Source: an uncultured Planctomycetota bacterium
Lineage (GTDB): Bacteria > Planctomycetota > Phycisphaerae > UBA1845 > Fen-1342
Direction: 5' to 3'
DNA: 48,201 nt
Assembly: GCA_900696535.1 (NCBI GenBank)
Contig: CAADGM010000205.1
Location: forward strand, 1-48,201
Shown here: piece by piece, positions 1 to 48,201 of the stretch
How the letters are laid out: the number at the start of each line of letters is the position of its first letter
Numbering within the stretch: the first letter of the stretch is position 1
Position numbers and translations under genes: made by a program
Notes under the pieces: model-generated
Told to the model about the DNA's origin: nothing
What the model saw: only the letters and a program-made list of their open reading frames with translations
Database searches by the model: none

Positions 1-1377
1 GATCTGCTGAATGACGTTCTTGTCGAGCTCGGTCTCCTCGCCGCTGATAACGAGTTCGACCTGCTTGCCGGCCTTGCGGGACACGTCCCGGACGAGGCGA
101 CGCATCTTCTGGAAGGTGGCGCCGATGGGCACCATGCGCATCGCCATCGCGGTCTCCTGGACGTCGCGGACGATCTTGGTGACCTGCGAGACGTTTCGGG
201 CCAGCTTCTCGTCGGTGCGGATAATCTCGCTCAGGCCGACCATCGACTGGGCGATGACGAGTTCACCGACCGCGTCCACCAGCGTGTCGAGCTTCGACGT
301 GTCCACGCGGATCGAGTGATCCAGCGCTGCCGACTTGCCGGCCTCCGCGCCGCCCATGCGCCGCGCCGAAGCCTCCGCGTCATCCGATCCCGACGCCGCG
401 ACGGCGACGGACCCACCCGCGCCGCTCGGCGTGCTGCCGGTTCGACCCGACGGCGCAGACTCGCCGCTGTACTGCCCGGCCGCGGCACAGCGCAGCGCGT
501 ACATGACCTGGCGGATGTCGGGCTGCGGACAGGGGCCGCCGCTCGGGGCCGCCAGGTAGTTCCGCATCTCGGCAAGCTGGAGCTTGAGCGAGTCGACCGC
601 CGTGAAGATCAGGTCCACGACCGCGGCCGTGATCTGCATCTCGCTGCGCCGGCCCAGATCGAGAATCGTCTCGATCTCGTGCGTCAACCGGTTCACGTCG
701 CGCAGGTTGAGGAAGCCCGCGATGCCCTTGATCGTGTGGAACGGTCGGAACAGCTCGTTGAGCTGATTGGTGTCGCCGGGATTCGACTCGACTGCCAGGA
801 GCCCGGACTCGATCGCATCCATGTGCTCGGCGGCCTCGTCGAGGAAGCCCTGGAGGTGTTCGCGCTCGTCGAGGTCCAGCTTGAGCGGCTCGCTGACGTA
901 CGGCTCGATCGCCGCCTTCGCCGCGGTCGCCGCGGCGATGGCTGGTGGCGGCGCGGGGGCCGCCGGCGGCGCATCAGCAACAGGCGGCGGAGCCGACACG
1001 GCTTGCGGCTCGGGCGGCGAAGGCGGAAGGTCGGCTGCGGGGAGTGGCGCGCCCCCGAGAAGCGCATCGACTCGGGTGCGCATATCGGACACACCCGTGT
1101 CGACACCTCCCGCGGCGCGCTCGATCACCGTCAACAGCGCCGGCAGCAGCGCCACCGCGTCGTCGGGTCGGTTCACCTCATCCAGGATGATCCGCTCGAT
1201 GAGCGTGGCCGAGGCACGGCACAACCCCGCCAAGCCGGCCGCGCCGCTCCCGCTCGCCGTGGCGCCGAGCACCTGCACCCACGTGTGCAGTCGAGCGAGC
1301 ACGCCAAGGTCGTTCCGTCCAGGCGGCTGTTGAATGGCGCTCTTCAGTCCCGCGATCGCGTCCGCAGCGCTTTCCAT
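1..1377 (-). CDS. cheA: Chemotaxis-type histidine kinase CheA (3' end cut by window edge)
   Basis: Signal-transducing histidine kinase of the chemotaxis type, expected in a cytoplasmic array; it passes phosphate from its HPt histidine to CheY-like regulators. Only the first 459 residues are in the window. In order: an Ala/Leu-rich helical region (about 1-115), a Pro/Ala-rich linker (about 116-160), an HPt domain with the phospho-acceptor region FRPFHTIKG (His214), a variable linker, the P3 dimerisation helix pair starting near residue 353 (DTSKLDTLVDAVGELVIAQS), then MAMRMVPIGATFQKM and the start of the ATPase domain, ending in GEETELDKNVIQQI. The ATG at 1377 is in frame; no strong ribosome binding site is seen. 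The N-terminal helical region before the HPt is additional to the classical CheA layout. No other chemotaxis gene is visible here, so a partner cluster may lie to the left. CheA identity is secure; whether it serves chemotaxis, pili or another pathway is not shown. Confidence 0.93.
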   Translation of the reverse strand, partial: MESAADAIAGLKSAIQQPPGRNDLGVLARLHTWVQVLGATASGSGAAGLAGLCRASATLIERIILDEVNRPDDAVALLPALLTVIERAAGGVDTGVSDMRTRVDALLGGAPLPAADLPPSPPEPQAVSAPPPVADAPPAAPAPPPAIAAATAAKAAIEPYVSEPLKLDLDEREHLQGFLDEAAEHMDAIESGLLAVESNPGDTNQLNELFRPFHTIKGIAGFLNLRDVNRLTHEIETILDLGRRSEMQITAAVVDLIFTAVDSLKLQLAEMRNYLAAPSGGPCPQPDIRQVMYALRCAAAGQYSGESAPSGRTGSTPSGAGGSVAVAASGSDDAEASARRMGGAEAGKSAALDHSIRVDTSKLDTLVDAVGELVIAQSMVGLSEIIRTDEKLARNVSQVTKIVRDVQETAMAMRMVPIGATFQKMRRLVRDVSRKAGKQVELVISGEETELDKNVIQQI

Positions 1378-1742
1378 GTTGGCCTCGCTGGCACTTGTCC
1401 GCCCGCCCGTTGGCGTGGCAACCGCCCGGTGCCGGGAAGCGCAACGGCGACGCCGGCTCGGGAGGCAGAGGGTCCGAAGTGTGTATCGAGCCACCCCCAG
1501 CAGCCGTTGAATTTCGAAACGCCTGCGCGCTCTGATTCGTGAGTACCCGCCGCGCAGCATCCGCCGGCCCGAGAATCGTCGCCTGGGCCGCGACACCCGG
1601 CGCGCAGCAAGCGAGCGGCCCGCGGGGGCCGCTCGTCGCCGTCGCGCTTCCTTCCTCTTCTCCGGAGCGCCCGCCGCGAGGCGACGCGCGTACGGCGCCC
1701 TCGAACGTCCGACAACCGGTCAGGTCACTGGGGCCACGCCCG
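1378..1742. other. Intergenic spacer between cheA and the dockerin-type gene
   Basis: 365 bases with no credible gene. Apart from the strong hairpin at 1612-1635, nothing specific is seen. The spacer must carry the cheA promoter on the minus strand, but no convincing -35/-10 pair was picked out. Confidence 0.5.
1612..1635 (-). terminator. GC-rich stem-loop downstream of the dockerin-type gene
   Basis: Perfect 10-bp inverted repeat (CGAGCGGCCC at 1612-1621, GGGCCGCTCG at 1626-1635) with a 4-base loop, about 110 bases after the stop at 1743 and upstream of cheA. It lacks a U-run, so intrinsic termination is not certain; an mRNA-stabilising 3' hairpin is an alternative. Confidence 0.5.
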
Positions 1743-2483
1743 CTAGTCGCCCGTCCCTCCCAGCAGCGCGACAAAGACGTCGATGTCGTCGAAGGTCACG
1801 TAGCCGTCGCGGTTGCAGTCGGCGGCACAGCGCTGCTGCGCGGAGACGGACGCCGGCGCGGAAAGCGCCTCGACGAACGGGTCGATGTCGTCGAAGTCCA
1901 CGCTGCCGTCGCCATTCACGTCGCCGCTGTCGCACTCGACGGTCGCGATGCGGATCGTGAACGGCGCCGAGTCGGCGTAAGCGGTAACACCCACGTCACG
2001 CAGCAGGAACGTACCCGCCCACACGGTGCGGAGCGGATCGAACTGGGAATGGGTGGCATCGACGATGAAGATCGCGTGTCGGTGCAGCGTCGCCGAGCCG
2101 AGCGCGATGAACTCGCCCGCGAAACGGATGACCTGCGACTGGTACTGCACGCGCATCGGCGCCGGCAGGTCCGCGACCGCGACGAGGCGGATCGATGCAC
2201 CACTCGCCAGCCGGTAGTAGTCCAGCGCCGGCACTTCGGCGAAGTTGCCGTCAAATCCCGGGTTGTCGGTGCGATAGCTGCTCAGGCTCGGGAAGTACGT
2301 GAACAGCCCCACGCCGATCGCGGGGTCAAAAACGGGCGTCGTGTTGGGATCAAACGGCCTGTACTTGAGCACGCCCGCAGCCGAGCGACCGACGCCGATG
2401 TCGCCGCTGTGCTGGGCCAACGCGCCGCCGGTTGCAAGCAGTCCGCAGCTCAAGACGCCGATCAGCCACGTGTGCGTTCGCAT
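1743..2483 (-). CDS. Secreted protein with C-terminal dockerin-type calcium repeats
   Basis: Predicted exported protein of 246 residues. It has an N-terminal signal peptide (hydrophobic stretch WLIGVLSCGLLATGGALAQ) and a body of about 150 residues that I do not recognise. Two EF-hand-like repeats close the protein: GDVNGDGSVDFDDIDPFVEA and DCNRDGYVTFDDIDVFVALL. Such paired D-x-N-x-D-G repeats are typical of dockerin type I-like modules, common at the C-termini of planctomycetal surface proteins, where they bind calcium. I chose the ATG at 2483 because AGAGG lies nine bases upstream of it; the in-frame ATG at 2492 would touch that site directly. It starts 30 bases after the stop of the PEP-CTERM gene at 2514, so the two are probably co-transcribed. 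The substrate or partner is unknown. Confidence 0.8.
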   Translation of the reverse strand: MRTHTWLIGVLSCGLLATGGALAQHSGDIGVGRSAAGVLKYRPFDPNTTPVFDPAIGVGLFTYFPSLSSYRTDNPGFDGNFAEVPALDYYRLASGASIRLVAVADLPAPMRVQYQSQVIRFAGEFIALGSATLHRHAIFIVDATHSQFDPLRTVWAGTFLLRDVGVTAYADSAPFTIRIATVECDSGDVNGDGSVDFDDIDPFVEALSAPASVSAQQRCAADCNRDGYVTFDDIDVFVALLGGTGD

Positions 2484-2513
2484 CGGAGTCATCCTCTTGT
2501 CGAGGCGGCAGCC

Positions 2514-3119
2514 TCATCGCCGCCGAATCAACGTCCCGGCCAGCACGAGCAGCGCGAGCGACGCGGGCTCGGGGATGAATGTCACCGTCACGGGGTCGGA
2601 GGGAAGCAGCCCCACCGACAGCCCCGGCGTCAGGTCAATCAGCTCGAACGTGACCGACCAGGGGCCGTTTGCCGGGTTGTACGCTGGGTCGCTCGAGTCG
2701 ATGTGCCACACCGGGTGACGGTCGAACGGCGCGGCGCCGATCGTCCACAGGTTGCTGCCCTGAATCTGGAAGCCCGGCTCGCCAGGACCCAGCGGATCCC
2801 AAACCTTGAACTCGGGGCTGCTGACCGCCAGGACCCGCAAGCCAATCACGCGGCCGGGCGGCAGCGGCTCGAACTCGCCGGGGATCTGCTCGTCGGCATC
2901 GAGACTGACGAAGCCGGGATCATCCAGCGCCCAGCCCGTCAGGAGCGGGAAGTCGGACGGCGGCAGCGGGAACGGGAAGAGGTCGGGGTCGTACTCCACT
3001 TTGATCTTCTGCGAGACGGGGTCGATGCCGACTTCGAAATCGTCCTTGTGCACGACGCCGGCAAAGGCCGCCACCGTCATCACCAGGACCGCACTGATCG
3101 CGAGAAAGCGCATGGTCAT
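2514..3119 (-). CDS. PEP-CTERM sorting-domain protein
   Basis: Exported protein of 201 residues. It has a signal peptide (FLAISAVLVMTVAAFAG), an unrecognised mainly beta-type middle (about 25-180), and a C-terminal tripartite PEP-CTERM anchor: the PEP motif in IPEPASLALLVLAGTLIRRR, a short hydrophobic helix and a terminal arginine cluster. In this family the anchor is processed by an exosortase-type transpeptidase during export; no exosortase gene is in the window. The ATG at 3119 has AAGGA eight bases upstream. It lies upstream of the dockerin-type gene with a 30-base gap, so the two probably form a small operon of surface proteins. Function beyond surface or extracellular location is unknown. 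Confidence 0.85.
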   Translation of the reverse strand: MTMRFLAISAVLVMTVAAFAGVVHKDDFEVGIDPVSQKIKVEYDPDLFPFPLPPSDFPLLTGWALDDPGFVSLDADEQIPGEFEPLPPGRVIGLRVLAVSSPEFKVWDPLGPGEPGFQIQGSNLWTIGAAPFDRHPVWHIDSSDPAYNPANGPWSVTFELIDLTPGLSVGLLPSDPVTVTFIPEPASLALLVLAGTLIRRR

Positions 3120-3140
3120 CTTTCCAATCCTTTCCAGAGC

Positions 3141-3162
3141 CGCGACGCTCGAAGGCGTCGCG
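3141..3162 (-). terminator. Stem-loop between pseudopilin and PEP-CTERM genes
   Basis: Perfect 8-bp inverted repeat (CGCGACGC / GCGTCGCG) with a 6-base loop. It lies 124 bases beyond the pseudopilin stop and 22 bases before the PEP-CTERM start, so it could end pseudopilin transcripts or sit in the leader of the next gene. No clear U-run follows. Confidence 0.4.
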
Positions 3163-3286
3163 AAGTCATCTGTTCCTTTGAGGGAATCCGGTCAAGCCCA
3201 TCGTCGGACACGAAGGCCCGGCAGTATGCCAATCCGCAAACTAGCTCCGCACGGAACCGACACCCACGCCACGACCGCCCGCCGGG

Positions 3287-4078
3287 TCATCGCGCGACCG
3301 TCGGGTAATACTTGTTAAAGAGCCACTCGACGTCCCCCAGCGGGTCGCCGCGAAAGCTGAACGTCCGGTCGAAGGCCAGCCGCTCCGAGTGCCCATCGAC
3401 AAAGCCGTAGCACGCCTGCCCGCTGTGACGCGCCCGGGCGACCTGATCATCAATGGACGCCGGCAGCCAGGCCCAGTTCTCCGGATGCACGTGGTCCGCC
3501 TCGGCGTAGTCGCCCGCCTCCGCCAACTCCACGAAGTAGATCGTGCTGCTGGGCCGGCGGATGTTGTCACGCCGGTTGTAGACCGCCGCGTCCTGTGGGC
3601 TCCACAGCGGGTTGTCCTCGCCCGAGGTAGCCAGGATGTAATTGGTCGCATAGCTCGTACGGCGAAGGGGGCCGGCCGGCTGCTGCCGCGCTCGCGTCCA
3701 GTGCGGGCTACGGTCACTGGCGCAGCGGAAGACGGAGCTTGCGGGTCGCGACTCGCGCTCACCCTGCGTCTGCCAGCTTTGCCCCACGAAGGGCGTCATC
3801 GTGTTGATCCAGGCTTGGGCCGCGCCGGCGTCGCCGCCGCCGTGGGAGTATCCCCATTGCGGGAACCAGCCGTTGTAGCTGTCGGTGTACATGAGCAGTG
3901 CCAGGCTGAGATTGTGCAGGTTGCTCTGGCACACGACCGCCCGGGCCTGCTCGCGGGCACGCCCAAGCGAGGGCAGCAGAATCGAGATTAATAGCGCGAT
4001 GATCGCGACCACGACGAGCAGCTCGATGAGCGTGAACGCCGCGCGGCGCGCTCGTCGCGCTGGGGAAGCAGCGAACAT
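3287..4078 (-). CDS. Type II secretion/type IV pilus-like pseudopilin (prepilin N-terminal methylation motif)
   Basis: Protein of 263 residues. A short basic leader (RRARR) is followed by the prepilin peptidase/methylation signal AFTLIELLVVVAIIALLISI; cleavage is expected before the first Phe and the conserved Glu sits five residues later. The hydrophobic helix continues into LLPSLGRAREQAR, a form that is very common in Phycisphaerae-type planctomycetes. The rest is a globular head with C-terminal HSGQACYGFVDGH, i.e. His, nine residues, Asp-Gly, the H-X9-DG signature of planctomycetal pseudopilin-like proteins. I chose the ATG at 4078 because GGAG lies eight bases upstream; the GTG at 4087 overlaps that spacing. 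The protein should be inserted in the inner membrane and assembled or displayed in the periplasm. These proteins occur in large families per genome and the individual role is unknown. Confidence 0.88.
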   Translation of the reverse strand: MFAASPARRARRAAFTLIELLVVVAIIALLISILLPSLGRAREQARAVVCQSNLHNLSLALLMYTDSYNGWFPQWGYSHGGGDAGAAQAWINTMTPFVGQSWQTQGERESRPASSVFRCASDRSPHWTRARQQPAGPLRRTSYATNYILATSGEDNPLWSPQDAAVYNRRDNIRRPSSTIYFVELAEAGDYAEADHVHPENWAWLPASIDDQVARARHSGQACYGFVDGHSERLAFDRTFSFRGDPLGDVEWLFNKYYPTVAR

Positions 4079-4297
4079 CGGATCCACTCCGTCAGACCAG
4101 TCCTTGCCAGGTGGCAGGCTGCCTCGCCGCTGGTCACACGTCAGCGCGGCCGCGCGCCCATGCCACCGGCGCCGTACAGCGCCACGATGGCGTCGCTGAG
4201 TCGCCTTGCGCGGTCAGGCACGATGCGCGGACCGCGGCTGGGTTTCCGAGGGAAGCACTCGGCGGCCGAGGGCACGCCGCGTGCTTGGGTCGATTAA

Positions 4298-4783
4298 TCA
4301 GCAGGCAGGAGGACCGCGGGCAGCGAAGGGAAGGTCGGGACGGGACGCGTCGCACGAGAGCGCGGCGACGCCGACGATGTCGAACGGCTCCGCCGCCGGC
4401 AGCACGGTCGCTTCGTCGACGACCGGAGCAAAGACCAGGGCGAGCACACAGAGCGGACAGTCCGCCCGGTGGGGCGCGCGGCCAGGAGCGGGGCCGGTGG
4501 GGTGATCCGTCGGGGCAGTGTGAGCAACACCGGGGGCGAACGCGACGCCGGCCGCGTTGCGAGAGCCCGAAGATGCCCCGGTGGGTCCGCACGCGGCCGT
4601 AGAAGCGTGGCACGTGCCGCAGCCGGGATCGGCGGGGCCAGCCGCAGCGTCGCTGGGCTCGTCCCCGTGATGGCACCAGCCGAGCAGCCCATGCCAGGCG
4701 TGCAGCGGCGCCAACAGCGCCGGCGACGCAACCAGCAGAGCAACGACCGCTACGGCCGGTCGAAGTCGGCGGCGCTGTTTCAA
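4298..4783 (-). CDS. Small exported Cys/His-rich protein, function unknown
   Basis: Probable gene of 161 residues starting at a TTG. The start MKQRRR is basic and is followed by a hydrophobic signal segment (AVAVVALLVASPALLAPLHA). The mature part has WCHHG, GCGTCHAST and a late HRADCPLCVLALVF, that is clustered Cys/His pairs plus a second hydrophobic stretch. The H-x3-CPxC feature resembles short DUF2946-like proteins often found near metal-related genes, but the match is by eye and weak. The same frame stays open far upstream to 5533, but that part lies antisense to the CPBP gene and reads as low-complexity Arg/Gln sequence, so I end the gene at 4783. No clear ribosome binding site is seen. 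Medium confidence that it is real; metal binding is an inference. Confidence 0.5.
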   Translation of the reverse strand: MKQRRRLRPAVAVVALLVASPALLAPLHAWHGLLGWCHHGDEPSDAAAGPADPGCGTCHASTAACGPTGASSGSRNAAGVAFAPGVAHTAPTDHPTGPAPGRAPHRADCPLCVLALVFAPVVDEATVLPAAEPFDIVGVAALSCDASRPDLPFAARGPPAC

Positions 4784-4961
4784 CGTGCACGTGCGCAAGG
4801 GATCGGCCTCTGGTACTACAACGTATTCCAGTCTATCCGCCCCGGGACCCAAGTCAACCCGTGCTCGGCGCGGACTACGGTGCCGCAGCGCGGATGCGCC
4901 GACCACTCGTGCGGGCGAACCGACCGCGTGCGCAGCGGGGCCGGCCGCTGACATAGGGGCA

Positions 4962-4981
4962 CCGACCGCTTGCGCGGTCGG
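4962..4981 (+). repeat. Hairpin upstream of the CPBP gene
   Basis: Perfect 8-bp inverted repeat CCGACCGC / GCGGTCGG with a TTGC loop. A related half-copy (CCGACCGCGTGCGC) lies about 42 bases upstream at 4920. It sits 60 bases before the CPBP start and could be a terminator, an operator or part of the 5' leader. Confidence 0.35.
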
Positions 4982-5041
4982 CTCTGGCTCGAGCTGCCCC
5001 GCGGCGACGGTCCCCCCGCCGCCCGATACACTTTCCGCCCA

Positions 5042-5707
5042 ATGCACCCGCCCGCGAAACGCCTGACGCTCTTCGGCCGGATCGCGCTGCTCGCCGAGGC
5101 GATCTTTCCCTTCGCAGCTTCGCAGGCGTACATCTGGATCGTGCCGCGCGACCGCGCGCGGTGGGTCGACATTGCTGTCGGCGCCGCCATCGGGCTCGTG
5201 ATCGTGGTCTACACGCGCGCCCGGGGGCTCTACGGCTGGCGGCAATTCGGGCTGGCGAAGCGTGGCGGCGACCATCGCGGCGCGCTGCTGCCCGTCGGCG
5301 CGTTCACCCTCGCCACCGTCGCGGTCCTTCTCGCGATCGGCTGGCTGACGACCGGCCGGCCGCACGGCGGGCTGCGCGGTGAGTGGGACCTGCTCGGGGC
5401 CCTCCTCCTGTACCCCGCGTGGGGACTGGTTCAGCAGGGCGTACTCCTGGGCGTATCCCTGCCCCGGCTGCGACTCGCCGGCGGCCCGGCGGCGGGCGTG
5501 CTCGGGACGGGCCTCCTCTTCGCGCTGGCGCACACACCGAACCCGCTCCTCATGGCGGGCACGTTCGCGATGGGCTGCTTCTACGCCCTGGTCTGGCGAC
5601 GCCGGCCCTCACTGCCGGTTGTCGCCGCCAGCCACGGCATCATCGGGGCCGTGGCGGACAAGGCGCTGCATGTTTCGATGCGTGTCGGGTCGAACTACCT
5701 GGGCTGA
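5042..5707 (+). CDS. CPBP (CAAX protease/Abi)-family integral membrane protein, catalytic Glu pair replaced
   Basis: Polytopic membrane protein of 221 residues with about six to seven hydrophobic segments. The CPBP/Abi signature region is present: motif 2 is FALAH (His164) and motif 3 is ASHGIIGAV (His198). Motif 1, normally EExxxR in the intramembrane glutamic protease, reads VQQGVLLGVSLPR, so both glutamates are Gln (131 and 132). Family knowledge: the Glu pair activates the catalytic water, so peptidase activity is doubtful here. The ATG at 5042 is preferred because the in-frame sequence from 4970 looks non-coding; there is no clear ribosome binding site. It converges with the sigma-factor gene across a shared hairpin. 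Other members act in prenyl-protein processing, bacteriocin immunity or membrane scaffolding; the role here is unknown. Confidence 0.8.
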   Translation: MHPPAKRLTLFGRIALLAEAIFPFAASQAYIWIVPRDRARWVDIAVGAAIGLVIVVYTRARGLYGWRQFGLAKRGGDHRGALLPVGAFTLATVAVLLAIGWLTTGRPHGGLRGEWDLLGALLLYPAWGLVQQGVLLGVSLPRLRLAGGPAAGVLGTGLLFALAHTPNPLLMAGTFAMGCFYALVWRRRPSLPVVAASHGIIGAVADKALHVSMRVGSNYLG

Positions 5708-5771
5708 CGCGGCGGGCAGCTCCGAGCGCAGTGGCTGCCGGTACGCTCGCCACGGCGGCAAAGACATACGC

Positions 5772-5800
5772 GGGGGACCGTGCCGCAGCGACGGTCCCCC
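5772..5800. terminator. Bidirectional stem-loop between convergent CPBP and sigma-factor genes
   Basis: Perfect 10-bp inverted repeat, GGGGGACCGT (5772-5781) and ACGGTCCCCC (5791-5800), with a 9-base loop. It lies between two genes that end towards each other (stops at 5707 and 5835), the expected place for a shared terminator. There is no long U-run on either side. Confidence 0.65.
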
Positions 5801-5834
5801 ACGAGAGGAGGGAGGGAGGATCGTTGGGCGACGC

Positions 5835-6605
5835 TCAGGCCACGAGGTCGCAGGCCACGTTCGCGAAGCGCGTGCGGAGCTGGTCGACGATTTCGGCGTG
5901 CCGCTGGCAGACTCGCGACTCGCTGACGCCGAGCACCTGCCCGATCGACGCCATGGTGAGGTTCTCGTAGTAGTAGAGCGTGAGGATCAGGCGGTCCTGC
6001 TCCTTGAGTCCCCGCGTGAGCCACTCGCGAATCAGCTCCCGCTCGGTCTGTTGGTCCGGGCCGGGCCGCGGGTCGACCGGCACCAAGGCCCCCACCCGGG
6101 AGTCGTCCGAGCGGTCGCTGCCACACTCGAGCGGCACGGCGTGCGATGCGGCCACGCTCGTTCGCATCTTCAGGAAGCGGCTGACGGGCAGCCCCATGCC
6201 CTTGGCCAGCTCGTCTGAGGTCGGCTTGTTGCCCGACTCGGCGTGGAAGCGCTCCTCCGTCAGGTTCATCGTCCGCTCGAAGTTCCGCCCGCTCCTGCCC
6301 AGCGGGTCGATCTCGCGCTGCCAATCTCGTATGGCCCCCAGGATGCGTTGCCGGCAGTAGGTCTCGAACTTCACGTTCCGACCCGGGTCGAACGCCGACA
6401 CCGCCGCGATCAGTCCGTCGTACCCGGCGCTGGCGAGTTCGTCGGCCGAAACGCGCGGCCACAGCCGCCGAGCCATGATCTCGGCGATCTTGTGCACGAG
6501 CGGCATGTAGTGCTCGACCAGCCGATTGCGGGCGTCGACACTGCGGGTAAGACGGTACTGCCGCCAAGTGTCGGCAATCGTTTCCTTCGCGGAATTCCGT
6601 TTCAT
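5835..6605 (-). CDS. RNA polymerase sigma factor of the FliA/WhiG (sigma-28) type
   Basis: Sigma factor of 256 residues. Region 2 is seen in LVEHYMPLVHKIAEIMARRL and DELASAGYDGLIAAVSAFDP, followed by FETYCRQRILGAIRDWQRE (regions 2.3-2.4, typical of FliA/WhiG proteins). Region 3 contains PTSDELAKGMGLPVSRFLKM. Region 4 is LKEQDRLILTLYYYENLTMA with the helix-turn-helix IGQVLGVSESRVCQRHAEIV. Length and domain order match alternative group-3 sigma factors. No flagellar gene is in view, so the regulon is unknown; in other lineages the group controls motility or sporulation. The gene stands alone behind a long AT-rich leader with a plausible housekeeping promoter. A sigma-regulating STAS/anti-sigma pair lies at 11.0-11.9 kb, but a link is only an inference. 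Confidence 0.9.
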   Translation of the reverse strand: MKRNSAKETIADTWRQYRLTRSVDARNRLVEHYMPLVHKIAEIMARRLWPRVSADELASAGYDGLIAAVSAFDPGRNVKFETYCRQRILGAIRDWQREIDPLGRSGRNFERTMNLTEERFHAESGNKPTSDELAKGMGLPVSRFLKMRTSVAASHAVPLECGSDRSDDSRVGALVPVDPRPGPDQQTERELIREWLTRGLKEQDRLILTLYYYENLTMASIGQVLGVSESRVCQRHAEIVDQLRTRFANVACDLVA

Positions 6606-6724
6606 GTCCCGAGGCTCCTCGTCCGTGGCGGTGTGCCTTACGTGGCCGGGCCCATCGCGTGAGATGAGTTTGTGCGATCGACTCCAGTACCTCCTCTGAA
6701 CGTGACGCTGGCGTTATCGAACCC

Positions 6725-6752
6725 TCTATACCACGCCCTTGAGATAAATCAA
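6725..6752 (-). promoter_or_regulatory. Candidate promoter for the sigma-factor gene
   Basis: On the minus strand TTGATT (6752-6747), a 16-base spacer, then TATAGA (6730-6725): four of six matches to each sigma-70 consensus box. It lies in the only AT-rich part of the region and predicts a leader of about 115 bases. Confidence 0.45.
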
Positions 6753-6755
6753 CTT

Positions 6756-6769
6756 CGTGCGCGCGCACG
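6756..6769. promoter_or_regulatory. Perfect 14-bp palindrome next to the sigma-factor promoter
   Basis: CGTGCGCGCGCACG is self-complementary and lies four bases upstream of the candidate -35 box. Looser flanking half-sites AGATAA and TTATCT surround it. A dimeric regulator site is possible; no regulator is identified. Confidence 0.35.
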
Positions 6770-6780
6770 ATGATTATCTA

Positions 6781-6801
6781 TTTTAACGTCTTTCGTTAAA
6801 A
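6781..6801 (-). terminator. AT-rich stem-loop after the GH3-family gene
   Basis: TTTTAACG (6781-6788) pairs with CGTTAAAA (6794-6801) around a 5-base loop, 92 bases past the GH3-family stop. It has U-rich flanks, so it could act as a terminator on the minus strand. Confidence 0.45.
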
Positions 6802-6892
6802 ATGGCGCAACACGAAGAACCGCCGCTAGTTACGCTTGGGAAAATTTCCGGGAGAATCCGTCGGCGCCGGACAAGTCCCCGGCGACTCCGCG

Positions 6893-8596
6893 TCAGGGTT
6901 GCCCGCCACTCGCCCCGTCTGCCCCACCCCCGCCAGGCTCGGCGTTGCCCCGCAGGTCCAGCATCGCGTCGTCGCCGCCAACCTCCGTCACCAGAAAGGG
7001 ACGCTTGAATTGCTCGGCCGTCGAACGCCGCGCCGAAGCGAGGCGGCGGTCCATCTCCACCATCCGCGCCGGCTCGACCACGCGCGCCGTGAGCGGCCCC
7101 AGCCGGGAGGTCTTGCGGCGTGCATCGTACTCCTCGTTCAGCGTGCAGAGGTTCTCATCCAGCCGCTCGATGGCACCGGGTGGCAGCGGCCGCGCCGTGT
7201 TGACCCGGTAGTAGGGCGGATCGCCCCAGCAGGGCGCCATGAGGAAATCCATCTCGGCGCAGCCGAGTTCGCCGCAGGTCGCGCGGAACGCCGCCACGAC
7301 CTGGTTCTCCGTGAGCTTCTCCCCTGCCACGGACGAGACGCGCCCGGCGCGATGGAGAAACTCGACCAGCGGAGACTCGCCAAGCCAGCCGCGCACCGCG
7401 ACCACGTCATCGAGCCGGTAGCGCAGCAGGCCGGTCGTGTTCGAGAGCACGACCACGTAGCGCCGTCCAACCTCGACGTCGCGCGGCAGCACCGTCCGAG
7501 CGTCCGCCTGCCCCCACTCCTCGGCGGGGATGAATTCGAACACGGCCGACGTGACGTCGAGGACTCCGGCCGGCGTGTCATCCTCCATCGGCACGCTGAC
7601 GCGCCCCTCGCTGGCCAGCAGCCCAATGTCACGCACGGGCAGCTCGCCCCACCACTCGCGCAGCCGCCGCACGTAGTTCCCCATGCTTCCGCCTGTCCAA
7701 CAGGCCAGGAACGACACGCGCCAGTAGTCGCGGGGGCGCAGCACGCCGTGCAGTTCGCGAAGCCGCGCCAGCGCTGCGGCCCGGTCCGGATCGGGCCGCA
7801 ACCCGCGGCACAGTCGCCGCCGCAGCTCGCGATCCGGAACAAAGCGCTCCGCCAGGTCGCCGTCGTGTACGTCGCGAATGAGCGTCTCGGCGTGCTCGCT
7901 GGCCAGTCGGGCCATGTTGATCAGCGTCGCCGGGTTCGCGGTAACCGCGAATCCCAGGTCGCGCACGATCGCCCGGCGCATGAGCACGTAGTGCCGGGCC
8001 TGCGGGTCGTCGAGCAGCGCGGTGTCGGGCGTGCTGACGTAGTAGTGCCGCACGATACGCTTCTGGGTGCGGGCCAGCAGGCCCGTGATCGCGCCGTACG
8101 GCACGCCGCTGGGCGTGCGCCCCACGTCGTACCGACTCGTGCTTTGCAGAATGTGGCGCAGGATCGCATCGGGGTGGTCCTGGAGGACCTTCATGCCGAA
8201 GACGTTCCACCCGCGGCGGTAGTCGGCCTCGAACTCGGCCGTGACGGGCACGCGCTTGGGTAGCGCCGTCGTGCCGCTGCTGGTGGCGAACATGCGCAGC
8301 CGCGCGCCGGGCCGGAACATGGCGGCCACGTCCCCATCGCATACGCGATCGACCAGCGGACGATACGCCTCGTAGTCCGCGACGGGCAGCGCGCGACGGA
8401 GGTCATCGACCGTGCGAACCCGCTCGAGCCCGAACCGGCGGGCCTGCTCGCTGCCCCGGACAACGCCGAGCAGCCGGTCCAGAGTGCGCTGTTGTGCCCC
8501 GGACACGTCCGCCAGGGCGCCGCGGAACTTGCTCACGAGGCGCCCCGCGTGGAGCAGACCGATTCGCGCGGCGATCCTGTCGAGCAGTGTGGGCAT
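6893..8596 (-). CDS. GH3-family (auxin-responsive promoter-like) acyl-adenylating enzyme
   Basis: Protein of 567 residues, the normal length for the GH3 family of ANL-type acyl-acid amido synthetases. These enzymes adenylate a carboxylic acid and in plants join it to an amino acid. Visible family features are the nucleotide-binding segment FATSSGTTALPKRVPVT (about residues 103-119), GWNVFGMKV, the central YVSTPDTALL region, SMGNYVRRL, the adenylate-contact SEGRVSVPM, YVVVLSNTTGLLRYRLDDVV and AGEKLTENQV in the C-terminal part. Bacterial GH3 proteins are mostly uncharacterised and their substrates unknown. The ATG at 8596 has GAGGG upstream. Its start lies 20 bases after the stop of the alpha/beta hydrolase gene, so the hydrolase and this enzyme are probably one transcript, perhaps making and cleaving or exporting an acyl conjugate (inference). 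Confidence 0.85.
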   Translation of the reverse strand: MPTLLDRIAARIGLLHAGRLVSKFRGALADVSGAQQRTLDRLLGVVRGSEQARRFGLERVRTVDDLRRALPVADYEAYRPLVDRVCDGDVAAMFRPGARLRMFATSSGTTALPKRVPVTAEFEADYRRGWNVFGMKVLQDHPDAILRHILQSTSRYDVGRTPSGVPYGAITGLLARTQKRIVRHYYVSTPDTALLDDPQARHYVLMRRAIVRDLGFAVTANPATLINMARLASEHAETLIRDVHDGDLAERFVPDRELRRRLCRGLRPDPDRAAALARLRELHGVLRPRDYWRVSFLACWTGGSMGNYVRRLREWWGELPVRDIGLLASEGRVSVPMEDDTPAGVLDVTSAVFEFIPAEEWGQADARTVLPRDVEVGRRYVVVLSNTTGLLRYRLDDVVAVRGWLGESPLVEFLHRAGRVSSVAGEKLTENQVVAAFRATCGELGCAEMDFLMAPCWGDPPYYRVNTARPLPPGAIERLDENLCTLNEEYDARRKTSRLGPLTARVVEPARMVEMDRRLASARRSTAEQFKRPFLVTEVGGDDAMLDLRGNAEPGGGGADGASGGQP

Positions 8597-8616
8597 CGTC
8601 CCTCAGCCCGCGGCCA

Positions 8617-9726
8617 TCACGGCGCGACGATCGCGTCCGCGCCCGAAGCCGCCGCCGGCACACCGGTAACCGGCGTCGAGCCTCGCGCAAAGAGCGAGGT
8701 CGGTCGCGCGGCCGTCGGCGCGCCGCGGTCCTCGGAGCCGAGGTAGCGGTCGAAGAAGGACACGGTCAGGTCGCTGTAGCGCTCGGCGTGCAGCACGACG
8801 GCCTGGTTGTGGCGGGCACCTGGCGCGACCCAGAGGAACTTTGGCTGGCCGGCCAGGACGTAGAGCTTGCGGCTCTGCTCCACGGGCAGGTACGAGTCCT
8901 TCTCGCCATGAATGAAGAGCATCGGCCGCGGCGCCATGCGGGCGATGGCCTTGCGGACCGAGGGGAAGCGGCAGCCGAACTCGCGCCGCGCGAAGTAAAT
9001 CATCCAGGCGCGCAGGAAGCGCCAGAAGACGGTCGGGTAGTTCTCGTACGCGAAACGCATGGACGTGAAGATGTACGCCCAGCGACGCATGAAGTACTCG
9101 ATGGTCGTGTCAGTGCTGAAGGCGCCGTCGACGGCCAGCGCCGCAACGCGGCGATTCTCCGCGGCCACGAGAATCGCGGCGCACGCCCCCCGCGAGATGC
9201 CGAAGAGCCCGAGCTCGATGGCGCGGCCCTGCTCGGCAAGCCAGTTCTCCGCGAAGGCCACCGCACCGCGCATGTCCGCCAGCTCGCGATCCGTGACCCA
9301 CTGACGTGGAACGTACCCCGGCGGGCAGTCCGAGCGACCGTGCCCCCGGAAATCGAACGTGAGAATGTCGTAGCCGCGCTCGACCAGCGGCCGGCAGTAG
9401 CGCGCGCAGGAGTACATATCCGAGCAGAACTCGTGTGCAAAGACGATCAGCCCCTTGCGCGCGGCGCCGCGAGCCCGCAGCAGCATCCCGCTCAACGGCA
9501 GCCCGTCCAGCGCCGGAAACGTCACCGGCTCGCCCAGCATGCGCTCGAAGTCCAGCGGCCCGCGGGCCAGCGGCGGCTTCGTCGTCCGCATGATGTTCAG
9601 CGAGATTCGAACGTACTTGAGCAGCACCAGGATCGGGATGACGACGAGGATGACGATGGTCGAGATGATGGCGACCATCGCCCAGTTCCGGGCAATGACC
9701 TCCATGATCGACCAGGCCATCAGCAT
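8617..9726 (-). CDS. Membrane-anchored alpha/beta hydrolase
   Basis: Protein of 369 residues. An N-terminal membrane helix (MVAIISTIVILVVIPILVLL) is followed by a short linker and an alpha/beta hydrolase fold: oxyanion-side GLIVFAHEFCSD, DFRGHGRSD, nucleophile elbow LGLFGISRGACAA (Ser in GISRG), acid in FIHGEKDSYLPV and the catalytic His in APGARHNQAV. The last 40 residues are low-complexity Ala/Pro/Thr. The ATG at 9726 begins just before the membrane helix; the frame is open to 9939 but without support. With one N-terminal anchor the catalytic domain could face either side of the membrane. It precedes the GH3-family gene on the same strand, so the two are likely to be co-expressed. The substrate is unknown; the fold fits esterases, lipases, acyl transferases and peptidases. 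Confidence 0.82.
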   Translation of the reverse strand: MLMAWSIMEVIARNWAMVAIISTIVILVVIPILVLLKYVRISLNIMRTTKPPLARGPLDFERMLGEPVTFPALDGLPLSGMLLRARGAARKGLIVFAHEFCSDMYSCARYCRPLVERGYDILTFDFRGHGRSDCPPGYVPRQWVTDRELADMRGAVAFAENWLAEQGRAIELGLFGISRGACAAILVAAENRRVAALAVDGAFSTDTTIEYFMRRWAYIFTSMRFAYENYPTVFWRFLRAWMIYFARREFGCRFPSVRKAIARMAPRPMLFIHGEKDSYLPVEQSRKLYVLAGQPKFLWVAPGARHNQAVVLHAERYSDLTVSFFDRYLGSEDRGAPTAARPTSLFARGSTPVTGVPAAASGADAIVAP

Positions 9727-10111
9727 CAACTCGCCGCCCTCACAGACGACACGTGATCCGCGCTGCACCCCGGCCGCGCCGCCGGAAGCACACGCTGACG
9801 GTCGCGAATCTACAGGACGGCCGCGTCGGCGTCTATTGGGGGCGACGAAGTGCTCGACCGGGTGCGGCAGGCCGTCGGCCGGCCCTGGCGGCTTGGAAGC
9901 CCGCCCCACCGGGATTGCGTGCCGCGCAGGAGACAGCAAGGCGCTGCGCGAGAACCCGTCCCTGAACTTGGAGGAACACGACGTGGGCGCCCGCTCTCAC
10001 CGGGGGTTGCACAAGTCGCCCGGCAGACCGGCCGAACTCACGGCCTGCAACTCGGCTCCAAGCGACAAGCACCCGCTGATAGCGGGTGCTTCACAGGTCC
10101 CGGGACAGCTT
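9727..10111. other. Spacer upstream of the hydrolase gene, after ispF
   Basis: 385 bases without a credible gene; the short open frames here have no ribosome binding site or recognisable product. It contains the strong hairpin at 10067-10091 and must hold the promoter of the hydrolase/GH3 pair, which I could not pin down. Confidence 0.5.
10067..10091 (-). terminator. Strong palindromic hairpin after ispF (copy 1 of a repeated hairpin)
   Basis: Perfect 11-bp inverted repeat AAGCACCCGCT / AGCGGGTGCTT with a 3-base loop, 21 bases past the ispF stop. A closely similar hairpin is found at 14221-14251. It may act as the ispF terminator or be a copy of a dispersed palindromic repeat. Confidence 0.6.
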
Positions 10112-10600
10112 CTAGACACCACGATCCTCGACGAGCAGCGCCGTCGCCCAGCACGCGATCGCCTCTCCCCGGCCCACCACCCCGACACCCTCGCTGGTCG
10201 TCGCCTTCAACCCAACCTGCTCCGGGCTGACGCCCAGCAGGCGCGCGATCGATGCACGAATCGCCGGCTTGTGCGGCGCCAGTCGCGGCTGCTCGGCGAC
10301 CACGACCGCGTCAACATTGCCGACGCGCATCCCCGCCGCGCACACGCGCTGCATGGCCGCTTCGACGAAGACGCTGCTGGCCGCGCCCCGCCAGCGCGGG
10401 TCGGTGTTCGGAAAGAGCTCCCCGATGTCCGGAGCACCGACGGCGCCGAGCAGGGCATCCGTCAGCGCGTGGAGGAGCACATCGGCGTCGCTGTGGCCCA
10501 CGGGGCCGACGTCGCTGGGGATCGCGACACCACCGAGCACCATGGCCCGCCCGGGCTCGAGACGGTGAATGTCGTAGCCAATTCCGACCCGATGGCTCAT
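10112..10600 (-). CDS. ispF: 2-C-methyl-D-erythritol 2,4-cyclodiphosphate synthase
   Basis: Cytosolic enzyme of the MEP isoprenoid pathway; it converts CDP-methylerythritol 2-phosphate to the 2,4-cyclodiphosphate with release of CMP. At 162 residues it has the family's usual length. The metal-binding motif GYDIHRLEPGR opens the protein (Asp and His), followed by VGHSDADVLLHALTDALLGA (third metal ligand His), DIGELFPNTDPRW, and the substrate-loop region LKATTSEGVGVVGRGEAIAC. An ATG at 10600 and a GTG at 10603 are both possible; the ATG is preferred. It stands alone as a single-domain IspF rather than the IspDF fusion found in some bacteria. The next gene downstream on this strand is the hydrolase, separated by a hairpin. 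Confidence 0.95.
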   Translation of the reverse strand: MSHRVGIGYDIHRLEPGRAMVLGGVAIPSDVGPVGHSDADVLLHALTDALLGAVGAPDIGELFPNTDPRWRGAASSVFVEAAMQRVCAAGMRVGNVDAVVVAEQPRLAPHKPAIRASIARLLGVSPEQVGLKATTSEGVGVVGRGEAIACWATALLVEDRGV

Positions 10601-10740
10601 CACTCGACCCGCTGGTTCTCGTCCTGGTCCCGCTTTGGACGGCTTGACCGCACTGGTCCTGCGCTGCGCAGGCGCAAAGAAGTTGCCGGGACCGACGCGG
10701 GCGTCCGGTGCTCGCCGGGTGCCCCGCGGGCGCGCCGCGG

Positions 10741-10768
10741 TTGTCCTGACCGCGGCGGCCTGTATAGT
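10741..10768 (+). promoter_or_regulatory. Candidate promoter for tRNA-Ser
   Basis: TTGTCC (10741-10746), 16-base spacer, TATAGT (10763-10768), ending 49 bases before the tRNA. TATAGT matches five of six positions of the -10 consensus. Confidence 0.5.
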
Positions 10769-10817
10769 ATGCCGTTTCGCGCCTCGCCGCGGCCCCCCAC
10801 CGCGCGCGATTGGTTCA

Positions 10818-10902
<85 letters not shown>

Positions 10903-11013
10903 ATTCCGCCCGACCAGTCTCAGCTTGCGCCTGTTGCGTGCGTCCTGCGCGACGCGCCGGGGTACTGCGCTCTCGGCATGCTGGCGCCGCGCATGCGGGC
11001 CCTGCGCTGCCTC

Positions 11014-11469
11014 TCAGGCCGGGGCTTCCTCCGGCGGCGTGTTCTCCTTGAGCATCCAGACCTCGTTGCCGCGGTCGTTGAAGCGCAGCTTGGTCATGTA
11101 CGTGGCCATCAGCATGATGCCGCGGCCGCAGGGACGCTCGAGGTTCTCATCGGCGGTGGGATCGGGCACGTGATCGGGGCAGAAGCCCGGGCCCTCGTCG
11201 CGGACCATGATCACGGCGCGGCGGTCGTCGACATAGTAGCGCAGGTAAACGTGCCGGGTGGGGTCGTTGCGGTTGCCGTGCTTGACGGCGTTGGTGATGG
11301 CCTCCTCGAAGGCCAGCTTGATGGCGAAGATCGTCTCCTTGTGGAAGCCGTGTCGCTCGAGCAGGTCCATGATGGCGCGCTCGGGCTTTTTCACGCTGCG
11401 CAGGTCATTGGGCACAGTCACGCTGGTGAGCTGCGCATCGTCGATGCCGAAGTCAGGGGGGACCTTCAT
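11014..11469 (-). CDS. Anti-sigma factor/serine kinase of the RsbW-SpoIIAB type (HATPase)
   Basis: Single-domain GHKL ATPase of 151 residues, the size of RsbW/SpoIIAB-type anti-sigma kinases. It carries the N-box KLAFEEAITNAVKHGN, the G1 box VMVRDEGPGF reading as AVIMVRDEGPGFCPDHV, and the G2-like GRGIMLMATYMTKLRF. Family knowledge: such proteins bind a sigma factor or other target and phosphorylate a STAS antagonist. The STAS gene lies immediately upstream (56-base gap), making a standard partner-switch pair. The start is the ATG at 11469; no clear ribosome binding site is seen. No PP2C-type phosphatase gene, the usual third partner, lies in the window. The target could be the FliA-type sigma factor at 5.8-6.6 kb or something distant; the sequence does not decide. 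Confidence 0.88.
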   Translation of the reverse strand: MKVPPDFGIDDAQLTSVTVPNDLRSVKKPERAIMDLLERHGFHKETIFAIKLAFEEAITNAVKHGNRNDPTRHVYLRYYVDDRRAVIMVRDEGPGFCPDHVPDPTADENLERPCGRGIMLMATYMTKLRFNDRGNEVWMLKENTPPEEAPA

Positions 11470-11525
11470 GGACAATCCACAACACGCGCGGCCCGGCCGC
11501 CGGCGGGCGCGGCAGCGCGGGGCGA

Positions 11526-11891
11526 TCAGGCCTTCTGGAACGCGGACAGTGCGTCGTCGGCCGTGTTGTGAATCTCGAACACGCGGTCGAGGCGCGTGAT
11601 CCGAAATACCTGGAAGATCTGCTTGTTGATGTTGGCCAGCTTCAGCGCCCCGTTGCGCTGCTGGACGTTCTTGTGCAGCGTGATGAGCATGCCCAGGGCC
11701 GCGCTGGCCAGGTGGTCGACGTTGCCGAAGTCGAGCAGGAGCTTGATCTTCGGCTCCGACTCGGTGAGCGTCTTGAGCTCCTCGCCGATCTCCTGGATGC
11801 TCAGCTCCTCCAGGATCTTCCGGTCGGCAAACTGGACCACCGACACGTCGCCCTGACGCTTGATTTTCACGTGCGACGAAGGCTGCTCCAT
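11526..11891 (-). CDS. STAS-domain anti-sigma factor antagonist (SpoIIAA/RsbV type)
   Basis: Single STAS domain of 121 residues. Visible features are the N-terminal beta strands (VKIKRQGDVSVVQFADRKIL), the acidic helix, KIKLLLDFGNVDHLASAALG and LKLANINKQIFQVFRITRLD. The phosphorylatable serine is expected at ASAALG, where family members have SSAGL-like sequences. When unphosphorylated, such antagonists bind the partner kinase and release its target. The ATG at 11891 has a strong GGAGGT nine bases upstream. It is the first gene of a two-gene unit with the HATPase at 11014-11469. The pairing is standard; the controlled process is unknown. Confidence 0.92.
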   Translation of the reverse strand: MEQPSSHVKIKRQGDVSVVQFADRKILEELSIQEIGEELKTLTESEPKIKLLLDFGNVDHLASAALGMLITLHKNVQQRNGALKLANINKQIFQVFRITRLDRVFEIHNTADDALSAFQKA

Positions 11892-12180
11892 AGCCTCGCG
11901 ACCTCCAGGTCTGCTGTGCGGGCCCGCGGGCCGCGCAGCGGGGACAGGCCCTCAACAGCGCCTTACGCAGAGAGTTCTTCGATTCTCGGCCTGCCGGGCG
12001 GGCATGTCAACCAACGCCCCGCCGCCGGCGCCCTTCTGCCAGGACCGCCACCGCGGTAGACTACGAACCGGTGCCAGGTTCGCCGGCCCGGTCCGATCGG
12101 GGTGGCGGACCTGGCCCGCCGCGCGCCGGGCGTGGCCCCCGCACGCGCGGAGCGCCTTCCAGAGTTGGAGAACGCCCGCC

Positions 12181-12798
12181 TTGTCAGATTCGGCCGTTCA
12201 ACGGTTCTATCGGTTCCATGCCACGGTCTACGACAGCACGCGGTGGATGATCCTGCACGGGCGCCGCCGGGCGGCCGCCGCGCTCGATCTGCACCCCGCC
12301 GCCAGTGTGCTCGAAGTCGGCTGCGGCACCGGGCTCAACTTCCGCTTTGTCCAAGAGCACCTTGATCCCGCGGCAGGTCGCCTGGTCGGGCTGGACTTCT
12401 CCGCCGACATGCTCGCCCGCGCGGAGCGGCGCGTCGCCCGCACCGCGTGGCGTAACGTCGAGCTGGTCCAGGGCGACGCGACGACGATGCATCTCGGCCG
12501 GCTCTTCGACGCGGTCTTCTTCGCGTATAGCCTCACCATGATCCCGCAATGGCCCGCCGCGCTGGATCGCGCCGCGGAGCACCTCGCGCCAGGCGGCAGG
12601 CTGGTTGTGCTCGACTTCTCCCGGTTCGACGGCTGGGGCCCGCTGGCTCCGCTGATGCGGACCTGGCTGCGGCTCAACCATGTCGAGACGCTGCGGCCGT
12701 ACGAGGACGAGCTGCGGCGGCGCTTCGCCCGCGTCGACGTCACGTACTGGCTCGGCGGCTACAACTTCACAGCCGTGGCCCGGAAAGGGGCGCGCTGA
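12181..12798 (+). CDS. btaB: SAM-dependent methyltransferase, probable BtaB-like N-methyltransferase
   Basis: Class I SAM-dependent methyltransferase of 205 residues. Motif I is VLEVGCGTGLNFRFV (about residues 43-57), the acidic post-I is GLDFSADML, followed by VQGDATTMHLG and HLAPGGRLVVLDFSRF. In the betaine-lipid pathway BtaB adds three methyl groups to the amino group of diacylglyceryl homoserine, giving DGTS. Assignment rests on the tight link to btaA: its stop overlaps the btaA ATG by one base (TGATG). I chose the TTG at 12181, which has GGAG about ten bases upstream and gives the usual BtaB length; the frame is open upstream but reads as low-complexity Arg/Pro. Other class I methyltransferases, such as the UbiE group, look similar, so the name depends on context. 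Confidence 0.75.
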   Translation: MSDSAVQRFYRFHATVYDSTRWMILHGRRRAAAALDLHPAASVLEVGCGTGLNFRFVQEHLDPAAGRLVGLDFSADMLARAERRVARTAWRNVELVQGDATTMHLGRLFDAVFFAYSLTMIPQWPAALDRAAEHLAPGGRLVVLDFSRFDGWGPLAPLMRTWLRLNHVETLRPYEDELRRRFARVDVTYWLGGYNFTAVARKGAR

Positions 12799-14054
12799 TG
12801 CCGACTCCCCTTTGGCGCGTCGTCGATATGCCCACCGCCGGGCGGCGCGGCTGGCTCGAGTCGCTGGTCTTCCGCGGCATCGTGTTCAACATGTCGTGGG
12901 AGGACCCGGAGATGGACCGCCGGGCGTTCGGCATCCAGCCCACGGATACGGTCATCTCGATCAGCTCCGCCGGGTGCAACCCGCTGAACCTGCTCGCCCA
13001 GGGCCCGGCGCGGCTGTTCTCGATCGACGGCAATCCGGGGCAGAACGCGCTGCTGGAGCTGAAGCTGGCCGGCCTCCAGACGCTCGACTACGACGCGTTC
13101 TTCGACATCTTCGGCGTCCGCCGGCCGGCCCGCGTGAGCCAGGTCTACCGCCCGCACCTGCGGCCGCTGCTCTCGCCGCGCTCGCAGGACTTCTGGGACG
13201 AGCACCTGTGGATGGCCGCGCGCGGCATCTACGACTTCGGCCGCAACGGCCTCTTCTTCCGAATTCTTCGTCGCTACCTTCAGTTGCTGGGGATCCATCC
13301 GAACCGCTTCGACGAGCTCTTCGAGCTGCGCTCGCTGCCTGCGCAGCAGGCGTGGTACGAGCGGAACGTCGCCCCGCGCCTCTGGGGCCCCTGGTCGCGG
13401 CGCTTCGTCGAGTTCAAACCGTTCATGTTCCTGGCCGGCGTCCACCCGGAGCAGTATCGCCTCGTCGACGGCCGCCACGACATGTACGAGTACGTCAAAG
13501 AGCGCGTCGAGTACGCCCTGACCCGCGTCCCCACGTATGACAACTACTTCCTCAGCATCGCCCTGACCGGCCGGTTCCAGGGCGACCGCGTCCCGCCGTA
13601 CCTGCTGCGGCCGAACTTCGAGCGGCTGCGCGGCCTGATCGACCGCGTGACGGTGATCAATGGCTGGCTGGGGCCGTTCCTGGACACGCAGCCTCCCGCC
13701 TCCATCCACAAGTTCAACCTGCTCGACATCTTCGACTGGATGACCCCGCAGCTCTTCGAGTCGACCATGCAGAGCGTCGTGCGCGCCGCGGCGCCCGGCG
13801 CGACGATGATCTACCGCTCCGGCAGCTACCGCTTCGACCCGCCGGCCTCCATCCTCCCCTTTGTCGAGCGCGATGATGCCCTGGCCCGGGAGCTGTTCGC
13901 CGCCGACCGGTCCGCGACCTACGGGAGCTTCTATATACTCCGCATGAAGCGCGACGTATCCGTGCGAACCGCTCAGCAGAGTGCCGGAGTAGACGCGCGC
14001 TCCGCGGCCGCGATTGACCCGACGCCGACGGGCGCGACCCCAGCACCGGCGTGA
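12798..14054 (+). CDS. btaA: BtaA-like (DUF3419) 3-amino-3-carboxypropyl transferase
   Basis: Protein of 418 residues of the DUF3419/BtaA family. BtaA transfers the 3-amino-3-carboxypropyl group of SAM to diacylglycerol, making diacylglyceryl homoserine, the first committed step to the betaine lipid DGTS. Family features are FNMSWEDPEMDRRAFGI, the SAM-pocket region ISISSAGCNPLNLLAQGP followed by LFSIDGNPGQNALLELKLA, then RYLQLLGIHPNRFDELFE, YLLRPNFERLRG and IYRSGSYRFDPP. The last 35 residues are low-complexity. It overlaps the methyltransferase gene by one base, so translation is probably coupled. DGTS replaces phospholipids under phosphate limitation in several bacteria; regulation here cannot be read, and no Pho box was recognised. 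Membrane-associated action is expected. Confidence 0.85.
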   Translation: MPTPLWRVVDMPTAGRRGWLESLVFRGIVFNMSWEDPEMDRRAFGIQPTDTVISISSAGCNPLNLLAQGPARLFSIDGNPGQNALLELKLAGLQTLDYDAFFDIFGVRRPARVSQVYRPHLRPLLSPRSQDFWDEHLWMAARGIYDFGRNGLFFRILRRYLQLLGIHPNRFDELFELRSLPAQQAWYERNVAPRLWGPWSRRFVEFKPFMFLAGVHPEQYRLVDGRHDMYEYVKERVEYALTRVPTYDNYFLSIALTGRFQGDRVPPYLLRPNFERLRGLIDRVTVINGWLGPFLDTQPPASIHKFNLLDIFDWMTPQLFESTMQSVVRAAAPGATMIYRSGSYRFDPPASILPFVERDDALARELFAADRSATYGSFYILRMKRDVSVRTAQQSAGVDARSAAAIDPTPTGATPAPA

Positions 14055-14220
14055 TCTGAGCGAGGCCGGGGCGCGACTTTACCGCCTCCGAGAGCCCGCC
14101 ACCCACATGCGCGCAGTGAGGCGGCGTCCCTGCCTGCCGAGCGGGCACGGAGGCCGCCCCACTTAGCTCGAGGAGTTGCGGTGCCTGCAAGACAGCAGGC
14201 TAGAGCCTCTCCTGAAACCC

Positions 14221-14251
14221 GTGGAGCAGCCGCGATCAGCGGGTGCTCCAC
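14221..14251. terminator. Palindromic hairpin between convergent btaA and S41 protease genes (copy 2)
   Basis: 13-base arms GTGGAGCAGCCGC and GCGGGTGCTCCAC with one mismatch and a 5-base GATCA loop. It lies 30 bases past the S41 protease stop and 167 past the btaA stop. The core closely resembles the hairpin at 10067-10091, suggesting a dispersed repeat used as terminator. Confidence 0.6.
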
Positions 14252-14281
14252 CGAATGCGGCTCCAAGCTCTTGGATGGGTC

Positions 14282-16456
14282 CTACGGCGCCCGCCGGGCC
14301 GAGGCGAACTCCTTGGGCCACGGCAGGTTCGCGGCCAGTTTGACGCGGAGCATCAATAGCGCGCTCTGAAGCTGCGGATCGACCTTCGGCGCTTCGTACG
14401 GGTCGGCCTCCAGCGCCTTGATGTCGGCCTCGCTCAGCAGCGGCTCGTCCTCATCCGCGTCCTTCTCGTCCGACTTGAGATCCTTCAGCAGCCGCTCGCG
14501 TTCCTCGTCCGTCAGCGGCTTGTTGTCGCCATCCGACCCCTCGTTGTGGATCACGTAGCTCTCGCGCTCCCGTTCAATGACGCGGCGCAGCTCCTTCGGC
14601 GTGAGCTTCAGCTCGAGGTCCGGCTGGACCCCCCACATCTCCGCGCCAGGCAGGCGGTGCGGACTGCGGCCACTGGGCAGGTAGTACAGCGCCGTCGTCA
14701 GCTTAATCCGGGCCTCGTCGGTGAGATTCCGGATGTGCTGCACGCTGCCCTTGCCGAAGGTCCGGTCACCCAGGACCACCGCCCGGCCGTGATCCTGAAG
14801 CGCCCCGGCCAGAATCTCGGACGCGCTGGCGCTGGCTTCGTTGACCAGCACGACCAGCGGCACGTCCTTGTACAGGGCCCGGCCGGCCACGCGGTCGCGG
14901 CTGTCGGTGTCCAGCCGACCGCGCGTGGAGACGACCTCGCCGCGATCCAGGAAGTTGCTGACGGCCTCGACCACCACGTCCAGCAGGCCGCCGGGGTTGT
15001 GCCGCACGTCGAGCACGAGCGCCCGCATCCCCTGCGCCCGGGCCTCCTTCAGCGCCGTGGTCAGCTCCTCGTTCGTTCGGGGCAGGAAGTTGGTCACGCG
15101 GATGTAGGCGATGCCCGCGTCGCGGTCCAGCATGTAATTCCAGGCGTTCTGGTCCTTCGGGTCACGCTCGAACCCGCGCACGCTGGTCAGCTCGATCGTG
15201 CGGCGGACCAGCTTGAACGACAGCTCCTGGCCCGTGCGCGGCCGCAGGATCGTCAGCACGACTTCCGTGCCGGACTTGCCCATGATCTTCGAGACCGCGT
15301 CCTCGGTGGTCCAGCCCTTCGTGCTCTCGCCGTTGACCGAGACGATCAGGTCGTCCGGCTGGATTCCCGCCTCGAGGGCGGGCGAGTTCTCCAGGGGCGT
15401 GACGACGCGCAGGCGGTTGGTCCGCTCATCGAGCCCGAGCTGGATGCCCACGCCGTCAAACCCGCCCATCATCATCTTGTCGAAATCCTTGGCCTCCGAC
15501 GGCCAGATGATGCTCGTGTAGTCGTCCAGCTCCGGATCAGCGCCCTCCAGGAACTCGACGATCAGCAGCCCCTCCGGCAGCTCGACGCTCGTCCGGTTGC
15601 TCTCCGCGATCTCGTTGAAGAGCTTGAGCATCTCGCGGTAGCCGTAATCCTTCGCCGACTCCACCTTCCCGCGAAGCTCCCGCAAGCGCGAAACGAACAG
15701 CTCACGCGAGCGCGGGTTGGCCAGCCCATCCAGGTATTCGCGCAGCTTGCTGGACTGCGCCACCGCGGTCAGGTTGTCGATGGCCCCGAGCGCCGCCCGC
15801 TTGAAGTCCGGAACCTGGAAGTACAGCCGGTCGATCAGCCGCACCGCCGCACGGAGCAGGTCCCGATCGACCGCCCGAATGCGCTCGTCCAGGTCCTTCC
15901 GCTTCTTGTAGACGAGGTCGATCCGCGCGCGACGTCCGGCCGCCTCGCGCAGCTTCTTGTACGTCTCGCTCTTGTCGTGCACCCGCTCGAGGAGCAGGTA
16001 GTAGCTGACCGCCTTCGTCCAGCGGTCCTGGCGCTCGAGCTCGGACGCCGCTTCAAGGCACTTCTGCGTCAGGTCCTGGACCCAAGGCTCCTGCGAGAAC
16101 GCCTTGAGGTCGTCGGCGTACGCCGCCGCCTGGGCCGCGAAGCTCAGCGCGAGGAACGTGTGGCCCTCAGCCAGCGCGCGGCGCGCCTGCTCGGCGTTCC
16201 ACTCGAGCGTGTTGCGCTTCAGTTCGCTGCGCGCGCGGATGATGTCGCAGTACTGCTCGACCCACCCCTTGACCTCCCTGACGTCGTCGCTCTCTTCCCG
16301 CTCCGCGACGCGGCCGATCATCGCCCGGCCAACGTCGTAGTCCCCCCGGAGAATCGCGTCGTACGCGGCGATCAGGCTGTCTTCGGCCGCCATCGCCGAC
16401 AGCGGCACCGCCAACAACACACCCGCCAACGCCCAGCCGGCGATCCGCGAACGCAT
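14282..16456 (-). CDS. S41-family C-terminal processing protease with PDZ domain
   Basis: Exported serine protease of 724 residues. Signal peptide GWALAGVLLAVPLSAMAAED; a long helical N-terminal part (about 25-290) rich in charged residues; a PDZ domain (about 325-405, containing GVGIQLG, SPALEAGIQPDDLIVSVNG); and the S41 catalytic core with LDVRHNPGG, NEASASASEILAGALQDHGR and DRTFGKGSVQ. Spacing to the known family identifies Ser544 and Lys569 as the Ser/Lys dyad. The C-terminus is acidic and charged. The extra N-terminal helical region makes it longer than classical CtpA. The ATG at 16456 has AAGGA about eleven bases upstream and a TATAAT box about 77 bases upstream. It is expected in the periplasm, cutting C-termini of exported or envelope proteins. 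It is divergent from ruvC. Confidence 0.92.
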   Translation of the reverse strand: MRSRIAGWALAGVLLAVPLSAMAAEDSLIAAYDAILRGDYDVGRAMIGRVAEREESDDVREVKGWVEQYCDIIRARSELKRNTLEWNAEQARRALAEGHTFLALSFAAQAAAYADDLKAFSQEPWVQDLTQKCLEAASELERQDRWTKAVSYYLLLERVHDKSETYKKLREAAGRRARIDLVYKKRKDLDERIRAVDRDLLRAAVRLIDRLYFQVPDFKRAALGAIDNLTAVAQSSKLREYLDGLANPRSRELFVSRLRELRGKVESAKDYGYREMLKLFNEIAESNRTSVELPEGLLIVEFLEGADPELDDYTSIIWPSEAKDFDKMMMGGFDGVGIQLGLDERTNRLRVVTPLENSPALEAGIQPDDLIVSVNGESTKGWTTEDAVSKIMGKSGTEVVLTILRPRTGQELSFKLVRRTIELTSVRGFERDPKDQNAWNYMLDRDAGIAYIRVTNFLPRTNEELTTALKEARAQGMRALVLDVRHNPGGLLDVVVEAVSNFLDRGEVVSTRGRLDTDSRDRVAGRALYKDVPLVVLVNEASASASEILAGALQDHGRAVVLGDRTFGKGSVQHIRNLTDEARIKLTTALYYLPSGRSPHRLPGAEMWGVQPDLELKLTPKELRRVIERERESYVIHNEGSDGDNKPLTDEERERLLKDLKSDEKDADEDEPLLSEADIKALEADPYEAPKVDPQLQSALLMLRVKLAANLPWPKEFASARRAP

Positions 16457-16762
16457 GCGGTCCCATCCTTTCGGCGCGCGGCACGTGCGAAGATCCGCGC
16501 GCTTATCGGCCTGTCCCGACCCAGTTTCGCTGATTATATGACGGCCTCCATCGGCCGCCCACTTCACTACGCTTCGGTCGTTTCCACGGGACCACTTCTG
16601 ACAGGCTGCGATTGGCCTCCAGGCCACCCAGGCCGCATCCTGCGTTGCTTGCGGCACTCGATCCCCAGCCGGCCACTCGCCCGCCCGCGTCCGAGCCCTG
16701 ACGGTGCGGCGCCGCGACGTCGCCGGCGGCCGGGAGTTGCGGTCGGGCGACCTTTCGTCATC
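16457..16762. other. Divergent spacer between the S41 protease and ruvC
   Basis: 306 bases. It carries a TATAAT box for the protease at 16533-16538. For ruvC no convincing promoter or ribosome binding site was recognised. No gene is seen. Confidence 0.5.
16533..16538 (-). promoter_or_regulatory. Candidate -10 box for the S41 protease gene
   Basis: A perfect TATAAT on the minus strand, 77 bases upstream of the protease ATG, in a locally AT-rich spot. No good -35 box is found 16-18 bases upstream, so this may be an activator-dependent or alternative promoter. Confidence 0.4.
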
Positions 16763-17347
16763 ATGGACCGCATGCCCGATAAGCCGAAGCCCGCGCGCTT
16801 GCCCGCGTCCGACGCAGCACGGCCGGATGGCCCGGTGATGGGCGTCGATCCAGGACTGCGGCGCACCGGCTACGCCGTCCTCGCGGAGGCGGCGCTGCCC
16901 AGTGAGGCGCGGATATGTGAGGCGGGCGTGATCCGGCTCCAAGCGACCGATGCGTTGCCGCTCCGCCTGCTCGAACTCGACCGCTGCCTCGACGACCTGC
17001 TGGAGGCGCATGGCCCCGCCCTGCTTGTCTGCGAAGAGCTGTACGCGCACTACAAGCATCCCCGAACAGCCATCCTCATGGGCCACGCGCGGGGCGTCAT
17101 CCTGGCTGCGGCAGCGCGGCGCGGAATTGAGGTCATCAGCGTCGCCGCCACCAACGTAAAGAAGCTGCTCACCGGAAGCGGCCGGGCGGACAAGCGACAG
17201 ATTCAGCGCGCCGTGGCGGCCACGCTGGGCCTGCCGCGCGTGCCCGAGCCACACGACGTGGCCGACGCCATCGCGATCGCGCTGTGCGGCTTGCGAATGC
17301 GGGCCGGGCGGGCGGCAGTCGCGCGCAGCATCGGGAGACGGCGATGA
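16763..17347 (+). CDS. ruvC: Holliday junction resolvase RuvC
   Basis: Crossover junction endodeoxyribonuclease, which cuts four-way junctions in recombinational repair with RuvAB. 194 residues, with an N-terminal extension of about 25 before the fold. Catalytic acids are visible in the family motifs VMGVDPGLRRTGYA (first Asp), LLVCEELYAHYKHPRTA (Glu) and PEPHDVADAIAIAL (two Asp). The basic GRADKRQIQRAV segment is also typical. The ATG at 16763 is used; an ATG at 16772 is nearly as good and no ribosome binding site decides. The stop overlaps the ruvA start by four bases (ATGA), so the genes form one translationally coupled unit. Confidence 0.95.
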   Translation: MDRMPDKPKPARLPASDAARPDGPVMGVDPGLRRTGYAVLAEAALPSEARICEAGVIRLQATDALPLRLLELDRCLDDLLEAHGPALLVCEELYAHYKHPRTAILMGHARGVILAAAARRGIEVISVAATNVKKLLTGSGRADKRQIQRAVAATLGLPRVPEPHDVADAIAIALCGLRMRAGRAAVARSIGRRR

Positions 17348-17967
17348 TCTGTCGACTGACCGGCCGGCTGACGGAGATCGGCGAGGACGCCGCCGTGCTC
17401 GAGACTGGCGGACTCGGCTACGAGGTGCTGCTGCCGGCCCTCGCACTGGCCGAGTTGTCGCAGCGCCGCGGCGAGGAACTCACGCTCTTCACCCTCCAGC
17501 ACTTCGAGGGCAACCCGGCCGGCTCTCACCTCATCCCGCGCCTCATCGGGTTCCTGACCGCCGGCGACCGCGACTTCTTCCGCTTGTTCACGCGCGTCAA
17601 GGGCATCAGCTTCCGCCGCGCGCTCCGCGCCATGTGCCTGCCCGTGCCGCAAATTGCCGCCGCCATCGAGAGCGGCGACGCGCGGCTGCTCACCAGCCTG
17701 CCCGAGATCGGCAAGAAGACAGCCGCGCAGGTCGTGGCCGAGCTGCAGGGGAAGTTGCAGGCGTTCGTGGTCGCGGCGGAACCGACACGGCCGGCTGCCG
17801 TCCTGAACGACGCTCAGCGGATCGCCGTCGAGATCCTGGTGCAATGGGGTGATCGGCGGGCCGACGCGCAGCGCTGGGTCGCGGCCGCGGTCGAGGCCGA
17901 GCCTCACCTCGTGAAGCCCGAGGACATCGTTCGGGCGGCGTACCGGCACAAGGAAGCCCGGGTGTAG
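17344..17967 (+). CDS. ruvA: Holliday junction branch-migration protein RuvA
   Basis: DNA-binding subunit of the RuvAB branch-migration complex; it holds the junction while RuvB hexamers pump DNA. 207 residues, usual length. Domain I OB fold: MICRLTGRLTEIGEDAAVLE and GLGYEVLLP; domain II helix-hairpin-helix motifs: the second is clear in LTSLPEIGKKTAAQVVAEL, and the region FTRVKGISFRRAL fits the first; domain III C-terminal helices follow a variable linker. The conserved GxGxKTA-like second hairpin is present as EIGKKTAAQ. It overlaps ruvC by four bases. ruvB is not downstream; the next gene is a subtilase after 72 bases, so ruvB must be elsewhere. Confidence 0.93.
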   Translation: MICRLTGRLTEIGEDAAVLETGGLGYEVLLPALALAELSQRRGEELTLFTLQHFEGNPAGSHLIPRLIGFLTAGDRDFFRLFTRVKGISFRRALRAMCLPVPQIAAAIESGDARLLTSLPEIGKKTAAQVVAELQGKLQAFVVAAEPTRPAAVLNDAQRIAVEILVQWGDRRADAQRWVAAAVEAEPHLVKPEDIVRAAYRHKEARV

Positions 17968-18039
17968 CGCGGGGCGGTCCTGATTGAGCCCGTCTATCGG
18001 GCCGATGAATCCGCCGGCCTCGTTTTCCACAGGTGCTCC

Positions 18040-19827
18040 ATGCGCACGATCTGCCCCTGGCTGGCCGCGGGCGTTCTGGCAACCATTTTCCTGGGCTGCG
18101 GCGAGAGCGGCTCTCTGACGGCGGGCGTGGCCGAGCTTTCGACCGCGCCGCCTGGCGTGGCGCCCGACCAGCTTGTCATCCAGACGGTACCTGGAACCTC
18201 ACCGGCTGAGGTGACCGCACTGGCGCGCCAGGTCGGCGCCACGGTGGCTGACCGCCTGGACAGCCTGTCCGCCGTGCTCCTTCAGGTCGACCCTGTCCGG
18301 CGAGACTCGGCGGCGCAGCAACTCGGCAGCTCGCCGCTCGTCGAGGACGTGCTGGCCAACAACAAATACGGGGCGTCGCCGGTCGCGTCGTCGGAGGCGG
18401 CGGCGCGGCAGTGGCACCTCGACGAGATTCGTGCTCGTGCCGCCTGGATGCACGGCACCGGCCGCGGTGTCACCGTCGCCGTATTGGATACCGGCGTGGA
18501 CGCGGCGCATCCCGATCTTGCCGGGCGCGTCCGCGGTGGGGCCAACACGGCCGACGGCGTCAGCGGCTGGGGCGACGGGTTCGGGCACGGCACCGCCGTG
18601 GCTGGCACGATCGCGGCCCGCTCGAACGCGGCCAGCCAGACGAGTTCCGTCGCGCCGGACGCGTCGATCCTCTCCGTGCGCGTCACGGATGCGCAGAATA
18701 GGGCCACGAGCTGGTCGCTGGCCGCAGGCATCGCCTATGCGGTCGACGCCGGGGCCCGCGTCATCAACATCTCGCTCGCCCCCGACGGCGCCGAGTCCGA
18801 CACCCTGCTCACGCGGCAGTGCGAATGGGCTCGCGTGCGCGGCGTGCTCGCGGTCATGTCGATGGGCAACACGGGCGCGCGCAGCGGCGCGGCACCAACC
18901 GAATCGCTTCTTCTCGTCGGCGCCACGACGCAGGCGCGGACGCGCGCCGGGTTCTCGACCTTCGGCGACGCTGTCGCCCTCGCGGCGCCAGGCGAGCGCA
19001 TCCTCACGACCGCCCGCGGCGGTGGCTACGCTGCCTACGACGGCACGTCGCTCGCGGCCCCGATCGTCTCCGGCGTGGCGGCGCTCGCGCTCTCCGTACG
19101 GGCTGACCTGCGACCCAGTACGCTCCGCGGCATCCTCTTGTCGACGGCACTGGACCTGGGCCCAGCCGGTCCCGACGCGGAGTTCGGGGCGGGACTCGTG
19201 GATGCCGCGGCGGCCGTCGAACTTGCCGCCGCGACCGCCGCGTACGCCGCCACGACGCCGCCCGCGCTGACGGTGCGCGGTTTGTCGGATGGGCAGACGC
19301 TGTCGACGGCCGCCACCGTCGAGGCGATCGTCAGTGACGCCGCGGACATCGCGGACGTGACGCTGGCCGTGGATGGCCAGCTCATCGCCGTTGACTCACT
19401 GGCCCCGTTCGCCATTCGCCTTGATCCGTCTGCCTTCCGGGCCGGAGATCACCAGGTCACCGTCACGGCGACCGACGTGTTCGGTAACGCCAGCACACGC
19501 ACCTTGCGCATCACCTTCCGCCCGGATGTTGACACAACACCGCCGCGCCTGACGTTCTCTGCGCCGGCCGCCGGCAGCACGGTCCGCGGCGTGGTGACGC
19601 TGCGTGTCGACTGCACTGACAACCGCGGCCTGGCGTCGGCCGAGTTCAGCGCCGCCGGCCAGTCGCTCGGTACGGTGCCGCTCGCCGGCACCGACGCCCC
19701 CGCCGTGGTGAACTGGGACGTCGCGGCGTCGCGCGTGCCGACCGGCGAGACGACGCTCACGGTGCGCGTGTACGACGCCGCCGGGAACAGCGAGACCGCG
19801 AGTATCCGGGTGACGGTAGCGCGCTGA
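18040..19827 (+). CDS. Subtilisin-like (S8) serine protease lipoprotein with C-terminal Ig-like domains
   Basis: Exported protease of 595 residues. Type II signal peptide with lipobox IFLGC (Cys20). An inhibitor-like propeptide segment (about 45-110, QLVIQTVPGTSPAEVTALAR) precedes the S8 domain: Asp150 in VAVLDTGVDAAHPDL, His183 in GFGHGTAVAGT, oxyanion Asn277 in SMGNTGA and Ser337 in YDGTSLAAPIVSG, a complete catalytic triad. Two beta-sandwich domains follow (from about 405), each starting at a TPP motif and containing DGQTLST...VEAIVSD or DNRGLASAEF, with the Ig-like endings VTATDVFGNA and VRVYDAAGNSE. It is probably tethered to the outer face of a membrane. No exporter or specific substrate gene is next to it. 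The start has no strong ribosome binding site. Confidence 0.92.
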   Translation: MRTICPWLAAGVLATIFLGCGESGSLTAGVAELSTAPPGVAPDQLVIQTVPGTSPAEVTALARQVGATVADRLDSLSAVLLQVDPVRRDSAAQQLGSSPLVEDVLANNKYGASPVASSEAAARQWHLDEIRARAAWMHGTGRGVTVAVLDTGVDAAHPDLAGRVRGGANTADGVSGWGDGFGHGTAVAGTIAARSNAASQTSSVAPDASILSVRVTDAQNRATSWSLAAGIAYAVDAGARVINISLAPDGAESDTLLTRQCEWARVRGVLAVMSMGNTGARSGAAPTESLLLVGATTQARTRAGFSTFGDAVALAAPGERILTTARGGGYAAYDGTSLAAPIVSGVAALALSVRADLRPSTLRGILLSTALDLGPAGPDAEFGAGLVDAAAAVELAAATAAYAATTPPALTVRGLSDGQTLSTAATVEAIVSDAADIADVTLAVDGQLIAVDSLAPFAIRLDPSAFRAGDHQVTVTATDVFGNASTRTLRITFRPDVDTTPPRLTFSAPAAGSTVRGVVTLRVDCTDNRGLASAEFSAAGQSLGTVPLAGTDAPAVVNWDVAASRVPTGETTLTVRVYDAAGNSETASIRVTVAR

Positions 19828-19840
19828 GGGAGTACAGCGT

Positions 19841-20090
19841 GGGGCAGGCATCTTGCCCGCCCCGGGGGCTCGGAAGCCTATGCGGCTGCATGTGGGTCCG
19901 CTGCGCGCCGGGCAGCCCGACGGGCTGCACGATCGAAGCCAGGCGCCAGTCCGCCAAAGGCGGACGCCGCCCCCGGTTCATGCGGCAGACGTCGCGACGA
20001 CCCTGTAAGAGTCGTCGAAGTTAGGGCGCGCACCAAGGTCCAGTGCGCGTCGTCCGCGCGGATCGGGTACCGACGACCCCTGAGGGGTCG
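19841..20090. repeat. Cluster of five short stem-loops
   Basis: Within 250 bases: GGGGCAGG...CCGCCCC-type imperfect hairpin at 19841-19863; GCAGCCC/GGGCTGC with a 3-base loop at 19912-19928; GTCCGCC/GGCGGAC with an AAA loop at 19949-19965; CGACGAC/GTCGTCG with a 9-base loop at 19995-20017; CGACCCC/GGGGTCG with a TGA loop at 20074-20090. Four of the five are perfect 7-bp stems. They could be terminators for the two convergent genes, or palindromic repeats that insert in spacers. Confidence 0.6.
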
Positions 20091-20292
20091 CCACGGCGAG
20101 GTCCCAGCTTCCGGGGCGCGGCGGCTCGGCTGCGGATCGCGTTGCCCCCCGCCCACCATCGCCCAGCCCGCCGGGCCGGATGCGCCCGAACGCACTCGTT
20201 GCTTCCGGTTGAACTCGCACGGCGGTGTTGCACCCATAGTGCTCTGCTCGATCGACCGCCATCAGGAGCCACCCACACGCTCGCGCAAGACA

Positions 20293-20322
20293 GAGGGAGG
20301 CCCGCCGAAGCGAGCCTCCCTC
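20293..20322 (-). terminator. Terminator-like hairpin after the PEP-CTERM gene
   Basis: Perfect 9-bp inverted repeat GAGGGAGGC / GCCTCCCTC with a 12-base loop, 48 bases beyond the stop at 20370. There is only a weak U-rich tail. Confidence 0.5.
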
Positions 20323-20369
20323 CATTTTCGCCGTCGCCCACCTCGCGGCGGGCGGCTACTCAGCGCGGC

Positions 20370-21377
20370 TTAGCGCCGGCGGAGCAGAGCGCCGAGAGCC
20401 AGCAGCACGAGGCTGGTCGGCTCGGGCACCACGGTGAACTTGAACCAGTTGATGTCGAACGCGCCGACCTTGGTGTTCGGAATCTGGATCGAGCGACCGA
20501 GATCGTTGATCGAGAACGCCATGTTGAGGTTCGTCGTCGTGGACGAGTTCAGCACGGCATCCGGAAACTCCAGAATTGAACCGGTCCGGAAGTCGTCGTC
20601 GCTCGGGCTGGGCTGGTTGTTGGCCAGGTTGAAGTTGGTCAGCGCCAGGTAGTACACGCCCGGCGCGTACGTGCGGGCGAGCCAGCTCTGGAGCGTCGTG
20701 CCGGTGCCGGGGCCGCCGCTGATGGCGTTCGGCGCCTCGTCATCGTTGCCGTAGCCCACGATCGCGTTGAAGTTGCTGTCGTAGACCCACAGGTCGGTGT
20801 CGGTCGAGTGGCCCTGGCCGAAGGTCGTGATCGTGATCACGCCCGGCTGGAACGAGCCGATATCGACGGGCGTCACCGGCTCGACCACGTAGTCGACCAC
20901 GTAAGGCACGGTCGTCGCGGTGCTGCCGTTGATCCGCCAGTGGAGCTGCTCGGCCTTGCCGAACCCGTACCACTGCTGGAAGCGCGGCGGGTTAGTCGCG
21001 CTCGAAATGCTCTGAACAGTCGCCTCGGTCGCGTTCGGCACACCGACGACGCCGTCCCACGGGATGCCGGGAGCCGTATCCACCGCCGCCGCCGTCTGAC
21101 CCAAGCCTCGAATGCTCGCCGTCCAAGCCAGGTTGTTCGGCGTCACCAGCAGGCGGTGACGGTAGATGCCCAGCGGAGCCGGGGCCGTGCTGAGCAGCCA
21201 GTAGTCGAGCCCGGCGCCGGTGCTAGACGTCGACGTGCCCGTGAGCTGGTCGCCATTCACCAGACCGAACGCCGGCGTCGCCTGCGCCTTCGTGTCGTTC
21301 GGCTCCACCTCGTTGAAGATCGCGGCGAAGCTCACCGCTGTCACCGCCAGAACTGTCAGGATCGCAACTTTCTTCAT
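20370..21377 (-). CDS. PEP-CTERM protein with PPC-like N-terminal region
   Basis: Exported protein of 335 residues. Signal peptide KKVAILTVLAVTAVSFAA; then NEVEPNDTKAQATP, the EPNDT start typical of bacterial pre-peptidase C-terminal (PPC)-like beta domains, followed by TGTSTSSTGAGLDYWLLS. A second beta region contains TFGQGHSTDTDLWVYDSNFN and YYLALTNFNLANN, again PPC-like. The C-terminus is VPEPTSLVLLALGALLRRR, a PEP-CTERM sorting signal. The ATG at 21377 has GGAGG eight bases upstream. It has its own promoter at 21588-21617 and a long leader. It is probably a surface or extracellular structural protein; the binding partner is unknown. Confidence 0.88.
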   Translation of the reverse strand: MKKVAILTVLAVTAVSFAAIFNEVEPNDTKAQATPAFGLVNGDQLTGTSTSSTGAGLDYWLLSTAPAPLGIYRHRLLVTPNNLAWTASIRGLGQTAAAVDTAPGIPWDGVVGVPNATEATVQSISSATNPPRFQQWYGFGKAEQLHWRINGSTATTVPYVVDYVVEPVTPVDIGSFQPGVITITTFGQGHSTDTDLWVYDSNFNAIVGYGNDDEAPNAISGGPGTGTTLQSWLARTYAPGVYYLALTNFNLANNQPSPSDDDFRTGSILEFPDAVLNSSTTTNLNMAFSINDLGRSIQIPNTKVGAFDINWFKFTVVPEPTSLVLLALGALLRRR

Positions 21378-21777
21378 ACGTCTCGCCTCCTCAGGATTGA
21401 CCTGTACGCTGCGTCGCTCCACTCCGGGCTGGCCACCATGGCCGCATCCCAATCACCCTCCGCACCCCGGCGGACGCAGCCGGGCGCACAGAGAACAAGC
21501 CGAGAAGCGCTAAGAAACTGGCAGTCAGAACAGTATTACAAAGATGTCCCGAACTCGTGCCTCTCTCAGAACCTCCGGCCTCGCTGCATCCTAGTGTTGC
21601 CGCGGGACGCCTGTCAATCCCAAACGTGACGGTGGCCCGGCACTCGGCCTGTGCGGCTGCGCGCCTCCACCGCAGTGCCACTTGGGACCACGCACCCCAC
21701 GCGCGCCCTCAAAGAAACCTGCTGGCGCGTACCATTTGCCCTCCCCTCGGGTCCGCGCAGGCCGAACCCAACGCGAT
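21378..21777. other. Leader and promoter region of the 20.4-21.4 kb PEP-CTERM gene
   Basis: 400 bases without a gene. It holds the promoter at 21588-21617, giving a leader of about 200 bases before the ATG. No riboswitch fold was recognised. Confidence 0.5.
21588..21617 (-). promoter_or_regulatory. Candidate sigma-70-type promoter for the PEP-CTERM gene
   Basis: TTGACA (21617-21612, perfect -35), 18-base spacer, TAGGAT (21593-21588). It is oriented towards the PEP-CTERM gene and implies a leader of about 200 bases. Confidence 0.55.
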
Positions 21778-22467
21778 CTACCCAGCCACTGAAACGGCTT
21801 TAGGTAACTGCGGCCGTTCACGTTGCGATTGGTCGGTGATCGCGTGTAGACCGAGCAACACGTCCACTTCGCCGACGGTCAGGCCCATCGCTTCGGCGAT
21901 CGCCGAGACTGAATGCCCAGCGGCCGCGAGCTGGCCCGCCGCTTGGGCCAAGCCGATCGACCCCGTGCGGCCCTCCCCGGATCGGCTGTCATCGTCCGGT
22001 GCGTACTTGTTTTCCTGTATCGCCTGTGAGGTCCCGGATTCTGCGACCTTGGCCCGAACCGCACTCGTACCGCCCGACTCGCCCTGCGAGCCTGTGACGG
22101 ACGCACGCGCCACGGGCTCGGCACGCCCCCCGGTCGTCGACGGCGACCCTCGTGCAGCAAGGCCGCGAAGCGCCTCGATCCGCTGGTCGGCCGAAGCGAC
22201 GAGTCGTTCGAGCCGGCGGGCCGCGGCTTCCGTCCGCGCTGCGACGGCGTCGGCCGTCTCCTGGGCCTGCGCGATCAGCACTTCGAGCGACGCGGCCAGC
22301 GCGTGCTCATCGCGCAGGCGCTTCCGCTCCGCGCGGGTGAGGTCGCGCAGCGAGACGCGGCGCGTCATGGACGCGCGCGCCAGCGACACGACCAGCATGA
22401 CCAGGCAGAAGCCCCCCAGCAGAAGCGCGAGCGAGCTATCCAGGCGGTCCATCGCCACGACGACCAT
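21778..22467 (-). CDS. Membrane-anchored coiled-coil protein with C-terminal HTH-like segment, unknown function
   Basis: Protein of 229 residues. One N-terminal membrane helix (SSLALLLGGFCLVMLVVSLA), then a charged, likely coiled-coil region (about 35-105; RDLTRAERKRLRDEHALAAS and AEAAARRLERLVASADQRIE-like heptads), a low-complexity Gly/Ser/Glu linker (about 105-165), and a C-terminal helix-turn-helix-like segment (AAAGHSVSAIAEAMGLTVGEVDVLLGL). The last feature resembles the short C-terminal module of DUF6115-type proteins. The ATG at 22467 has AGGA five bases upstream and overlaps larC by 32 bases, so the two are translationally coupled. The function is unknown; there is no known link to nickel insertion. 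Confidence 0.75.
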   Translation of the reverse strand: MVVVAMDRLDSSLALLLGGFCLVMLVVSLARASMTRRVSLRDLTRAERKRLRDEHALAASLEVLIAQAQETADAVAARTEAAARRLERLVASADQRIEALRGLAARGSPSTTGGRAEPVARASVTGSQGESGGTSAVRAKVAESGTSQAIQENKYAPDDDSRSGEGRTGSIGLAQAAGQLAAAGHSVSAIAEAMGLTVGEVDVLLGLHAITDQSQRERPQLPKAVSVAG

Positions 22468-23644
22468 TCAGTTCCTGCCACGCACTCAGTGCCTGCTCCT
22501 GGACGACACGCAGCGGCGTCCCCGTGCGCCGGGCCGCCGCCGCGCAGTCCTCGTATTCTGGCCACGCGCGGACCGCGCGCCCGCCGCGCCGCCCGACCTT
22601 CACGCGGATCGGGCCAGCGGGCGTCTCGATCTGCTCAAGCGTGCGTTCGAGAACCTGCCGCGTCGCCTCACTCCGCCGCACGCCGAGAGTCGTCGTCTCC
22701 GCAAAGAGCACGTCCTCGCAGGCCGCGGCCGACTCCGCCCGGCACAGAGCGGTCAGCAACACACCCGGGCGGCTCTTCTTCATGCCTATCGGCGTCGTGT
22801 ACACGTCAAGCGCACCGGCCTCGAGCAGGCGCTCGCAGGCGAAGGCCACGGCCTGCGGGTTGCTGTCGTCAAGCTGCGTCTCCAGGATGACGACGCGCTC
22901 TTCGCCTGCCTCGCTGCCTTCGCCCGCCGTGCCCACCATCACGCGCAGCACGTTCGCCCGGGCGCGGAATTCGCGCGTCCCCGCGCCGTACCCGATGGCC
23001 TCCAGCCGCATCGCCGGCGGCGGGCCGTACTCGGCGGCCAACGTCGTGAGAATTGCCGCGCCGGTCGGCGTGGTCAGCTCCCCCTCCACGTCGCACGCCG
23101 CGATGGGCACGCCGCGCAGCAACTCGGCCGTCGCCGGCGCCGGCACGGGCAGCACGCCGTGCTCACAGGTGACCGTGCCCGAGCCGATCGGGATCGGCGA
23201 GCAGACGACTCGGTCGATCCGCAGCGCGTGCAGCCCGGCACACGCGCCCACGATATCAACGATCGCGTCAGCCGCGCCCACTTCGTGGAAGTGCACCTTC
23301 GCGGGCGGAATGCCGTGAATGGCCGCCTCGGCCGACGCGAGGCGCTCGAAGATCCGCCGTGCATTCGCGGCCACGGGGGCCGCCAGTCCGGCGCGCTCGA
23401 TGATGTCGAGTATCTCTGGCAGGTGGCGATGGGCCTTGCGGGAGGCGGGGCCGACCTCAACCCGGACGTGCATCGCGGCCAGTCCGCCCCGACGAACCGG
23501 CGACGTGACCAGCGCAACCTCCGGAAGCCCAAGCCGGCGGACCACGTCGTGCATCACGTCAACGTCGAGACCGGCGTGCACGAGCGCGGCCAGGATCATG
23601 TCCCCGGCGGCGCCACAGAAGCAGTCGAAGTAGGCTAGTCGCAC
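22436..23644 (-). CDS. larC: Pyridinium-3,5-bisthiocarboxylic acid mononucleotide nickel insertase LarC
   Basis: Enzyme that inserts nickel into the pincer cofactor of lactate racemase-type enzymes, using CTP. 402 residues from the GTG at 23644. Family features: LAYFDCFCGAAGDMILAAL at the start, KVHFHEVGAADAIVDIVG, SPIPIGSGTVTCEHGVLPVP, ELTTPTGAAILTTLA, ILETQLDDSNPQ, DVYTTPIGMKKSRPG and FAETTTLGVRR. In some bacteria larC is made by a programmed frameshift joining two reading frames; here the whole protein is in one frame. A GTG at 23695 is an alternative start, but the N-terminus from 23644 matches the family. No larA, larB or larE lies nearby, so cofactor synthesis genes must be elsewhere. 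Cytosolic. Confidence 0.92.
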   Translation of the reverse strand: MRLAYFDCFCGAAGDMILAALVHAGLDVDVMHDVVRRLGLPEVALVTSPVRRGGLAAMHVRVEVGPASRKAHRHLPEILDIIERAGLAAPVAANARRIFERLASAEAAIHGIPPAKVHFHEVGAADAIVDIVGACAGLHALRIDRVVCSPIPIGSGTVTCEHGVLPVPAPATAELLRGVPIAACDVEGELTTPTGAAILTTLAAEYGPPPAMRLEAIGYGAGTREFRARANVLRVMVGTAGEGSEAGEERVVILETQLDDSNPQAVAFACERLLEAGALDVYTTPIGMKKSRPGVLLTALCRAESAAACEDVLFAETTTLGVRRSEATRQVLERTLEQIETPAGPIRVKVGRRGGRAVRAWPEYEDCAAAARRTGTPLRVVQEQALSAWQELNGRRGDGPPG

Positions 23645-23768
23645 GCGGTCACGCACAAGGGTCTGCGTTCTGCCCGCGGACCCAACTCGGTTCACGGGTT
23701 CCAGAGGAATGAGCGGAGAAGCGGTCCTCGCCCACGCGACCCAAGACTAGCGGGGAAGCCGCGATGAC

Positions 23769-24674
23769 TCAACGTTCCGCCGGCCCGGGCGCGACCCACG
23801 CCTCGTACGCGCGGATCATTGCCTGCGTGCCGAGCTTGCCGCCGCCGGGTTGCGCTTCGACGGCGCGGAAGAGCTGCTGGGCGAGCGCGGCGCCGGGCAG
23901 CGGCAGGCCGAGGCGTGCGGCCGTGTCCTGCACGATGCGGAGGTCCTTCTGAATCAGCTCGATCATGAACGCGGGCTGAAGGTCGCCGGCATTGATCTTC
24001 ACGCCGAGGTTGGCCAGGGCCCACGACCCGCCCGCGCCGTGTTGAAGCGTGTCCACGAGGAGCCCGGGGTCGATACCCGCGCGGCGCGCGAGCATGAGCG
24101 CCTCGCACACGCCCACCATGTTCAGCGCGCAGAGCACCTGGTTGCACGCCTTGAGTGCCTGACCGGCACCGCTCGGGCCAACATGCACAATCCGCTTGCC
24201 GAGGCGCTCGAGGACCGGCCGAACGCGCTCGAAGGCTTCGCCTGGGCCGCCCACCATGATCGTCAGTGTCGCGTTGCGCGCCCCCACGTCGCCGCCCGTA
24301 ACGGGCGCGTCCAGCAGCGTCACCCCCTGCTCGGCCAGCCGGGCGGCCATGACCCTGGCGGCGTCCGGGCTGATCGTACTGAGGTCGACGACAACCGCGC
24401 CGCTGCGGAGCCCCTCGATCGCGCCATCGACGCCAAAGAGCACCGTCTCGACGTCCGGCGTGTCGGTCACCATCGTCAGCAGCACATCGCAGCGGCGCGC
24501 GACCGCAGCCGGGCTCTCGCACCAGGTCGCGCCCCGCGCGACAAGCGGCGCCGCCTTTTCCCGGGTGCGCGAGTAGATGAACAGCGGGTGACCGGCGCGC
24601 AGGACATGCCCGGCCAGCGGGGCCCCCATGATGCCCAACCCGATCCAGCCGACCGGCATGAGCGGAGCGTCCAA
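23769..24674 (-). CDS. 3-hydroxyisobutyrate dehydrogenase-family (beta-hydroxyacid dehydrogenase) NAD(P)-dependent enzyme
   Basis: Oxidoreductase of 301 residues of the beta-hydroxyacid dehydrogenase family, which includes 3-hydroxyisobutyrate dehydrogenase, tartronate semialdehyde reductase and succinic semialdehyde reductases. Rossmann motif GWIGLGIMGAPLAGHVL near the start, the substrate-binding region VVVDLSTISPDAAR, DAPVTGGDVGARNATLTIMV, and the catalytic-lysine segment GAGQALKACNQVL. The start is the TTG at 24674, supported by AAGGAAGG five bases upstream; the first ATG at 24659 is less well placed. It follows infC by 71 bases on the same strand. The exact substrate cannot be read. Confidence 0.88.
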   Translation of the reverse strand: MDAPLMPVGWIGLGIMGAPLAGHVLRAGHPLFIYSRTREKAAPLVARGATWCESPAAVARRCDVLLTMVTDTPDVETVLFGVDGAIEGLRSGAVVVDLSTISPDAARVMAARLAEQGVTLLDAPVTGGDVGARNATLTIMVGGPGEAFERVRPVLERLGKRIVHVGPSGAGQALKACNQVLCALNMVGVCEALMLARRAGIDPGLLVDTLQHGAGGSWALANLGVKINAGDLQPAFMIELIQKDLRIVQDTAARLGLPLPGAALAQQLFRAVEAQPGGGKLGTQAMIRAYEAWVAPGPAER

Positions 24675-24745
24675 GGCAACCTTCCTTAGCGACGGCCGTT
24701 CACAGCGCCCCCGCCCGTCCTGATCTCGCCGCCCGCCAGCGCCAG

Positions 24746-25387
24746 CTATGCGCTCGCGGCCGGCGACTCCGCGGGCGTCTGTGCGTCCTCCGAGCGCGAC
24801 GGTTCGGCCGCCTTGCGCGCCTCGCCGCCCGAGGGCTGGGGCGCCGCCTTCGCCTCGGCCTGGGGCTTGGGCACGACGCCGTCGAAGGCGCCCTTCACCG
24901 GGCTGACGATCATGATCATGTTGCGGCCGTCGATGCTCGGGGCCCGCTCGATCTTCACCCGCTGCCCCAGCTCGGCCAGTATGCCGCGGAACGTGTCGTA
25001 CCCGATTTCCCGGTGCGCCTGCTCGCGCCCGCGGAACTGCATGGTGAACTGAACTTTGTCACCCTCGGCCAGGAAGCGAATCGCCTGGCGCAGCTTGATC
25101 TCGCGGTCGTGCGTATCCGTCTTGGGCCGCAGCCGGACCTCCTTGAGCTGCTGCTCCGTGCTGCGCTTCACGTTCTTCTTCTGCTGGTACTTCCACTTGC
25201 CGTAGTCCATGATCCGGCAGACTGGCGGCCGCACGTTGGGAGCCACCTCGACCAGGTCCAGCCCGGCTTCGCGGGCCATCTTGAGCGCCTCGTACGTCGA
25301 GATGACGCCGATCTGCTCGTTGTTCTCGCCGACGATGCGCACCGGCGAGATGCGGATCTGCTCGTTGCAACGCAGGTTCTGATGGAT
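24746..25387 (-). CDS. infC: Translation initiation factor IF-3 with probable AUC start codon
   Basis: IF-3 binds the 30S subunit, prevents premature 50S joining and checks start codons. The homologous N-terminus NLRCNEQIRISPVRIVG begins upstream of the first GTG in frame (25342), so that GTG cannot be the true start. The frame offers no ATG, GTG or TTG at the right place, but an ATC at 25387 lies eight bases after a strong AAGGAAGG (25403-25396). Starting there gives 213 residues. infC is the classic gene with a rare AUU/AUC/AUA start, which lets IF-3 repress its own translation. Conserved parts are STYEALKMAREAGLDLVEVAP, CRIMDYGKWKYQQKK, and the C-terminal domain with FLAEGDKVQFTMQFRGREQAH; an Ala/Pro-rich tail of about 40 residues follows. 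It lies 50 bases after thrS. rpmI and rplT, its usual downstream partners, are absent. Confidence 0.93.
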   Translation of the reverse strand: MHQNLRCNEQIRISPVRIVGENNEQIGVISTYEALKMAREAGLDLVEVAPNVRPPVCRIMDYGKWKYQQKKNVKRSTEQQLKEVRLRPKTDTHDREIKLRQAIRFLAEGDKVQFTMQFRGREQAHREIGYDTFRGILAELGQRVKIERAPSIDGRNMIMIVSPVKGAFDGVVPKPQAEAKAAPQPSGGEARKAAEPSRSEDAQTPAESPAASA

Positions 25388-25395
25388 GGGCGATA

Positions 25396-25403
25396 CCTTC
25401 CTT
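25396..25403 (-). promoter_or_regulatory. Ribosome binding site that sets the infC start
   Basis: AAGGAAGG on the minus strand, eight bases before an ATC codon at 25387. It is the only strong site near the infC N-terminus and decides in favour of a non-AUG start. Confidence 0.75.
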
Positions 25404-25437
25404 TCTTCGGCGCGGCCGGCTGGATACCGCCGCCGCG

Positions 25438-27600
25438 CTAGACCGTCTGCGCCTGGCCTGCGCTGACGGGGGCCTCACGACCCTTCGTGGCGATCTCGAT
25501 GGCGCACGCGGCCAGGAACTCGGGCAGTTTGAAGTTGCCGAACTGCTTGCCGTCGCGCGTGCGCACGTTCACGGTTTCGGTGGCGGCCTCCTGCTCGCCG
25601 ACCACCAGGATATACGGGATCTTCAGCAGGGCCGCCTGGCGAATCTTGGCGCCGATGCGCTCGTCGCTGTTGTCCAGCTCGGCCCGCAGCGGTGCCCGCT
25701 GGCAAATCCGGAAGACGCGCTCTGCGTAGGGCTTCGACTTCTCGCTGATCGAGCAGGCGATCACCTGGATCGGTGCCAGCCAGAGCGGGAACGCGCCGGC
25801 GAAGTGCTCGATCAGGATGCCCACGAAGCGCTCGAAGCTCCCGAAGGGAGCCCGGTGGACCATTACGGGCTGGTGCTCGCGATTGTCGTCGCCGACATAG
25901 CGCAGGTTGAACCGCTCGGGAAGATTGTAGTCCGCCTGGACAGTGCCGAGCTGCCACTCGCGACCGATGCAGTCCTTGACCAGGAAGTCGATCTTCGGGC
26001 CGTAGAACGCGGCCTCGCCGACGCCCTCGCTGTACTGCATGCCCGAGTGCTTCACCGCCTCCAGGATCGCGGCCTGGGCCCTGGCCCAGTTCTCCGGCGA
26101 GCCGACGTACTTGTCTCCATCGTCGCGCAGCCCGACCCGCACGCGGTAGTTGGTCAGCCCGATCACGTCCAGCACCAGCTTGGCCATCTCGACGCAGCCG
26201 GCGATCTCCTCCTGGAGCTGGTCGGGCGTGCAGAAAATGTGCGCATCGTCCTGACAGAAGCCGCGGACGCGCGTCATTCCGTTCACTTCGCCGGATTGCT
26301 CGTAGCGGTAGACCTGGCCGAACTCGGCGATGCGGATCGGCAACTCGCGGTAGCTGCGGGCTTCGGACGCGTACAGCCGGATGTGGTGCGGGCAGTTCAT
26401 CGGCCTGAGGAGGTACCCATCCTCCTGCGCGAGCCAGTTACGAATCCGCCGCAGCCGATCGTCGACCGGAAGATCGCCCGGGTACCCCTCGCGGCGAAGC
26501 GCCTCGTCGTGGCTGGCGACCTGGTCGAACAGCGCGAGCTCGGCCGGCGTGGCCCGCGGCGCCTGCCCCGCCCGGGCCGTCTCCCACAGCGCGGTGAGCA
26601 ACCGCGCCCGGTCGGACTCGTACATGGGCGGGAACTGGCTGTCCTTGTAGTACGGGAAGTGACCGCTCGTGCGGTACAAGTCGAGCTTCCCGATCTGCGG
26701 CGTGTACACCGGCTGGTAGCCGCGGCGCAGCAGCTCGTCGAGAATGAAGTTCTCGAGCACACGCCGGATGATCGCGCCGCGCGGCTTCCAGAGCACGAGG
26801 CCCGTGCCGACCAGCGGATCAAGCATGAACAGCCCGAGCTGCTGGCCGATGACGCGGTGATCGCGCTTGCGGGCCTCCTCGAGCTGGCGCAAGTGCTCCT
26901 GGAGCGCCTTCTTGTCCGGCCAGCACGTCCCGTAGACGCGTTGCAGCATCTGCCGGCTGGCGTCTCCGTGCCAGTAGGCCCCCGCCACCTGCATGACCTT
27001 GAACGCGCCGACGAACTTCGTGCTGGGCACGTGCGGCCCGCGGCACAGGTCCTCGAAGCACCCGTCGCCGGGCTGGCCGGTCACGTAGAAACTCAGCGCG
27101 TCGCCTTGCGCGCGCACCGCGTTGTCAATCTTGTACTCGTTGCCCTCGGCCTGGAGCTTCTGCATCGCCACGTCGCGCGGCAGCTCGTAGCGCACGAAGG
27201 GGCGGTTCTCCTTCACGATCTCTGCCATCCGGGCCTCGATCGCGATGAAGTCCTCCGGCGTCAGGTTGTGATCCAGGTCGATGTCGTAGTAGAACCCGTT
27301 CTCGACGGGCGGACCGTACACCAGCTTCGTCTGGGGCCAGAGACCGCAGATCGCCTCGGCCATCACGTGCGCGCAGCTATGCCGCGCGACATCGAGACCC
27401 TCGGGGTCGGTCAGCGCCAGCCCTTGGAACTCGACCTCGCCACTGGGCAGAGGGCGGCCCAGGTCCTGCACCTGGCCGTTGACCTTGACGGCCACCATCC
27501 GCTCGAGGAGTCGTGGTGAGATCGCCCGGAGCACGTCAGCACCGGTGGTCCCGTCCGGATACTCGGCGACCGCGCCGTCCGGTAAACGCACCTTCACCAT
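25438..27600 (-). CDS. thrS: Threonyl-tRNA synthetase
   Basis: Class II synthetase of 720 residues that charges tRNA-Thr. Domains in order: TGS (VKVRLPDGAVAEYPDGTTGA, about 1-60); editing domain with LDVARHSCAHVMAEAICGL, GFYYDIDLDHNLTPED and the late DLCRGPHVP; catalytic core with RPMNCPHHIRLYASEA, RIAEFGQVYRYEQSGEVNG, FCQDDAHIFC and motif 3 region VMVHRAPFGSFERFVGILIE; C-terminal anticodon-binding domain (PLWLAPIQVIACSISEKSKP ... AALLKIPYILVVGEQEA). Slightly longer than the roughly 640-residue E. coli protein. The ATG at 27600 has AGGA eleven bases upstream. It has a 200-base leader and a candidate promoter, and infC follows after 50 bases in the conserved thrS-infC order. Confidence 0.97.
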   Translation of the reverse strand: MVKVRLPDGAVAEYPDGTTGADVLRAISPRLLERMVAVKVNGQVQDLGRPLPSGEVEFQGLALTDPEGLDVARHSCAHVMAEAICGLWPQTKLVYGPPVENGFYYDIDLDHNLTPEDFIAIEARMAEIVKENRPFVRYELPRDVAMQKLQAEGNEYKIDNAVRAQGDALSFYVTGQPGDGCFEDLCRGPHVPSTKFVGAFKVMQVAGAYWHGDASRQMLQRVYGTCWPDKKALQEHLRQLEEARKRDHRVIGQQLGLFMLDPLVGTGLVLWKPRGAIIRRVLENFILDELLRRGYQPVYTPQIGKLDLYRTSGHFPYYKDSQFPPMYESDRARLLTALWETARAGQAPRATPAELALFDQVASHDEALRREGYPGDLPVDDRLRRIRNWLAQEDGYLLRPMNCPHHIRLYASEARSYRELPIRIAEFGQVYRYEQSGEVNGMTRVRGFCQDDAHIFCTPDQLQEEIAGCVEMAKLVLDVIGLTNYRVRVGLRDDGDKYVGSPENWARAQAAILEAVKHSGMQYSEGVGEAAFYGPKIDFLVKDCIGREWQLGTVQADYNLPERFNLRYVGDDNREHQPVMVHRAPFGSFERFVGILIEHFAGAFPLWLAPIQVIACSISEKSKPYAERVFRICQRAPLRAELDNSDERIGAKIRQAALLKIPYILVVGEQEAATETVNVRTRDGKQFGNFKLPEFLAACAIEIATKGREAPVSAGQAQTV

Positions 27601-27784
27601 GTGGGGATCGTCCTCATGGGCGCGTCGGGCGGGCCGGGGCACGCGAGGAAAGGCCAGGCGGGAAGGACCGGTGTCCGCGGTAACGTGAGTGCGGCAGGGT
27701 CAACCGCCCGGCGATCCGAGCGCTCCCGCCCGATCGCGCTTCGCTCACGTTGTAGCCCCGCGTGTCGACAAACCAAGTCCTTTC

Positions 27785-27800
27785 GAGCGCCGCAGCGCTC
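27785..27800 (-). other. Short stem-loop at the 5' end of the thrS leader
   Basis: Perfect 6-bp repeat GAGCGC / GCGCTC with a 4-base loop, near the predicted transcript start. It may protect the 5' end or belong to a larger leader structure. Confidence 0.35.
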
Positions 27801-27818
27801 AGTACCTCCCCCGTAATC

Positions 27819-27846
27819 AATCTATCGGCCGCGACGGGCGTGTCAA
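27819..27846 (-). promoter_or_regulatory. Candidate promoter for thrS-infC
   Basis: TTGACA (27846-27841), 16-base spacer, TAGATT (27824-27819). Perfect -35 box and four of six -10 positions. Confidence 0.6.
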
Positions 27847-27970
27847 CCGGAATCTCCCCGCACGACCCCCGATTGCAGCGACGCCGGAGGGCACGCCCCC
27901 CGGTATCCCCGCAGGGCGCCCCCGGCAGCGGCCCTGGCGACACGCCCCGTCCACCCGCCAGGCGGGAGCG

Positions 27971-28606
27971 CTACGTTGCCAACTCGCCGGAGCCCCCCGT
28001 GATCAGGTCGCCTCGACGAGCATTCGCCTGGTACGAGAAGGTCGTAATCGTCAGCATCCCGACGAGCACGGGCACCACAATGGCTTGGCGGTCGGCGAGC
28101 GTGCAGAACGTAGCGCCCAGGGAGGGAATGGTCGCGCTGGCCAGCCCGACGAATCCGAGCACCATCAGGCCCGATCCGACGATGCACGTGCAGAGCAGCG
28201 TCATCGTCGGCCGTGACACTAGCGTCAGCACCAGTGCAAGGACACCCGCCACCACTGTCGTGCTCAGCGCCACACCCTCGGGGAAGCGAAGCTGATTCGC
28301 CAGATAGCACCCCAGCCCCGCCCAGGCGGCCGTGCCGGTGATGACCGTCATGCTGGTCGGTCGGACAACCGCCAGCCCCCCGGCGACGACGCTGCCGAGG
28401 GCAGCCATGCCCATTGGCGGAACCGCCAGGATCGCCGCCGCGCCGACGCCCAGCAGGGCTCCCAGCGCGCCGGCCCCCACGGTGACGAAGAAGTGGCGCA
28501 TGCGAAAGCCGGTCAGGGCGCAGAGGAGGCCAAGCGCAAAAACCGCCAGCCCAGTAACGCCCGGCTGGGACGCCATCCACTCGAAGAGCTCGTGCTGCAA
28601 TCGCAC
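27971..28606 (-). CDS. Polytopic membrane protein, unknown function
   Basis: Protein of 211 residues with about seven hydrophobic segments (for example VTGLAVFALGLLCALTGF, VGAGALGALLGVGAAAILAV, TTVVAGVLALVLTLVS). The GLLCALTGFRMRHFFVTVG segment has the pattern G-L-x(5-6)-G-x-R also seen in the preceding gene (VGLVFLVRGARLAPALA). This suggests the two are distant paralogues, possibly TMEM198/DUF4203-like (weak). The GTG at 28606 has AAGGAG seven bases upstream, so the start is well supported. It follows the other membrane gene by 161 bases at the end of the murC-ftsQ cluster. No catalytic motif is seen. Confidence 0.75.
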   Translation of the reverse strand: MRLQHELFEWMASQPGVTGLAVFALGLLCALTGFRMRHFFVTVGAGALGALLGVGAAAILAVPPMGMAALGSVVAGGLAVVRPTSMTVITGTAAWAGLGCYLANQLRFPEGVALSTTVVAGVLALVLTLVSRPTMTLLCTCIVGSGLMVLGFVGLASATIPSLGATFCTLADRQAIVVPVLVGMLTITTFSYQANARRGDLITGGSGELAT

Positions 28607-28767
28607 AGACTGGCTCCTTGCGCAGCGCAGACCGACCGCCGCGCCCGAGGCGGCGCTTCCCCCGCCACAAGGAGTGATCGTTCAAACCGCACCGTCGCGT
28701 GGCAAGTCGGGCGTAGCCGGAGTGCGCCCCGACGTCGCCGACCGGTAACAAGACGTGGGGACCAGGC

Positions 28768-29586
28768 TCAGCTTGCAGCGGCGGCCGGTGGCGGGGGTAC
28801 CTTCTTCCGCCAACCCAGCATATCGGACAGGTTCAACAGCACCGAGCCGCTCCAGATCACCGCCGCGGCGGTAACGCCCCACGCCGCAAGCCACGCCGCG
28901 GCCGGCGGATAGTGCAGTTGTGCGGACGTGTACGCGGCGGGCAGGAAGAGAACCGTTCCCGTCGTCGCGGCCCAGAGCGCGCGGGCGGCTTTCGGGAGGA
29001 GCAGCGCGAAGACAAGGCCGATCAGTCCGCTGCCCACGACCACGACCGCCAGGTTGAGCTCGAGGTTAGGCTGCTGCTGCTGGAGATGCCTCCAGATACC
29101 GGACGATACCACGACCCAGGCGGCTTGCTGCGCGGCTTCGCTTGTCGAACTCGGCAAGGTAACGACAAGGCCATCCTCGGTCGACTCGAGCCCGGGAACC
29201 TGGTAGCTGGCCAGCCGGGGAAACAGCACCTGCCCGCCGTAGAGCGACGCCGCGCCGAGTGCCACGCTGCCGGCGATCAGCAACGCGAACCAGAGCCGGA
29301 AGAGCACGATGCCCAGCACGAGGCCGGCCGTCGCCGATACGACGAGAACCGGTGTGGCTGGCATGCCGGTCGCGTGTGCGGCCAGGGGTGCAACAAAGCA
29401 CCCCAGGATGAGGAAGAAGACCGCGGCCAGCGCCGGCGCGAGTCGCGCGCCGCGGACCAGGAAGACGAGCCCAACGAGGCCCCCCGCCGCGCTGGCCGCC
29501 GCCGGGACCCAGGCCGTGCCCGCCGGCAGATGGCTTTGCAGCGTGCGAACGACGTCGGTGAAGACCGCGGTTGAATCTGCCAGCAT
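28768..29586 (-). CDS. Polytopic membrane protein downstream of ftsQ, unknown function
   Basis: Protein of 272 residues with six to eight hydrophobic segments (AAAVFFLILGCFVAPLAA-like, VLVVSATAGLVLGIVLF, LWFALLIAGSVALGAASL, LAVVVVGSGLIGLVFALLL) and a soluble loop of about 45 residues (about 130-175) rich in Ser, Glu and Gln. The cytoplasmic-looking tail ends KKVPPPPAAAAS. The ATG at 29586 has GGAG eight bases upstream; a GTG at 29595 is an alternative. It starts 23 bases after the ftsQ stop, so it is probably part of the cell-wall operon, in the place where ftsA would normally be. The role is unknown. Confidence 0.78.
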   Translation of the reverse strand: MLADSTAVFTDVVRTLQSHLPAGTAWVPAAASAAGGLVGLVFLVRGARLAPALAAVFFLILGCFVAPLAAHATGMPATPVLVVSATAGLVLGIVLFRLWFALLIAGSVALGAASLYGGQVLFPRLASYQVPGLESTEDGLVVTLPSSTSEAAQQAAWVVVSSGIWRHLQQQQPNLELNLAVVVVGSGLIGLVFALLLPKAARALWAATTGTVLFLPAAYTSAQLHYPPAAAWLAAWGVTAAAVIWSGSVLLNLSDMLGWRKKVPPPPAAAAS

Positions 29587-29609
29587 GGCGAGCACTCCGA
29601 CGGCGGCGC

Positions 29610-30725
29610 TCAGCGCCGGCCCGAGCCGCGCGGCGGGTTCGTCCCCGGGGCAGCGGCACCACCGGTATTCGGCGGGGGCAGAGGAGGATTTTGGGGATCA
29701 GGTCTGATGATCTCGCGTTTCGGACGCGCTTTCGGCTTGGAGTCGCTGCCCGCGTCTGCGCTCGGCTCCTTGCGCGTCGGTCCTGCGTCCGCCGCAGGGG
29801 CCGAGCGCACGGGTCGGTACTGCACGCCGTCGGGCCAGCGAACGTCGATGATCTTGTCGGGAAACTGGCCGTTAAGCTGGGTGTAGATAGTACGCAGGTT
29901 CTCAAGCTTGCGGACGGCGGACGCCTCGACGCCGGGCTCCTGCCCGGGCGGGAGTCCCCAATCCACGTAAGCGCCGGGATGCAGGATCGGGATGCGGAGC
30001 TTGCCGTCGAACCGGTTGGCCTTGCCGTGGAAGTTTGACACGTCGATCGCCTTGAGCAGCGGGCGAAAAGGTACGCCGAGGCCACCCGGAGACGACGCCG
30101 TTCGCAGGAACGCCACCAGCGCCAGCCCGCCGCGGATGTCCTCGCCGGGCCAGGGCTGCCCGATCTCGGGCGGACCGGCCGCGACCCCCTCGATGAGGTA
30201 GTGGTGCGTCGGGTCCAGCTCGGAGACCGCGTAGTCCCACGGCAGCCGCGTGCCCTCGGTGTCGACGAGGTAGCCGCGGCCCCGCTGCACCACGAACGCC
30301 GCGGGCTCGCGAAACGTCGCGCGAACGGTGACCACACCGTCGGAGCGCCGTGTCACGCGGTCCACCGACGCGACCCACGGCGAGCGGGACAGGCGGGTTG
30401 CGACCAACTCGACCAGTTGCGGGTCCTGGAGGCGCGTCTCGGGCGGCGGCGTCACCATCGCCTGGATCTCGTCAAGCACGGGGCGGTTGCCAGCCGTGCT
30501 GAGCCAGACGGGCAGCGACGCCCACTCGATTCGCAGGGGCACCGCCGACAACTCGCGGTCGGTGTAGGCGCGCAGCCAGGCGAGGGCGAGCCAGACTGCG
30601 ACGAACGTCGCCGCCCAGCCGAGCACGGCCCAGGTCCGCCAAAGCATCGCCGGCGAGAGCTGCCACTCGACCGGCGCAGCGCGGGCGGCAGCGCTGGTGT
30701 GCGAGGCTTGTGCCCTGGTCGTCAT
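29610..30725 (-). CDS. ftsQ: FtsQ-like cell division protein
   Basis: Bitopic membrane protein of 371 residues. A basic cytoplasmic N-terminus (about 1-30) leads into one membrane helix (TWAVLGWAATFVAVWLALAW), then a POTRA-like region (TRLSRSPWVASVDRVTRRSD, VVTVRATFREPAAFVVQRG) and the FtsQ beta domain with YLVDTEGTRLPWDY and YTQLNGQFPDKIIDVRWPDG. The last 60 residues are a Pro/Lys-rich low-complexity tail, probably disordered. FtsQ links late division proteins at the septum. Sequence similarity is modest; assignment relies on the POTRA/FtsQ pattern and on its position directly after ddl (5-base gap) in a murC-murB-ddl cluster. The ATG at 30725 is used. Confidence 0.8.
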   Translation of the reverse strand: MTTRAQASHTSAAARAAPVEWQLSPAMLWRTWAVLGWAATFVAVWLALAWLRAYTDRELSAVPLRIEWASLPVWLSTAGNRPVLDEIQAMVTPPPETRLQDPQLVELVATRLSRSPWVASVDRVTRRSDGVVTVRATFREPAAFVVQRGRGYLVDTEGTRLPWDYAVSELDPTHHYLIEGVAAGPPEIGQPWPGEDIRGGLALVAFLRTASSPGGLGVPFRPLLKAIDVSNFHGKANRFDGKLRIPILHPGAYVDWGLPPGQEPGVEASAVRKLENLRTIYTQLNGQFPDKIIDVRWPDGVQYRPVRSAPAADAGPTRKEPSADAGSDSKPKARPKREIIRPDPQNPPLPPPNTGGAAAPGTNPPRGSGRR

Positions 30726-30730
30726 GCGCT

Positions 30731-31696
30731 TCACGCCCGCGTCTCCAGCGCCAACCGCACCAACCGCTCGCACAACTCGTCGAACGGGATGCCCACGTGG
30801 GCGGCCGCCTTCGGAACGAGCGAGTGGCTGGTGAATCCCGGTAGCGTGTTGATCTCCAGGAACCACAGCCGTTGCCCGCCGTCTACCATCCAGTCGACGC
30901 GCGACAAGTGCCGGCAGCCCACCAGGTCGAACACCCGCAAGCTCAACGCCTTGGCGCGCTCAAGCACGTCATTCGGAAAGCCCGCGTCGAACAGGTACTC
31001 CGTGTCATCGGCCTCGTACTTCGCCGTGTAATCATAGAACCCGCGCCGCGGACGAACGCAGATGGGCGGCAAGGGCTGCCGGCCCACGATGCCGACGGTC
31101 AGCTCGTCGCCGCGAATGAACTGCTCGACGAGGGCGCGGCTGAAGTTGCCCACCGCCGCACGCACCGCCGGAAGGAACGCCGCCGGCTCCGTGACGACCG
31201 CCGTCCCAACGCTGCTGCCCTGGTCAACGGGCTTGACGATGACCGGCAGGTCCAGGACTGGGCGCGCGCGCCGGGCGAGTGCCTCGGCATCCCACACTTC
31301 GTACGCAGGCGTGTCGATCCCGGCGGCGGCGAGCACCTGCTTGGTCGCGGCCTTGTCCATTGCGAGCGCGGACGCGCGCGAGTCCGGACCAACGTACGGG
31401 AGGCCGCGCTCCTCGAGCATTCGCTGAACCGTGCCATCTTCGCCGAACGGGCCGTGCAGCGCCGGGAAGACGACGTCCGCGGGCACGTCGAGGGCCGAGG
31501 TCTGCTCGGGGCCGATGTCCGAGAGGAACACCTCGTGCCCGCGGCGGCGCAGCGCGTCGGCCACCGCCCGCCCCGACTCCAGGCTCACGGCGCGCTCGGC
31601 GCTCGGTCCACCCGCCAGGACAGTGACGCGAAGCCTCCGCCCCGGACCAGGGGTCGCGTCAGGATGCAGCTCCGTCTGCGCGCTGCTCATCTCCAT
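30731..31696 (-). CDS. ddl: D-alanine--D-alanine ligase
   Basis: Cytosolic ATP-grasp ligase that makes the D-Ala-D-Ala dipeptide for peptidoglycan. 321 residues. N-terminal VTVLAGGPSAERAVSLESG (the family's GGxSxE-like region), VVFPALHGPFGEDGTVQRML, the ATP-grasp segments MDKAATKQVLAAAGIDTPAY and VIVKPVDQGSSVGTAVV, and the Mg/ATP site WFLEINTLPGFTSHSL. Two in-frame ATGs lie six bases apart (31696 and 31690); GAGG and GGAG lie before them, so the exact start is open. It sits eight bases after murB and five before ftsQ, inside one operon. Confidence 0.95.
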   Translation of the reverse strand: MEMSSAQTELHPDATPGPGRRLRVTVLAGGPSAERAVSLESGRAVADALRRRGHEVFLSDIGPEQTSALDVPADVVFPALHGPFGEDGTVQRMLEERGLPYVGPDSRASALAMDKAATKQVLAAAGIDTPAYEVWDAEALARRARPVLDLPVIVKPVDQGSSVGTAVVTEPAAFLPAVRAAVGNFSRALVEQFIRGDELTVGIVGRQPLPPICVRPRRGFYDYTAKYEADDTEYLFDAGFPNDVLERAKALSLRVFDLVGCRHLSRVDWMVDGGQRLWFLEINTLPGFTSHSLVPKAAAHVGIPFDELCERLVRLALETRA

Positions 31697-31704
31697 CGCC
31701 TCGC

Positions 31705-32586
31705 CTACCAGACTTCGACTTCAAGCTCCAGCTCGATGCCCGTCGCGGCGCGCACTTTGTCCCGCGCCAGGGCGATGAGGTCCAGCACGTCCTGGGCCCG
31801 GGCGCCCTCGCGGGCCACGATGAAGTTGGCGTGCCGCGGGCTGATCTCCGCCCCGCCGACGCAGGCCCCTTTGAGCCCCTGCTCGTCGATCAGTCGACCG
31901 GCCGAGTGCCCCGGCGGATTCTTGAAGATGCAGCCGCAGGAGCGGGCCGAGACCGTCGGCTGCGAAGCGTACTTCTCGTTCCAGATGCGGCGGAAGCGCT
32001 GCATGATCTGGTCGCGGTCACCCGGCTCGAGCCGCAGCTCAACCCGCGTCACGACGGCGCGCCCCACGTCGGTGTGGCGATAGGCGAAGCCCATCCGCTC
32101 CGCGGTGCGCTCCTCGATCCGACCATCCGGACTTGCGAGTCGCACGCGCTGCACGTACGTGCCGATGCTGCCGTACTTGCCGCCGGCGTTCATGCGGACG
32201 ATTCCGCCGACACTGCCGGGAATCCCGGCGAGGTTCTCCAGCCCGCCGAGGCCCGCCTCGACCGTCCGCTTCACGAGCTTGGGGAAGTCCGCCCCCGCGC
32301 CCGCGGTGACGAGCGGTCCATCGAGGCAGACCGACTCCCACTCGTGGCCGGCCAGGTGGATGACCACGCCGTCGAACCCCGCGTCGCGCACGAGCAAGTT
32401 CGCCCCGTGACCGAGCACGCGCCACGCCAACTCGTGCCGCGTGCAACGACGCAGCACCTCGGCCAGCTCCTCTTCCCCGCGCGGCGTGACGAACCAGCGT
32501 GCCGGTCCGCCCAGGCCGTACCAGGTGTGGGCGCTGAGCGGCACGCTCTGCTTACAGATCGCCTCCAAGCCGTCGCACCAGCTCAT
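31705..32586 (-). CDS. murB: UDP-N-acetylenolpyruvoylglucosamine reductase
   Basis: Flavoenzyme that reduces enolpyruvyl-UDP-GlcNAc to UDP-MurNAc with NADPH, in the cytosol. 293 residues. FAD-binding WRVLGHGANLLVRDAGFDG (about 56-74), LAGIPGSVGGIVRMNAGGKYG, and the C-terminal SARSCGCIFKNPPGHSAGRL. In this last motif, where many members have the proton-donor serine, the aligned residue is Cys219; other MurB proteins also use Cys. The missing Tyr loop makes it the short type II. The ATG at 32586 has GGAAGG six bases upstream and overlaps murC by 35 bases. It is followed by ddl after eight bases. Confidence 0.95.
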   Translation of the reverse strand: MSWCDGLEAICKQSVPLSAHTWYGLGGPARWFVTPRGEEELAEVLRRCTRHELAWRVLGHGANLLVRDAGFDGVVIHLAGHEWESVCLDGPLVTAGAGADFPKLVKRTVEAGLGGLENLAGIPGSVGGIVRMNAGGKYGSIGTYVQRVRLASPDGRIEERTAERMGFAYRHTDVGRAVVTRVELRLEPGDRDQIMQRFRRIWNEKYASQPTVSARSCGCIFKNPPGHSAGRLIDEQGLKGACVGGAEISPRHANFIVAREGARAQDVLDLIALARDKVRAATGIELELEVEVW

Positions 32587-33994
32587 CGGCTACCTTCCAG
32601 ATGTTTCCGGCTCCCATCGTCAGGACAACGTCTCCTGGCCGGACCTCGCGCGCCAGGCGGTCCACGATCGCGCTGAAGTCGGCGACGTGGCTCGCGCTGC
32701 GGCCGTGTTCGGCGATGCGGGCGACGAGGTCCGCCGCGCTGACCAGCTCACGTTCCCGCTCGCTGTCGCGCACGAAGTAGATCTCCGGCACGATGACTTC
32801 GTCGGCGTCGCTGAAGCTGCGGGCAAAATCCGCCAGCAGGAACCGCGTCCGCGAGTGCTGGTGCGGCTGGAAGCCGCACCACAGCCGGGCCGGCTGGAAG
32901 CGCTCGCGGGCCGCCAGCAGCGTGGCCCGAATCTCGGTCGGGTGGTGACCGTAGTCATCCACGATGCGGACGCCCTGCACTTCGCCCCGCAATTCCAGCC
33001 GGCGCTGCGCCCCGCGAAACTCGCCCAGCCCGGCCGCGACCTGTTCCCACGGGACGCCCAGTCGCGTCGCGATCGCCGCGACCGCTAGCGCGTTGTCCAC
33101 GTTGTGCCGGCCAGAGAGCGCCAAGTGGACCCGACCGAGCGGCCGGGAGCGGTGGACCGCCGTGAAGGCGTAGCGCCCCGCGACGAGATCCGCGTCCACC
33201 GCGCGCCAGTCGGCGTCCGGGCGATCGCCGAACCACTCGGTGGGCGCCGCCGCGTGTGACGCGATGGCCCGGCAACCCGGGCTCTCGGCATTGAGGATAA
33301 CCAGGCCGTCCGGCGGAACGCGGCGGACGAACGCCGCGAACGCATCGACGATCTGCCCCAGGTCGCGGTAGCAATCGAGGTGGTCCTCCTCGATGTTGAG
33401 CACAACCGCGAGGCGGGGCGAGAGATTCAGGAACGAGCGGTCGTACTCACAGGCTTCAACCACGAAGTGCGGGCCGTCGCCCACGCCGCTGCCGCCACCG
33501 AGCTGGCCCACCGTTGCGCCCACCACGAAGTTCGGGTCGAGCCCGGCGCGGCGGAGCACGAACGCGGTCCAGGCCGTCGTCGTGCTCTTGCCGTGGGTGC
33601 CGCTGATCGCGACGCCCTCGTAGTGCTTCATGATGAGCCCGAGCAACTCCGCGTACTTGATCACGGGCAGCCCGCGCTGAAGCGCCGCCAGCCGCTCCGG
33701 ATGGTCCGGCGGAATGGCCGCGGAAGCGACGACCAGCTCGGTCTCGGGAGGGATGGCGTCGGCGTGTTGAAGCGTGGAGACCCGGGCGCCGGCGTCGCCC
33801 AGCCGCGACAGGTCGGCGGAGGGCTGCCGGTCGGTGCCGCTGACCGCGGCGCCGCGCCGCAGCAGCAGTGCCGCCAGGCCCGACATCCCGCAGCCACCGA
33901 TGCCGATCATGTGGACGCGAAGCTGGTCGAGTCGCTTGCTGTTCACGCCGGTCTCAAGTCGAAGCGGACGCGCTGGTGTGGCCAGAGGACTCAT
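32552..33994 (-). CDS. murC: UDP-N-acetylmuramate--L-alanine ligase
   Basis: ATP-dependent ligase that adds L-Ala to UDP-MurNAc, the first step of the stem peptide. 480 residues. N-terminal Rossmann motif MIGIGGCGMSGLAALLLRRG (about 29-48), P-loop AISGTHGKSTTTAWTAFVLR (about 129-148), DDYGHHPTEIRATL, and C-terminal FQPHQHSRTRFLLADFARSF, all standard for the Mur ligase MurC. The ATG at 33994 is used; a GTG near 33946 would remove an unconserved 16-residue head. It is the first gene of the murC-murB-ddl-ftsQ unit. Cytosolic. Confidence 0.96.
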   Translation of the reverse strand: MSPLATPARPLRLETGVNSKRLDQLRVHMIGIGGCGMSGLAALLLRRGAAVSGTDRQPSADLSRLGDAGARVSTLQHADAIPPETELVVASAAIPPDHPERLAALQRGLPVIKYAELLGLIMKHYEGVAISGTHGKSTTTAWTAFVLRRAGLDPNFVVGATVGQLGGGSGVGDGPHFVVEACEYDRSFLNLSPRLAVVLNIEEDHLDCYRDLGQIVDAFAAFVRRVPPDGLVILNAESPGCRAIASHAAAPTEWFGDRPDADWRAVDADLVAGRYAFTAVHRSRPLGRVHLALSGRHNVDNALAVAAIATRLGVPWEQVAAGLGEFRGAQRRLELRGEVQGVRIVDDYGHHPTEIRATLLAARERFQPARLWCGFQPHQHSRTRFLLADFARSFSDADEVIVPEIYFVRDSERERELVSAADLVARIAEHGRSASHVADFSAIVDRLAREVRPGDVVLTMGAGNIWKVADELVRRLGGDL

Positions 33995-34309
33995 GGGCCG
34001 CCTTCGCACACGCTGCCGCCCCCGCGCGGTGCGCCGTGCGACGCGGCCCGGACCGCCGGCCCCGTCGGGCGAGGTCACAAAAGCCGCCGCACTTCGCGCG
34101 CCACGGGCACGTGCATGGGTCTTGTCCGGAAGATGGCATGCTCGCGGGTTCGCGATCGGAGGAGAGCGCCGCTCACGCGGCCGCGACGCGACGAGCTATA
34201 CTGACCACCATCCGTGGCGCGGTCGGCTCGCCTTCCGTGACCAGCCGCGAATCCCGCGTCTTGCGCGGCATTGTACCGCGAGGGACGACGTGTCAAGCCG
34301 AGAAGCCGC

Positions 34310-37180
34310 GTGAATCACGCATCGCCTGAGCTGCCGGCCGACCCGGCTCGCCCCAGCGCGCACACCCGGGCACCTCGACCGGACTGGGCCGCGCATGCGG
34401 CGGTTGGATTGATCCTGGCGCTCTGGGCCGCGACCATCTTCCTGATCAGCCCTCCGCGCGGACAAACCTACCCCGGCGCGATCCCGTGGAGTCCGGACTC
34501 GCTGCTCCGGCCCATCACCGAGCTGATGTCGCTCGGCGGGCTGGTGAGCACGGCGCGCGGGGTGGAGATCAAGACGCTGGCGTTCCACGTCGCGGTCGTC
34601 CTTGCCCTCCTGCTTGCAGCGGCGTGGGCCTGGCGGGGTGGCCCAGGCCGAGCCCTTCCGGAGCCCGGCGCCTCCCGCGCCGTGACGTGGGCCCAACTGC
34701 TCCTCGTGGGCTGGGTGGCCATGTCGCTGGCCAGCGGGGCCTGGTCCGCCGATGCCGACCTCGCCCGCGGGCAGGCGGTGCTCTACGGCGTGGGCGTTCT
34801 CTGGGCCGTGGCCGTTTCGAGGCTCATCTGCGCGTGCCGTGTCACGGGTGTCGTGGTGGGCTTGACCACCCTCACAGCGCTGGGCGGCGGCCTGTGCATC
34901 TGGTACTACCTGGAGCGTAATCCTTTTCACCGTCCGGGGTTCCCGCTCGGAAACCCCGCCCTGCTCGGGGCTGCGATGCTCACCGGCATCCTCCCCGCGT
35001 TCGGGCTGGTCGCCGCCTGGCTCACCGCGCCCCGGGCCGAGCGCTCGCGGGCGTCGGCGGTCTGTGCGGTCCTGGGCACGGCCGCGCTCGTCCCGCTCGT
35101 CGGTTGTCTGTGGCTCACAGGAGCCCGCGCGGCGTGGCTCGCGCTGCTGGCGGGAGGCGCCGTGGCCGTGCTCGTGCTCGTCGGCCGGCGAATGCGGCTG
35201 GTACTCGCCGGCGCGGCGGTGGCGTTGCTCCTGCTGACGGGCACCCTTCTGTACCAGTACTCGCACCTCGACCTGACGATGGCTCGCGGCGCCTCGACCC
35301 GGTTCCGCGTGTACGCCTGGCGGTACGCCGCCGAGCTCTGGCAAACGCGTCCCTTCACGGGCTGCGGCGCCGGCATCTACCCGCGTGTGGCCGGCGAGAT
35401 GACCGCCACGGACCGCGCGCTCGACCCGGCAGCATTCATGTCCGAGATCGTCGAGCACGCGCACAACGAGCTGTTCGAGGTCTTCGCGGAGATCGGGCTG
35501 GTCGGGGGCGTCACGTTCGTCGGCGGGCTGGTCGCAACCGCGGTCGCGGTGCTGCGGCGTTTCTCGCGCCGCGGTCCTGCGCCGGACACGGCCCTCGCCC
35601 TTGCCCCGCCCGTGGTGCTCGCGGCCCTCGTCGCGGACGCGCTCGTCGGTGTCAATCCGCGACTTCCGGGCGGCGCGGCGCTGCTGTTCACGATGCTGGG
35701 GTTGACGTGGAGTGTCTGCCGCGAGCGCTCCGCCGGCGCCGCGACTGTGGACGAGGTCGTCGACCCGGTGGCCGCAGAACCACACAGACGATCGCCGCTG
35801 GTCGCCTTGGCCTGCCTGATGGCCGCCGCATCGGTAGGGTACTTCGCTTACCGCGATTGGGCCGGCGTGCGCGCGGAGTACGGGGCGCAGCGCGCAGTCG
35901 CGCGGGGCGATCACGGGGAAGCGCTCGCGGCCAGCCAGACCGCCGCCGAGCACTTGCTCGACCCCGTTCGCCGGATCGCGACCGCCCAGACCAGTCTTCG
36001 TGCCCGCGCCGGCCTGGCCCAGGCGGCCCTGGAGTCCCTCGGCGAGGCCGAAGCGTCGAACGCTGCCGCGACGCGACAGCGGGCCGTGCACCTCTGCGAG
36101 GCTGCTTACGGGGCGTCGATCGCGATGCGGCAGGCGGTACCCGCGCTCGAACGCACGAGCGCGCTGGCCGCGCACGCCGCCGAGTGGCTGGCGGAACTGC
36201 ACCGCCCCACCGACGCGGCGACGGCGGCGGAGTGGCGGCTGCGGGCCGAAGTGAGCTGGCGACAACAGCGTCGCCGTACGCCCTACGACGTCGAGACACT
36301 CCTCGCGCTGCTGCGCTACCGGGCGACGCTGCCCACACACGTGGCTTACCTGCGCGACGCGCTGCGCGAGGGGCAAACCGACCAGGAGTGGTATCGCGCC
36401 CTGGCGCGGCTGTCGCAGGCGCCTGACTTCGAGCGGGCGCTGGCCAACCTGCTGGCCGCGGTCGGCCCCCTCACGCCGGAAACCGACCGCGACACGCTCA
36501 TGCTCTCCGCGGCTCCGGAGGCATTTCGGCTGGCCGCCGCGTACCAGGCGGGGCGCGGGCAGTACGACACGGCGATCGCCGGCGCCGCGCGGGCCGCCGC
36601 CCTCTACGAGCCCCTGCGCTCGCGCATTCCGGAACGGGTGTCCGTCGCGCTGGCTGAGCAGGCGGACTACGTGCTTCGGCGGTCGCTGGCCGACACGCCG
36701 GAGGCGGTGCGGCTTCTCGAGCTGGCACTGAGCAAGCTGCCGGCGATCCAGGAGCAGAAGTTCGAGGATCTGGCGCGCCCATTCAGACAGCGGCTGGTCC
36801 GCGTTCTGCTTGTGGCCGGTCGCGAAGACGACGCCCGCGTCGTGCAAGAGGCCGCGACACACGACCGCGAGCACGTCGATGAAGCGTTGGCCACCGCCTA
36901 CATCGATCTCGTCATTTCGTTCGCTCGTCGCGAGACCGAGGCCGAGCGCGTCCGCGCGTGGCTCGCGTCAGCCCTTCGGCTCGCTCCGGACAACCTCCTG
37001 GCGTGGAGCTGGCCGGCGTGGGTCGAAGCGCGCGATGGTGACATCGATGCAGTGCAGGCCACGCTCGATGCTGCCCAACGCGCTGGGCTGCCCCCGCGCA
37101 GCCTGGAGATCATCCGCCGCAGCCTCTGCCGGGAGTTCCCGCCCCTCTGCGCCGAGCTGGGCCACGACGCGCCGCCCTGA
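34310..37180 (+). CDS. O-antigen ligase/Wzy-like membrane protein with C-terminal TPR region
   Basis: Large protein of about 956 residues. The N-terminal half is a polytopic membrane domain with roughly ten helices (for example VGLILALWAATIFLI, FHVAVVLALLLAAAWAW). It contains the Wzy_C/O-antigen-ligase signature: a periplasmic loop with RFRVYAWRYAAELWQTRPFT, GCGAGIYPRVAGEM and EHAHNELFEVFAEIGLVGG. The C-terminal half (from about 500) is soluble and helical, with TPR-like repeats rich in Ala/Leu/Arg and repeated L..A.A.Y motifs. Family knowledge: such proteins join glycan chains to lipid carriers or to other glycans; the planctomycete substrate is unknown. The GTG at 34310 lacks a strong ribosome binding site, so the start is tentative. 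It is upstream of a SEDS gene and divergent from murC. Confidence 0.82.
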   Translation: MNHASPELPADPARPSAHTRAPRPDWAAHAAVGLILALWAATIFLISPPRGQTYPGAIPWSPDSLLRPITELMSLGGLVSTARGVEIKTLAFHVAVVLALLLAAAWAWRGGPGRALPEPGASRAVTWAQLLLVGWVAMSLASGAWSADADLARGQAVLYGVGVLWAVAVSRLICACRVTGVVVGLTTLTALGGGLCIWYYLERNPFHRPGFPLGNPALLGAAMLTGILPAFGLVAAWLTAPRAERSRASAVCAVLGTAALVPLVGCLWLTGARAAWLALLAGGAVAVLVLVGRRMRLVLAGAAVALLLLTGTLLYQYSHLDLTMARGASTRFRVYAWRYAAELWQTRPFTGCGAGIYPRVAGEMTATDRALDPAAFMSEIVEHAHNELFEVFAEIGLVGGVTFVGGLVATAVAVLRRFSRRGPAPDTALALAPPVVLAALVADALVGVNPRLPGGAALLFTMLGLTWSVCRERSAGAATVDEVVDPVAAEPHRRSPLVALACLMAAASVGYFAYRDWAGVRAEYGAQRAVARGDHGEALAASQTAAEHLLDPVRRIATAQTSLRARAGLAQAALESLGEAEASNAAATRQRAVHLCEAAYGASIAMRQAVPALERTSALAAHAAEWLAELHRPTDAATAAEWRLRAEVSWRQQRRRTPYDVETLLALLRYRATLPTHVAYLRDALREGQTDQEWYRALARLSQAPDFERALANLLAAVGPLTPETDRDTLMLSAAPEAFRLAAAYQAGRGQYDTAIAGAARAAALYEPLRSRIPERVSVALAEQADYVLRRSLADTPEAVRLLELALSKLPAIQEQKFEDLARPFRQRLVRVLLVAGREDDARVVQEAATHDREHVDEALATAYIDLVISFARRETEAERVRAWLASALRLAPDNLLAWSWPAWVEARDGDIDAVQATLDAAQRAGLPPRSLEIIRRSLCREFPPLCAELGHDAPP

Positions 37181-37283
37181 GTGCGGTTGCGTGATGGCCG
37201 ACGCGCGCTGAGAATCCCCCCGGCGAGGCCCGCGGCCGGCGTCGGCCGAGCACCGAACAGTACCGCGACCGTGTGGCGAGCCC

Positions 37284-38522
37284 ATGCAGCTCCGCGAGGT
37301 CCTCAACCTGACGCGCCTCGGCTGGGGCCTGGCAGTCCCGGTGCTGTTGCTGTGTACGGCGGGGGTGCTCTGCATTCATGCCACGGACAGGCCGACCGAG
37401 CGGGACGCCCCGGTCGTAGAGCAGGATGAGGGCGGACTGGTGCTCGAGGGCTGGCTGCCGGCGGCTCTCAAGCGCGTCGGGCCGCGCACGATGCGGCACC
37501 TGGTCTACCTGTTGACAGGCGCCGGGCTCATGTTCCTGACGCTGAGCGTGCCCTATCAGAAGATCGGCCGGGCTTCCTACGCCGCCTACGGGGTGACGAT
37601 CGTGCTTTTGCTGGCGCTGCTGGCGGACCACGTCGTGGACCTGCCGCTGATCGCGCCGCGGAAGGGCGCCCGGCGCTGGATCGACCTGGGGCTGTTCGCC
37701 GTGCAGCCGGGGGAGTTCATGAAGCTGGCGCTGACGATGACACTGGCCCGCTACCTGCGTTTTCGGAGCAGCTACCGCGAGTGGCGCGGGCTGCTCATTC
37801 CGTTCGCGCTGACGCTCGGCCCGATGGTGCTCATCGTGCTCCAGCCGAACCTGGGCACGACGCTGATGATGCTGCCGCTGCTGTTTGCGATGCTCTTCGT
37901 GGCCGGGGCGCGATTGCGCCACCTGGCGCTGATCGTGCTCCTGGGTTTGGCAACGCTGCCGCTGTTCTACTTCTACGGGATGCGTGATTACCAGCGGACG
38001 CGGGTGCTGGCGGTCGTTCGCCAGTACACCGCCACAGGGGCCGGGCAATCCGACGAAGGATTCCAGCTCCGCCAGGCGAAGATCGCGCTGGGCACGGGCG
38101 GCCTGACTGGCACGGGGTACGGCGCCGGTCCGTTCATTCAGTACGACCTGTTGCCCGAGGAGCACAACGACTTCATCTTCGCCATCATCGGACACCAGTG
38201 GGGCTACGTGGGCAGCCTGGTCGTGCTGCTGGCGTACGCGCTGATCGTCGTCTTCGGCATCGAGGTCGCGATGGTGACCAACGACCCGTACGGGCGGCTG
38301 CTGGCGATCGGCATCTGCGCGATGATCGTCGTGCAAGCGCTGCTCAACATCGGCATGACCATCGGGCTTGCGCCCATTACCGGCATGACCCTCCCGTTCG
38401 TCAGCGCCGGCGGCAGCAGCCTGTGGACGAATTTCATCGGCCTGGGCCTGCTGGTCAACATCGCCCAGCGGCGCCCGCTGCTGATCGCCCGGCCACCGTT
38501 CGAGTTCGAGGACGCTACCTGA
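37284..38522 (+). CDS. SEDS-family peptidoglycan glycosyltransferase (RodA/FtsW/SpoVE)
   Basis: Polytopic membrane enzyme of 412 residues that polymerises lipid II into glycan strands. Features: RKGARRWIDLGLFAVQPGEF (family GxxRWI...QPSE, here PGE), the long extracellular loop with GAGQSDEGFQLRQAKIALGT and the GTGYGAG turn, LPEEHNDFIFAIIGHQWGYV and TLPFVSAGGSSLWTNFIGLG. The LPEEHNDF motif and absence of a long N-terminal tail fit the RodA side better than FtsW, but I keep the family name. It follows the O-antigen ligase-like gene by 103 bases on the same strand. A class B PBP partner is not next to it. The ATG at 37284 lacks a good ribosome binding site. Confidence 0.9.
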   Translation: MQLREVLNLTRLGWGLAVPVLLLCTAGVLCIHATDRPTERDAPVVEQDEGGLVLEGWLPAALKRVGPRTMRHLVYLLTGAGLMFLTLSVPYQKIGRASYAAYGVTIVLLLALLADHVVDLPLIAPRKGARRWIDLGLFAVQPGEFMKLALTMTLARYLRFRSSYREWRGLLIPFALTLGPMVLIVLQPNLGTTLMMLPLLFAMLFVAGARLRHLALIVLLGLATLPLFYFYGMRDYQRTRVLAVVRQYTATGAGQSDEGFQLRQAKIALGTGGLTGTGYGAGPFIQYDLLPEEHNDFIFAIIGHQWGYVGSLVVLLAYALIVVFGIEVAMVTNDPYGRLLAIGICAMIVVQALLNIGMTIGLAPITGMTLPFVSAGGSSLWTNFIGLGLLVNIAQRRPLLIARPPFEFEDAT

Positions 38523-38571
38523 GCCGAGGTCGCGCGCAGGCTGGCCGGCCCTGCTCGACTCGCCGCCCGGA

Positions 38572-38994
38572 TTACTCGCGAACGGGCGCCTCCCGCCCGG
38601 GTCGCTCGCCGTCGGACCGCAGGGCCGCCGCCAGCTTCTCCACCAGGGCGGTGGCCGTGTACGGCTTGTGCACGAAGCCAGCCAGGGCCGCGTCGGCGAA
38701 CTGCACCGACGCCTCCTGCTCGCTGTACCCGGTTGAAACAACGACGCGCGCATCAGGCTTGATCGCCCGCAACTCCCGGAACACCGTCTCGCCCTTCATC
38801 CCGGGCATGTTGATGTCGAGAAGCACGGCGTCGATCTCGTCCACATGGCGTCGAAACAGGTCGATGCCCTGCGGGCCGTCGGCCGCCGAGAGCACCTGGC
38901 CCCCCCGCCGCTCCAGCACCGCATGCACCACCTCCCGCACGTCCTCCTCGTCGTCGATCACCAGAACCGTGCTGCCGCGAATCCGCGGGGGGGG
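38572..38994 (-). pseudogene. Receiver domain separated from the histidine kinase by a frameshift
   Basis: In the frame next to the kinase's, starting at the run of eight C, the sequence encodes a complete response-regulator receiver domain: STVLVIDDEEDVREVVHAVL, phospho-acceptor in AVLLDINMPGMKG, VVVSTGYSEQEA and GFVHKPYTATALVEKL. It lacks its own start codon and ribosome binding site, so it is readable only as the C-terminal domain of the kinase. Removing one C (seven instead of eight) fuses the two into one hybrid kinase of about 812 residues. Alternatives: sequencing or assembly error in the homopolymer, a true inactivating mutation, phase variation or programmed frameshifting. Confidence 0.8.
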
Positions 38995-41008
38995 CGGCGA
39001 CGGAGCCGTCCGCCTCGCCAACGCGGGCCGCGACCGCCGGCAAGTACACTCGAAACGTCGTCCCGGCGCCGACCGCGCTCTCGCAACTGATCGCCCCGTG
39101 GTGGTTGCGCAGGATCCCGAGGATCGCCGAGAGCCCCAGCCCGCGCCCGGTGAACTTCGTCGTGAAGAACGGCTCGAACATGCGCCGCATGACCTGCGGC
39201 GGCATGCCGCACCCGTTGTCGCGAACTTCGACCACGACGTACGGCCCCGGCCGCACAAGCTGCTCCGGAAAGCGTGTGGCCACGTCGTGGTCGCTCAGCA
39301 TCTCGGCCCAGGTCGACACGACCACCTCCCCCGCCGCGTCGCCGATGGCCTCCGCGCCGTTGATCAGCAGGTTCATGATGACCTGCTGCATCTGGCCGCT
39401 GTCGGCCTCGACGACGGGCAGGTTGGTACCCGTGTTGATCCGCAGCGAGACGTTCTTCGGGATGGCCGCGCTCGCAAAGACTGCCAGCTCGGAGATAAGC
39501 CCGTTGAGGTCCATCACCTGCACGTCGGTCGTCGTTCGGCCGGCGTAGGCGAGCATGCGCTGGGTCAGGTCCGTCGCCCGGCGACCCGCGCTGACCACGC
39601 GCTCGAGCATCGGCCGCAGCGGCGAGTCCGGGCCGACGTGCTCGATCGCCAGGGACGCATTGCCCAGGATGCCGACGAGCAGGTTGTTGAAGTCGTGCGC
39701 GATGCCCCCGGCGAGCACGCCCAGGCTCTCGAGCTTCTGCGACTGGCGGAGCTGCGCCTCGAGCCGCTCGCGCTCGGAGACGTCGCGGATCAGCGTCGCC
39801 ACGGCCTGGACGCCGCCGCCCGAGTCCGGCAGTACCGTGCTGTACCACTCACAGGTGATTTCGCCGCCGCCCTTGCGGCGATTCAGCAGGACCGCGTGCT
39901 GGCTGGCCCGGCCGGCGATGATCGCCTGGCAGAGGGACTCGAACGCGGCCTGGGCGCCCGGGGGCACGATCAACTCCCTGGCGCTGCGGCCGAGCGCTTC
40001 TTCCTCGGTGTAGCCGAAGACCGCGGTCGCGGCGGGGTTCCACTCCAGCACGTTGAAGTCGCGCGACCAGACCACGTATCCGAGCGGCATCCCGCTGACC
40101 AGCGACTCGAACCGCTGGGTGGCCTCGCGCAGGCGCTCCTCGGTTCGCCGGCGGTAGCTGATGTCTGTCGATGTGCCGGTGATCCCGATGACCTGGCCGT
40201 GCTCGTCGCGCCGCGGCGTGGCGTTGACGCTGAGGTAAACGATCGAGCCGTCCTTGCGCACGTGCTCGGTTTCGAACTGGCGGCGTGGCTTGCCCTGGCG
40301 CAGCTCGTCGAGCACCTGCGCGGCCTGGTCGCGCATTGGAGGGCGAACAAGATCGAGAACGCTCGTGCCGAGCAGCTCGTGCGGCTCTCGGCCGTAGATA
40401 ACCTGTGCAGCGGCGTTGACGTACGTCCAGCGCCCCTCCAGGTCGAGCGACCAGATCAGGTCGCGAGAGGCTTCGACCAGGTTGCGGTAGTGCGCCTCGC
40501 TATCCCGCAGGGCCACCTCGGCCCTGGCGTGCTCCGACTCGTCTCGCACCAGGCATGCCAGGCGCGTGTGCTCTCCCCACCCCGACAGTACGACGCTGAC
40601 CTCGACCGGCACCGGCGGTCCGCTCCGGCTGCGCAGCGTGGCACGGAACCGGCGCGGCCCGGTCATCGCCGCCGCGGCAACTGCCTCGCTGTCGGCGCCG
40701 GTCGAGCACTCGAGGTCCTCGATTCGTCGCGCGAGCAGCTCATCCGCCGTGAAACCGAGCAGTCGGCAGAACGCGTCGTTGACGTGGAGGAACCGCCCAT
40801 CCGCGCCGAGCACGAAGTAGCCGTCGGGGGCGTGATCCAGAACGTCCGCGCTCTGGCGAGCTGTTACCTCCAGGTTCGACGCCCGGGCTTCGAGCTCCGC
40901 GCGCGCGCTGCGCTCCGCCGCCAGCGCGTGGCGTGTGCGCCGCAGCACAGCAAGCAGTGCCGCCGCGAGAACCGCGAGTCCGGCGATGACTCCGATCATC
41001 GCGCCCAT
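38753..41008 (-). CDS. PAS-containing histidine kinase (kinase part of a frameshifted hybrid kinase)
   Basis: Membrane-anchored sensor kinase, 751 residues as it reads here. N-terminal hydrophobic segment IGVIAGLAVLAAALLAVL, a short coiled coil, then three PAS domains (about 55-165, 170-285 and 298-415; for example APDGYFVLGADGRFLHVND). H-box KLESLGVLAGGIAHDFNNLL with His439 (numbered from the GTG at 41011), and the HATPase with EVRDNGCGMPPQVMRRM, FTGRGLGLSAILGI and GAGTTFRVYLP (about 540-660). After this the frame runs through a run of eight C (38994-38987) into low-complexity Gly/Arg sequence and stops at 38753. The receiver domain lies in the neighbouring frame, so a full-length product needs a one-base change or a ribosomal shift. 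The ATG at 41008 has GGAG six bases upstream. It follows the pseudokinase gene by about 40 bases. Confidence 0.85.
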   Translation of the reverse strand: MGAMIGVIAGLAVLAAALLAVLRRTRHALAAERSARAELEARASNLEVTARQSADVLDHAPDGYFVLGADGRFLHVNDAFCRLLGFTADELLARRIEDLECSTGADSEAVAAAAMTGPRRFRATLRSRSGPPVPVEVSVVLSGWGEHTRLACLVRDESEHARAEVALRDSEAHYRNLVEASRDLIWSLDLEGRWTYVNAAAQVIYGREPHELLGTSVLDLVRPPMRDQAAQVLDELRQGKPRRQFETEHVRKDGSIVYLSVNATPRRDEHGQVIGITGTSTDISYRRRTEERLREATQRFESLVSGMPLGYVVWSRDFNVLEWNPAATAVFGYTEEEALGRSARELIVPPGAQAAFESLCQAIIAGRASQHAVLLNRRKGGGEITCEWYSTVLPDSGGGVQAVATLIRDVSERERLEAQLRQSQKLESLGVLAGGIAHDFNNLLVGILGNASLAIEHVGPDSPLRPMLERVVSAGRRATDLTQRMLAYAGRTTTDVQVMDLNGLISELAVFASAAIPKNVSLRINTGTNLPVVEADSGQMQQVIMNLLINGAEAIGDAAGEVVVSTWAEMLSDHDVATRFPEQLVRPGPYVVVEVRDNGCGMPPQVMRRMFEPFFTTKFTGRGLGLSAILGILRNHHGAISCESAVGAGTTFRVYLPAVAARVGEADGSVAAPPADSRQHGSGDRRRGGRAGGGACGAGAAGGPGALGGRRPAGHRPVSTPCGRDRRRASRHQHARDEGRDGVPGVAGDQA

Positions 41009-41048
41009 CACGCGCTCCGGAACTCGGCGTTGTCAGCCCGCGTCGCGC

Positions 41049-43517
41049 TCACGAGCTGGCTCCATTACCGCCGGAACTTCCCGCCTCGGCGCGGCGCAGG
41101 CAGTCATCGGCCTCGTCGACGCGGCCGGCCCGCCGCAGGACATCCGCCTTCTGCCGCCAGGCCGCCGCCTCCATTCGGGCGTTCTCATGCTGCCGGGCGA
41201 GCTCGATCCGCCGCTCCGCACAGCGGACGGCCTCGTCCAGGTCGCCGAGCTGAAGGTTCAGCTCGACGATGAACTCGTAGAGCCGGGCCAGGCCGTTCCA
41301 GAAGCGGGTCTCCTCCAGCGCGTTGAGCGCTACCGCGAAGGCGCTTTTGGCGTCCTCGATGCGTCCCTCCAGCATCGCGCAGCGGCCCAAGTGCATCTGC
41401 GTCGTTCCGACGGTCGTGCGGTCACCCAGTTCCGCCGCGATGGCCAGCGCGCGACGGTAGTGCGTGCGGGCCTCGGCGAAGCGGCGTTGATCGACCAGCA
41501 CATTGCCCATGCCGTTATACGGCCCGACGAGCGAGGTCTGGGCCCCGTACGCGCGGTGGGTGTCCACCGCGAGGCGGAACGCGCGCTCAGCTTCCGCGAG
41601 CAGACCGCGACGCATGAGCACGAATCCGAGGTTGTTCGAGATCTGCGCCAACTCGACGGACGTGCCCAGGTGACGCGCGAGTTCCGCCGCACGCTCGTAG
41701 TGAGACTGCGCCTCGTCGTAGTTCCCGCGGAAGTAGTACATCACGCCCAGGTTCGCGAGCACCTCCATGCGCATTCGCTCGTCCCGCCGGCCGAGCGCGA
41801 TCGCCTCCTGGCGACGATGACAGGACTCGGCTTCCGCGTATCGCCCCATGCGCGCGTAGCACGCCCCGGCGAACCCGACCGGCTCGGCGAAGTCGGGGTC
41901 CAGTTGCCCGGCCTGCTCGGCCAGCGCCGCCGCCTCGGCGTAGTCGCCGCGCACGAACGCCTGCCGCGCCCGCACCATGCGCTCGCGAGCCTCCGGGGCC
42001 CCCGATTCACTCTGGGCCGCCTCGGTCATCGCGCTCCGCGTGAGCCCGAGCATGCTCGCGACGCGCTGAACGATCGTCTCCTCGATATCGCCCAGCGACT
42101 CGATCGTCCCGGCCAGCTCGCCGACCGACTCCCGTCCGACTTGCCCGTCGCGGAGCAGATCAACGCAGACAACCAGGTGGTGCCCCTCCAGCCGGTACCG
42201 CCCGATCAGGAGCGTCCCGGCGCCGCACATCCGCGCCGCGGCGAGGACGCGGTGATCGTCGAGCCCCTCGTGCGGCGGCGTCAGCCGCTCGAGCACTCCA
42301 CTCATGCTTTCCGTGTCCGTGACGTATAGGCCGGGGATCTCGCTCAGGCCGCGTGCGATCCGGCGGGCGATCGCGTGCCCGATCCAGTCGGCCGGCCCCG
42401 GCCCCAACTCATTGCGGAGCGTCAGCACCCCGAACCCGCGCGGATGAAGGATCTCGGCCGAGATCACGGTCCGCCGGCTGCGGGACTCGTCCCCACCGGC
42501 GGCCAGCGCCGACGCGAACTCCGAGGCGCTGGCAAACCGGGCCGACGGATCAGGGGCAAGGAGCTGCGTGATGGCATCCGTGAACCACGGCGGCGGCCGG
42601 TCGTCGGCTCCGTCGGGCCACGAGATCGAGGCAGAGCGCGCCTGGAGAAGTCGCGAGAAGGCACTTGGGCCGGCGTGAGGCGGCCGCCCCGTCACCAGAT
42701 GGAAGATCGTGGCGCCGAGGGCGTACAGGTCACGCGCCGGGGCGCGCGCAGCCCGCGCCTCGAAGCGCTCCGGCGCGTCGTACAGCGCCACGTCCTCGAA
42801 CCCGCAGCAAGCGGCGCCGCCGCTTCGCCACTCGCCGGCGGCAATCAGAGCGGGCGCCAGGCCGGAGACCCGAGTCCGTCCGTCGATGCCCAGCAGCAGG
42901 TTTGACGGGCGGATCCGACCGTGCGTCAGGCCCGCCCGGTGGATCGCCTCAAGTCCGTGCGCGGCGTCCTGAGCCACATGCACGGCTTGACGCCAACCGA
43001 GCGCCTCGCCCGCATGCACGAGCGTCGCCAGGTCCAATCCGTCGACGAACTCCGTCACCAAGTACACGCGCCCGTCGGCCGCGTCGGCCTCGAGCAGGCG
43101 AACGATGTGGGGATCGTTAACGCGGTACGCGAGTCGCGCGGCACGGACGGCCTCTGACGCCCACACCGGGTCACCCGCCACCGACCGGGACACAAACCGG
43201 ACCACGCAGGGTTGATTTACGAGGCGGTGAGCGGCCAGGTACGTCCCGCACGCGGGGGTGACGCGCAGGGCCCGCACCAGGCGGTACTTCCCGCGAAGAA
43301 TGCCGCCGGGGACGAAGGCGACCGCCGGCGAGGCCGGGCATTCCGTAAGTTGTTTTCGTGAAAAGTGTTCTGGAGTAATAGCGGAGCAGGTCGGACAGCG
43401 GCGCGCCAGCCCGCCGGCGATCGCCCGGGCGTGCTCGTGGCGGCACTCCGCCGGGCGGGCCTCCTGGACCGGCGGCGCGGTGGCGGGACACGCGGGCTGA
43501 CCTGCCAGTTCCACCAA
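41049..43517 (-). CDS. Pseudokinase-TPR protein (eukaryotic-type Ser/Thr kinase fold with lost catalytic motifs)
   Basis: Protein of 822 residues. A possible zinc ribbon (Cys41, Cys44, Cys60) is followed by a protein-kinase-like domain (about 75-355), a middle domain (about 360-500; GPADWIGHAIARRIARGLSE, GTLLIGRYRLEGHHL) resembling the TolB-like module of other bacterial kinases, and about eight TPR repeats (about 510-815; for example GNYDEAQSHYERAAELARHL). The fold is recognisable (YLVTEFVDGLDLATLV; DAPERFEARA; RDLYALGATIFHLVTGRPP), but all three key motifs are lost: the VAIK Lys is Arg107, HRDLKPEN reads HGRIRPSN with the Asp replaced, and DFG reads GLA. It is therefore likely to be a scaffold or sensor, not an active kinase. 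The GTG at 43517 has GAGG nine bases upstream. The histidine kinase follows after about 40 bases. Confidence 0.85.
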   Translation of the reverse strand: MVELAGQPACPATAPPVQEARPAECRHEHARAIAGGLARRCPTCSAITPEHFSRKQLTECPASPAVAFVPGGILRGKYRLVRALRVTPACGTYLAAHRLVNQPCVVRFVSRSVAGDPVWASEAVRAARLAYRVNDPHIVRLLEADAADGRVYLVTEFVDGLDLATLVHAGEALGWRQAVHVAQDAAHGLEAIHRAGLTHGRIRPSNLLLGIDGRTRVSGLAPALIAAGEWRSGGAACCGFEDVALYDAPERFEARAARAPARDLYALGATIFHLVTGRPPHAGPSAFSRLLQARSASISWPDGADDRPPPWFTDAITQLLAPDPSARFASASEFASALAAGGDESRSRRTVISAEILHPRGFGVLTLRNELGPGPADWIGHAIARRIARGLSEIPGLYVTDTESMSGVLERLTPPHEGLDDHRVLAAARMCGAGTLLIGRYRLEGHHLVVCVDLLRDGQVGRESVGELAGTIESLGDIEETIVQRVASMLGLTRSAMTEAAQSESGAPEARERMVRARQAFVRGDYAEAAALAEQAGQLDPDFAEPVGFAGACYARMGRYAEAESCHRRQEAIALGRRDERMRMEVLANLGVMYYFRGNYDEAQSHYERAAELARHLGTSVELAQISNNLGFVLMRRGLLAEAERAFRLAVDTHRAYGAQTSLVGPYNGMGNVLVDQRRFAEARTHYRRALAIAAELGDRTTVGTTQMHLGRCAMLEGRIEDAKSAFAVALNALEETRFWNGLARLYEFIVELNLQLGDLDEAVRCAERRIELARQHENARMEAAAWRQKADVLRRAGRVDEADDCLRRAEAGSSGGNGASS

Positions 43518-43561
43518 GCGGCGCCTCGTCAGGAAATCGCGTCTGGAGTTCTTATCGGCGC

Positions 43562-43590
43562 TTGACTACCGACTTCCCAAGTGGCAATAT
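43562..43590 (+). promoter_or_regulatory. Candidate promoter for the small ORF at 43798
   Basis: TTGACT (43562-43567), a 17-base spacer and CAATAT (43585-43590). The -35 box matches five of six positions but the -10 only three, so this is tentative. The leader would be about 200 bases. Confidence 0.35.
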
Positions 43591-43763
43591 CCCGGACAGC
43601 GTTTGCGAGCGAGCAAGTTACATAGTATGGGACCGCGTAGCTTTTGCGCGATGTCGCGGCGCGGCGCACCATCATCACTTCCAAGACTTGCCCGCTAAAC
43701 GAGCAGTACGTCTCCGGCGCGAGCGTCACGCCAGAGACTTTCGCTGTCCGTCTGGGATCATGT

Positions 43764-43783
43764 GCTGACACATCACTGTCAGC
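43764..43783 (+). promoter_or_regulatory. Inverted repeat touching the small ORF's ribosome binding site
   Basis: Perfect 7-bp repeat GCTGACA / TGTCAGC with a 6-base loop. Its right arm ends directly at the GGAGGAG ribosome binding site (43784-43790). It could be an operator or an RNA hairpin controlling translation. Confidence 0.45.
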
Positions 43784-43797
43784 GGAGGAGCAGACCC

Positions 43798-43902
43798 ATG
43801 TTCGCGACTCTACTCTCCCTCACCGAGCAGATCTGGAATTTCGGCATCAACGTGATCGGTCCGGCGTTCATCGACGTCGTCACGTGCGGCAAGTGGTACT
43901 AG
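43798..43902 (+). CDS. Small hydrophobic protein, 34 residues, unknown
   Basis: Very short ORF with a strong ribosome binding site (GGAGGAG, seven bases before the ATG). The product begins MFATLLSLTEQIWNFGINVI and ends FIDVVTCGKWY: mostly hydrophobic, with one Cys and an aromatic C-terminus, so it may be a single membrane-associated helix. It has no recognisable homologue by eye. It lies divergent from the pseudokinase gene and is closed by a hairpin at 44027-44052, so it looks like an independent transcription unit. The features argue for translation, but coding is unproven; a peptide signal, a membrane micro-protein or a chance ORF are all possible. Confidence 0.5.
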   Translation: MFATLLSLTEQIWNFGINVIGPAFIDVVTCGKWY

Positions 43903-44026
43903 GGGCACGTGCGATGATCGAAGTCATCACCGACCTCGACGACCTCTCTATCGACGCCTCGCGTTAGTAGTCTTGAGGCGGTCTTAGAGAATTTTTGCGC
44001 GACCTCGGGCGACGTCCGGGGCAGGG

Positions 44027-44052
44027 GGTGTGTGCGCTTGCATGCACACACC
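44027..44052. terminator. Stem-loop between the small ORF and the GH20-like gene
   Basis: Perfect 9-bp repeat GGTGTGTGC / GCACACACC with an 8-base loop, 24 bases past the GH20-like stop on the minus strand and 125 bases past the small ORF on the plus strand. Placed to end both transcripts. Confidence 0.6.
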
Positions 44053-44075
44053 TCGAACTTCGGCCCGGACCGTAG

Positions 44076-45578
44076 TTACCGCTGTAGCGTCGTCATCCAG
44101 CCTGCCTGGTCGGTCCTCAGATACCGGTCATTGACCAGCGTCTGAAACGCCGGGCGATATGCCCCCGGCGGGAGAGTCCTAACCCGCGTCCGAACGGTCT
44201 CCACGAACGCCAGCCCGGCGTTAAGTCGCTCCAGGTCCACGTGCGACCCACCCCACTCCGCCGCCGCCTGCAAGCCCGGGCGCAATCGGGCCAGAATGCG
44301 GGCCGCGACGGCAAGTTGCTCCGAACACGCCTCCAGGTCGCGGTCGACGTACGCGCGATAGGCGTCCTCTACCGCTCGCACCCAGAGCACCCCCACTCGG
44401 TGAAGCTCCGACGGGAACCGGAGGGGGTGCCCGGACGGTAGCGCCGCGTCCACCTCCCCGCACAAGGCGAGAATCCGGTCCCCCACCCGCCCGGTGGCCT
44501 CGTCGCGCCACACGACCCACAGCCGGAACGGGTTGAGCCGCAGCACGAGTGCGTCGCGCAACCGCCGCCAGCGCCCGGGGCGCAGGAAGTCGGAAACAGA
44601 CGGGATCCCGTTTCCGAGAATCTCGGCGGCGTAGGTGTACGCCGGCCCGGCCGTCGCGAGCAGCGCCCGGATCCAGTCCTCGCGGCGAGACAGCCGCCGC
44701 CCGGCCGCGTACACCAGCGGGATCGAGGCCGCGTAACTTGTGAAGTGGTGATTCTCCCACGTCGTGACGAGGACGCCGAGTGCTCCTTCAGCGGCCGCGT
44801 CTTCGGCGTGTTCGTCGATGTTGGTGCGGGTCAGGTCGAGGTGGCACCAGACCGAGTCGTACGTGTGCACAGCCGGGCAGCAGATCACATCAAACCCGGC
44901 GGCGCGCAGGCGACGCGTGGTGTCCCGCGGCCGATGGTCGTACTGCCAGTCGAACAGAAGCGTCTCGCGGGGCAGGTGGTCGAGCGCTTCGGGAAACAGC
45001 AGCACCATGTCCGACCAGAGCCCCGGGCGGCGGCCCGCGGCCAACACGCGGCGGCACATCTCGCCGTAGTACTGCCCGAAGAGGCCCGCCTTGCCGATCT
45101 CCGCGAGCCGCGCCGCGCACGCCGGGCACTCGCCGAGCTGGCGGGCTTCGTCGCCGCCGAGATGAACCCACTCGTCGTCAAAAACGCTCAGTGCATCCGA
45201 GACCAGGCCCCAAGCGAACTCGCGGCACTCGGGCCGCGTCGCGCAGGTCTGCTCGCTTCCCCAGGTCGTGTCGCTCTCGCGGAGCCACTGCCCGCCCTCG
45301 GCCCGAATGAAGCCCTCCATGTGCCCAAGTGTGTTCAGGAATGGGATGATCCGCAGGCCGCGCGCCTTGTGGCGGGCGATCAGGCGACGGGCGACTTCGG
45401 GCGTGAGGCAGGCCGGCCCCGCGGCCCAGGGCGCGGACGGGTAGGCGAAGCGGTGCTCCAGGTAGCGCGCGACGGCCTGGTAGCCGACCTCACGTGAGCG
45501 CGTGAAGATCTCGTCGAGCCGTTCCTCGCTGGGCGATTGCTCGCGGGCGAGGTCGTACATCCAGCCGATGAAGCTCAC
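44076..45578 (-). CDS. Glycoside hydrolase family 20-like protein (beta-hexosaminidase type)
   Basis: Protein of 500 residues with a TIM-barrel hydrolase domain. The catalytic Asp-Glu pair of GH20 is clear in EWVHLGGDEARQLGECPACA (Asp143, Glu144), preceded by ARGLRIIPFLNTLGHMEGFI and GWMYDLAREQSPSEERLDEI, where barrel strand 1 fits. The C-terminal 200 residues are helical and unrecognised. GH20 enzymes remove terminal N-acetylglucosamine or N-acetylgalactosamine. I choose the GTG at 45578, because GGGAG lies eight bases upstream; the frame is open to 45635 but lies next to the tRNA. No signal peptide is apparent, so it may act in the cytoplasm on imported sugars. It starts 58 bases after tRNA-Leu. 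Confidence 0.82.
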   Translation of the reverse strand: MSFIGWMYDLAREQSPSEERLDEIFTRSREVGYQAVARYLEHRFAYPSAPWAAGPACLTPEVARRLIARHKARGLRIIPFLNTLGHMEGFIRAEGGQWLRESDTTWGSEQTCATRPECREFAWGLVSDALSVFDDEWVHLGGDEARQLGECPACAARLAEIGKAGLFGQYYGEMCRRVLAAGRRPGLWSDMVLLFPEALDHLPRETLLFDWQYDHRPRDTTRRLRAAGFDVICCPAVHTYDSVWCHLDLTRTNIDEHAEDAAAEGALGVLVTTWENHHFTSYAASIPLVYAAGRRLSRREDWIRALLATAGPAYTYAAEILGNGIPSVSDFLRPGRWRRLRDALVLRLNPFRLWVVWRDEATGRVGDRILALCGEVDAALPSGHPLRFPSELHRVGVLWVRAVEDAYRAYVDRDLEACSEQLAVAARILARLRPGLQAAAEWGGSHVDLERLNAGLAFVETVRTRVRTLPPGAYRPAFQTLVNDRYLRTDQAGWMTTLQR

Positions 45579-45636
45579 CAGCGCTGCTCCCGGGACCGGC
45601 GCCCCCCACCGGCTCGGCCGGGAGAGCGCCCGCAAT

Positions 45637-45719
45637 TGCGAGAGGCGGGACTCGAACCCGCACGGGGGTTACCCACCAGAACCTAAATCTGGCGCGTCTG
45701 CCAATTCCGCCACTCTCGC
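45637..45719 (-). tRNA. tRNA-Leu (anticodon UAG)
   Basis: 83-base class II tRNA on the minus strand. Acceptor GCGAGAG pairs with CTCTCGC, discriminator A. Anticodon stem CCAGA / TCTGG with loop TTTAGGT gives anticodon UAG. Variable arm TGGGTAACCCC-like; T-arm GCGGG TTCGAGT CCCGC. The CCA tail is not encoded. It reads CUA-type leucine codons. A TATATA box lies about 15 bases upstream at 45734-45739. Confidence 0.97.
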
Positions 45720-45733
45720 CTGGCAAACTCACC

Positions 45734-45739
45734 TATATA
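45734..45739 (-). promoter_or_regulatory. Candidate -10 box for tRNA-Leu
   Basis: TATATA on the minus strand, 15 bases upstream of the mature 5' end. No clear -35 box at 16-18 bases. Confidence 0.35.
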
Positions 45740-45819
45740 CCGACGCCGTCGAGAGTTGGCGAGCAATCCGCTGCGGCGGGCTCTGAGGGCGATGGCGCTC
45801 ATTCCCGGACGGCGTTCGC

Positions 45820-45847
45820 TTGACAGCCCGAACTCGTGCGCTAAGCA
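45820..45847 (+). promoter_or_regulatory. Candidate promoter for topA
   Basis: Perfect -35 TTGACA (45820-45825), 16-base spacer, weak -10 TAAGCA (45842-45847). It leads into a leader of about 120 bases that contains the inverted repeat at 45864-45897. Confidence 0.4.
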
Positions 45848-45863
45848 TTCGGAGGCAAGTAGG

Positions 45864-45897
45864 GTCACCGACGTTCCGATACTGTTTAGTCGGTGAC
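45864..45897 (+). promoter_or_regulatory. Long-spaced inverted repeat upstream of topA
   Basis: Perfect 9-bp repeat GTCACCGAC (45864-45872) and GTCGGTGAC (45889-45897) separated by 16 bases, 74 bases before the ATG. It could be a repressor site or an RNA stem in the topA leader. Confidence 0.45.
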
Positions 45898-45970
45898 GCG
45901 AGCGAAACCGAACCCGCAGCAGGGCTGTATCTCGCAAAGTGCTCTGCCGCAATGAGTTAGGAAAATTTGG

Positions 45971-48201
45971 ATGGCGAAACGCAAGGCCTCCGGGCGGTCG
46001 CTGGTGATTGTCGAGTCGCCGGCCAAGGCCAAGACGATCAATAAGTATCTCGGCGACGACTTCGTGGTGAAGGCCTCGCTGGGGCATGTTCGCGATCTCC
46101 CCGAACGCGAGTTCGGAATCGACGTAACTGATTCTTTCAAGCCGACTTACGAGGTTGTAAAGAGCCGGGCCAAGGTCGTCACTGAGCTCCGCAAGCTGGC
46201 AAGCGACGCCGACCAGGTCTACCTCGCGACCGACTTGGACCGGGAGGGCGAGGCGATCGCCTGGCACCTGCTGGAGGCCCTCGGTATCCCCCCGGCCAAA
46301 GCGCGTCGCGTGATCTTCAACGCGATCACCAGGTCCGCCATCGCGGAAGCATTTGCGCACCCCCACGAGATCGACATTGACCGCGTGAACGCCCAGCAGG
46401 CCCGGCGAATCCTGGATCGGATCGTCGGCTACGAGCTTAGCCCGCTGCTCTGGCGGAAAATTGCCAAGGGGCTGTCGGCCGGGCGGGTCCAGTCGGTGGC
46501 GGTCCGGCTCATCGTCGAGCGTGAGCGCGAAATCCGGGCCTTCGTTCCGGAAGAGAGCTGGAAGCTCGCGGTGTGCGTGGCCGCCGAGCCGGAGCGTGTC
46601 GGCGCGCTGCGGCCGGAGCTGGAAGCGTTCGAGCGGAGTGGCGAGCGATCGCTGAGGGAGCTGGCGGGCTGGCTCGCGGAGCGCGGCGCGTTCCGTGCGG
46701 AGCTGGTTGAGCTGTCCGGCACGGCGAATGGCGCCGAGACGATGCCCGCGACCAGGAGCGACACGTCGGACGAGCCAGAGGCCGTCGGGCGTCGGCTCAG
46801 CGCAGCCGCGGCGCGCCGGGTCGCCGAGGCGCTGGGTTTCGTCGTCGAGCGAGAGCAGCGCAGCGCATGGGCCGAGTACAAGCACCTGGGGCTAGAGCAG
46901 GTCACGCTCGTCGGCCGACTGGATTCGGCGCAGGCTCCGACGCTTCGCGCATCCAACCTTCAGACGAAGCGCACGACCACGCGGCCGGCAGCCCCGTTCA
47001 CGACAGCCTCCTTGCAGCAGGCGGCCTCGACCCAGCTTCGCTTCGCGGCCTCGCGGACGATGCGGGTCGCGCAGTCGCTGTACGAAGGCGTGGACATCAA
47101 CGGCGGCGGTCCGGTAGGTCTCATCACCTACATGCGAACGGACTCGACCAACCTGTCCAAGGAGGCGCTGGACGCGGCCCGCGGCTTCATCCGCGATACG
47201 TACGGGGCGCGCTACGTGCCCGAGTCGCCCAACTTCTTCGGCAAGCGCCAGGAGCGCGCCCAGGAGGCCCACGAGGCGATCCGCCCGACCGACGTCACGA
47301 TCACGCCCGAGCGCGTCCGCGGGCACCTCTCGGACGAGCAGTACCGGCTGTACGACTTGATCTGGACGCGATTCGTCGCCTGCCAGATGCCGCCGGCGCA
47401 GTGGGACTCGACCACCGTGAGCCTGACGTGCGACACCCCTCTGGGCACGGCGCGATTCAGCGCGAGCGGCCGGACGCTCGTTTTCGACGGGTTCCTGAAG
47501 GTGGCGGGCCTGCCGGCGGACGAGCCGGTGCTCCCGGCGCTGACGGCCGGGCAGCCGGTCGGCCTGATCGACGTGGAGCCGCGACAGCAGTTCACGTCGC
47601 CCCCGCCGCGATACAACGAAGCGTCGCTGGTCAAGACGCTCGAGGCGGAAGGGATCGGGCGGCCGAGCACGTACGCGTCGATCATCGACACGATCCAGGA
47701 CCGCGGCTACGTCGAGCAGGTGGACCGCAAGTTCTACCCGACGGCGCTCGGGGAGCTGGTCACGGACAAGCTCGTCCAGCACTTCCCGAAGATCATGGAC
47801 GTCAAGTTCACGTCGTTCATGGAGGACGAGCTCGACAAGATCGAGGAGGCGCATCTCGACTGGGTCCACGTGCTCAACGAGTTCTACGAGCCGTTCAAGG
47901 AGCTGCTCTCCCGCGCCGGCGACGAGATGGACAAGGCCGGCGGTCAGCCCAGCGCGCACACCTGCCCCACGTGCAACTCGCCGATGGTCTATCGCTGGGC
48001 CCGCACCGGGCGATTCCTGGCGTGCAGCGGCTATCCCAAGTGCAAGACGACCATGAACGTCGACCGCGAGGGCAACCCGCTGGTCGCCAAGGTCACGGCA
48101 CACAACTGCGAGCTGTGCGGGCGGCCGATGACGCTCCGCCAGTCGAAGACCGGTCACTTCCTCGGCTGCACCGGCTACCCCGAGTGCCGCAACACGGTCG
48201 C
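45971..48201 (+). CDS. topA: DNA topoisomerase I (3' end cut by window edge)
   Basis: Type IA topoisomerase that relaxes negative supercoils. At least 743 residues; it runs off the window. TOPRIM domain at the start (LVIVESPAKAKTINKYLG, then VYLATDLDREGEAIAWHLLE), AQQARRILDRIVGYELSPLL, and the active-site tyrosine Tyr387 in PVGLITYMRTDSTNLS. Later RPTDVTITPERV and EGIGRPSTYASIIDTIQDRG. The C-terminal zinc-ribbon region begins with CPTCNSP and CSGYPKCK and continues with CELCGRPM and CTGYPECR. The stretch between the TOPRIM and the active-site domain (about residues 200-360) is Arg/Ala-rich and longer than I would expect from E. coli TopA. The ATG at 45971 has AGGA about nine bases upstream. 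Confidence 0.97.
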   Translation, partial: MAKRKASGRSLVIVESPAKAKTINKYLGDDFVVKASLGHVRDLPEREFGIDVTDSFKPTYEVVKSRAKVVTELRKLASDADQVYLATDLDREGEAIAWHLLEALGIPPAKARRVIFNAITRSAIAEAFAHPHEIDIDRVNAQQARRILDRIVGYELSPLLWRKIAKGLSAGRVQSVAVRLIVEREREIRAFVPEESWKLAVCVAAEPERVGALRPELEAFERSGERSLRELAGWLAERGAFRAELVELSGTANGAETMPATRSDTSDEPEAVGRRLSAAAARRVAEALGFVVEREQRSAWAEYKHLGLEQVTLVGRLDSAQAPTLRASNLQTKRTTTRPAAPFTTASLQQAASTQLRFAASRTMRVAQSLYEGVDINGGGPVGLITYMRTDSTNLSKEALDAARGFIRDTYGARYVPESPNFFGKRQERAQEAHEAIRPTDVTITPERVRGHLSDEQYRLYDLIWTRFVACQMPPAQWDSTTVSLTCDTPLGTARFSASGRTLVFDGFLKVAGLPADEPVLPALTAGQPVGLIDVEPRQQFTSPPPRYNEASLVKTLEAEGIGRPSTYASIIDTIQDRGYVEQVDRKFYPTALGELVTDKLVQHFPKIMDVKFTSFMEDELDKIEEAHLDWVHVLNEFYEPFKELLSRAGDEMDKAGGQPSAHTCPTCNSPMVYRWARTGRFLACSGYPKCKTTMNVDREGNPLVAKVTAHNCELCGRPMTLRQSKTGHFLGCTGYPECRNTV

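Follow-up and report, generated by a model that had tools for sequence, protein, structure and literature searches.

A conserved pair of micropeptide ORFs and its candidate kinase-TPR partner in the Phycisphaerae order UBA1845

Two very short open reading frames, ORF1 and ORF2, are conserved side by side in one order of the Phycisphaerae. Both were read in 38 genomes of this order, 22 of the 27 in family f1 and 16 of the 51 in family f8, and on comparative grounds they are almost certainly a real, translated pair. At the level of sequence, the comparison reveals two conserved coding ORFs in a fixed order, with Shine-Dalgarno (SD) sites, a promoter site in f1, synteny with a kinase-TPR gene in f1, and co-occurrence with that gene in f8. 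The preferred, though tentative, explanation is a conserved bicistronic micro-operon whose peptides would act on the co-inherited kinase-TPR protein. The pair was met in a stretch of 48,201 nucleotides of planctomycete DNA, the whole of which is called the window here and to which all coordinates refer. An excerpt of PMC11266412 places family FEN-1342 in order UBA1845 and notes that the order has scarcely been described and is encountered in larger metagenomic datasets; the terms 'small protein', 'kinase' and 'quorum' are absent from the excerpt.

ORF1 lies on the forward strand at 43798..43902 and its predicted product is a hydrophobic, acidic micropeptide of 34 amino acids, MFATLLSLTEQIWNFGINVIGPAFIDVVTCGKWY, that recurs in relatives. 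The original prediction had described a 34-codon ORF with a well-placed GGAGGAG, and this is what is read in the sequence: an ATG at 43798, a TAG stop at 43902, and the SD site GGAGGAG (43784..43790, forward strand) 7 nt ahead of the ATG. The single Cys that it reported is also seen in the translation. Cys is not general in ORF1, and any Cys is found in 15 of the 38 genomes. Across these genomes, ORF1 is 20-34 amino acids long with a mean GRAVY of 1.26, and its net charge ranges from -1 to -6, negative in 38/38. Lys and Arg together account for 15 of 954 residues. The N-terminal part of ORF1 is free to vary, and the conserved motif lies near the C-terminus, where the window has FIDVVT (43867..43884, forward strand). 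FID is kept there in 35/38 genomes, the exceptions being G013, G019, and G096. The tail reads F-[IV]-[DE]-x-[IVL]-[TS] in 18 of the 22 f1 genomes and FIDQIPA in 13 of the 16 f8 genomes. In an AF2 model, ORF1 is a single helix over residues 2-29 (mean pLDDT of 75). ORF1 probably sits in or on a membrane, into which it may insert.

ORF2 starts with an ATG 11 nt past the ORF1 stop and was overlooked in the earlier work. It occupies 43914..43967 on the forward strand, ends in TAG, and would encode a 17-amino-acid acidic micropeptide, MIEVITDLDDLSIDASR, the more conserved partner of the two. In the 38 genomes ORF2 is 14-23 amino acids long (16 in 27 of them), has the consensus MIEVITxIDDIxIDxR, and carries a negative net charge in 37. 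Position 6 is Thr in 36/38 and Ser in 2/38, a residue that was in part demanded by the search patterns; in 8 genomes read without patterns, it is Thr in 6 and Ser in 2. The motif I-[DE]-x-I-T occurs both in the ORF1 tail and at the head of ORF2. Scored by BLOSUM, the best match of the tail to ORF2 averages 12.9, compared to a mean of 5.0 and a maximum of 6.8 for other ORF1 segments in 2000 draws. The tail and head motifs show no genome-by-genome co-variation, and their likeness is one shared motif observed many times, not 38 independent facts.

The single gene originally proposed is real as far as ORF1 is concerned, but the conserved unit consists of two genes, ORF1 and then ORF2. The gap between them measures 4-50 nt, its phases are distributed 15/12/11 over the 38 genomes, and all three stop codons are in use for both ORFs. 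Gaps in all three phases together with mixed stops indicate that ORF1 and ORF2 are independently translated, and these observations rule out a fusion by readthrough or frameshift. Two genomes carry additional copies. In G022 (L116), ORF1 and the ORF2-type frame are each present in three copies upstream of the kinase, as near-identical tandem repeats, where a lone ORF2-type frame is followed by three ORF1 copies, two of them with ORF2 after. In G069:C617 (L169), a second ORF1 copy with its own SD-like site ends in SIDQIPA, and the next stretch is loosely ORF2-like.

The distribution of the pair was established with several searches. A BLASTN search of 61 genomes with 43520-44076, which uses no amino-acid pattern, matched 6 relatives, and both ORFs are present in the same order in each. 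The five best matches outside the window genome fall at ORF2 and the sixth is two ranks lower; L008, ranked between the fifth and sixth locus, matches another part of the query. A strict ORF2 pattern matched 8 of the 27 family genomes. With 3 mismatches allowed, it matched 29 of 114 order genomes, and 23 of its 31 matches are pairs. Another 7 of the 31 lie inside longer ORFs and were dropped (L024, L025, L027, L031, L037, L038, and L039), and one, G010:C6, was left unread. A combined ORF1-tail/ORF2-head pattern matched 30 of the 114 order genomes with 30/30 matches being pairs and 0 in the reversed-pattern control; it failed on 6 of the 22 f1 pairs, and throughout, a pair counted as absent is one that the patterns missed. 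Many of the genomes are incomplete. The ORF1-tail pattern FIDQIPA-stop, with 1 mismatch, gave 16 matches in 15/114 genomes, among which G070 and the extra ORF1 copy of G069 were new. A match to this pattern in G019 is false and lies within a long ORF.

Reading upstream of the kinase in 9 f1 genomes without an ORF2-pattern match revealed the pair in 8 (G003, G004, G006, G011, G017, G019, G020, and G022) and ORF1 alone in G023; 4 of these 8 were later also matched by the combined pattern. In 397 genomes of the class, a looser ORF2 pattern gave 28 matches, of which 6 are not pairs and 22 are pairs that all fall in f1 or f8. In 392 genomes of the phylum, the combined pattern matched the window genome and gave two chance matches in longer frames (3 in all), with 1 in the reversed control. 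Pattern searches left 35 of the 51 f8 genomes without a detected pair, and they detected none in families f4 and f7. The named records matched are Phycisphaerae or Phycisphaerales MAGs in 7/7 cases, and usually one copy of the pair is detected per genome.

Translation signals and substitution patterns both point to coding function. An SD is located 5-16 nt before the start of ORF1 in 37/38 genomes and of ORF2 in 26/38, compared to a mean of 2.1/38 and a maximum of 9/38 at random nearby positions (2000 draws). For ORF2 codons 2-12, pN/pS in frame is 0.27 in 15 f1 genomes, selected for a head that reads EVIT or DVIT, and 0.28 in the 16 f8 genomes, versus 1.2-2.8 in the other two frames. With all 38 genomes, the values are 0.45 in frame versus 0.96 and 1.81. 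Most ORF2s were found by amino-acid pattern, which lowers pN in the first codons by construction; in loci found via ORF2 alone, the ORF1 tail is free of selection by the search. The synonymous/non-synonymous comparison among relatives that had been proposed for ORF1 gives a pN/pS for this tail of 0.195 in frame versus 0.77 and 1.96. The proposed conservation check in relatives likewise found the frame and start of ORF1 conserved. Genes of 17 and 34 codons generally fall under annotation size limits, and the suggestion that a real gene had been missed by size filters has held up: reading frame, start, SD site, and C-terminal motif are all found again in both f1 and f8. The status of ORF1 as a real gene is strongly supported by these comparisons.

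In f1, the pair is divergent from the kinase-TPR gene and lies behind a conserved promoter. A sigma70-like site scoring at least 8/12 is found 188-249 nt upstream of ORF1 in 21/22 f1 genomes and 2/16 f8 genomes; shuffles of all 38 leaders give such a site in approximately 5.5/38. TTGAC occurs between -260 and -150 in 20/22 f1 and 0/16 f8 genomes. Two further elements mark the f1 leaders: TTATCGG (18/22 f1, 1/16 f8) and GAGCGAG (18/22 f1, 0/16 f8). The combination TTATCGG-N5-35-GAGCGAG was found in 11 of 12 f1 loci (199,265 bases), once each and always at the ORF1 promoter. In the window, the sigma70-like promoter TTGACT-N17-CAATAT (43562..43590, forward strand) is a degenerate version of the f1 promoter site, with a poor -10. 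TTATCGG (43552..43558, forward strand) lies upstream of the -35 in the window and between -35 and -10 in most f1 relatives, and GAGCGAG (43607..43613, forward strand) is close to the putative transcription start. Four genomes of the f8 genus g31 (G033, G053, G103, and G104) have TTGGATAGTCAAAGT in common, a stretch that lies 96-99 nt ahead of ORF1 and does not resemble the f1 promoter.

The leader and the region downstream also contain inverted repeats. The perfect inverted repeat that was said to end at the SD is present as the 7-bp GCTGACA-6-TGTCAGC (43764..43783, forward strand), which abuts 43784-43790. It is not conserved. Of the 38 homologous leaders, 2 have a stem of at least 7, made of other letters, compared to approximately 0.5/38 in shuffles; the fold z of the window stretch is -1.10, and the repeat is not clearly above chance. 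Because the repeat is absent from relatives, the translation control proposed for it is unsupported, and a role as a translation switch was rejected. As for the terminator-like hairpin reported downstream, a scan for a hairpin plus T-run found 0. An imperfect hairpin at 43945-43990 (z of -0.73), ahead of TTTTT, is a candidate terminator. A strong hairpin at 44027..44052 (z of -4.04), between ORF2 and a convergent GH20 gene, may be a terminator without a T-run. The predicted hairpin CACGTGC/GCACGTG (43881..43911, forward strand; arms 43881-43887 and 43905-43911; z of -2.71) spans the ORF1 end and, as folded, also takes in the ORF2 start. An Rfam scan of the window found two tRNAs and no match at the pair.

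The gene divergent from ORF1 had been called a pseudokinase gene, and this orientation is confirmed. It encodes a Zn-ribbon/kinase/TPR protein of 822 amino acids (41049..43517, reverse strand) whose catalytic motifs are degenerate in the window. The motif positions read VVRFV, HGRIRPSN, and SGL; the catalytic Lys, HRD, and DFG/DLG are lost. Among 29 other aligned kinases, DLG is found in 29, H-x-D-x-K-P in 29, and the Lys in 28 (one truncated row lacks the region), making the window copy the only degenerate one of the 30. The protein is about 750-850 amino acids long in uncut f1 relatives, and its Pfam domains are a kinase and TPRs (TPR_12 at 4.8e-28 and others). In the model of a relative's protein (mean pLDDT of 80), N-terminal strands precede the kinase, followed by a middle alpha/beta domain and, at 487-791, a TPR array. 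The best 50 Foldseek matches listed for this model are all kinases, including PknB-type/Stk1, and thus do not inform the TPR ligand. The protein resembles PknB-type Ser/Thr kinases with TPRs in that the relative's kinase domain fits PknB/Stk1 structures. It is unlike them in its N-terminal Cys-rich stretch, its middle alpha/beta domain, and its long TPR array.

Taking the most upstream start as its 5' end, the kinase gene lies 189-316 nt from the ORF1 start in 13 f1 loci. A PAS hybrid histidine-kinase gene (38572..41011, reverse strand) lies downstream of the kinase, and its frame is broken in the window. It is split into two frames at 38978-39027, through a mutational frameshift or an assembly error, and is a single frame in G016. 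A PAS histidine-kinase match is found beside the kinase in 21/26 f1 loci and 0/9 f8-type loci, some matches being only ~30% identical. Two kinase-TPR matches per genome are found in the f8 genomes G044, G047, G070, G079, G080, G090, G096, G097, and G099, and one in f1; the f1 genomes G002 and G020 have two matches each that are apparently halves of one gene.

The kinase-TPR protein is present in 24/27 f1 genomes and, at E 1e-40, in 42/114 order genomes. Over the 114 genomes, 36 have both the pair and the kinase, 2 the pair only, 6 the kinase only, and 70 neither. The genomes with a pair and no kinase match, G069 and G104, are about 90% complete. A kinase without a complete pair was found in G023 (ORF1 alone), G024 (place past the contig end), G031, G092, G097, and G105. 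Since 8 of the f1 pairs were first encountered by reading next to the kinase, f1 is no independent test of co-occurrence, and f8 is the cleaner one. In f8, 14 genomes have both, 2 the pair only, 3 the kinase only, and 32 neither (Fisher p of 5e-8, which ignores descent). The f8 pair and kinase are not adjacent and lie on separate contigs or 1.9 Mb apart (G081). Upstream of f8 kinases, no pair-like ORFs were found at 8 copies with at least 500 nt upstream; a ninth has only 26 nt. The flanks of the pair differ in f8. A CxxxCxxC gene (CNFxCxYC, radical-SAM-like by eye) is downstream on the opposite strand in 6 of 10 f8 loci viewed (L086, L087, L089, L091, L092, and L093).

Descent was considered with a ThrRS tree, in which the pair is found in f1 and two f8 clades. 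The tree was made with FastTree from one protein and covers 90 of the 114 genomes (108 have a match); G023, with ORF1 alone, and G024, whose place was unread, are treated as lacking the pair. Contrasts on starred branches (n=6) average 3.4 that agree, 0.3 that disagree, and 2.4 with no difference, with a median p of 0.25. The phylogeny-aware co-occurrence of pair and kinase is suggestive, not significant, and common descent alone could explain it.

Whether the pair and the kinase are functionally linked is evenly balanced, and counting against a link is that the window kinase lacks catalytic motifs while the window pair is intact. That two motif-sharing peptides lie beside a kinase-TPR protein, or occur with it, suggests a role for them as its ligands or substrates; that the pair is a direct ligand or substrate of the kinase is possible, yet rather doubtful. 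For the preferred explanation, the bicistronic micro-operon acting on this protein, we infer one mRNA, membrane insertion, binding, a direction of regulation, and phosphorylation. A dedicated promoter, in the region common with the divergent kinase-TPR gene, would produce a single mRNA whose leader is roughly 150-200 nt long. ORF1, 20-34 amino acids long, would be acidic and helical and insert into a membrane, leaving its C-terminal tail exposed; this tail, F-I-D-x-I-T/P, is where its conservation lies. ORF2, usually 16 amino acids, would be an acidic soluble peptide with I-[DE]-x-I-T and an invariant Thr/Ser. The shared motif would dock on the TPR or kinase domain of the Zn-ribbon/Ser-Thr-kinase/TPR protein. 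ORF1 would then bring the kinase to the membrane or inhibit it there, and ORF2 would serve as a soluble ligand, competitor, or phospho-acceptor of the kinase. The last of these roles is suggested because a constant Thr/Ser in the acidic ORF2 fits it.

The two peptides could instead be accessory subunits of a membrane complex, with the kinase co-occurrence reflecting mere shared ancestry. The usual single detected copy, the non-significant tree test, and the differing f8 flanks are all in keeping with this explanation. A core subunit would be expected to be distributed more widely than a pair that went undetected in 35/51 f8 genomes and in f4 and f7, though the patterns missed 6/22 f1 pairs, and accessory subunits are considered unlikely.

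A peptide pheromone system of the RRNPP type is distinctly unlikely. Here, ORF1 or its FID tail would be exported, processed, re-imported, and read by the kinase TPRs, and ORF2 would be a second, competing signal. According to an excerpt of PMC10075063, RRNPP propeptides are 10-100 amino acids long, with a basic N-terminus and then a hydrophobic stretch, and are exported, processed, and re-imported; receptors are 250-500 amino acids long with TPRs, and the receptor and propeptide genes are adjacent. Measured against this excerpt, ORF1 (20-34 amino acids) and ORF2 (14-23) are of propeptide size, and the neighbor has TPRs (TPR_12 at 4.8e-28, helical repeats at 487-791). As in Rgg-SHP/RRNPP systems of Firmicutes, a tiny hydrophobic ORF with an SD and a conserved C-terminus is located near a gene for a protein with C-terminal TPRs, divergent in f1 at 189-316 nt (13 loci), and the tandem copies in G022 would also fit. 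However, ORF1 has no basic N-terminus, is net negative in 38/38, and has 15 Lys/Arg in 954 residues. The would-be receptor is an approximately 800-amino-acid Ser/Thr kinase, 822 in the window, there is a second peptide, and the genes are adjacent in f1 and apart in f8. The nearly constant tail (FIDQIPA in 13/16 f8) is also unlike diversifying signals. Because two of the defining features given in the PMC10075063 excerpt are lacking, the pair is not regarded as a member of RRNPP/Rgg-SHP. The nearest analogue of ORF2 in an excerpt of PMC10518010 is the leaderless communication peptides with RopB, where a very short leaderless ORF is divergent from the receptor gene. ORF2 differs in being 14-23 amino acids long, acidic, and second in a bicistron, with a kinase as neighbor.

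Regulation of the neighboring hybrid histidine kinase, with ORF1 as a small MgrB-like membrane regulator and ORF2 as a cytosolic cofactor, is very unlikely. The model of ORF1 as one helix over residues 2-29 and the histidine-kinase match beside the kinase-TPR gene in 21/26 f1 loci are consistent with such a role. No histidine-kinase match lies beside the kinase in 9/9 f8-type loci, though 7 of the 9 genomes have the pair, which argues against it. No MgrB family match was found for the window ORF1 in Pfam or for three ORF1s in NCBIfam, both of which presumably hold an MgrB model. MgrB, which inhibits the sensor kinase PhoQ (excerpt of PMC8404706), is still the nearest analogue of ORF1, as a small, single-helix, membrane-type protein putatively acting on a kinase. 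It is 47 amino acids long; ORF1 is shorter, with little outside the helix, few lysines, and a second peptide.

That ORF1 is type I toxin-like, modulated by ORF2 and paired with an antisense RNA antitoxin that escaped detection, is highly improbable. Type I toxins are characterized in an excerpt of PMC8309996 as hydrophobic helical peptides of <60 amino acids with an antisense RNA antitoxin and toxicity on over-expression. ORF1, at 20-34 amino acids, is hydrophobic and modeled as a helix, and resembles the membrane-type toxins further in its strong SD and occasional tandem copies (G022, with an extra ORF1 in G069). The excerpt also includes three such toxins without positive C-terminal residues, and on its description ORF1 alone may be a toxin. 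The pair differs in having two ORFs, of which ORF2 is conserved even better, and in being confined to f1/f8 as searched; one copy is detected in nearly all genomes, conservation is long, and there is no Rfam match at the locus. Finally, it is scarcely credible that the pair is a non-coding RNA or that it supplies leader peptides or an attenuator to a downstream gene, and the leader was rejected: predicted hairpins do lie in and after the window pair and a CxxxCxxC gene follows in 6/10 f8 loci, but that gene is on the opposite strand, f1 downstream neighbors vary with several on the opposite strand, in-frame change is mostly synonymous, and the hairpin ahead of ORF1 lacks conservation.

ORF1 examples had no family matches in Pfam (window ORF1), NCBIfam (three ORF1s), PHROGs, or PDB sequences. 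Most ORF2s are too short for family searches; one 23-amino-acid ORF2 scanned against NCBIfam and PHROGs gave no match. Among the open-library literature matches listed, there was no description of the two-ORF pair. In its fullest form, the proposal would be a new bacterial peptide-kinase circuit in Planctomycetota, in which membrane-anchored and soluble micropeptides from one operon both dock via I-[DE]-x-I-T on the kinase-TPR protein and the soluble one is a phospho-acceptor or competitor; this complete circuit is improbable as it stands. Comparative analysis was sufficient to establish, for this order, a conserved pair along with a promoter site and a candidate partner. If the partner is right, the pair would supply a planctomycete Ser/Thr kinase with a defined peptide ligand, and peptide regulation in Planctomycetota would become testable with synthetic 16- to 34-mers.
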